Source of the DNA: Desulfobacca sp. | GTDB lineage: Bacteria; Desulfobacterota; Desulfobaccia; Desulfobaccales; Desulfobaccaceae | Assembly (NCBI GenBank): GCA_028695935.1 | Contig: JAQVHY010000020.1 | Span: 1-33,171 of the forward strand | Reading direction: 5' to 3' | DNA length: 33,171 nt | In this document: positions 1 through 33,171 of the stretch, piece after piece | Numbering within the stretch: the first letter of the stretch is position 1 | Layout: each line of letters begins with the position of its first letter | Notes under the pieces: model-generated | Databases searched by the model: none | Seen by the model: the letters and a program-made list of their open reading frames with translations, nothing else | Told to the model about the DNA's origin: nothing | Translations under genes and position numbers: made by a program

Positions 1-213
1 ATTGGTTGGAACAATGTCTAACTTTGGTTTGAGTCAGAGGCTCAGCATGGTCTGATGCAAAGCTCTGGGTGATGATCCTACCTTTTTTCCTGCTTGTTTA
101 ACTGGCTAATTATTCTATCATAGCTTCACCTAAGTGATAAGGGTAATCTTGCGGGATTACGGTCTGCCGGTTTTTTTATTGTTCATAATCTAGGTAACGC
201 TAGGGGCATAATT

Positions 214-1119
214 TTAATAGCGGTTAAAGACCAGGGCTACCCAATCTTCCCGGCTGTAGGTGCGGGTCTGCTGCAGGCCCTGGGCCGTGAAATTGGCCAC
301 CAGGCGGGGGACATCGTCCTCCAAAAAGCCGGAGATGATCAATGAGCCGCCGGGTTGCAGACGTCCGGCCAAGGCTTCGGCCAGCGATTGTAGATCAGGA
401 GCGGTAAGGTTGGCCAGGATAAGCGCAAACTTCTGGCGAATCGACTCCAGGGTTAGATCCTCGGCCCATACCAGATCTTGAAGCTGGTTGAGCAGGATAT
501 TTTTCCGAGTGGCGGATACTGCCTCCGGGTCGATATCGATGGCCAGCACCCGGGCCCCGAAGCGGGCGGTAGCCAGGGCCAGGATACCGGTGCCAGTGCC
601 CACATCCAAGGCCTGCCAGCGGCCCGTAATTATTGGGCCCAGCCCGGCTTCGAGGATCTCTTCCAGGGCTTCCAGACATAGCCGGGTGGAGGGATGGCGG
701 CCGGTACCGAAGGCCATGCCGGGATAGATGGTCAGCACGATTTCTTCCGGCGCGGGTTGATAATCCTCCCAGGGCGGGCGGATGACGATACGGCGGGTGA
801 GTTTGCGCGGTTTAAAATGCGCTTGCCAGGCATAGGCCCAATCCTCTTCCCACAGGAGGCGCCGGGCTACCGGGCTGATCCGGTAGCCATGCGACTGGAG
901 GCGTGCTAAATATTGTTGCAGTTCTTTCTCCTGGAGCGGTCCAAAGTCCTCGGCCGGAAAATAGACCTTAATGCCGGTTCTGGCTTCCTGCCTTGGTGGT
1001 AGCTCCTCGTCCTCCAGGATTACTCCGCGGCCGCTCCACTCAGTCAAAAATAACGATACCTCTTCCTGAATCCGCTCCGGGATTTCTACTCTGATTTCTA
1101 ACCATTGACGCTTCGCCAT
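214..1119 (-). CDS. prmA: Ribosomal protein L11 methyltransferase
   Basis: SAM-dependent enzyme that methylates ribosomal protein L11 in the cytoplasm. The 301-residue length is normal for PrmA. The N-terminal half carries the substrate-recognition region, ending in a PrmA-like stretch (EEDWAYAWQAHFKP, about 91-104). The catalytic half has PGMAFGTGRHPST (133-145), the SAM-binding glycine loop LDVGTGTG (171-178) and LANLTA (235-240). The ATG start is preceded by AGGAG at good spacing. It is transcribed alone and divergently from the sugar-nucleotide genes. A second, more divergent PrmA-like gene lies at 4086-4904; this copy keeps the more canonical motifs and is the likely true L11 enzyme. Confidence 0.95.
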   Translation of the reverse strand: MAKRQWLEIRVEIPERIQEEVSLFLTEWSGRGVILEDEELPPRQEARTGIKVYFPAEDFGPLQEKELQQYLARLQSHGYRISPVARRLLWEEDWAYAWQAHFKPRKLTRRIVIRPPWEDYQPAPEEIVLTIYPGMAFGTGRHPSTRLCLEALEEILEAGLGPIITGRWQALDVGTGTGILALATARFGARVLAIDIDPEAVSATRKNILLNQLQDLVWAEDLTLESIRQKFALILANLTAPDLQSLAEALAGRLQPGGSLIISGFLEDDVPRLVANFTAQGLQQTRTYSREDWVALVFNRY

Positions 1120-1144
1120 AAATTCTCCTGCGCTGCTAAGAGCA

Positions 1145-1235
1145 GTTCAAGGTTCAAAGTTCAAAGTTCAAAGTTCAAGGTTCAAGGTTCAAGGTTCAAG
1201 GTTCAAAGTTTAGGGTTTAAAGTTTAGAGTTTGAA
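1145..1235. repeat. Heptanucleotide tandem repeat GTTCAAR
   Basis: Thirteen consecutive 7-bp units. The first nine (1145-1207) are GTTCAAG or GTTCAAA, and the last four drift to GTTTAGG, GTTTAAA, GTTTAGA and GTTTGAA. The array starts about 25 bp upstream of the prmA start codon, between divergent genes. The mixture of G and A at position 7 in blocks, with decay at one end, looks like slippage growth followed by mutation. A role in the prmA promoter is possible but not shown. Confidence 0.9.
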
Positions 1236-1472
1236 GGAAGTCGAGTGGGGTTTGGCCCTTAGCCGACTTTTCATCCTTGGGGTGAGAGCCGAAGTTCATA
1301 AGCAACAGCTCTAGTAATTATATTGTTAATGATTTACACCAGCGAATCAAGCCCCTGCTGAGGTCATTTAGTGTTTTGCTTTTCCAAGAAGATATGATAA
1401 TTGAAAATTTAAATCCGACCGATGACGGAAACTTTAGCCCGACGTCTCGGGCTGACTTATCAAGGAAGGAAG

Positions 1473-2795
1473 ATGACGGTGGACTTACTGGCCAAAATCA
1501 GAGATAAACAGGCATTGGTGGGAATCATTGGCTTAGGTTACGTGGGCTTGCCGCTGGTGCTGCGCTTTACCCAGGTGGGTTTCAAAGTACTGGGTTTTGA
1601 CACGGATGCGAATAAGATAGACTTTCTGAATCGGGGTGAATCATATATCAAGCATATACCGGCGAGCCAGCTAGCCGAGCTGGTGCAACCCCAGGGTGAC
1701 GGGCGACGGTTTGAGGCCACTGATGATATGAGCCGTTTGGGCGAGCCCGATGTGCTGATCATCTGTGTCCCGACCCCGTTAACCGCCAAGCGCGAGCCGG
1801 ATCTGCGTTTTGTCGAGCATACCGCCAGGTTAATTGCCACCAGCCTGCGTCCCGGTCAACTGATCTCCCTGGAGTCCACCACGTATCCGGGCACGACCGA
1901 AGAATTGGTCTTGCCGATTCTTAGTAGCAACCTCAAAGTGGGAGAGGATTTTTATCTGGTTTTTTCGCCGGAGCGGGAAGATCCTGGCAATCCGCGCTAT
2001 CAGGTCAGCACCATTCCCAAGGTGGTCGGGGGCGTAACCCCGATCTGCCAGGAGCATGGAGTGGCCCTTTATACCCAGGTAGTGGAACGGGTTATCCCGG
2101 TGTCTTCCACCCAGGCCGCGGAAATGAGCAAGCTGCTGGAAAATATTTATCGGGCGGTGAACATCGCGCTGGTGAACGAACTCAAAATGCTGTGCCTGCG
2201 CATGGGGCTGGATGTCTTTGAGGTCATCGAGGCCTCCAAAACCAAGCCGTTCGGCTTCCAGGCATTCTATCCGGGCCCGGGGCTGGGCGGCCATTGTATT
2301 CCGATTGACCCCTTTTACCTGACCTGGAAGGCGCGAGAATTTGATTTTTCCACCCGTTTTATTGAACTGGCCGGGGAGATTAATACCTATATGCCCTATT
2401 TCGTGGTGCAGCGGGTGGCGGAAGCCTTGAATCAATTCAGCAAGCCGCTGAAAGGGGCCAAGGTGTTGGTGTTGGGCGTGGCCTACAAAAAGGATGTCGA
2501 TGATGATCGTGAGTCACCGGCGGTTAAAATCATTCATCTGTTGGAGCGGGAAGGGGCTGTCGTGAGCTATAATGATCCCCATATTCCTCGCTTAACGGGC
2601 ATGCGTAATTATCCGGGCTTCGATATGACTTCAACACCTTTGAATGGGGCAGTGTTACAACAGGCCGATTGTGTGTTATTGGTGACCGATCATTCGGCCT
2701 ACGACTACGGCCTGATTGCCGACCAGGCGCGCCTGATTGTGGACACCCGGAACGCCTTTAAGGATTATAACCAAGCACATATATTTAAGGCCTGA
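1473..2795 (+). CDS. UDP-N-acetylglucosamine 6-dehydrogenase (WbpA-like)
   Basis: NAD-dependent four-electron oxidation of a UDP-HexNAc to the uronic acid, for surface polysaccharide synthesis. I prefer the ATG at 1473 (440 residues) to the upstream ATG at 1422. AAGGAAGG sits just before 1473, nothing recognisable precedes 1422, and the 17 extra residues do not resemble the family. Visible motifs are the NAD-binding GLGYVG (20-25), FSPEREDPGN (164-173, typical of the WbpA branch), EMSKLLEN with K220, and the catalytic cysteine in GGHCIPIDP (C275). The next gene is a WbpE-like aminotransferase; WbpA and WbpE act in the same UDP-diacetamido-uronic acid pathway. The WbpB, WbpD and WbpI partners are not in the window. 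Confidence 0.88.
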   Translation: MTVDLLAKIRDKQALVGIIGLGYVGLPLVLRFTQVGFKVLGFDTDANKIDFLNRGESYIKHIPASQLAELVQPQGDGRRFEATDDMSRLGEPDVLIICVPTPLTAKREPDLRFVEHTARLIATSLRPGQLISLESTTYPGTTEELVLPILSSNLKVGEDFYLVFSPEREDPGNPRYQVSTIPKVVGGVTPICQEHGVALYTQVVERVIPVSSTQAAEMSKLLENIYRAVNIALVNELKMLCLRMGLDVFEVIEASKTKPFGFQAFYPGPGLGGHCIPIDPFYLTWKAREFDFSTRFIELAGEINTYMPYFVVQRVAEALNQFSKPLKGAKVLVLGVAYKKDVDDDRESPAVKIIHLLEREGAVVSYNDPHIPRLTGMRNYPGFDMTSTPLNGAVLQQADCVLLVTDHSAYDYGLIADQARLIVDTRNAFKDYNQAHIFKA

Positions 2796-2850
2796 AAGCC
2801 GCGGTCTTTTAAATACTCAAATTATCTGCACCCAACAAGGTTTGATACAT

Positions 2851-4026
2851 ATGCATGTCCCTCTGCTTGACCTCAAAGCCCAATATCAGGCCATTAAGGA
2901 CGAAATTCACGCGGCTCTGGACAAACTATTAGAAAGCCAGCAATTCATTCTAGGCCCCAATGTGGAAGAGCTGGAAGCCAAGATCGCCGCTTATAGTGGC
3001 TGTCGCTTTGGGGTCGGAGTGTCGTCAGGGACGGATGCGCTGCTGATCTCGCTGATGGCCCTGGATATCGGGCCGGGGGACCAAGTGGTCACCACTCCGT
3101 ACAGCTTTTTCGCCACCGCGGGGGCCATTGCCCGGCTGGGGGCAACGCCGGTTTTCGTTGATATTGACCCCGTAACCTATAATATTGATCCCGAGAAACT
3201 GGCCCAGGTTCTGGCCCACCTGCGCCGCCAGGGTGACTGGCGGGTGAAGGCCATATTGCCGGTGCATCTCTTCGGTCAGTGTGCCGACATGCAGCCGATT
3301 ATGACCTTAGCTCAGGACTATGGCCTCAAGGTCATCGAGGACGCGGCCCAAGCTATTGGGGCCGAGTATCCCTGGCGGCAGTCCGATGGCTCTATAATAG
3401 TTAAACGGGCCGGGTCTATGGGTGATACCGGTTGCTTCAGTTTTTTCCCTTCCAAAAACCTGGGCGGCCTGGGGGATGGCGGGATGGTAGTCACCAATGA
3501 CCCAGAGCTTTATGAAAAATTAAAGATTTTGCGGGTGCACGGCTCCCAGCCCAAGTATTATCATAAGATCATCGGTGGCAATTTTCGCCTGGATGCCATT
3601 CAAGCCGCGGCCCTGCTGGTGAAATTGACCTATCTGAACGGCTGGACCGCGGGCCGCCAGGCCAATGCCCGGCGTTATAATGAATTGTTGAGTGAGCCGG
3701 GGATTGGCACGCCGAAGGCGGTCTATCCACATGGCGATGACCCAATACCCCACTATCATATTTATAACCAATATGTGATTAGGGTGGAGCGTCGCGATGA
3801 GATCAGGGCTGGCTTAACTGAGGCCGGGATCGGCACTGAAATCTACTACCCGGTGCCCTTGCACCGACAGGAATGCTTTGCCTATTTGGGTGACCAGGAT
3901 AAGGATTTTCCAGAGGCCGATCGGGCCGCGGCGACGACTTTGGCCTTACCGATCTATCCGGAGCTGCCCGCCGAGGCGTTGGAGTATGTTGCCCAAGCCG
4001 TGATCGAGGCAGTGACGGAGCGTTGA
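2851..4026 (+). CDS. DegT/DnrJ/EryC1 sugar aminotransferase (WbpE-like)
   Basis: PLP-dependent transamination of a keto nucleotide-sugar, probably the UDP-3-keto-GlcNAcA made downstream of the neighbouring dehydrogenase. The 391-residue product from the ATG at 2851 begins MHVPLLDLKAQY, the usual DegT-family N-terminus. The longer open frame from 2737 overlaps the upstream gene and adds unrelated residues. Family signatures are SSGTDAL (58-64), IEDAAQA with D164, and FSFFPSKNLGGLGDGG with the PLP lysine at K202. It lies 55 bp downstream of the dehydrogenase, probably in one transcript. The exact substrate is inferred from context only. Confidence 0.88.
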   Translation: MHVPLLDLKAQYQAIKDEIHAALDKLLESQQFILGPNVEELEAKIAAYSGCRFGVGVSSGTDALLISLMALDIGPGDQVVTTPYSFFATAGAIARLGATPVFVDIDPVTYNIDPEKLAQVLAHLRRQGDWRVKAILPVHLFGQCADMQPIMTLAQDYGLKVIEDAAQAIGAEYPWRQSDGSIIVKRAGSMGDTGCFSFFPSKNLGGLGDGGMVVTNDPELYEKLKILRVHGSQPKYYHKIIGGNFRLDAIQAAALLVKLTYLNGWTAGRQANARRYNELLSEPGIGTPKAVYPHGDDPIPHYHIYNQYVIRVERRDEIRAGLTEAGIGTEIYYPVPLHRQECFAYLGDQDKDFPEADRAAATTLALPIYPELPAEALEYVAQAVIEAVTER

Positions 4027-4085
4027 TTATGGTGCAGTGCTTCCGACTAATTTAATTTCGGCTACCGGGCCATAAGGACCGATCA

Positions 4086-4904
4086 TTGACTAGTTGTCCA
4101 TATCAATATCTGTTCATTTACGAAATTGCCGGTGAGATTGCCCTGGGGCCGCCGTTAGACCTGAAAAATTATTTGGGCTGCTGGCGGGAGGGTGAGTGTT
4201 CTTATCTGTTTTTTACCTGTAAGATGGATCTGGCCTTAAAAACTTTCTTAGGGGAAGAGCAAGCCGAACGCTATCTTTCTGAAACCGTAATCGACTATGA
4301 AGATTGGGAAGCGGGCTATCCGCTCAAACCTCGAAGTATCGCGGGATTTTATCTCTGCCCGACCTGGGAGCCCTGTGAGACACCGCCAGGCGAACACCTG
4401 ATCTGGATTGATCCGGGGGTAGCCTTTGGCTCCGGTTATCATCCCACCACCAAGATGTGTTTGGAATTGATTAACGAGGTTTACAACCATGAATATTTAC
4501 CTCGGGTGTTGGACTTAGGCACCGGTACCGGTATTTTGGCCCTGGCCTGTGTGGCCCGCGGCGCCGAGCAGGTGCTGGCCGTAGATCATAATAATCTGGC
4601 TATTGGGACGGCAATCAAAAATGTCCAGCATAATCGGCAAGAGCATTGCATTACCCTGATATGTGATGATGTGCTGAAATATTGTGGAACCCCCGCAGAT
4701 CTGGCCCTGGCCAACATTTACTATGGCGCGGTGCGGGACCTTTTGGGCCAGGATAGTTTTTTGGATAAAAAATGGTATATTCTTTCCGGTCTGATGGGCA
4801 CCGAAGTCGATAAGGTGTTGACCCAGATGAAAACATTGCCCCTCAAACCCGAAACCATCTTGGATGATAATTTCTGGTTTGCCGTTTTGGCCCGCCATCT
4901 TTAG
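4086..4904 (+). CDS. PrmA-family methyltransferase paralogue
   Basis: SAM-dependent methyltransferase of the PrmA type, 272 residues, starting at TTG with AAGGA 7 nt upstream. It has GVAFGSGYHPTT (111-122) and the glycine loop LDLGTGTG (142-149), both aligned with the window's prmA. The motif that reads LANLTA there is LANIYYGA here, and the N-terminal region is quite different. With a canonical prmA 3 kb away, this copy may methylate another protein or may be a diverged duplicate. It sits 59 bp after the aminotransferase and 10 bp before ogt, so it is probably co-transcribed with both. The family is secure; the substrate is unknown. Confidence 0.8.
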   Translation: MTSCPYQYLFIYEIAGEIALGPPLDLKNYLGCWREGECSYLFFTCKMDLALKTFLGEEQAERYLSETVIDYEDWEAGYPLKPRSIAGFYLCPTWEPCETPPGEHLIWIDPGVAFGSGYHPTTKMCLELINEVYNHEYLPRVLDLGTGTGILALACVARGAEQVLAVDHNNLAIGTAIKNVQHNRQEHCITLICDDVLKYCGTPADLALANIYYGAVRDLLGQDSFLDKKWYILSGLMGTEVDKVLTQMKTLPLKPETILDDNFWFAVLARHL

Positions 4905-4914
4905 GTAAAGATTA

Positions 4915-5436
4915 ATGGCAAATACGGCAGCCAGAACATTCCAGGCCGAGGCTGAAGAATACCTGCTAGAGACGCCGTTGGGGCGAATAGGCCTGGTTTT
5001 CAGCCCCCAGGGGTTGCGACAGTTATTAATTTACCCAGATACTGATAATATCAGCACTGGCGGCCCGGAACCCGCGCCTATTTGGAAGACTGAGGTGGTT
5101 CAGGCCTTGCGAGATTATTTTGCCGGCCGAGCGCATAATTTTGATCAACTGAAACTCGATCTCCAGGGTACTCCTTTTCAACTACGAGTGTGGGCGGCTT
5201 TACGGTTGATACCGTTTGGGGCCACGGTGTCTTATGGAGAACTGGCCTGCCATCTGGGGCTACCGAAGGCAGCTCGGGCCGTGGGCGGGGCCTTGCGGGC
5301 CAATCCGCTGCCGATCATCATTCCCTGTCACCGGGTGATCAGCGCTGATGGCTCCTTAGGGGGGTTCAGCGCCGGCCTGCAAGTTAAACGCTGGCTCCTG
5401 GAGCATGAACAGGTGATCGGCGAGGCGGCTATTTAG
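4915..5436 (+). CDS. ogt: Methylated-DNA--protein-cysteine methyltransferase
   Basis: Suicide repair protein that removes alkyl groups from O6-alkylguanine. The 173-residue product has the usual small N-terminal domain and the DNA-binding and active-site domain. TPFQLRVWAALRLIPFG and VSYGEL precede the active-site motif PCHRV (alkyl acceptor C138), followed by GGFSAGLQVKRWLLEHE. The start is 10 bp after the preceding stop. The length and motif order match Ogt/MGMT proteins without an Ada domain. Confidence 0.93.
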   Translation: MANTAARTFQAEAEEYLLETPLGRIGLVFSPQGLRQLLIYPDTDNISTGGPEPAPIWKTEVVQALRDYFAGRAHNFDQLKLDLQGTPFQLRVWAALRLIPFGATVSYGELACHLGLPKAARAVGGALRANPLPIIIPCHRVISADGSLGGFSAGLQVKRWLLEHEQVIGEAAI

Positions 5437-5469
5437 AGTTCCCCCAAGTCGGTAATAACATTAAAAAAC

Positions 5470-6240
5470 GTGCCAGCTCGGAAAACTCCAGCCATTGTCA
5501 TTAGATCTCGTGATTATGGGGAAGCGGATCGCATCGTTACCTTTTTAAGCCCCGAGGTCGGGCGTCTGACTGCGATTGCCAAGGGGGCCCGCAAGAGTAA
5601 ACGGCGGTTTTTGAACAGTTTGGAGCCGTTTTCCCGGGTCAATCTGATCTATACCGAGCGACCCAACCGAGATCTGGGGCGGATTGATAATTGCGAGTTG
5701 GTCAGCTCCTATCCGGGACTGCGGCAAGATTTACAACGGCTGGGAGTAGCCGCCTGCCTGAGCGAACTGGCCGGAGAAATCGTGGGTACGCAAGAGAATG
5801 TCCCAGAGACTTTTGCCGCCCTGGAATTAGCTCTGAACCTGCTAGATCAGGGTCTATCACCCGAATCCCTATTATGCAGTTTTCTATTCCGTTTCCTGGC
5901 CCTGGCCGGTTATGGTCCGCGTTGGCAGGCTTGTCTGGTATGCCAGCAAGTGCCCCGCGGCCCCTTGTGGTTTGACATCGATCAGGGAGGGGTGATTTGT
6001 GGTTCATGTACAACTAAAGCTTCTGGTCGCTTGTACCCGCTGCAAGTCGGAACCTGGAAACTCTTGCGGCGGGCTCAGACCCTGCCGCTAGCTAAACTTT
6101 CCCGACTACGTTTTGATCCTTGGGCTCAGAAGCAATGTCTGGGTTTGGCACAGGGCTTCATACACCACCATTGGGGCCGGGATTTGCGATCCTTCAAATT
6201 TTTGGAGAAAATCAGCCCTCGGGATCCCGGAGATCCGTAA
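5470..6240 (+). CDS. recO: DNA repair protein RecO
   Basis: Recombination mediator of the RecFOR pathway that helps load RecA on SSB-coated single-stranded DNA. The 256-residue product starts at GTG. Its N-terminal OB-fold reads TPAIVIRSRDYGEADRIVTF then GRLTAIAKGARKSKRRF, a hallmark of RecO. The middle is helical, and a C4 zinc site is formed by C155-x2-C158 and C177-x2-C180. It lies 33 bp after ogt, so two DNA-repair genes are adjacent. Its last bases, TAAAGGAGG, also supply the ribosome-binding site of the next gene. Confidence 0.93.
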   Translation: MPARKTPAIVIRSRDYGEADRIVTFLSPEVGRLTAIAKGARKSKRRFLNSLEPFSRVNLIYTERPNRDLGRIDNCELVSSYPGLRQDLQRLGVAACLSELAGEIVGTQENVPETFAALELALNLLDQGLSPESLLCSFLFRFLALAGYGPRWQACLVCQQVPRGPLWFDIDQGGVICGSCTTKASGRLYPLQVGTWKLLRRAQTLPLAKLSRLRFDPWAQKQCLGLAQGFIHHHWGRDLRSFKFLEKISPRDPGDP

Positions 6241-6251
6241 AGGAGGAGTTA

Positions 6252-7433
6252 GTGATAAGACTTATGTGGCAAACCATAAATCTATTAATGATCGTTCTTT
6301 TGCTTCCTGGTCTGACCCTGGCGGATCAGGCCGCCGAACCGATAAAAATTGGCGCCTTGTATAATCTGACCGGCAGCATGGCGGCGATCGACCGCCCGGC
6401 CTTGAACGGCGCCCGTCTAAAGGTCAAACAAATCAATCAGGCCGGTGGGTTATTGGGCGGGCGTCAGCTGGAGTTGATCAGCCTGGATACCAAAACCGAT
6501 GAGCAAGCCGCCGGGCAGGCCGCCAAAAAGCTGTTGGCTATGGGGGTCGCGGCTGGATTGGGCTATGGCGATACCAACTTTGTGTTGGCCGTGGCCCCAA
6601 CTTTCCAGGCCGCGGGCGTTCCTTTTGTGACTTCGGGAGCGACTCATCCGGAATTGCCGGAATGGATCGGCAACTGTATGTTCATGGTTCCTTTTGGCGA
6701 TGACGACCAGGCCTTTGCCATTGCCGAATTTGCTTATCATAAGCTCAAGATCAGAAATGTGGCGATTTGGACTGATATATGCACGGATTTTACCTTGGCC
6801 CTGGCCCGGTTTTTTAAACAGCGATTCACGGAGTTAGGGGGCGACATAGTAGAAGAGGGACTACTCAAGACTGGCGATCAAAGCTTCGGTAGTCTTATAA
6901 ATAAGTTACAATCAGCTAGTCCTAAACCCGAAGCGATCTTTATTGCTGCACTCCCGGTGGAAGCGGGTCGGGCCATTAAACAGATCCGCCAGACAGGTCT
7001 GACGCTCCCCATCCTAGGAGGTGATAGTTTTGATAATCAACTAATCATTAATACTCCAGGTATAGATGGGGCTGACCAGGTCTATTTTTCAACCCATTCC
7101 TACCGTGGCGATGCGCGGCCGGCGGTTAGCCAATTTATGGAGTCCTTTCAACAGGAATATGGCCAGATCCCGGATGACGCCTTTGCTGCTTTAGGATTTG
7201 ACGCCGTGGGTCTGATTGCGGAGGCCATCACCAGGGCCGGGACTACCGAGGAACAGGCCCTGTCCCAGGCCCTGAGAACTACCAAAGATTTCCAGGGGAT
7301 AACCGGTAACATTTCCTATATTCGAGCTAATGGCGTGCCCATCAAGCCGGTAGCCATTGTCGGCGTTAGCCAGGGGCGCTTTGAGTTGCTGGACACCTGG
7401 AAGACCTCGGATAAAATCGATATTCGCTCCTGA
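6252..7433 (+). CDS. ABC transporter substrate-binding protein, LivJ type
   Basis: Periplasmic ligand-binding protein of the branched-chain amino acid/amide type (Leu/Ile/Val-binding fold). The start is the GTG at 6252, which has a near-perfect AAAGGAGG at 6239-6246. The frame stays open back to 6120 inside recO, but that part is recO shadow. The first 24 or so residues (MIRLMWQTINLLMIVLLLPG, then LTLA) form a signal peptide. The mature part opens with IKIGALYNLTGSMA and NGARLKVKQINQAGGLLGG, which is diagnostic of the family. No permease or ATPase gene lies nearby, so it is an orphan; it may serve a distant transporter or act in sensing. The ligand is unknown. Confidence 0.88.
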   Translation: MIRLMWQTINLLMIVLLLPGLTLADQAAEPIKIGALYNLTGSMAAIDRPALNGARLKVKQINQAGGLLGGRQLELISLDTKTDEQAAGQAAKKLLAMGVAAGLGYGDTNFVLAVAPTFQAAGVPFVTSGATHPELPEWIGNCMFMVPFGDDDQAFAIAEFAYHKLKIRNVAIWTDICTDFTLALARFFKQRFTELGGDIVEEGLLKTGDQSFGSLINKLQSASPKPEAIFIAALPVEAGRAIKQIRQTGLTLPILGGDSFDNQLIINTPGIDGADQVYFSTHSYRGDARPAVSQFMESFQQEYGQIPDDAFAALGFDAVGLIAEAITRAGTTEEQALSQALRTTKDFQGITGNISYIRANGVPIKPVAIVGVSQGRFELLDTWKTSDKIDIRS

Positions 7434-7457
7434 CCAGCAATATGTTTAGGAAATCGC

Positions 7458-7487
7458 TTGACATATTTTCATTTCCTATGCTAACAG
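7458..7487 (+). promoter_or_regulatory. Tentative sigma-70 promoter for the fluoride switch
   Basis: A perfect -35 box TTGACA lies at 7458-7463. The best -10 at acceptable spacing is the poor TAACAG (7482-7487, 18-bp spacer). Transcription would start near 7494, just before the aptamer, which is where a promoter is needed. Confidence 0.35.
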
Positions 7488-7500
7488 AATAATTGTAGTA

Positions 7501-7565
7501 GATGGCGATGAGGTCCGCCCCTAACCGCCTGTGCCTGGAACCGGCCGGCTAATGACTTCTACTGG
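7501..7565 (+). promoter_or_regulatory. Fluoride riboswitch aptamer (crcB motif)
   Basis: The RNA from 7501 has the arrangement of the fluoride aptamer. GGCGATGAGG (7504-7513) is followed by TCCGCCC (7514-7520), a variable hairpin, then GGCTAATGACTTCTACTG (7547-7564). Pairings visible are the pseudoknot GGCG (7504-7507) with CGCC (7516-7519); P1 GAGGT (7510-7514) with ACTTC (7555-7559), one G-U wobble; and a hairpin GCC 7527-7529/GGC 7547-7549 with an inner GCC 7533-7535/GGC 7543-7545. Order and conserved blocks resemble the Thermotoga petrophila aptamer as I remember it. It lies 50 bp upstream of an antiporter gene, a known class of fluoride-switch target. Confidence 0.88.
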
Positions 7566-7601
7566 AAAGATGGTCCTAATTCTGGTAGAAGTTTTTTTTT
7601 T
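7555..7601 (+). terminator. Riboswitch-controlled intrinsic terminator
   Basis: ACTTCTAC (7555-7562) pairs perfectly with GTAGAAGT (7585-7592), followed at once by a run of ten T (7592-7601). The 5' arm contains the same bases that form the 3' side of aptamer helix P1. Fluoride-bound aptamer and terminator are therefore mutually exclusive, which predicts a transcriptional ON switch. The antiporter RBS GAGGAG follows immediately. Confidence 0.85.
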
Positions 7602-7616
7602 GAGGAGAAAACACGC

Positions 7617-9083
7617 ATGGCTTTCAGTCTCGCCGTAATCATCGTCTTAGGGTTGGTCGCCGATTATCTGTTCCGCAAGATCAAGTTGCCGGGCCTGGTA
7701 GGCATGTTAATTGTGGGCATCCTATCCGGCCCTTATGTCTTCAATCTGCTTGACCCGGCCATGATGGCGGTGTCGGCTGACTTTCGCAAACTGGCCCTGA
7801 TTGTTATTTTGTTGCGAGCCGGTTTTGAACTACGCCGCGACACCCTGCATCGCACCGCCCGTCCGGCCCTCCTTATGTCCTCGGTCCCGGCCCTGTTCGA
7901 GATTGCCGGGGTGGTCATATTAGCTCCAACTTTATTAGACCTGACTTGGTTAGAAGCGGCCATGCTGGGGTCCATTCTGGGCGCGGTGTCGCCGGCGGTG
8001 GTGGTGCCCTTGATGATTAATTTCATGGAGCGCGGCAAGGGGGACAAAAAAGGCATTCCCACCCTGGTTCTAGCGGCCTCTTCCATTGATGATGTCTTTG
8101 TGATCGTAATTTTTACCATTCTGCTGGGCATGTATGGCGGTCAGCAGATCAACCTGGCCTGGCAATTGGGCAGCATTCCGATCTCCATTGTGCTGGGGAT
8201 CGTCGTTGGCCTGATTCCCGGCTATATCTTATATAAACTCTTTCTCAGATACGAATTGGCACCTCCCCGCAAGACCATTATGGTCATGGGCGTGGCTATA
8301 GTCCTGACCTGGATTGAGGATTTGGCCCATCGTTTTCTGCCTATCGCCAGTCTCCTGGGGGTCATGGCCATCGGCTTCATCATCCTGGAAAAAGAAGAGG
8401 CCATGGCTCATATTATCTCCCAGAAACTCAAAAAACTTTGGGTGTTCGCCGAGCTGCTGCTGTTTGTGCTGGTCGGGGCCCAGGTCAACATCCAGGTCGC
8501 CTGGGACGCGGGGCTGGCGGGGCTGGCCGTAATTGCCTTTGGCCTGGTCTGGCGCTCAGTCGGGACTTATCTATCGGTAATGGGGGCTGGCCTTAATTGG
8601 AAAGAAAAATTATTTTGCGTGGTGTCCTATATTCCCAAGGCTACGGTACAGGCGGCGATCGGGGCCATTCCCCTGGAGTCGGGGGTAGCCGGAGGCGAAG
8701 TAATTCTGGCAGTAGCGGTGCTGTCCATCCTGGTCACCGCGCCCATCGGGGCCATCGGCATTATGTTGATGGGAGAGCCGATCCTGGAGGTGGAAGAGAA
8801 ATCAATCTATCGCTTCAAACCGCTGCGAGAAATGCTCCAATTGCCTCGGGTGGGCCAACGGGTTCGAAACAAAAGGTATGGTACGGTCTGGAAGATCATC
8901 GAAGAAAAAGAGATCTGGCTCGAGGAACAGACTGGAGAAGGCCCCCAATTGATTCCGGCTATTTACCTGCGCTTCTGGAAACCCCGGGAAGGACAGCGCC
9001 TGGGCACCGGGAGAACCATAAGCCATAATTATACCGCGACCGGAACATCTTTTCATGATTACTGGGAAATCGTGCCCGATTAA
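7617..9083 (+). CDS. Cation/proton antiporter of the KefB/CPA type, fluoride-regulated
   Basis: Polytopic inner-membrane antiporter, 488 residues, with about 12 hydrophobic segments up to about residue 390. SPAVVVP (125-131) and the acidic pair in AASSIDDVFVIV (D158, D159) match the ion-binding core of CPA antiporters. A hydrophilic C-terminal region of about 95 residues (from about 394, SIYRFKPLREM) has alternating strand-like sequence (GQRVRNKRYGTVWKIIEEKE) and looks cytoplasmic; I do not recognise it. The upstream fluoride riboswitch implies expression when cytoplasmic fluoride rises, as for antiporters reported in such regulons. Whether it exports fluoride itself or restores pH or ion balance cannot be read from sequence. 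The RBS GAGGAG precedes the ATG. Confidence 0.88.
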   Translation: MAFSLAVIIVLGLVADYLFRKIKLPGLVGMLIVGILSGPYVFNLLDPAMMAVSADFRKLALIVILLRAGFELRRDTLHRTARPALLMSSVPALFEIAGVVILAPTLLDLTWLEAAMLGSILGAVSPAVVVPLMINFMERGKGDKKGIPTLVLAASSIDDVFVIVIFTILLGMYGGQQINLAWQLGSIPISIVLGIVVGLIPGYILYKLFLRYELAPPRKTIMVMGVAIVLTWIEDLAHRFLPIASLLGVMAIGFIILEKEEAMAHIISQKLKKLWVFAELLLFVLVGAQVNIQVAWDAGLAGLAVIAFGLVWRSVGTYLSVMGAGLNWKEKLFCVVSYIPKATVQAAIGAIPLESGVAGGEVILAVAVLSILVTAPIGAIGIMLMGEPILEVEEKSIYRFKPLREMLQLPRVGQRVRNKRYGTVWKIIEEKEIWLEEQTGEGPQLIPAIYLRFWKPREGQRLGTGRTISHNYTATGTSFHDYWEIVPD

Positions 9084-9107
9084 GGGGGCGGACGGATTAT
9101 CCCGGGG

Positions 9108-9136
9108 TTGCAATCGCCTGGTTTTATTGCTATAGT
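9108..9136 (+). promoter_or_regulatory. Sigma-70 promoter for the cysteine-rich gene
   Basis: TTGCAA (9108-9113), a 17-bp spacer, then TATAGT (9131-9136). The predicted start near 9143 is just ahead of the AAAAGGAGG RBS, giving a very short leader. Confidence 0.55.
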
Positions 9137-9158
9137 CTTTTAAAAGGAGGAAGAAAAG

Positions 9159-9338
9159 ATGGCTTTATACGTCCATTGTGCCTGTGAGCAGTGCTATCCG
9201 CATCCTAACTGCGCCATTGTCGAAGACATGAATTCCTTGCCGGCGGATTGTATCTTGACCCAGGAAGAATATGATCAGCTCCCGGAGGCAGAGAAAAAAC
9301 TGTGGCAGCCGATATGCGAGGCGGCCTGCAAGCTTTAG
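9159..9338 (+). CDS. Small cysteine-rich protein, unknown function
   Basis: A 59-residue gene that begins MALYVHCACEQCYPHPNC and ends ICEAACKL. Support comes from a strong RBS AAAAGGAGG (9142-9150), a good promoter just upstream, and a terminator downstream. The seven cysteines are at 7, 9, 12, 18, 31, 53 and 57, with histidines at 6 and 15. The N-terminal C-x-C-x2-C-x5-C and C-terminal C-x3-C suggest metal binding or disulfide chemistry. There is no signal peptide or membrane segment, so it is probably cytoplasmic. It follows the fluoride-regulated antiporter by 75 bp and could also be read from that transcript. I do not recognise the family. Confidence 0.75.
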   Translation: MALYVHCACEQCYPHPNCAIVEDMNSLPADCILTQEEYDQLPEAEKKLWQPICEAACKL

Positions 9339-9443
9339 CTGCCCATCATCAGAGCGGGAAGGCCGCTGTCTCTATCTATGGGCGAGCCTAACCCGTGAGC
9401 AGGGGAGCAGTCAAGCCCTTCGGATCTAGAGATAATAATTAAG

Positions 9444-9470
9444 AAAACCAGTCCGCCGTGGACTGGTTTT
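9444..9470 (+). terminator. Strong intrinsic terminator
   Basis: A perfect 11-bp stem, AAAACCAGTCC (9444-9454) with GGACTGGTTTT (9460-9470), and loop GCCGT. The A and T tracts lie inside the stem, so it can work in both directions. It closes the antiporter/cysteine-rich locus. Confidence 0.85.
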
Positions 9471-9520
9471 CGTGGTTATGGGCTAAATACCCAAACTGGC
9501 TGGGCCAGCAGGGCCTTATA

Positions 9521-9570
9521 AGGCCGGCCGGTAGTTAGGCTGTCATCGCAAGTTCGATTCTCACCGGCCT
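9521..9570 (+). pseudogene. tRNA-like remnant
   Basis: AGGCCGG (9521-9527) and CCGGCCT (9564-9570) could form a perfect 7-bp acceptor-like stem. Between them are tRNA-like pieces: GGTAGTTAGG (D-arm-like), CTGTCAT (like the GTC anticodon loop of tRNA-Asp) and AAGTTCGATTC (T-loop-like). The total is only 50 nt, the T-stem has two mismatches, and there is no CCA, so it cannot be a working tRNA. It may be a collapsed tRNA or a recombination scar. A 14-bp palindrome GGCCTTATAAGGCC (9512-9525) overlaps its 5' end. Confidence 0.3.
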
Positions 9571-9614
9571 GATAAAATCAACTCAGATTCCCTAAGTTTT
9601 TCCAATCCTCTTAA

Positions 9615-10880
9615 TTAGCGTTCATCAAAGCGTTCGTCAAAGATTTTCATGGCGCAGAAGCGGCCGCACATGGTGCATTGGTCTTCCTGGGCCTGGCTGA
9701 TTTCTCGATAGCGTCGGGCTTTGTCAGGATCGATGGCCAGATCGATCTGGGTCTGCCAATCCAGGGCCCGCCGGGCTTGGGACATCTTGAGGTCCCAATC
9801 AGCCGCGCCGGGAATACCGTTGGCGATGTCGGCGGCATGGGCGGCGATGCGCGAGGCGATCACTCCGTCCACCACGTCTTCCACTTCGGGCAGTTTCAGG
9901 TGTTCCGCAGGGGTGACGTAGCACAGGAAAGAAGCCCCCCAACTGGCGGCCAGGGCGCCGCCGATGGCACCGGCAATGTGATCATAGCCCGCGGCCACAT
10001 CGGTGACTAAGGGGCCCAACACATAGAAGGGCGCGCCCTGGCAATATTTCTGCTGCAGTCGCATATTCTTCTTAATCACCGACATGGGCAGATGGCCGGG
10101 GCCTTCGACGATGACCTGCACGCCCTGGGCCCAGGCCCGCCGGGTCAATTCGCCCTGAATCTTGAGCTCGTGCAATTGGGCCCGATCGGTAGCATCGGCC
10201 AGGCAGCCGGGCCGCAGTCCGTCGCCCAGGCTCAGGGTGACGTCATATTGCCGGGCGATGTTGAGTAATTCATCATAATGCTCATAAAGGGGGTTTTCCT
10301 GTCGGTGACGCCGCATCCAGGCCACCAGAAAGGCCCCGCCCCGAGATACCACCCCGGTGACCCGGCGCTTTAAGAGCGGCAAGGCCCGGCGGGTGACCCC
10401 GCAATGGACGGTGACGAAATCGACGCCCTGACGGGCCTGGAGGCGCACGGCTTCGATGATCTGCTCACCGCTAACCTCTTCCAGACTATCAGCTTCGGTC
10501 ATGACCTGATAGATGGGCACGGTACCGAAGGGCAACGGACATTGGGCCAATAGGGCGGTGCGGATCTGATCCAGATCGCCACCGGTGGACAGGTCCATTA
10601 CGGTGTGAGCACCGCAGCGGATGGCCGCGGCTAACTTGCGTTGCTCTTTTTCCAAGCTGGCATCCGGGGGGGAAGTGCCGATATTGGCGTTGACCTTGAC
10701 CCGGACGCCGGTGCCGATGGCAATGGGATCAAGATTATGATGCTCCTGATTGGCAGGAATGACCAGGGAACCCTGGGCCAGTCCGGCGCGCATGAATTCC
10801 GCGGCACAGCCCTCTTTCTGGGCCGCGGCCTCCATGGCCGGGGTGATCTGGCCGGCTAGGGCGGCTTGACGTTGAGTCAT
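9615..10880 (-). CDS. thiC: Phosphomethylpyrimidine synthase ThiC
   Basis: Radical-SAM enzyme that rearranges aminoimidazole ribotide to HMP-phosphate for thiamine synthesis. The 421-residue length is the short ThiC form seen in many anaerobes. Conserved stretches include RAGLAQGSLVIPAN, GTGVRVKVNANIGTSP, DLSTGGDLD, FVTVHCGV, SRGGAFLVAWM, LSLGDGLRPGC, QVIVEGPGHLPM and APFYVLGPLVTDVAAGYDHI. The C-terminal cluster is C402-x2-C405-x3-C409, spaced one residue tighter than the CX2CX4C usually quoted. It is a lone minus-strand gene with no other thiamine gene nearby. An RBS-like CAGGAG lies upstream of the ATG. Confidence 0.96.
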   Translation of the reverse strand: MTQRQAALAGQITPAMEAAAQKEGCAAEFMRAGLAQGSLVIPANQEHHNLDPIAIGTGVRVKVNANIGTSPPDASLEKEQRKLAAAIRCGAHTVMDLSTGGDLDQIRTALLAQCPLPFGTVPIYQVMTEADSLEEVSGEQIIEAVRLQARQGVDFVTVHCGVTRRALPLLKRRVTGVVSRGGAFLVAWMRRHRQENPLYEHYDELLNIARQYDVTLSLGDGLRPGCLADATDRAQLHELKIQGELTRRAWAQGVQVIVEGPGHLPMSVIKKNMRLQQKYCQGAPFYVLGPLVTDVAAGYDHIAGAIGGALAASWGASFLCYVTPAEHLKLPEVEDVVDGVIASRIAAHAADIANGIPGAADWDLKMSQARRALDWQTQIDLAIDPDKARRYREISQAQEDQCTMCGRFCAMKIFDERFDER

Positions 10881-11100
10881 TATGTACTCCTGAGATTAAA
10901 CGACCTGACTAAACATGATGATAGACTTCAAGTCTTTTTTTTAATTCTATCAGAACCGGGCCCAGAAAAAAAGTTATTACCCGACGCCAGGATGATTGGC
11001 GTTGCCCTTGCCCCTGACCCGCTTTCTTAAAGGGGCCGAGAGCAAATGTTTCAGAAATCATACATAGGCCAATTTAAGATCCAGGGCTTTTTTTAAAAAC
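10881..11100 (-). other. Structured thiC leader region, unassigned
   Basis: Read on the minus strand, this stretch has two stable hairpins: GCCCCT/AGGGGC (11030-11035 with 11009-11014) and ACGCCA/TGGCGT (10997-11002 with 10984-10989, 7-nt loop). The second is followed about 11 nt later by a T tract. I see no clear TPP riboswitch: neither CTGAGA nor ACCTGATCTGG is present. It could be an attenuator or an unassigned leader structure. Confidence 0.35.
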
Positions 11101-11268
11101 AAAATCAACCTGTAAGGTAGCTATCCGCATCGGGATAATCCATCCGCTTGAACATAATGTTAACTAAATAGAACAATATTAAAGCTAAAATTCAGGCGGA
11201 TAGTGATTTTAAACTTATAATAATTGATATATCAATAAGTTATAAAAAACCTGTTTTGATGACCATTC

Positions 11269-11284
11269 TGGCCCGAAAATTGCC
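11269..11284 (+). promoter_or_regulatory. Sigma-54 promoter
   Basis: TGGCCCG-AAAA-TTGCC matches the -24/-12 consensus TGGCACG-N4-TTGCW at all but two positions, with exact GG-N10-GC spacing. Transcription would start near 11296, about 270 nt before the first VPLPG-tail gene. Upstream (11161-11260) is AT-rich, including the dyad TTGATATATCAA (11224-11235), suitable for an enhancer-binding activator or IHF. Confidence 0.7.
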
Positions 11285-11330
11285 TATAGAAGAGTAGAAA
11301 TTATTTCATAAGGAGTTTCAATTTTTAGGA

Positions 11331-11480
11331 GTGAAGACGAAGTTGCTGAAAAGACCTTTTGCAAAAGAGTCCCGGATAAACTCAGTTATAAGAAAGGAGG
11401 TGGTTAAGGGAGAAGGTGTCTTAAAAATTGATCGCAATCGACGGGTAGTCGCTTACCCTAATGCGACTCCCGGGTACTGA
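11331..11480 (+). CDS. Possible 49-residue leader ORF
   Basis: A GTG-initiated frame of 49 codons lies in the leader of the sigma-54 transcript. It encodes a basic peptide (MKTKLLKRPFAKESRINS at the start, YPNATPGY at the end). AAGGAG at 11310-11315 is 15 nt upstream, too far for a good RBS, and AGGA directly abuts the GTG, so initiation is doubtful. The end overlaps a hairpin (GGG-T-AGTCGC 11443-11452 with GCGACTCCC 11463-11471). It could be a small protein, a leader peptide or chance. Confidence 0.25.
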   Translation: MKTKLLKRPFAKESRINSVIRKEVVKGEGVLKIDRNRRVVAYPNATPGY

Positions 11481-11567
11481 AAAGAGTAATGCTGAGCAGG
11501 GAGAGGGGGTAATAAAAAGAAAAACGTAACAAGGTGGACAATTAATTTCAATAGGGAGATTGATCAT

Positions 11568-12374
11568 ATGAAAAAATGGCTAACTTTGTGTATGGCGCTG
11601 GCGTTGGCATTAATCGGGAGCAACGTTTATGCAGTAACCTACACCATCACCGACAACCCCGCCGGGGGTGATGTCAATTACACCCTGGGAGCGGAATACT
11701 ATACCAATGGTAATTACAGCGCCGGTTCGCCCACGGGCGCCTGGAAGGATGTCTATGGCGATCAGTTCCGTACCGATAAGATCGATGTCACCATAAATCC
11801 TGGTAGCAGTATAATTTTCGAGATTTATACCAACAACCAGGCAGGTGGCCACACCGTGGGCGGGCCTAACTGGGGAGTCGCCGACCTGTTTTTCGATCTG
11901 GATAAAGACTGCGATTGGGATACGGGGGTGCAGATGCTGGACCACGACGGTAACTCAAATGTAGTTGCTGTTTTGGGCTACAATAATTCCCAACAAGAGG
12001 TGGCCAACGTCCAAATAGGCTCCGCCGCATATTATGGTGGCGAATACCAGGTTTACCGGAATGACGTCCCGGTGTATTACGAAAATGAAATTCCGGTGAA
12101 AATCACCAGCGCTTTCTTCATTCCCCTGGGATCAGCGTCAATCAGCTACGCGGTCAACCCCAATCCTGGAACGGATAATATCATCACCGTTACCCTTACC
12201 GGGATAAAGAATTGGAGTCCGTGGGAAGACGGCTTCTATACCTTATGGGGCACGGCGCTCTGCGGCAACGACGTGATTACGGACAAGGTCCCCCTGCCCG
12301 GCGCCCTGTTGCTGTTAGGGGCCGGCCTGGTGCGGGTGGCGGTTTATCGGCGTAAGAAGTTAGATGTCGGCTAA
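11568..12374 (+). CDS. Exported protein with VPLPG C-terminal sorting tail
   Basis: A 268-residue secreted protein of unknown function. Residues 1-22 (MKKWLTLCMALALALIGSNV, then YA) form a clear signal peptide. The mature part is rich in Gly, Asn, Tyr and beta-type sequence and includes an Asp-rich stretch FFDLDKDCDWDTG. The C-terminus has the PEP-CTERM-like tripartite signal: VPLPG at 241-245, a hydrophobic helix (ALLLLGAGLVRVAVY) and basic RRKK. Exosortase/PEP-CTERM systems use such tails, which suggests anchoring or processing at the outer envelope. No exosortase gene is in the window. The RBS AGGGAG precedes the ATG and the sigma-54 promoter lies about 270 bp upstream. GTG/TTG alternatives are unnecessary. 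Confidence 0.85.
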   Translation: MKKWLTLCMALALALIGSNVYAVTYTITDNPAGGDVNYTLGAEYYTNGNYSAGSPTGAWKDVYGDQFRTDKIDVTINPGSSIIFEIYTNNQAGGHTVGGPNWGVADLFFDLDKDCDWDTGVQMLDHDGNSNVVAVLGYNNSQQEVANVQIGSAAYYGGEYQVYRNDVPVYYENEIPVKITSAFFIPLGSASISYAVNPNPGTDNIITVTLTGIKNWSPWEDGFYTLWGTALCGNDVITDKVPLPGALLLLGAGLVRVAVYRRKKLDVG

Positions 12375-12486
12375 GGGCCAGCTTGATTAAGTTAAACCGG
12401 GCGAGGCCAGATTCCGGACTGGACATTATAACCTTTAACCCCGGCAGAAGACCGGGAACCAATCCACAGCCTAGAAAGGAGATTTG

Positions 12487-12774
12487 ATGCGCCGCAATAA
12501 AATGAAATACTTGACTTTAGTAGTTTGCCTAGGCCTATTGATTACGGGGATGGGCCTGACCGATACGGCTAGGGGAGAAACCATCCAGGGATGGATCGAG
12601 AATATCGCCGATATTGATTTAGGGACGGATATGGGTTTTTCTCCTGGAGTGGTTTCAGAAGATCTTAACGTACCGCTAACTTCGACAGCCGTAGTTCCGA
12701 TCCCCGGGGCCTTACTTCTATTGGGTGCAGGGGTGATCCGCCTGGCTTTTTATCGGCGACGGAAGCAGATCTAG
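12487..12774 (+). CDS. Small exported protein with VPIPG sorting tail
   Basis: The 95-residue product starts at the ATG at 12487, 5 nt after AAAGGAG. The in-frame TTG at 12484 is too close to the RBS. It has a signal peptide (about 1-30), only about 40 residues of mature sequence (QGWIENIADIDLGTDMGF and on), and a tail VPIPG (70-74), a hydrophobic helix and YRRRKQI. The tail is nearly identical in layout to the preceding gene (PGALLLLGAG in both), implying one sorting enzyme. So little mature protein suggests a structural filler, a short peptide product or a decayed larger gene. Function unknown. Confidence 0.75.
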   Translation: MRRNKMKYLTLVVCLGLLITGMGLTDTARGETIQGWIENIADIDLGTDMGFSPGVVSEDLNVPLTSTAVVPIPGALLLLGAGVIRLAFYRRRKQI

Positions 12775-12792
12775 CTACCCTAAACCATAAAC

Positions 12793-12822
12793 CACCTGGC
12801 TCCCCTTTTTGGGGGCCAGGTG
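12793..12822 (+). terminator. Hairpin after the VPIPG gene
   Basis: CACCTGGC (12793-12800) pairs with GCCAGGTG (12815-12822) and CCCC (12802-12805) with GGGG (12811-12814), leaving a bulged T and a TTTTT loop. It is a very stable 12-bp stem. The T tract is in the loop rather than after the stem, so it may stabilise the upstream mRNA 3' end as much as terminate. Confidence 0.55.
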
Positions 12823-12910
12823 TTAAAGACAAAGAGATACAAGCTAACAAGCTGTCTCAACGCTAAAGATATCTCAAGATATACCACAGCCTTAATTTGG
12901 ATTCGATATC

Positions 12911-12926
12911 TGGGGTGATAATCGCA
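12911..12926 (+). promoter_or_regulatory. Weak candidate sigma-54 promoter
   Basis: TGGGGTG-ATAA-TCGCA keeps the essential GG-N10-GC but differs from consensus at four positions. It lies about 75 bp upstream of the peptidase start. It is listed because the first gene of this cluster has a much better sigma-54 site. Confidence 0.3.
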
Positions 12927-12971
12927 GGGAACGGCCTCGGAGTCGAACAATTCGCGGATTCTGAATCTAGG

Positions 12972-12987
12972 ACACACACACACACAC
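12972..12987 (+). repeat. (AC)8 dinucleotide repeat upstream of an RBS
   Basis: Eight perfect AC units end 3 nt before the GAGGGG ribosome-binding site of the peptidase gene. It lies in the untranslated leader, so length changes would alter promoter-RBS spacing or RNA structure rather than reading frame. Confidence 0.9.
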
Positions 12988-13001
12988 AAAGAGGGGATAC
13001 A

Positions 13002-13958
13002 GTGAAAAAGGTAATCTCGTTTATCATGATCTGGTTGTGCTTAAGTTTTTTGGTCGCGGCCTTACCAGGTTCGGCTCAGGCCGCGAACTTGGTGGCCCAT
13101 AGTCAAGGAACATATTTAAATGCTCCAGACTATGATTGGTGGTACGGTTGCAGTCCCACCTCGGCGGGCATGATGATGGGGTATTATGACCGCAATGGCT
13201 ATAACGGTCTGTGCTACGATAATCTGGTGCCGGGAGGGGTGGCTGAGCTCAGTACCTTTACGAGCACTGCCGGGACCTGGAATTATCTGGCCCAGTATGC
13301 CATTGCCAGCCCCGAACATGTAAGTGATTTTTATCAGGGGGGGTATCTGGCGTCTGGAGATGACGTGGCTCCTCCTTATCACTCCTTCAACTGCCTGGCC
13401 GATTTTATGGGCACCAGTCAGGATAGTGCCGTTAGTCCACCCCTTAAAACTGTAGGTAACAAAAATGGCAGCACTACCTTCTGGTATTATGATGATGGCT
13501 ATCCAACTACGGCTCAAGACATTGTCAATGCCGGACTTACAGCCTCCTCGGGAATGTACGGCTTGTATGAGTATTTGGTTTATGCCGGCTATGGTGCCAT
13601 CGCGAACCTGTCCACTGATTTCTACAATCAATACATTGATGCCCTGAGCTTAACCTATGGATTTACCTTTGCCCAATATATGGCCGAAATCGATGCCGGC
13701 CGGGTGGTGCTGGTTCATATTGAAGGCCACACGATGCTGGGCTATGGCTATGAAACCGATGGGACGATGTATATCCATGATACCTGGTCAGAAGGAGACC
13801 ATACCATGACCTGGGGTGGAAGCTACTCCGGATACGCTCAAAAAGGCGTTACCGTCTTTATTCCATCCGGCGGTGCCCCATGTGTTCCTCTCCCCGGCAC
13901 CGTGGTGCTCTTGGGATCGGGTCTGTTAGGATTGGTGGTATGGCGGCGGCAGTCTTAA
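13002..13958 (+). CDS. Exported C39-like cysteine peptidase with VPLPG tail
   Basis: The 318-residue secreted protein starts at the GTG at 13002, after GAGGGG. The frame extends upstream to 12897 but those residues include the AC-repeat-encoded THTHT. The signal peptide is 1-28 (MKKVISFIMIWLCLSFLVAA, ending GSAQA). A papain-fold C39-like domain follows: the nucleophile region WWYGCSPTSAGMMMGYYD (C50), the histidine in VHIEGHTMLGYGY (H243) and the aspartate in IHDTW (D260) form the expected triad. It ends with VPLPG (295-299), a hydrophobic helix and WRRQS, like its two neighbours. It may be a sorted surface protease or a bacteriocin-type processing enzyme; the substrate is unknown. Confidence 0.82.
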   Translation: MKKVISFIMIWLCLSFLVAALPGSAQAANLVAHSQGTYLNAPDYDWWYGCSPTSAGMMMGYYDRNGYNGLCYDNLVPGGVAELSTFTSTAGTWNYLAQYAIASPEHVSDFYQGGYLASGDDVAPPYHSFNCLADFMGTSQDSAVSPPLKTVGNKNGSTTFWYYDDGYPTTAQDIVNAGLTASSGMYGLYEYLVYAGYGAIANLSTDFYNQYIDALSLTYGFTFAQYMAEIDAGRVVLVHIEGHTMLGYGYETDGTMYIHDTWSEGDHTMTWGGSYSGYAQKGVTVFIPSGGAPCVPLPGTVVLLGSGLLGLVVWRRQS

Positions 13959-14014
13959 CTCAGCCATAATCTCGAAAATAAGGAAAAACACTTGGTCACT
14001 TTTGGGGCCGGGTG

Positions 14015-14140
14015 CCAAATTATTGAAGAAAGGTAGGGATCAGCAATTTCCGAATCGGCCACGATTAAAGCCCGGGCCATAACCTGTTCGGGCACAGGCG
14101 AATCGCCTCAGGCGGAGGAACCTGTCCTCAGGGAGCGAAC
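14015..14140 (+). other. Possible structured leader of the dehydratase gene
   Basis: The 210-bp gap before the dehydratase gene is GC-rich and foldable. It contains CCGAATCGG (14050-14058), ACGATTAAAGCCCGGGCC (14061-14078), CCTGTTCGGGCACAGG (14083-14098) and CAGGCGGAGGAACCTG (14109-14124), each a small hairpin or partner. The block ACG-AAAGCC-GGGCC with a preceding stem vaguely recalls c-di-GMP-I riboswitches. The hallmark GGGCAAACC is absent, so I do not assign it. Confidence 0.25.
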
Positions 14141-14168
14141 TTGTCGGTGGTGGTACTGGTGGGAGCGG

Positions 14169-16031
14169 GTGGTGCCCTATCGCTATCCGTTAATTATTGT
14201 CTTCCACCTGGCCTTATTCGCCGCAGCTTATCTTAGCGCCTATGTCCTGCGTTTTGAAGGCTACATTCCCGAGGCCTATTATCAGGTAATGTGGCGCAGC
14301 CTGCCGCTAGTGATGCTGGTGCAGGGGGGGCTGTTTTATTACTATGATCTGTACAGCGGGATCTGGCGTTATGTCAGTTTCGGCGATATTCAGAACATCC
14401 TGGAGGCGACGCTGCTCAGCCTGATTCTGGTGCTCAACGTTAATCTGTTTCTGGGTCCCTATCTGGGTTATATACCGCGTTCCATCTATGTATTGGACTT
14501 TCTGCTATTAGTGGCCTTTGCCAGTGGCAGCCGGTTTCTGGTCCGCTATGCCCGGGAACGGTGGGCCTTGTTGGGTCCCGGCGAAAAGGTAGAGGTCAGC
14601 CGAGTATTGGTAGTCGGTCCGGTTAATGTCGCCGAACCCTTGATTCGCGAAATGATCAGTCACGCCAATAATTACCTGCCGATCGCCTTGCTTGATCCCG
14701 ACCAACATTTGCACGGCTACCGGGTCCACAATGTCCTGATCACCGGGGGACTGCGGCGCATGATCCCCCTGATCCAGCGTTATCGGATCCAGGAAATAAT
14801 CTTTGCCTGGCCGGAAGCCTCCGAAGATCGACTTAATCGGATTATCGAGGACTGTCGGCCTTTAGGCGTCCGCTTCAAGATTCTGCCTTCATTAAGGGAA
14901 GTGTTGGATGGCCGGGTGCGCCTGTCTGACCTGCGGGATATTGAACTGGAGGACTTATTGCCCCGACCGCCCATCTATATTGACCGGGAGCCACTATCTG
15001 AGTTTATCCATGACCGGGTGATTATGGTCACTGGTGCGGGTGGTTCCATCGGCTCGGAGATCTGCCGACAGGTAGCCCGGTTTCAGCCCCGACAACTATT
15101 GCTGCTGGAACGGGCCGAAAACGCCCTGTACGAGATGGAGGGATCGTTAAAGCGGCAATTTCCCAAACTTGACTTACAGGCCCAGGTAGGGAGCATCAAT
15201 GATGGTCCTGGCCTCAAGTTACTCTTGGCGCACTATCATCCCGAACTGATCTTTCACGCCGCAGCCTATAAACACGTGCCGCTGATGGAGCGCCACCCTT
15301 TGGAAGCGGCTTATAATAATGTCCTGGGTACCCGCAACCTGGCCCAAGCCGCCCTGGCCGCGGGCACCGAGTTGTTTGTGATGATTTCCACGGATAAAGC
15401 CGTTAATCCCACCAACGTCATGGGGGTTACCAAGCGCATTGCCGAAAAATATGTCCAGTCGCTGAATAATGGCCATACCACCCGCTTCGTGATCACGCGC
15501 TTCGGCAATGTCCTGGGCAGCGCCGGGAGTGTTATCCCCTTGTTCCGGCGCCAGTTGGCCCTGGGGGGACCTTTGACTGTCACCCACCCAGATATCGAAC
15601 GCTTTTTCATGACCATCCCGGAGGCGGTACAACTGGTGCTGCAAGCCGCTCATATGGGACGGGGGGGCGACATTTTTGTGCTGAACATGGGGCGCTCGGT
15701 CAAGATCCGCGACCTGGCCGAAAAACTCTGTCTGCTGGCCGGAAAACACCCTGGCAAAGATATTCAGATTTTATACACCGGTTTGCGTCCTGGGGAAAAG
15801 CTGTTTGAGGAGTTATTCAACCGCGAGGAGCAGCCGCACCCTACCGAACATCCGTTGATCCTGAGGGCGGTAGGGCCTAGACAGGAGGCCGCGGTCTGGG
15901 AAACCAACCTGGACGAGATTGCTGAGTTAGTCCGGCAGCGGCAGGTTTCTGCTCTGTTGGCCAAGTTTAAAAGCATTATTCCCAATTATCATCAAGATCC
16001 CCAAACCCTGGAATTAAATAAGGTAAAATAA
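14169..16031 (+). CDS. Membrane UDP-HexNAc 4,6-dehydratase (WbpM/CapD/PglF type)
   Basis: A 620-residue inner-membrane enzyme making 4-keto-6-deoxy nucleotide sugars for surface polysaccharides or glycans. Four hydrophobic helices occupy about 7-125. A Rossmann-like CoA-binding domain follows (RVLVVGPVNVAE, 145-156), then the catalytic SDR domain with GAGGSIGSE (289-297), AAAYKHVPLMERHP (364-377) and STDKAVNPTNVMGVTK (407-422). In the last, Met418 replaces the usual SDR tyrosine and Lys422 is kept, as is typical of WbpM-like dehydratases. The start is GTG at 14169 or the adjacent GTG at 14172, after GGGAG. It ends 278 bp before the convergent proC, separated by a repeat cluster containing a copy of codons 462-479. 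Confidence 0.9.
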   Translation: MVPYRYPLIIVFHLALFAAAYLSAYVLRFEGYIPEAYYQVMWRSLPLVMLVQGGLFYYYDLYSGIWRYVSFGDIQNILEATLLSLILVLNVNLFLGPYLGYIPRSIYVLDFLLLVAFASGSRFLVRYARERWALLGPGEKVEVSRVLVVGPVNVAEPLIREMISHANNYLPIALLDPDQHLHGYRVHNVLITGGLRRMIPLIQRYRIQEIIFAWPEASEDRLNRIIEDCRPLGVRFKILPSLREVLDGRVRLSDLRDIELEDLLPRPPIYIDREPLSEFIHDRVIMVTGAGGSIGSEICRQVARFQPRQLLLLERAENALYEMEGSLKRQFPKLDLQAQVGSINDGPGLKLLLAHYHPELIFHAAAYKHVPLMERHPLEAAYNNVLGTRNLAQAALAAGTELFVMISTDKAVNPTNVMGVTKRIAEKYVQSLNNGHTTRFVITRFGNVLGSAGSVIPLFRRQLALGGPLTVTHPDIERFFMTIPEAVQLVLQAAHMGRGGDIFVLNMGRSVKIRDLAEKLCLLAGKHPGKDIQILYTGLRPGEKLFEELFNREEQPHPTEHPLILRAVGPRQEAAVWETNLDEIAELVRQRQVSALLAKFKSIIPNYHQDPQTLELNKVK

Positions 16032-16058
16032 AGGAACGGTGGCGAAGACAGGTTTATG

Positions 16059-16127
16059 GCGTTCCCAAGTACAACTTGGGAACGAGAGGAAGAAATATTG
16101 CGTTCCTAAGTACAACTTGGGAACGAG
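16059..16127 (+). repeat. Two direct copies of a 28-bp palindromic repeat
   Basis: Copies at 16059-16086 and 16100-16127 differ at one base. Each contains CGTTCCCAAGT-ACA-ACTTGGGAACG, a nearly perfect hairpin. Such REP-like palindromes are common in many genomes and are associated elsewhere with RAYT transposases; no transposase gene is in the window. Confidence 0.88.
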
Positions 16128-16179
16128 TTGGCCCTGGGCGGACCTTTGACTGTCACCCACCCAGATAGCGAACGCTTTT
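16126..16179 (+). pseudogene. 54-bp copy of an internal piece of the dehydratase gene
   Basis: These 54 bp match 15553-15606 (codons 462-479, around GGPLTVTHPDIERFF) at 52 positions with no gaps. The copy lies 573 bp downstream of its source, outside the gene, and has no start or function of its own. It is flanked by palindromic repeat copies in opposite orientation (ending 16127 and starting 16185). Confidence 0.92.
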
Positions 16180-16184
16180 CTACT

Positions 16185-16212
16185 CTCGTGCCCAGGTTGG
16201 ACTTGGGCACGC
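16185..16212 (-). repeat. Inverted copy of the 28-bp palindromic repeat
   Basis: Read on the minus strand it matches the 16059 repeat at 24 of 28 positions. Two differences are compensatory: GTTCCC/GGGAAC has become GTGCCC/GGGCAC, so the stem CGTGCCCA (16187-16194) with TGGGCACG (16204-16211) stays perfect. This implies selection or mobilisation acting on the folded form. Confidence 0.8.
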
Positions 16213-16230
16213 CCGAACTGAGCTAGAAAT

Positions 16231-16247
16231 GGTGCGTAGGACGCACC
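16231..16247. repeat. Short palindrome GGTGCGT-AGG-ACGCACC
   Basis: A perfect 7-bp stem with a 3-nt loop, a different family from the 28-bp repeats beside it. It resembles short dispersed palindromes found in many environmental genomes. Confidence 0.6.
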
Positions 16248-16294
16248 CTATTTTAATCTGCAGGGATAGGGGATACCGGAAAACGTGGGTGACT

Positions 16295-16313
16295 CTGAGC
16301 GTGAGACGCTCAG
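16295..16313. terminator. Hairpin overlapping the proC stop codon
   Basis: CTGAGCG (16295-16301) pairs with CGCTCAG (16307-16313) around TGAGA, followed on the plus strand by TTTTG. The proC stop codon (16310-16312, minus strand) lies inside the stem. It probably ends transcription between the convergent genes, though it may be another dispersed palindrome. Confidence 0.5.
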
Positions 16314-17122
16314 TTTTGCCCCAGTTCCTGGGCCCGGCGGGTGGCGGCTTCCACCGCACTCATCACCAGGCCCCGGAAGCCGCCCTGCTCCAGGACGTGT
16401 AATCCGGCGATAGTGGTGCCGCCGGGGGAGGTTACCTGATCTTTTAAGTGGGCGGGATGTTGCTGGGATTTAAGCAGGAGTTGGGCGGTGCCCAGCATGG
16501 TCTGGGCCGCCAGCCGGAGGGCGGTGTCCCGCGTCAGTCCCATCTTGACCCCGCCATCGGCCAGGGCCTCGATAAACGTCAGGACATAGGCCGGACCGCT
16601 GCCGCTCAGGCCGGTAACCGCGTCCAGATGCTTTTCCTCCACTACCACGGCCTGCCCGACGGCCTGGAAGAGTAGTTGGGCCAATTGTAAATCGTCCGCA
16701 GTGGCCCGACGGCCGGGGGCCAGGGCGGCCATCCCGGCCTGGACCATAGTAGGGGTGTTGGGCATCACACGGATGATCCGGGCCTCCGAAAGGTACTCTT
16801 CCATCAAACTGAGGGGGATGCCGGCGGCGATGGATATGACTAGGTGGCTAGGCTTAACCTGAGGGCGGATTTCGGCCAGCACCTGGGGGAAAACCTGAGG
16901 CTTGACCGCCAGCAGCACGATCTCCGTCTGGCTGACCAGATCAAGGTTATCGGCGGCTACTGCTACCCCGTATTGTTGCCGGGCCAGTTCGCGGCGCTGT
17001 GGGTCGAGATCAAAAATCCTCGTTTGGTCGGGGGCAGCCAGCCCGGCCGCGAGCCAGCCCTTGAGCAAGGCCTGGCCCATATTACCTACCCCAATTATTC
17101 CTAAGTTTTTAATTATGGCCAT
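16310..17122 (-). CDS. proC: Pyrroline-5-carboxylate reductase
   Basis: NAD(P)H-dependent last step of proline synthesis. The 270-residue product has the N-terminal dinucleotide fold IGVGNMGQALLKGWL, then LLAVKPQ and VISIAAGIPLSLM, RVMPNTP, and the C-terminal dimer and substrate region VTGLSGSGPAYVLTFIEALA with QVTSPGGTTIAGL, diagnostic of ProC. The ATG is preceded by AAGGA. It stands alone and converges with the dehydratase gene. A 13-bp palindrome ATAGGATTCCTAT (17164-17176) lies about 40 bp upstream of its start and may be an operator. Confidence 0.95.
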   Translation of the reverse strand: MAIIKNLGIIGVGNMGQALLKGWLAAGLAAPDQTRIFDLDPQRRELARQQYGVAVAADNLDLVSQTEIVLLAVKPQVFPQVLAEIRPQVKPSHLVISIAAGIPLSLMEEYLSEARIIRVMPNTPTMVQAGMAALAPGRRATADDLQLAQLLFQAVGQAVVVEEKHLDAVTGLSGSGPAYVLTFIEALADGGVKMGLTRDTALRLAAQTMLGTAQLLLKSQQHPAHLKDQVTSPGGTTIAGLHVLEQGGFRGLVMSAVEAATRRAQELGQN

Positions 17123-17280
17123 AACCTTATTCCTTCCCTCCCCAGCGGTTTGAAAAATTTATCATAGGATTCCTATATTATTAATTCCTTAGGCGGGTGG
17201 CAAGGTTAATTCGTGCTAGTGAGAATGACCTACCCCACCCAAGTCACGTTTGCCAAGGATTGTAAGGGACCAGAATTATT

Positions 17281-17309
17281 TTTATTCGATGGCAGTAATA
17301 AGCTATAAT
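17281..17309 (+). promoter_or_regulatory. Weak promoter for pdxA
   Basis: A perfect -10 TATAAT (17304-17309) lies 31 bp before pdxA. The element at -35 (TTTATT, 17-bp spacer) is poor, so an activator or an AT-rich UP element may be needed. Confidence 0.35.
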
Positions 17310-17340
17310 TAAGCAGTTTAATATCGATGGCAGGCTAGGC

Positions 17341-18369
17341 ATGGCAGAAATCAGCAATGCAAAGGCGCGGCTCCGGCTGGCGATTACCATGGGCGATGTG
17401 ACCGGCATCGGGCCGGAGATTATCGCCAAGTCGTTGGCCCAGGAAGAAATATATCAGAATTGTCAACCACTAGTGATCGGGGATCGGGCGGCGCTGGAAC
17501 GGGCGGTGGCCCGGTGTGCCCCGCAGCTTGGCATCCGGACCGTAACCCACGCCGATGAGGGGCAATATCAGCTGGGCGGCATCGATTTGTTGGCTCTGTC
17601 GTATCTGGATCCGGCGGATCTGGTTTACGGCCACCCGACCCCGGCCAGCGGGGCTAAGATGGTGGAGTTTATACTTAAGGCCATTGACCTGGCCTTAAGC
17701 GGGGCAGTAGCTGCGGTGGTGACCGGGCCGATCAGCAAGGCGGCCATGCATCTGGCCGGTTATGATTATCCGGGGCATACCGAGTTGCTGGCCGAGCGTA
17801 CCGGGGCCGCGGAAATGGCCATGATGCTGGCCGGGGATGGATTTAGGGTGGTACTGGCTACTATTCATTGTCCCTTGGTAGAAGTTGCTGCCCGTCTGAA
17901 CATTGGAAATCTGTTGAACCTGATCACCCTGACGCATCGCAGCCTGCGGGTGGATTTTGGCCTGAGCCAACCACGTATCGGGGTGGCGGCCTTAAATCCC
18001 CATGCCAGCGAGGGCGGCCTATTTGGCACCGAAGAAGCGGCGATCATTAGCCCGGCGATTCAGCAGGCCCAGGCCGCGGGCATCCCGGTAACCGGGCCGT
18101 TTCCCGCGGACACGCTGTTCGTGCGCCAACAACGGGGTGAGTTTGACGCAGTGGTGGCGATGTACCATGATCAGGGCTTGATCCCTTTAAAATTGTTGTA
18201 TTTTGGCCGCGCGGTCAATATCACTTTGGGATTACCCATTGTCCGCACCTCGGTGGATCATGGTACTGCCTATGATTTGGCCGGCACCGGCCAGGCGGAC
18301 CCCGGCAGTCTGCAGGCGGCGATTCGCCTGGCAGCCCTGATCGCCGCTAATCGGGCCCGGAAGAACTAA
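17341..18369 (+). CDS. pdxA: 4-hydroxythreonine-4-phosphate dehydrogenase
   Basis: NAD-dependent oxidation in the DXP-dependent pathway to pyridoxal phosphate; metal-dependent dimer in the cytoplasm. The 342 residues carry the PdxA signature ITMGDVTGIGPEI, VTGPISKAAMHLAGYDYPGHTE with the metal and substrate histidine, LNPHASEGGLFGTEE, and AMYHDQGLIPLKLL. The C-terminus has VRTSVDHGTAYDLAGTG. The start ATG is supported by family alignment, although the RBS is weak. It is the first gene of a plus-strand run; the next gene starts after a palindromic repeat. Confidence 0.95.
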   Translation: MAEISNAKARLRLAITMGDVTGIGPEIIAKSLAQEEIYQNCQPLVIGDRAALERAVARCAPQLGIRTVTHADEGQYQLGGIDLLALSYLDPADLVYGHPTPASGAKMVEFILKAIDLALSGAVAAVVTGPISKAAMHLAGYDYPGHTELLAERTGAAEMAMMLAGDGFRVVLATIHCPLVEVAARLNIGNLLNLITLTHRSLRVDFGLSQPRIGVAALNPHASEGGLFGTEEAAIISPAIQQAQAAGIPVTGPFPADTLFVRQQRGEFDAVVAMYHDQGLIPLKLLYFGRAVNITLGLPIVRTSVDHGTAYDLAGTGQADPGSLQAAIRLAALIAANRARKN

Positions 18370-18378
18370 AGCCCTGGA

Positions 18379-18398
18379 GGGCGCAATGAATTGCGCCC
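18379..18398. repeat. Palindrome GGGCGCAA-TGAA-TTGCGCCC
   Basis: A perfect 8-bp stem with a 4-nt loop, 10 bp after pdxA. There is no T tract, so it is probably a dispersed repeat rather than a classical terminator, though it could protect the mRNA 3' end. Confidence 0.6.
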
Positions 18399-18497
18399 CT
18401 ACCGTCAAGGAAACATAGTTTTCTGAAAACAACTCGTTACAAGATGATAGAGAGCAAAGGAAACCGAGGATTCTAACCACGCAAGGAGAGTTCGGTT

Positions 18498-19226
18498 ATG
18501 CAGAAGACTTATTTAATGATCCTGAGTGTCTGTAGCCTTTGTTTGGTGCTGACGGTTCTGACCAGCAGCAGCGGTATTGCGGCAGAACAAAAAAACGATC
18601 GTCTCACGGCTCGGATTCACAGCGATGGGAGGGTGATGGCCACGCCAGATATTGCCACTCTGGTTTTTAAGATTGAGACCGAAGCGCCTCAGGCCCAGGC
18701 CGCGGCCGCGGAAAATGCCCGGTTGGCGGAAAAATTTTTGCCAATCATTAAAAAGGCCTTGACCGCGGAGGAGTCGGTCCAAAGTACGGGTTACGGGGTG
18801 ACGCCGGTCTATACCTACCCGAAGCGCGGGGAGCCGTCCAAGATTACCGCTTACCGGGCCCGGCACAGCTTTCGGGTTAAGTTGAAGGATGTCAAACGGC
18901 TAGGAGAAGTAATTGACTTAGGGTTACAGAACGGCGCGACCAGCGTGCAAGGGCCTTATTGGGAGCACTCCCGTCTGGAGGAGTTGAACCGTCAGGCCGC
19001 GGTGCAGGCCCTGGCCCAGGCCCGGCGTCTGGCTGAGGCCCTGGCCCAGGCCGAACACCTCAAGGTCAAACGCCTATTTAAGGTTTCTACAGAAATATCG
19101 GCGCGGCCGGTGCCGGTGGCCCGTGAAGGTCTGGCCTTCGCTCCCAAGGCGGCGGCCGAAACCCCTATTGAAGTGGGGGAGGAGGAGATCCACGTCCGCA
19201 TTGAGGCCATTTATGAGTTAGAATAG
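18498..19226 (+). CDS. SIMPL-domain (DUF541) exported protein
   Basis: A 242-residue envelope protein. Residues 1-29 (MQKTYLMILSVCSLCLVLTV, ending SSSGIAA) form the signal peptide. The rest is a SIMPL domain: a strand with ARIHSDGRVMATPDIATLVFKI near the start, then ESVQSTGYGVTPVYTY, GATSVQGPYWEHS and a helical ALAQARRLAEALA. Proteins of this family, including periplasmic YggE-type proteins, have been linked to stress tolerance, but the biochemical role is unknown. The RBS AAGGAGAG precedes the ATG. It is not obviously tied in function to pdxA or the NifU-like gene. Confidence 0.82.
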   Translation: MQKTYLMILSVCSLCLVLTVLTSSSGIAAEQKNDRLTARIHSDGRVMATPDIATLVFKIETEAPQAQAAAAENARLAEKFLPIIKKALTAEESVQSTGYGVTPVYTYPKRGEPSKITAYRARHSFRVKLKDVKRLGEVIDLGLQNGATSVQGPYWEHSRLEELNRQAAVQALAQARRLAEALAQAEHLKVKRLFKVSTEISARPVPVAREGLAFAPKAAAETPIEVGEEEIHVRIEAIYELE

Positions 19227-19333
19227 TTTTCACTTAGTAAAAAATTGGGGTCGGCCAGGGTTTACTTTTCTAGATATCGTGGTTACGTTAAAATTTAACT
19301 TTTGTAAAAGTAGTAATTAAGGAGGAATAGTTA

Positions 19334-19558
19334 GTGAAAGAATTGGTAGAAAATGCGCTGGCTAAAGTGCGTCCCTTGCTCCAGCGGGATGGCGGCGATG
19401 TCGAACTGGTAGATGTTATTGAAGGGCAAGGGGTGGTTAAAGTCCGGCTCACGGGTGCTTGTAAAGGCTGTCCGATGTCACAGATGACCCTGAAGCATGG
19501 TATTGAGAGGTTGTTGGTCCAGGAAGTGCCTGGGGTTAAGGCTGTCGAGGCCGTATAA
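19334..19558 (+). CDS. NifU-like Fe-S scaffold domain protein
   Basis: A 74-residue stand-alone NifU C-terminal (Nfu) domain, which carries a [4Fe-4S] cluster between subunits and passes it to client proteins. The sequence runs [20 protein letters not shown], then [16 protein letters not shown] with the cluster cysteines C-x2-C, then [10 protein letters not shown] and PGVKAVEAV. The GTG start has a strong AAGGAGGAA upstream. It could supply enzymes such as ThiC. It converges with rlmH across a hairpin. Confidence 0.93.
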
Positions 19559-19562
19559 GTTT

Positions 19563-19596
19563 TAGGGGCTTCTAAGGCAGAGGCTTGTAGCCCCTA
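19563..19596. terminator. Hairpin between convergent nfu-like and rlmH genes
   Basis: TAGGGGCT (19563-19570) pairs perfectly with AGCCCCTA (19589-19596) around an 18-nt loop. There is no strong T tract on either side. Its position between converging stops suggests a bidirectional terminator. Confidence 0.5.
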
Positions 19597-19605
19597 GTAA
19601 TAAAT

Positions 19606-20079
19606 CTACAGATGATAAGGATGTCCGGCGCGGATGGTCATGGCCCGGTAGATCTGCTCCAAGAGAATAAGGCGGCTCAGTTCATGGGTGAAGGTTAGGC
19701 GGGAGAGGGATAAATGGTAGTCCGCCGCGGTCACCACGGCCGGGGCTAGCCCCAGATGACCGCCCACCACAAAGACCAGCGGTGCGGCAGATTCCTGTTC
19801 CCGGTTAGTCAGCCACTGGGCCAGGGCCTCGGAGGTCATCAGTTGTCCGGCTGTTTCCAGGGTTATGGTTCGGGCCGGCCGAGGGATCTTGGCCAACAGT
19901 CGCGCCCCTTCCCGGGCACGGAGGTGATCGGCGCTGAGGCTGACGTAAGGTTTCTCCTCCCGGACCGTTATCAGCGAGAGCTTTAGATAGGGTCGGAGGC
20001 GCTTTTGGTAAAAGGCCAGTCCCTCCTGAATAAAACCGGTTCGGGTTTTACCGACCATGAGGATAACAATATTGAGCAT
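19606..20079 (-). CDS. rlmH: 23S rRNA (pseudouridine1915-N3)-methyltransferase
   Basis: SPOUT-family enzyme that methylates pseudouridine 1915 of 23S rRNA in the assembled 70S ribosome. The 157-residue length is normal. The C-terminal knot region reads FVVGGHLGLAPAV, LSLSRLTFTHELSRLILLEQ, IYRAMTIRAGHPYHL, as expected for RlmH; the usual GG-x-x-G loop is GGHLG here. The N-terminus MLNIVILMVGKTR also fits. It stands alone on the minus strand. Confidence 0.92.
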   Translation of the reverse strand: MLNIVILMVGKTRTGFIQEGLAFYQKRLRPYLKLSLITVREEKPYVSLSADHLRAREGARLLAKIPRPARTITLETAGQLMTSEALAQWLTNREQESAAPLVFVVGGHLGLAPAVVTAADYHLSLSRLTFTHELSRLILLEQIYRAMTIRAGHPYHL

Positions 20080-20250
20080 AAGTCTTCAGTACTGTGGATA
20101 AGGTCTTGCCACCCCTGCTTAAATAACTTGAAAATGCATGGTTGGCCTCATTTCCCCAGCCTCTTAATTTGCGGTATCTCGTATTCAGGGACAAAAGTCA
20201 AGGGCAGCCCGACGAAACCGCGGCTTATATGGTCCTCTGGCGGGGGCACC

Positions 20251-20279
20251 TTGACAACCCCTGGGCTTTTTCCTAATTT
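20251..20279 (+). promoter_or_regulatory. Sigma-70 promoter of the ATP-grasp gene
   Basis: Perfect TTGACA (20251-20256), 17-bp spacer, TAATTT (20274-20279). The predicted start coincides with the ATG at 20286, so the transcript may be leaderless. Confidence 0.65.
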
Positions 20280-20285
20280 GTGATT

Positions 20286-21086
20286 ATGGAGGCCAGAATT
20301 GGAAAAGCCGGGGGGCGAATTATCCGCTCTGCCCAGCAATTTCGAAAATTATACCCATACTTGGAGGCGGGGGATCTAGTTTTGGGATCGCTGCCCCTCA
20401 AGGCCGGGGAAGAGTATAAGTTGTTAGATCTGGTGGAACGGGGCGTAACTCTATTTCCCGCGGCTTTGGCCCAGGTTTTGAGTCGGTCCAAGGCGGCCCA
20501 AGCCGAGGTTTTGGGAGGGTTTATGCTGCCCGAAACCTTCGTGGCCCATAGTCGGGCTGATTTACTGGCCCAACTCAACGCCTACCAGGCGAGCGGAGTG
20601 AGGCGCATCGTTACCAAACTTGATCGAGGCAATTGTGGCCAGGGAGTTAATCTTTGGCCCTCTTTGGAAGATTTGGTGAGCCTGGCCTCATTGAGTACCA
20701 TACCCTATCCCTTAGTAGTGCAACCCTGGGTGTCTGATTATCGGGACCTACGGGTGGTTATGGTGGGTGATTATATGGAGGCTTATGAGCGTTATAATCC
20801 CCATAATTTCCGGAATAATTTAGTTCTCGGCGGCCAGTCTCGGCCCGTCGAGCTAATTCCCGAGCATTTGTCCTGGTGCCAGGAGGTAATGAGGCGAGGG
20901 AAATTTCCGTATGCGGTGATCGATCTGTTGCAGCTTTCGGAGGACCGCTGGTATCTGGCCGAAGTTAACCTGAGAGCGGGCCTCAAGGCCGCCCGGGTCA
21001 CTCAGGCGGGATTTCGCCAGCAGGTAGCCCGGCTGGAGGAAGATTTTTTACGGCAATGGCTGGCGGCCAGGGAGAGGAACGGATGA
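20286..21086 (+). CDS. RimK-type ATP-grasp protein
   Basis: A 266-residue ATP-dependent carboxylate-amine/thiol ligase fold of unknown substrate. LGGFMLPETFVAHSR is followed by an ATP-grasp core: RIVTKLDRGNCGQGVNLWPS (the lysine and glycine-rich loop), LVVQPWVSDYRDLRVVMVGD, then PYAVIDLLQL and the metal-site WYLAEVNLRAG. I place the start at the ATG at 20286, because the GTG at 20280 would precede the predicted transcription start. No RBS is visible upstream of either. Its stop overlaps the start of the phosphoribosyltransferase gene by 4 bp, so the two are coupled. Confidence 0.8.
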   Translation: MEARIGKAGGRIIRSAQQFRKLYPYLEAGDLVLGSLPLKAGEEYKLLDLVERGVTLFPAALAQVLSRSKAAQAEVLGGFMLPETFVAHSRADLLAQLNAYQASGVRRIVTKLDRGNCGQGVNLWPSLEDLVSLASLSTIPYPLVVQPWVSDYRDLRVVMVGDYMEAYERYNPHNFRNNLVLGGQSRPVELIPEHLSWCQEVMRRGKFPYAVIDLLQLSEDRWYLAEVNLRAGLKAARVTQAGFRQQVARLEEDFLRQWLAARERNG

Positions 21087-21796
21087 CCACCATCGTGGAA
21101 GAGCCCGGCTGGCGGGATCGGGTGCAGGTATTTGCCGATCGTAGCGCGGCCGGCCGGCGGCTGGCTGAAAAACTGACTCAGTATAAGAATACCCAAACCC
21201 TGGTCTTGGGTATCCCTTCGGGCGGGGTGCCGGTCGCCTTTGAGATTGCCCGTGCCCTGGATCTCCCTCTGGATCTGGTAATCGTGCGCAAATTACAAAT
21301 CCCCTGGAATCCGGAAGCCGGATTTGGGGCGGTTAATCCGGACGGTGAGGTCATTTTTAATCAGGCCCTGCTGGAAAGACTGCGGCTGAGTCAGGACGAG
21401 ATTAACGCGCAGATCGAAAAGACCCTGAAAATCTTACGCCAACGTCAGAATCTATTCCGTGGGGGGCAGCCGTTACCAGATCTAACAGACTACTCGGTTA
21501 TCCTGGTCGATGATGGTCTGGCTTCGGGCTATACCATGCTGGCGGCGATTAAATATCTCCGGCAACGCTCCCCGGGTAAATTGGTGGTGGCGGTGCCTAC
21601 CGGGTCGCTGCGAACGGTCAACCTGATTAAGTCTGAGGTGGATGAATTGGTGTGTCTGAACATCCGCAGCGGTCTGGCCTTTGCGGTGGCGGATGCTTAT
21701 CAGAATTGGTATGATCTGGGCGACGCCGAAGTTATAGCCATCTTGGAAAATTATCGACAACCACAGCCCGAAACCAAATTAAAGCCAGATTGTTAG
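21083..21796 (+). CDS. Phosphoribosyltransferase-fold protein
   Basis: A 237-residue type I PRT-like protein of unknown substrate. LVLGIPSGGVPVAFEIARAL is the N-terminal phosphate loop, LVIVRKLQIPWNPEAGFGAV the conserved second block, and VILVDDGLASGYTMLAAI the PRPP-binding motif. The ATG at 21083 overlaps the preceding stop (ATGA) and has GGAGAGG upstream; the longer frame from 21056 is not needed. It resembles the predicted phosphoribosyltransferases of COG1926. Coupling to an ATP-grasp ligase suggests one pathway, which I cannot name. Confidence 0.85.
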   Translation: MTTIVEEPGWRDRVQVFADRSAAGRRLAEKLTQYKNTQTLVLGIPSGGVPVAFEIARALDLPLDLVIVRKLQIPWNPEAGFGAVNPDGEVIFNQALLERLRLSQDEINAQIEKTLKILRQRQNLFRGGQPLPDLTDYSVILVDDGLASGYTMLAAIKYLRQRSPGKLVVAVPTGSLRTVNLIKSEVDELVCLNIRSGLAFAVADAYQNWYDLGDAEVIAILENYRQPQPETKLKPDC

Positions 21797-21842
21797 TGAT
21801 CTCTAATTTTGAAAAAGACCGGCTCTTAAGGAGGAAAGAGCG

Positions 21843-22439
21843 TTGATTAATGACCCTCAGCCGATATCCGCATTGATTCCCAAAGATAAGATTGCCTTTG
21901 ATATTGATGGGGTGGTAGCCGATATTATGACTACCTTTATCAATCTAGGACGGGAACGCTATGGCCTGGAGCATTTGCGCTATGAGGATATTACCGACTT
22001 TTATCTCCATCGCTGTTTGCGGATGGAAGAAGCGATTATCATGGAAATCCTGGAGATGCTGATCGACCGGCCCCATGAGCTGGAGATTAAGCCGTTGCCC
22101 CATGCCGTGCAAGTGCTGACTCAACTGGCCCAAGAAACGCCCTTGTTGTTTATTACGGCGCGCGACAAGGTGGAGCCGATCCAGACCTGGCTTCATCAGA
22201 CCCTGACCAAAGTTCCACCCCAGGCGATCCGCATTATTGCCACCGGGGATCCGGATATCAAGCTGGAGTATTTGCATGACCACGGGATCGACTACTTTGT
22301 GGAGGATCGCCTGGATACCTGCTGGCAGTTGTCCCAAAACGGCGTTACCCCCATTGTCTATGATCAACCCTGGAACCGCCGGACCCATCCTTTCCAGATT
22401 GTCTATAATTGGCAAGACATTGCCCGTCTGCTATTTTAA
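21843..22439 (+). CDS. HAD-family phosphatase, 5'-nucleotidase-like
   Basis: A 198-residue HAD hydrolase starting at TTG, 7 nt after AAGGAGGA. Motif I is IAFDIDGVVAD (nucleophile D20, acid D22), motif II is LLFITARDK, and a later DYFVEDRLDTC gives the C-terminal acidic region. The order and size fit the 5'(3')-deoxyribonucleotidase-like branch. It lies 46 bp after the phosphoribosyltransferase, likely in the same operon, consistent with nucleotide-related work. The exact substrate is unknown. Confidence 0.78.
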   Translation: MINDPQPISALIPKDKIAFDIDGVVADIMTTFINLGRERYGLEHLRYEDITDFYLHRCLRMEEAIIMEILEMLIDRPHELEIKPLPHAVQVLTQLAQETPLLFITARDKVEPIQTWLHQTLTKVPPQAIRIIATGDPDIKLEYLHDHGIDYFVEDRLDTCWQLSQNGVTPIVYDQPWNRRTHPFQIVYNWQDIARLLF

Positions 22440-22875
22440 CCATAAGATGCCGGTCACGGGACTCGGAAATAACTGGCAGGGCTAAGGACTGATCTATGGT
22501 TTAATCAACCGCCCGGGCCAGCAGATCAGGGCTTAGACCGATTTAGGAGGAACAAAGGGCCTAATCAAGGGACCATGGGGAATAAAGAGATTTCAACCAG
22601 ACGCGCAAAATTTCCAAGCCTTACTAATCGCCCTACCTAATTTAGTTGAATATCCCCTGCTAAGCGCAACGACCGCCCGATTTTTAGGCTTACGCCGGAA
22701 TTTCTCTGGAGGTGATATTTTTTGCTCAGATGCAGACCGGACAGCTGGTCACCGGGATATCATTATAATTCTTAAGAAGCTAAAATCGGAGATAAAGTTG
22801 TGGGATAAAAATTTTAGCTAGCTGAGATAAGAGATCAGCAGGCCTGATAAACTTTATAGTGTTGATATATTTTTT
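22440..22875 (+). other. Non-coding upstream half of the flagellin control region
   Basis: About 430 bp without a convincing gene. RBS-like stretches (TTAGGAGGAAC at 22542-22552, GGAGGTGAT at 22709-22717) are not followed by a frame longer than about 17 codons. CTAAAAT (22780-22786) and ATTTTAG (22812-22818) form a weak hairpin. The last 100 bp become strongly AT-rich toward the operator array. Confidence 0.5.
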
Positions 22876-22937
22876 GAACAAAATATTTTAAATTGTTGAA
22901 CAAATGGTTCTTACTTGCTAATCTGGGCAGACCTTGG

Positions 22938-22961
22938 TAAATTTTTTTTAAAAAAAATTTA
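22938..22961. repeat. 24-bp perfect A/T palindrome
   Basis: TAAA, eight T, eight A, TTTA: a perfect palindrome in the middle of the flagellin operator array. The abutting T8 and A8 tracts should bend or stiffen DNA, and the TAAA-type end runs into the sigma-28-like -35. It might be a looping or IHF/HU-type site. Confidence 0.85.
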
Positions 22962-22987
22962 AAGTTACTGAACAAACGGTTCGATAA
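22960..22987 (+). promoter_or_regulatory. Sigma-28 (FliA)-type flagellin promoter
   Basis: TAAAGTTA (22960-22967) matches TAAAGTTT at 7 of 8, then 12 bp, then TTCGATAA (22980-22987) matching GCCGATAA at 6 of 8. The spacer is one longer than the 11-bp optimum. The predicted start near 22994 gives a leader of about 55 nt. Confidence 0.6.
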
Positions 22988-23048
22988 GAAAAACAAATGA
23001 TTCAATTATCTGACAAGGATGTCGAGGCCTACAAGGAGGTAACCGATT

Positions 23049-23933
23049 ATGTCACTAGTAATTAACCACAATCTGATGGCCATGAATGCGGCCCGTAATC
23101 TTGATTTTGCTTATAACCAGTTGTCCGTTTCGGTCCAGCGTTTATCATCGGGGTTACGAATTAATTCGGCGGCCGATGATGCGGCCGGGTTGGCAATTCG
23201 GGAAATGATGCGGGCTGATATTAGGGTCTTGAATCAGGGAGTAAGGAATGCGAACGATGCGATATCGTTGATCCAAACCGCGGATGGGGCACTTTCCGTA
23301 ATCGACGAGAAGCTGATCCGGATGAAAGAGTTGGCCGAGCAGGCGGCCACCGGGACTTATACCACGGCGCAGCGGGCCATCATGGATAGTGAATATCAGG
23401 CCATGGCTTCAGAGATCACCCGTATTGCCAATGCCACCGACTTCAACGGAGTTAATCTGTTGAACGGCGATTTATCGGGCTCCGGTTTGGATGGGTCTTT
23501 TGGCAATCAGATGAAAATCCATTTTGGGACCGGCAACAGTTCGGCGGAAGATTATTATTACATTCGGATAAACAGTGCGACGGCCTCGGCTCTGGGGGTG
23601 GGCAATACCATTACGGTAGGTGCGGCAGGATATACTATCAGTACCCAATCAGCCGCCCAACAAGCCTTGGAAGCTTTGGATGCGGCCATCCATAGCAAGG
23701 ATAACATTCGGGCCCATTTAGGGGGGGTTGCCAATCGGTTGAGTAATACGATTTCTAACCTGACCATCCAGGCTGAGAATCTCCAGGCCGCCGAGTCCCG
23801 TATTTCGGACGTTGACGTGGCTACGGAGATGACCGAATATATGCGCAATCAGATCCTGGTTCAGTCTGCGGTGGCCATGGTAAGTCAGGCCAATTCGTTG
23901 CCATCGATGGCTTTACAGTTATTAGGAGGCTGA
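23049..23933 (+). CDS. fliC: Flagellin
   Basis: Filament subunit, exported through the flagellar type III apparatus and polymerised outside the cell. The 294-residue product has the conserved D0/D1 N-terminus (SLVINHNLMAMNAARNL, RLSSGLRINSAADDAAGLAI) and C-terminus (AAESRISDVDVATEMTEYMR, AMVSQANSLPSMALQLLGG). The variable middle is short (about 145-215), so the filament has a small surface domain. The RBS AAGGAGGT (23033-23040) is 8 nt before the ATG. A sigma-28-type promoter and operator array lie upstream, and a MerR-type regulator follows after 32 bp. No other flagellar gene is present, so this locus is detached from the main cluster. Confidence 0.95.
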   Translation: MSLVINHNLMAMNAARNLDFAYNQLSVSVQRLSSGLRINSAADDAAGLAIREMMRADIRVLNQGVRNANDAISLIQTADGALSVIDEKLIRMKELAEQAATGTYTTAQRAIMDSEYQAMASEITRIANATDFNGVNLLNGDLSGSGLDGSFGNQMKIHFGTGNSSAEDYYYIRINSATASALGVGNTITVGAAGYTISTQSAAQQALEALDAAIHSKDNIRAHLGGVANRLSNTISNLTIQAENLQAAESRISDVDVATEMTEYMRNQILVQSAVAMVSQANSLPSMALQLLGG

Positions 23934-23965
23934 TAGGGGGCTAAGCCTCACGGAGGTAAAAAGTT

Positions 23966-24238
23966 ATGGCGAAGATTGATCTGGATTCAAGGGTAATGCT
24001 AAATATAGATCAGGTTTCCAAACTCACTGGGGTGAGGAAGTCGACGCTGCGATATTGGGAAAAGACCTTTGAAGAATTTTTGAAACCCAAACGGACGGAA
24101 TCCAACCGCCGGGAATATAGTCTGGCGGATGTGGAAAAGGTCAACACTATCAAAAGACTGATCGACGAAGAACACCTTACCACCTTAGGAGTGCGCTTGC
24201 GGTTGGATCAATTCTCGGATGACTTCCAGGGTAATTGA
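23966..24238 (+). CDS. MerR-type DNA-binding regulator
   Basis: A 90-residue protein with a winged-helix MerR head: NIDQVSKLTGVRKSTLRYWE, then EYSLADVEKVNTIKRLIDE. A short helical C-terminus (LTTLGVRLRLDQF) lacks any effector domain or metal cysteines. The RBS GGAGG lies 9 nt before the ATG. It is 32 bp after the flagellin gene and probably shares its transcript, which makes it a candidate to bind the operator dyads upstream (inference). Chaperone-associated HspR-like proteins have similar heads, but no partner gene is here. Confidence 0.82.
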   Translation: MAKIDLDSRVMLNIDQVSKLTGVRKSTLRYWEKTFEEFLKPKRTESNRREYSLADVEKVNTIKRLIDEEHLTTLGVRLRLDQFSDDFQGN

Positions 24239-24363
24239 TAACCGTGTTAGCTAACCTCGGCAGAGGTGGAAGGAATCGGATATACTTGCCTTTCCAAGGA
24301 GTGGTCAAATCAGGAGAGGGCCAATAATAGGGGATCGAGTCTTGATTTGGTTGACGTAAAGCA

Positions 24364-24450
24364 ATCGACCGAAACGACCTGTCTGGTCTTGAAGCTAAGG
24401 GGGATGATCATAACGGTGGGTTCCAGATTAAGGAGGTCGTTTCGGTTGAT
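24364..24450 (+). ncRNA. Candidate structured RNA with a 17-bp stem
   Basis: ATCGACCGAAACGACCT (24364-24380) pairs with AGGTCGTTTCGGTTGAT (24434-24450) along 17 bp, with one G-U wobble in RNA. Inside, TCTGG (24382-24386) pairs with CCAGA (24423-24427). The element lies in the 375-bp gap after the MerR gene, where I see no convincing gene. It could be a small RNA, the 3' structure of the flagellin transcript or a small palindromic insertion. No T tract follows directly. Confidence 0.45.
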
Positions 24451-24613
24451 AGGCTTGGAGCAGCAAAGACCCGGAGAGGGCAGCAGTTAAGAGACTGCAA
24501 ATATTAGTACCGGCGTCTAAACCGAAAACATGATCATCTGAGGACCGAAGGCTGGGTAAGGTGACGAGGCGAGTAAATCTGGTGCCAAGATTTTTGGTGG
24601 AGACGGCGCAAGA

Positions 24614-25345
24614 CTAAATCATTTTTGAATAGGGGGTAGGCGGGGCCAAGATTTCGGCCAGATGATAGATTTTCAGGGGCCAATGGCGGTCCCGGATGAT
24701 TCCGGCCAGATGCATCAGACAACTTAAGTCCTGGGATACCAAACCATCCGCACCAACATCCAACACTGCCTGTAAATAACTCTCACCTATAGCCTGAGAA
24801 AGTTCAGGGTATTTTACCGAAAACAGACCGCCAAAACCACAGCAGGAGTAATAGGGGGACACTTGCCGGATGGTTAGACTGGACACCTGGTCCAGTAAAG
24901 CCGGCAGATGGTCAAGGAGTCCTAATTGCCGGGCGGCACAGGAGCGGTGCAGGACCAGGGTGCCAGAAAAATTTAGGGGCCAGGGTAGGGGCATCTGGTG
25001 GGCCAGCCATTCGCTCCATTCCCAGACACGTGATTGTAATCGGGTCAGACGGGTAGCTTCAGGAACGTCGGTGACTAACTGATTATAGTGTTGTCGTACG
25101 GTCAGGACACAAGAAGCACTGGGACAGAGGACCGTTTCGGCCGCGCCAAAGACCTGAAGAAAATGGCGCATTAATTTCCGAGCCGCGGGCCATTCTCCGG
25201 CATTATAGGCAAACTGGCCGCAGCAGGTCTGCGCTTTAGGGTAGTCCCAGGCGATCCCGAAGTGATCCAGAGAATCAGTGAGGGCTTGGCCTAGGGCTGG
25301 GGCGCATTGGTCAAGATAACAAGGAATAAAGAGTTGGACGGTCAA
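24614..25345 (-). CDS. CCG-domain Fe-S protein, LutA/HdrB-like
   Basis: A 243-residue cytoplasmic redox protein with two cysteine-rich CCG domains, as in LutA/YkgE and the B subunit of heterodisulfide reductase. The first has FIPCYLDQCAP, TCCGQFAYN and CPSASC; the second has LHRSCAARQLGLL, YYSCCGFGGLFSVKYP and SQDLSCLMHL. Length and order match LutA of lactate-oxidation operons. The partners LutB and LutC are not adjacent, so it is an orphan here. The start is TTG with no strong RBS. A repeat-rich gap lies upstream. Confidence 0.8.
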   Translation of the reverse strand: MTVQLFIPCYLDQCAPALGQALTDSLDHFGIAWDYPKAQTCCGQFAYNAGEWPAARKLMRHFLQVFGAAETVLCPSASCVLTVRQHYNQLVTDVPEATRLTRLQSRVWEWSEWLAHQMPLPWPLNFSGTLVLHRSCAARQLGLLDHLPALLDQVSSLTIRQVSPYYSCCGFGGLFSVKYPELSQAIGESYLQAVLDVGADGLVSQDLSCLMHLAGIIRDRHWPLKIYHLAEILAPPTPYSKMI

Positions 25346-25369
25346 CGATGGGGACCTTTAGATAAATTT

Positions 25370-25632
25370 AGCTAGTGTCCATCCGGGAACCCACTTTTCT
25401 CTGCTCCATAACGCGGGAGAGTAAAAAAGTGGTGATAGATATTATACAGTTTTCTGTGTTTAGTTTTCTCTTTTCTGTTGAAAAAAATAATTTATTCAAT
25501 GCCTTAAGATCTGAGTTTGTTGCATTTGAATGAAAACTTGGTATTAAACCATCTCGATATGTTGAAATTTACGTCCCCCTCCCCCAACCCCTCCCACGGT
25601 GGGGAGGGGAGTTTATGTAAGTAAGCCAGCTA
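25370..25632. repeat. MITE-like repeat, copy 1 (interrupted)
   Basis: Begins AGCTAGTGTCCATCCGGGAA (25370) and ends near GTAAGCCAGCT (25632). It contains ATCTCGATATGTTGAAATTT (25551-25570), identical to copy 2, then a C-rich/G-rich hairpin (CCCCTCCCAC...GTGGGGAGGGG). Relative to the other copies it has about 105 extra bp between 25447 and 25549. Its right end overlaps the left end of copy 2. Confidence 0.65.
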
Positions 25633-25784
25633 GTATCCATCCGGAAACCCGCTTTCCCCTCCCCCTTGATGGGGGAGGCTTAGGGTGGTGGTGAAAAATA
25701 TCATCTCGATATGTTGAAATTTACGCCATCCTACACAACCCCCTTGCGTGGTAGGGAGAGGGAGTTTACGGATGACTACTAACT
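25628..25784. repeat. MITE-like repeat, copy 2
   Basis: A 157-bp unit with imperfect terminal inverted repeats: AGCTAGTATCCATCCGGAAA at the left and, read inverted, AGTTAGTAGTCATCCGTAAA at the right. Inside are the hairpin CCCCTCCCCC-TTGAT-GGGGGAGG (25656-25678) and the shared core ATCTCGATATGTTGAAATTT (25703-25722). It has no coding capacity. The right terminus includes the stop codon of the ybbR-type gene. Confidence 0.7.
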
Positions 25785-26729
25785 GGATTTTTTGGCCTTT
25801 TGCAAGAGCACCTGGACCTTTTCGGGCTGAATACGCACCAATTCCAGGCCGGAAGGTAAGGACGCTTTAACCTCGACGCGATGGCTTCCGGGTTTGAGGT
25901 TTTTGAGTTCAACTTTGGCAGTCAAATCGTCAGGTGATAGATCAGCTAATTGCGTCATGGGCCCTCGGACGGTTAGCGAGACCTGTGCCGGGTTTAGTTT
26001 TACTGGACCGGAGGCCATGGCGGGTATTATCTTAATCTTATGAAATACCCTGGTTTTCTTTATAGGGATTATTTCCAGGTAAGCTAGCATCGGTTTACTC
26101 CCGATGTAGGATAGATGAAGATTCTGGAAATCGAGGTCTACCTCCCGGGTTACCGGAGAGCTCAGATGACTGACATCGATGGGCAGGGTTTTCAGGGAGT
26201 TCAGTTGGGAGATTTCACTTTTAGGTCCCTTAATATCGATCTGCTCCGGTGTAATACTGATTTTCCTTATTTCATAACCTGGGGCTGGCTGGCCCTTGAC
26301 GATAGGATGGACTTCCAGTTGACGGATAATGGCTTGATCAAGGATTACCGTAATGGCACTGGGACGGATGCGAGTTACCATTACCCCTCTAGGAAAGTAA
26401 AGGCTGCCAGGACTTAAGGGGAAAACATGGTTGCCAATCTTATAGCCGGTGAGATCAAGCCGTTTGTGTAATTTCTCGTTGGCCAATTCCCGAACCACAC
26501 TACGCGGGCCTTGGATGCGGACCTCAAGTTGGGAGGGGATGTCGTTGGTAACGATAAGGTCCCGGGGAATATTTACCAGTTCCAGGTTCAAAGTTAGACT
26601 GGTTTCGATACGCTCTTCACCGCCGATGGCAAACCATAAGGCTAAGGCGAGGACTAAAGAAAGTAACTTAAGGCCCTTATTTTTCGACAATGAAGTTAAA
26701 AATCTTTGCCAACCAGCTTTTTTGACCAC
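25779..26729 (-). CDS. YbbR-domain protein, CdaA regulator (CdaR-like)
   Basis: A 316-residue membrane-anchored protein with an N-terminal hydrophobic helix (LLSLVLALALWFAIGG, about 23-38) and then three or four YbbR repeats of about 85 residues (VRIQGPRSVVRELAN, IDIKGPKSEISQLNSL, LTVRGPMTQLADLSP). YbbR/CdaR proteins modulate the neighbouring diadenylate cyclase. It overlaps the cdaA 3' end by 53 bp if the GTG at 26729 is used. That GTG follows a (GAA)6 tract rather than a spaced Shine-Dalgarno, and a TTG near 26690 is an alternative. Its stop codon TAG lies in the end of a MITE-like repeat, so the C-terminus was probably set by that insertion. Confidence 0.87.
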   Translation of the reverse strand: MVKKAGWQRFLTSLSKNKGLKLLSLVLALALWFAIGGEERIETSLTLNLELVNIPRDLIVTNDIPSQLEVRIQGPRSVVRELANEKLHKRLDLTGYKIGNHVFPLSPGSLYFPRGVMVTRIRPSAITVILDQAIIRQLEVHPIVKGQPAPGYEIRKISITPEQIDIKGPKSEISQLNSLKTLPIDVSHLSSPVTREVDLDFQNLHLSYIGSKPMLAYLEIIPIKKTRVFHKIKIIPAMASGPVKLNPAQVSLTVRGPMTQLADLSPDDLTAKVELKNLKPGSHRVEVKASLPSGLELVRIQPEKVQVLLQKAKKSS

Positions 26730-27489
26730 TTTCTTCTTCTTCTTCTTCTTTGGTAAATAATTCCTCTAGGTTTTGTAACAATTGCACCCGGCTGAGGTTG
26801 GGAATTATTTTGCCGCTCCGGGCGATCGATACCTGAGCTTTTTCCTCGGAGATAATCAGAGCCACGGCATCAGTGTTTTCAGTAATACCCAAACCGGCCC
26901 GGTGTCTGGTCCCCAAAGTTTTGTCAATTCCCGGACGGCGGGATAAGGGGAGAACGCAGCCGGCCGCGACAATCAAGTCGCCCTGAACAATGACGGCGCC
27001 GTCATGGGTAGGGGTATGCGGCCAGAACAGACTGATGAGCAGTTCTCGGGTTACCAGGGCGTCGAGACGGATGGCGCCTTCGAGATAATCGTCCAGTCGA
27101 GCTTCTCGTTCCAGCACGATCAGCGCGCCGATGCGTTTACTGGCCAGGGAGTCGGCGGCGGCACAGATTTCTTCCAGGGCCTTGGGCGCCGAAAGTGATT
27201 GATGGATTATGGCGCGTCGTCCCATGCGGCTCAATACGCGGCGAATATCAGCCTGAAAGAGGATGATCACGATCAACAAAAAGCTATTGACAAAACTTTC
27301 GAGGACCCATTCGAGAGTGAAAAGATCAAGTCGGCGGGCCCCCCAGTAGGCCAGAAACAGGATGACCATGCCGGCCAGGACCTGGCTACCCTGGGTGCCG
27401 CGCAGGAGCAGAATCAACTGGTAGATCAGGATAGCAACCAGGATAATGTCTGCGCCATCTTGCCAGCGCAGGTTAAATAATTCGTGCAT
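26677..27489 (-). CDS. cdaA: Diadenylate cyclase CdaA
   Basis: Membrane enzyme making the second messenger c-di-AMP from two ATP. The 270 residues have three N-terminal transmembrane helices (about 12-80) and a DAC domain with the catalytic motifs DGA (163-165) and GTRHRAGLG (RHR 195-197). The C-terminus carries a run of six Glu encoded by (GAA)6 (26731-26748), followed by SGQKSWLAKIFNF. The ybbR-type gene overlaps its end. The order ftsH-folP-cdaA-ybbR resembles the conserved cdaA-cdaR neighbourhood, with glmM absent here. A MITE-like repeat lies between folP and cdaA and may affect co-transcription. Confidence 0.95.
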   Translation of the reverse strand: MHELFNLRWQDGADIILVAILIYQLILLLRGTQGSQVLAGMVILFLAYWGARRLDLFTLEWVLESFVNSFLLIVIILFQADIRRVLSRMGRRAIIHQSLSAPKALEEICAAADSLASKRIGALIVLEREARLDDYLEGAIRLDALVTRELLISLFWPHTPTHDGAVIVQGDLIVAAGCVLPLSRRPGIDKTLGTRHRAGLGITENTDAVALIISEEKAQVSIARSGKIIPNLSRVQLLQNLEELFTKEEEEEESGQKSWLAKIFNFIVEK

Positions 27490-27547
27490 TTTCTGCTTCT
27501 CGGGAAGGCTGAAGAATATCGGGTATGTGTTCTAGTTGCCAGTTATC

Positions 27548-27710
27548 AATTAGTAATGATTCGGGAACCCAGTTTTCCTTTTTCATTAAAGGGCTTAGGT
27601 TGGTTGGGTAATTAAAAATATTATATGATCTCCATATGTTGAATTTTACGTCCCCCTCCCCCCAACCCCTTCCCACCAGGGGCGGGGGAGTTTCCGGAAG
27701 AATACCAATT
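27548..27710. repeat. MITE-like repeat, copy 3
   Basis: A 163-bp unit between folP and cdaA (a 309-bp gap without genes). Its ends, AATTAGTAATGATTCGGGAA and, inverted, AATTGGTATTCTTCCGGAAA, form imperfect terminal inverted repeats. The core ATCTCCATATGTTGAATTTT (27628-27647) aligns with copies 1 and 2, and a C-rich/G-rich hairpin follows. The rest of the gap shows nothing I can assign. Confidence 0.65.
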
Positions 27711-27798
27711 AAAGCCATTACCGATATAGGTAATGACAATAATTGCCTATTCAGAACATGGGGATGTTCCTACCGATAAATTGATTAAAACAATCACA

Positions 27799-28701
27799 CT
27801 ATCTGGGGTAACTGTGGAGGATTGCTTCCACCATGGCGATTACCTGGTGTCCCCACAGGACGTTATGAGTCCGGATAAGTTGGGCGCCGCGCAGCACCCC
27901 TACGGCAATGGTCGCCAAGGTGCCAATATCGCGCTCGGCGGGCGGTAGATCAAGTATTTTGCCAATAAAGGCTTTACGTGAGGTGCCCAGCAAGATGGGA
28001 CAGCCTAGCTCTTGAAACTCATCCAGACGTTGAATTATTTCGAGATTATGTTTCCAGGTCTTGCCGAATCCAATACCGGGGTCGAGGATTATCTGGTGGC
28101 CAGAGATCCCGTGGGCCAAGGCAAAATCCAGACGTTCCTGAAAGAATTGTTTAATCTCGCCCATCAGATTCTGGTATTGCGGTTTGACCTGCATATTTTG
28201 GGGAGTACCCTGCATATGCATCAGGATTACCGGAACTTTGGCTTCGGCGACCAGGTCAGCCATGTCCGGATCAAATCGCAGGGCGCTGATATCATTGACT
28301 AAGTTAGCACCAGCGCTTAGAGCCTGTCGAGCGATAGCAGCTTTATAGGTATCAATGGAGATCGGCACGTCGGAATGAGCCCGCAGGGTGGCGATGATCG
28401 GGATGACCCGCTCAAGCTCCTCCTCAAGGGGAACCGGGGTGGCATAGGGCCGGGTTGATTCTCCACCGATATCGATGATATCGGCGCCGGCCGCGACCAT
28501 GGCTTGAGCATGTTTGATAGCCACTTGGGGCTCAAAGAATTGGCCGCCATCGGCAAAGGAATCGGGGGTGATATTAAGGATCCCCATGATCACGGTTCTT
28601 TGGGATAAATCGTAAGTATGGCGGCCAATAGTGAGCAGGGTAGGGGAGCTGGGAGCCGTAACCGCCCCCAGGCCGCGGGTGTTCATGGGTCTCTGGTCCA
28701 T
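27799..28701 (-). CDS. folP: Dihydropteroate synthase
   Basis: Joins p-aminobenzoate to the pterin pyrophosphate in folate synthesis; the target of sulfonamides. The 300-residue TIM-barrel has VIMGILNITPDSFADGG (37-53), GADIIDIGGESTRP, ISIDTYKAAIARQAL, ANLVNDISAL, VILMHMQGTPQ, LDPGIGFGKTWKHNL and LLGTSRKAFIG, all the expected DHPS blocks. The ATG lies only 3 bp after the ftsH stop, so translation is likely coupled. The ftsH-folP pairing is conserved in many bacteria. Confidence 0.96.
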   Translation of the reverse strand: MDQRPMNTRGLGAVTAPSSPTLLTIGRHTYDLSQRTVIMGILNITPDSFADGGQFFEPQVAIKHAQAMVAAGADIIDIGGESTRPYATPVPLEEELERVIPIIATLRAHSDVPISIDTYKAAIARQALSAGANLVNDISALRFDPDMADLVAEAKVPVILMHMQGTPQNMQVKPQYQNLMGEIKQFFQERLDFALAHGISGHQIILDPGIGFGKTWKHNLEIIQRLDEFQELGCPILLGTSRKAFIGKILDLPPAERDIGTLATIAVGVLRGAQLIRTHNVLWGHQVIAMVEAILHSYPR

Positions 28702-28704
28702 GGA

Positions 28705-30585
28705 TTAAGCCTGTTGAACCAGTAGCGATTGTGATACAGGGGAATCCGGAGTATCTTCAGGTTCAGCCGGGCTAGTCGAGGCCGAGTTATTGATGATGTC
28801 ATCAATTTCATGCCCCCCCAGGGTTTCCTTTACCAATAAAGCTTGGGCCAAGGCATGGAGTTTAGACAGGTTGGTACGTAGTAGCTCACTAGCCTGCTGA
28901 TGGCAACTCATAATCAGGTTTTTAATCTCGGCATCGATTTTGCGGGCGGTTTCTTCGCTATAATCTCGATGTTGGGAGATTTCCCGACCGAGGAAGATCT
29001 GTTCCTCCCGCTTGCCGAAGGTCAAGGGGCCTAATTCATCACTCATGCCCCAGTCGCAGACCATCTTCCGGGCCAGGTCGGTAGCTCGTTCAATATCGTT
29101 GCCGGCTCCGGTAGTGAGATGATGCAGGACCAATTCTTCCGCGGCTCGCCCGCCTAACAGAACGATCAGGGTATTGATCAGATATTCCTTGGAATAGGTA
29201 TGTTTTTCATCCAGAGGTAGCTGTTGGGTTACCCCCAGGGCGCGCCCGCGCGGGATGATCGTAACTTTATGGTTCGGATCAGTGCCGGGAAGTAGCCGGG
29301 CTACCAGGGTATGCCCGGATTCGTGGTAGGCGGTATTCTTTTTTTCCTCCTCAGAAAGTATCATGCTTTTGCGTTCTGAACCCATCAGAATCTTGTCTTT
29401 GGCATGTTCAAAGTCTTCCATGGTGAGGCGGTCTTTATTGGCGCGGGCCGCGAACAGGGCGGCCTCATTGACCAGATTTTCCAGGTCGGCCCCGGAAAAA
29501 CCAGGGGTCCCACGGGCCAGGACCGAGAGATCGACCATATCGGCGATGGGGGTTTTGCGGGTATGAACCTTTAAGATCGCCTCGCGGCCCTTAAGATCAG
29601 GAATGGGCACCACTACCTGGCGGTCAAAGCGTCCGGGGCGGAGCAGGGCGGGGTCCAGGACATCCGGGCGGTTGGTGGCGGCAATCAAAATAACCCCTTC
29701 ATTGGCTTCGAAGCCGTCCATTTCTACCAGGAGTTGGTTAAGGGTCTGCTCCCGTTCGTCGTGTCCGCCTCCTAAACCAGCGCCCCGATGCCGGCCGACG
29801 GCGTCGATTTCATCAATAAAGATGATGCAGGGTGATTGTTTTTTGCCCTGTAAAAAGAGATCCCGGACCCGGGCGGCGCCGACGCCGACAAACATTTCGA
29901 CAAAATCGGAGCCACTGATACTAAAGAAGGGCACGCCGGCCTCACCAGCGATGGCTCGGGCCAATAGAGTCTTGCCGGTCCCTGGTGGGCCGACCAGCAG
30001 AACGCCTTTGGGGATGCGGCCGCCCAGACGCGAGAACCTCTTAGGATCTTTGAGAAATTCGATGATCTCGGTTACTTCTTCTTTAACCTCTTCGATTCCC
30101 GCTACATCACTGAAGGTTATTTTAACGGTGCTCTCGGTCATCATCCGGGCCCGACTTTTGCCAAAAGACATGGCCTTGCCGCCCCCGGCCTGCATCTGCC
30201 GCATAAAAAAGATCCAGATGCCGACCAGGAGGATCATCGGCAGCCAAGAGATCAGGAAGCTGGTGTACCAAGGGGAATCTTCTACGGGTTTGGCGGCGAT
30301 TTCGACACCTTTATCCCGCAAAATTTTGATTAATTCCGGATCACGGGGAGAGTAAGTGTGGAACTCGTTGCCGTCCAGTTTTTTTCCAACGATTTCTTCC
30401 CCCTGCAAAGTTACACTGGCTACCTTGCCTTCGGTGACCAGATCAACAAATTGACTATAGCTGATCTGGGTTTTTTCACGGGTCGACTGGGGTCGATTAA
30501 AAAAATTGAAGAGAAAGATCATCACCAGGCTGATGAGCAGCCACAGGGCAAGGTTTTTATAAAAGGGGGTGAGACGGTTATTCAT
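28705..30585 (-). CDS. ftsH: ATP-dependent zinc metalloprotease FtsH
   Basis: Hexameric membrane AAA+ protease that degrades misfolded membrane and short-lived regulatory proteins. The 626 residues have transmembrane helices at about 12-28 and 107-127 around a periplasmic domain. The AAA module has Walker A GPPGTGKT (199-206), pore motif [10 protein letters not shown], Walker B IIFIDEID (254-261) and second-region-of-homology residues [18 protein letters not shown]. The zinc site is HESGH (421-425). The short acidic C-terminal tail is ordinary. The ATG follows AAGGA at 7 nt. It heads the ftsH-folP pair. Confidence 0.97.
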
Positions 30586-30896
30586 TCATTGTCCTTCAAT
30601 ATCGCAGCTAAGTCTCAGCTAAAAATGATGTTTATCATATTCTAAGTCAATTTGCAAATAACGCAAGTAGAATAAATGACTGAAACCCGAAGCCGGCCAA
30701 ACCGTGACTGGGCGTTTAATGAGGAATGAATCGCAGGCTTAGCCGCTGGCGATAAGATAGCCCAGGATTTTGGGGGTCTTGGGCATATCGGGGCGTGAGC
30801 GCCAGGGTATTTAGTGAGCAGCGCGGGCTTGGGGTTATCTTTTAAACCAACCAAAGACCTCAAAGGTATAAAGCAGAAAGATAGTTCTAATGACTA
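30586..30896. other. Intergenic region upstream of ftsH
   Basis: About 310 bp between ftsH and the response regulator (both minus strand). I see no supported gene; a 73-codon frame here starts with a non-ATG codon and has low-complexity proline-rich sequence. The part next to ftsH carries a candidate promoter. The GC-rich middle (30690-30840) has short dyads but no motif I recognise. Confidence 0.5.
30639..30666 (-). promoter_or_regulatory. Candidate ftsH promoter
   Basis: On the minus strand, TTGCGT (30666-30661), 16 bp, TAGAAT (30644-30639). The predicted start near 30632 gives a leader of about 47 nt to the ftsH ATG. I see no clear heat-shock (sigma-32) consensus. Confidence 0.35.
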
Positions 30897-31559
30897 TCAG
30901 GATGATCGGGACTCTTGTTCCAGGGCCGCCATTAAAAATTCCTCGGCTTTGGTAGGTTCTCCCAGTTTTAGATAACACTCGCTGATCAGGTTCAAAACTT
31001 TAGCGTGTTTCTGGTAAGGAGGATTACAGAGTTTGAGTAATTCCTGAATCGCCTGGTTAAACTCATTGTTATTTTTATATTTTTGGGCCTGACGGAGAAT
31101 AGTCTCCCATGGCGAGGGCTCGCAATTTTTCCTGATGATTTCTGAGATGCGAGATTGGAGGGCAGAAAGGTGGAATGGCTTCAGCAGGTAGCTATCCACG
31201 TCACTTTCGACCGCGGCAGCCACGGTTTCCTCAGAGACCTCGCCGGTAATCATCAGGAAGGGCGTATGGCGATGCTCTTCAGTGTTTCGGAGCCATTTAA
31301 GGAGCTCGATGCCGTTCATACGAGGCATACTAATGTCACAGATTATACAATCAAATTTGGTTTCCTTAATCTGTTCCATAGCTTCCAAACCGTCACGGGC
31401 TTCTTTGATCATGCCCTCTACTCCCATCTGAATGAGCATCTGACATAGCATCTGGCGAATAGCCGGCACATCATCAACTACCAAAAAAGCTAGTCCTTTC
31501 AGTTCGGATCGCGTCAAAGGGTTTCGGCGGGGGGATAAGATATGGTTATCTGATTGCAT
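30897..31559 (-). CDS. Response regulator with helical/TPR-like C-terminus
   Basis: A 220-residue two-component receiver protein. The CheY-like domain has the acidic pair D29-D30 (FLVVDDVPAIR), phosphoacceptor D75 (CIICDISMPRMNG), T105 (MITGE) and K127 (YLLKPF). After residue 150 is a helical region that looks like two TPR-like repeats (NEFNQAIQELLKLCNPPYQK, KVLNLISECYLKLGEPTKAE). There is no DNA-binding or enzymatic output domain, so it likely acts through protein contacts, as in chemotaxis or signalling complexes. No kinase gene is adjacent. Confidence 0.85.
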   Translation of the reverse strand: MQSDNHILSPRRNPLTRSELKGLAFLVVDDVPAIRQMLCQMLIQMGVEGMIKEARDGLEAMEQIKETKFDCIICDISMPRMNGIELLKWLRNTEEHRHTPFLMITGEVSEETVAAAVESDVDSYLLKPFHLSALQSRISEIIRKNCEPSPWETILRQAQKYKNNNEFNQAIQELLKLCNPPYQKHAKVLNLISECYLKLGEPTKAEEFLMAALEQESRSS

Positions 31560-31805
31560 AAGTCTCTCAAATCTAAGTCTGCTGAGTTATAGGCTGGTTT
31601 TTGGGATTAACATACTTATCGGCTAGGTAATAAAAAAGATTAAGCGAGTTAGGCGATTCAAAAGCAAAATCTAAGGCAATAATACAATAAAATTTTAGAA
31701 AACCAAATCTAAAGCAGCAGGCGCCACCAGGTCTGGAGCAGATTTTAGTCAAAAATTTTAGTAGCTTCTTGGAAAATTAGAGTTGTTAGGGAAGCTTGGC
31801 AGGAT

Positions 31806-31826
31806 GGGGGCGGAGAGCCCGCCCCC
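31806..31826. terminator. GC-rich hairpin downstream of the minus-strand HTH gene
   Basis: GGGGGCGG (31806-31813) pairs with CCGCCCCC (31819-31826) around AGAGC. It is stable but lacks a T tract on either strand. It lies 33 bp past the HTH gene's stop. The rest of 31560-31858 is AT-rich with no gene that I can support. Confidence 0.5.
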
Positions 31827-31858
31827 TTGGAGGTTTTAGGGAAAAAGGTCAGAGTGTT

Positions 31859-32059
31859 TCAATTAAGGGTTGGAGGATTGAAAATCTCTGGACATAGGGC
31901 TATTAAGGATTCTCGGGGAACGCGCCACGGACGGGAGCCCATGCGGACCCCGGGTAGACGGCCGTCCCGGATCATACGATATACCGTGCGGCGAGACAGG
32001 TCTAGAAGTTGGGCGACTTCGTCCGGACGGAATAAGCGTTTGCGGTTAATGAATTCCAT
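31859..32059 (-). CDS. Excisionase-type helix-turn-helix protein (HTH_17)
   Basis: A 66-residue DNA-binding protein starting at the ATG at 32059, which has AGGAGGGAG upstream; the longer frame from 32092 lacks this. A MerR-like head fills it: RLFRPDEVAQLLDLSRRTVY, then RMIRDGRLPGVRMGSRPWRV, typical of excisionase-family binders found in phage, plasmid and defence regions. It is transcribed divergently from a 57-residue relative at 32561, so they may be a control pair. Its target is unknown. Confidence 0.85.
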   Translation of the reverse strand: MEFINRKRLFRPDEVAQLLDLSRRTVYRMIRDGRLPGVRMGSRPWRVPRESLIALCPEIFNPPTLN

Positions 32060-32560
32060 GATTGCTCCCTCCTGAGTAAGATGTTTCCGCACTGCTGGTT
32101 TAAGTAGATCGACTTAAAGCCGAAGCTGATACTATCGGAACTGACCTTTAGATTAGCAGAGTAGCAAGATCTAGGCCGATGACGTTATTTTTATAACTAA
32201 TTAAAAAATATTAATAATCTATTCAATCTGAAATTATAGGGGTATTTCCCTATAATCTTGCCTGAGGGTTTGCTAGTTTTCCTCTAGAGATTAGCAAAAG
32301 CCCTAGAGCTATTTAGACCCCGCGGCTGGTGCCACCCCGCTTTGAGTTGCTCCGATCATCATCCCCCACCCGAAGCGATATATTGGCAACAATGCCTTAT
32401 ATCATATAACTTATTGATTTATCATGTAAATAACTTGGATTATATGAATATCTCCAGGGGAGCCGCGGCAATTTGTGACAAACAAGGACAAGTTTGCCAA
32501 CCTAGACATGATTCTTGAAAGAGGATCAGAAGCAGAACTTGATAAAGGAGGTGATTTGAC
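32060..32560. promoter_or_regulatory. Divergent control region between the two HTH genes
   Basis: About 500 AT-rich bp without a gene. At its centre ATTATAGGG (32233-32241) and CCCTATAAT (32248-32256) form a perfect 9-bp dyad containing a TATAAT box on each strand. On the plus strand TATAAT (32251-32256) has CTGAAA at 17 bp. A protein binding the dyad would block both directions. Further AT-rich dyads (TATATCATATAA at 32398-32409) lie nearer the plus-strand gene. Confidence 0.5.
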
Positions 32561-32734
32561 ATGGCTCAGGATCGTTTGTTACGGCCGCGGGAGGTAGCCC
32601 AGCGACTAACGGTATCTCGTTCCACGGTTTATCGATGGTTTTGGGAGGGTAAGTTAAAGGGCACGAAGTTAAGTGAGGGGAGTCTAAGGATCTTGGAGAG
32701 TTCGGTGCAGGGAATGTTAGAGGTGATCTGGTGA
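32561..32734 (+). CDS. Small excisionase-type helix-turn-helix protein
   Basis: A 57-residue gene with a strong RBS AAAGGAGGTGA (32543-32553) and ATG start. Translation gives LLRPREVAQRLTVSRSTVYR, then WFWEGKLKGTKLSEGSLRIL. It aligns with the divergent 66-residue HTH protein through the whole head (RP-EVAQ-L-SR-TVYR-G-L-G), so the two are paralogues. It fits the short regulators seen at prophage and integrative-element edges. The following gene is terminase-like. Confidence 0.8.
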   Translation: MAQDRLLRPREVAQRLTVSRSTVYRWFWEGKLKGTKLSEGSLRILESSVQGMLEVIW

Positions 32735-32854
32735 GCCAGGGTTACTGGAGAACCACCCGAAGGACTAGGGGTGGTAAACGGAACCGAATGGCTGTGCCAG
32801 GTTCGCCAGACGTTCTGGAATTAACTAATGATATCTTGTATATAAACCGCCATC

Positions 32855-33171
32855 ATGGCGACAGTCAAGAAAAACAAGCGGGAAGGGAAACGGGAACTTT
32901 ACTGTGCCGAAGCCCAATCTCTGTATCTGGCGGGAAGGACTATCGAGGAGATCGGGGCCAAGTTGCCGGTAGCCCCAAGGACTTTAAAAACTTGGCAAAA
33001 ACAGGGTCAATGGGAAGAGAAACGACAGGCGGCGCATCGTTCGCTGCGGCTTTTAGGGGAGGCGTTAAAAGGGGTCCTGCGTCAGAAGACCGAGCGGCTA
33101 TTAGCCAAAGGGGACCTCAGAGCGGCCGAAGTAGAAGAGTTAACCAAGTTGATGACGCTTATCGACCGGTT
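32855..33171 (+). CDS. Terminase-small-subunit-like protein, cut by window end
   Basis: An open frame of 105 codons runs from the ATG at 32855 off the end of the window. The N-terminus has a basic patch (MATVKKNKREGKRELYCAEA), then a helix-turn-helix (LYLAGRTIEEIGAKLPVAPR, TLKTWQKQGQWEEKRQAAHR), and then a charged helical region (LLGEALKGVLRQKTERLLAK). This layout is like DUF1804-type or gpP-like phage terminase small subunits, which recognise DNA for packaging. No RBS precedes the ATG, so the start is uncertain. A large terminase subunit would be expected beyond the window. Confidence 0.6.
   Translation, partial: MATVKKNKREGKRELYCAEAQSLYLAGRTIEEIGAKLPVAPRTLKTWQKQGQWEEKRQAAHRSLRLLGEALKGVLRQKTERLLAKGDLRAAEVEELTKLMTLIDR

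Follow-up and report, generated by a model that had tools for sequence, protein, structure and literature searches.

Fluoride riboswitch and overlapping terminator upstream of an NHA2-like antiporter in Desulfobacca, and a C-terminal domain that recurs behind other fluoride riboswitches

The gene of a CPA-type antiporter in Desulfobacca sp. stands behind an RNA that resembles a fluoride riboswitch, and the antiporter ends in a domain of its own; the questions were what the RNA would control and what this domain might have to do with fluoride. The locus lies in a window of 33,171 nucleotides (the whole stretch of DNA that was analysed) and belongs to a draft genome of 201 contigs. The elements upstream of the gene are:

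7458-7487, plus strand: promoter-like site, TTGACA (7458-7463), 18 nt, TGC-TAACAG (7482-7487) with a weak -10 (by eye)
7495-7568, plus strand: fluoride riboswitch aptamer, RF01734 (Rfam, 49.3 bits, E 6.2e-11)
7504-7507 / 7516-7519, plus strand: aptamer hairpin stem, GGCG/CGCC (Rfam alignment, covariation)
7510-7515 / 7554-7559, plus strand: loop-to-3'-tail pseudoknot (covariation; 99% of cells paired in 49 relatives)
7527-7530 / 7546-7549 (7527-7549), plus strand: second hairpin stem, final pair imperfect (Rfam alignment)
7554-7601, plus strand: intrinsic terminator, stem 7554-7569 / 7576-7593, tract of ten T at 7592-7601 (folding energy, overlap in relatives)
7602-7607, plus strand: ribosome-binding site GAGGAG, 9 nt before the ATG (sequence)

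Fluoride aptamer and overlapping terminator

A crcB/fluoride aptamer had been proposed here in an initial annotation made from the letters alone, and the covariance model RF01734 (fluoride/crcB riboswitch) matched the site over model positions 1-64 of 64 (cut-off 34 bits); this was the sole gathering-level Rfam match in the whole window. Both of the proposed helices were found at their predicted coordinates. Their labels were swapped relative to the Rfam structure line, in which GGCG/CGCC (labelled a pseudoknot before) is a nested hairpin stem and the loop-to-3'-tail helix (labelled P1) is the pseudoknot; the swap is a matter of convention and does not affect the topology of the aptamer. The long-range helix GAGGU (7510-7514) / ACUUC (7555-7559) is extended by a sixth pair, C7515-G7554. 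Covariation was assessed in 49 aligned Desulfobacterota fluoride riboswitches from the same and related genomes. The ten pairs of both helices were paired in 98.6% of the cells, double-sided changes occurred at 6 of them, and 35 cells were changed on both sides versus 9.8 in shuffles; when the partners were slid by 1-3 columns, pairing fell to 35-58%. Judged by its sequence, the element is a real, full-length fluoride aptamer. The site at 7458-7487 is a putative promoter, and TTGACA and TGC-TA(A/T)CA likewise precede the riboswitch of a relative of the same genus (G110).

The 5' arm of the terminator had been suggested to reuse the 3' strand of the loop-to-tail helix. This was borne out by folding of 7553-7602, which gave -16.1 kcal/mol (z -3.95, equalled by 0/200 shuffles). 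The strand common to aptamer and terminator is 7554-7562, with the entire pseudoknot 3' strand inside the terminator 5' arm, so that the two structures exclude each other. The same overlap was present in 40/49 relatives; shuffled tails gave it in 3.3 on average, and shifted positions in 2-7. A generic terminator scan of the window did not list the terminator at 7554-7593. Terminator-overlap ON logic has been published for this RNA class (Weinberg 2010, PMC2864571). Fluoride, together with Mg2+, would lock the loop-to-tail helix and occupy the terminator 5' arm, upon which transcription would read through; the antiporter gene would be kept off until cytoplasmic fluoride rises, which is the response that we infer for this organism. 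A decayed riboswitch, or one binding another ligand, could be raised as a general caution, the ligand of the RNA being predicted here from sequence, but the full-length 49-bit match, the intactness of every aptamer helix, the terminator overlap retained in G110 and the fluoride-type regulon in related islands make either case highly improbable.

In a subset of the riboswitches the first stem is directly followed by an additional hairpin of ~17 nt, and the second stem is very short (e.g. L006:3629-3707 on the minus strand, L129:2522-2601 and L136:7772-7849); several of these precede a second antiporter operon.

The antiporter and its C-terminal domain

Downstream of the riboswitch the following features were identified:

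7617-9083, plus strand: NHA2-like CPA2 Na+/H+ antiporter, 488 aa (PF00999, PDB SLC9B2/NHA2, motifs)
8811-9080, plus strand: C-terminal SH3-like barrel domain (predicted), ~91 residues (48% identity to L006:3907-4188)
9159-9338, plus strand: cysteine-rich ORF, 59 aa, 3' of the antiporter (conservation in closest relatives)

The antiporter matched PF00999 with an E of 1.9e-45. Among solved structures, mammalian SLC9B2/NHA2 comes closest (E 2.4e-42, 384 residues aligned), followed by NapA-like proteins. Among 67 relatives D158 and D159 are nearly invariant and K341, the TM10 lysine in the motif PKATVQAAIG, is invariant; the DD motif and the lysine align with the cation site of NHA2/NapA. Because SLC9B2/NHA2 is closest and the paired aspartates and the lysine are kept, the protein is most aptly classed as an NHA2-like CPA2 Na+/H+ antiporter with predicted exchange activity. 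The NCBIfam K+/H+ antiporter model PRK05326 (NhaP2/CvrA) scored 56.9 bits against an equivalog cut-off of 309 bits, and that name was rejected. Taken together, the Rfam match, the covariation, the terminator overlap and the likeness to NHA2 give the reading of an ON switch upstream of a CPA antiporter good support at the sequence level.

The fluoride-linked role that had been assigned to the antiporter is likewise supported; it is expected rather than surprising, since Na+/H+ antiporters are the next commonest class linked to fluoride riboswitches after the exporters (PMC11139923). Acidification by HF has been linked to antiporter upregulation (PMC11139923). The NHA2-like antiporter would most likely expel the protons brought in by HF, and this is the direction of transport that we infer. 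It could instead export fluoride itself (F-/H+ or Na+-coupled), as CLC-F does, and not handle pH; control by a fluoride riboswitch agrees with such a role, and the genome of G110 has no RF01734 match besides the one before its antiporter. The conserved DD motif and TM10 lysine, aligned with the cation site of NHA2/NapA, and the separate encoding of dedicated exporters (CrcB) in related islands argue against it, and we regard the antiporter as unlikely to be a fluoride exporter. The 59-aa cysteine-rich ORF behind the antiporter is possibly co-transcribed with it; it is kept at 97% in L011 (Desulfobacca sp. 4484_104) and at 85% in L108/L142, and in this clade only.

The C-terminal region, which the initial annotation had mentioned in passing as unrecognised, proved to be the more interesting part. 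The domain starts at about residue 398 and matched no family in Pfam or NCBIfam. No recurring family emerged when 106 domain members were compared with Pfam/NCBIfam, the best matches being isolated and weak (one member matched Veg weakly), and among PDB sequences the 106-row profile found nothing below E 0.6. The AF2 model of a stand-alone homologue (pLDDT 93.6, pTM 0.80) has a helix and five strands, and the domain is predicted to be an SH3-like barrel. Comparison of folds returned small SH3-like barrels with Z <= 6.0 and many superfamilies tied; Foldseek found no match at E 0.001. A function was not adopted from the fold matches, in which CarD, Tudor, KOW, CAP-Gly and EF-P were tied at Z 5-6. 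In the model of the full antiporter (mean pLDDT 77.8) a low-confidence linker (394-398) separates the domain from the membrane part that precedes it. Other CPA proteins have cytosolic C-terminal domains. By analogy the barrel is presumably cytosolic as well, and it would most likely be a regulatory or docking module on proteins of the regulon.

Linkage of the domain and a dynamin-like GTPase to fluoride riboswitches

The genome contains five RF01734 sites. Clear copies of the domain number just two, and each lies behind a fluoride riboswitch: the antiporter fusion and, on contig C98, a stand-alone protein of 94 aa that is 48% identical to the antiporter domain and whose gene lies 51 nt behind the riboswitch. 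The domain was found in 43/395 Desulfobacterota genomes, as small proteins or antiporter fusions. In these 43 genomes a same-strand riboswitch was present <=3.5 kb upstream of 26/31 fused and 21/31 stand-alone copies (47/62 in all); the chance expectation, estimated from the riboswitch density seen (about one per 1.8 Mb), is roughly 0.1%. The fused copies are mostly 1.24-1.45 kb downstream of the riboswitch, which corresponds to a riboswitch immediately upstream of the antiporter gene. Stand-alone copies mostly lie ~51 nt downstream, or ~1.9 kb downstream and then behind a GTPase gene.

In a second sample of named genomes, chosen by similarity, riboswitches accompanied 27/58 fused and 11/16 stand-alone copies. 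The model R1, built on 49 sites, has just four base pairs and is likely to be less sensitive than Rfam; 16 of its negative loci were rechecked with Rfam and gave no gathering-level match. Before four fusions without a riboswitch (L028, L047, L024 and L109) no sub-threshold site was found. Since the second sample gives lower figures and the rechecked negatives stay negative in Rfam, the link between domain and riboswitch is strong but lineage-dependent. The domain also persists without a fluoride riboswitch, as follows from the 27/58 figure, from 5/31 fusions lacking the riboswitch in the evenly drawn sample (43 genomes), and from L011, where an antiporter 93% identical to the present one has the domain and the aptamer is missing. 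In L011 (2430-2486) the T tract and the ribosome site are kept before the ATG and other sequence abuts the T tract; the aptamer may really have been deleted, or its absence may come from an assembly join. Consistent with a tie between domain and riboswitch, in G006 the antiporter core is intact and the domain is interrupted by a stop codon and shortened, the sole such case among the sampled genomes; RF01734 was not detected anywhere in that genome.

The domain could instead be a lineage-specific antiporter tail with no fluoride-specific role, linked to the riboswitch through shared ancestry and gene clustering. This would account for the half of the similarity-chosen fusions that have no detectable riboswitch and for the domain being retained in L011. 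Against this, the stand-alone copies are also found behind fluoride riboswitches, directly or via the GTPase gene, and form one clade (32/32 in the tree, support 0.95) apart from the fused copies, whose identity to the reference stand-alone copy is 33-47% in most cases. Two long-separated lineages have therefore kept the riboswitch link, and we consider a tail of this kind rather unlikely, while giving it appreciable weight. The shared domain is probably part of fluoride coping in these bacteria, as its occurrence as a separate protein under a fluoride switch suggests. The stand-alone protein was absent from the plasmid collection that was searched. Ahead of the gene for a second antiporter, one distantly like KefC, a 105-aa protein is encoded (L006:3249-3566, minus strand); it has a single putative membrane helix at the N-terminus and seems to include a degenerate form of the barrel's second half (linked to the L130 fusion by BLAST, E 1e-9).

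In many cases the stand-alone copy comes after a gene for a dynamin-like GTPase. Homologues of this GTPase were collected at E 1e-60 from the 395 Desulfobacterota genomes; in 39/50 cases the gene stands directly behind a fluoride riboswitch, on the same strand and with its start 46-371 nt after it. One of these 39 is in the present genome (L007:288-2030, contig C190), and the GTPase is the commonest first gene in the mapped islands. The islands in related genomes have head-to-head riboswitch pairs and carry genes for CrcB, DUF190-CBS, enolase, formate-THF ligase (FTHFS), H+-PPase and phosphoglycerate-mutase-like proteins, for a second antiporter and complex-I-like subunits, and for what we take, from reading its sequence, to be UspA. 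In the gene maps of related genomes, copies of the domain adjoin the CrcB, enolase, H+-PPase, FTHFS and UspA genes. Genome G278 has eleven RF01734 sites, and one fluoride island in it (L130, G278:C58) holds seven riboswitches within 20 kb. At L140:5463-7360 an antiporter and a protein with a DisA-type diadenylate cyclase domain stand behind a fluoride riboswitch; a fluoride-c-di-AMP link is possible there.

Overall reading and comparison with known systems

A fluoride ON switch, a proton-expelling antiporter and a barrel that serves as a module of the fluoride regulon, and that is also encoded on its own downstream of further fluoride riboswitches in this genome and its relatives, together make an explanation of the locus that we hold with good confidence. 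More tentatively, and with the scales slightly against it, the barrel could be a dedicated fluoride-response module, both free and antiporter-fused, which with the riboswitch-controlled dynamin-like GTPase would form an unrecognised arm of fluoride resistance in Desulfobacterota. If this is true, fluoride resistance in this phylum extends beyond export and enzyme replacement. What gives the observations their value is an unnamed, family-less domain that accompanies fluoride riboswitches along two lineages separated for long, together with a clade of dynamin-like GTPases for which the same holds in 39/50 cases; riboswitch control offers a direct functional clue for proteins that sequence alone leaves blank. 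A part for membrane maintenance by dynamin-like proteins in fluoride tolerance, and regulation of antiporters by a shared adaptor, can now be tested.

Compared with the RF01734 class, there is no essential difference: the full aptamer, the pseudoknot, the overlapping intrinsic terminator and the ON logic are all common to this locus. The predicted fold of the domain is like that of the CarD, Spt5 KOW, EF-P N-domain and UvrD Tudor barrels (Z 5-6, too low for membership); unlike SH3/Tudor/CarD/KOW-like barrels it has an extra N-terminal helix, and no sequence relation to them was found. The GTPase shares the Dynamin_N domain (PF00350, E 4e-29) with bacterial dynamin-like proteins and differs from them in its control by a fluoride riboswitch, which is not reported for them in the literature searched; that literature (the 2012 Science gene list not included) contained nothing joining fluoride riboswitches and dynamin. 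With the Na+/H+ antiporters controlled by fluoride riboswitches (Baker 2012, as summarized in PMC11139923) the present protein has the regulation and the broad class in common, and within the literature searched, Baker 2012 itself excepted, no counterpart of the fused domain is described for them. It shares the TM core, the DD motif and the PKATVQAAIG lysine with SLC9B2/NHA2 and NapA (PDB 7p1i, 7b4l, 4czb) and, unlike these, has a C-terminal barrel of ~90 residues outside the aligned part as well as riboswitch control. The pair of switch and antiporter is ordinary, one more instance of a known arrangement; the new parts are the shared domain and the riboswitch-linked dynamin-like GTPase.
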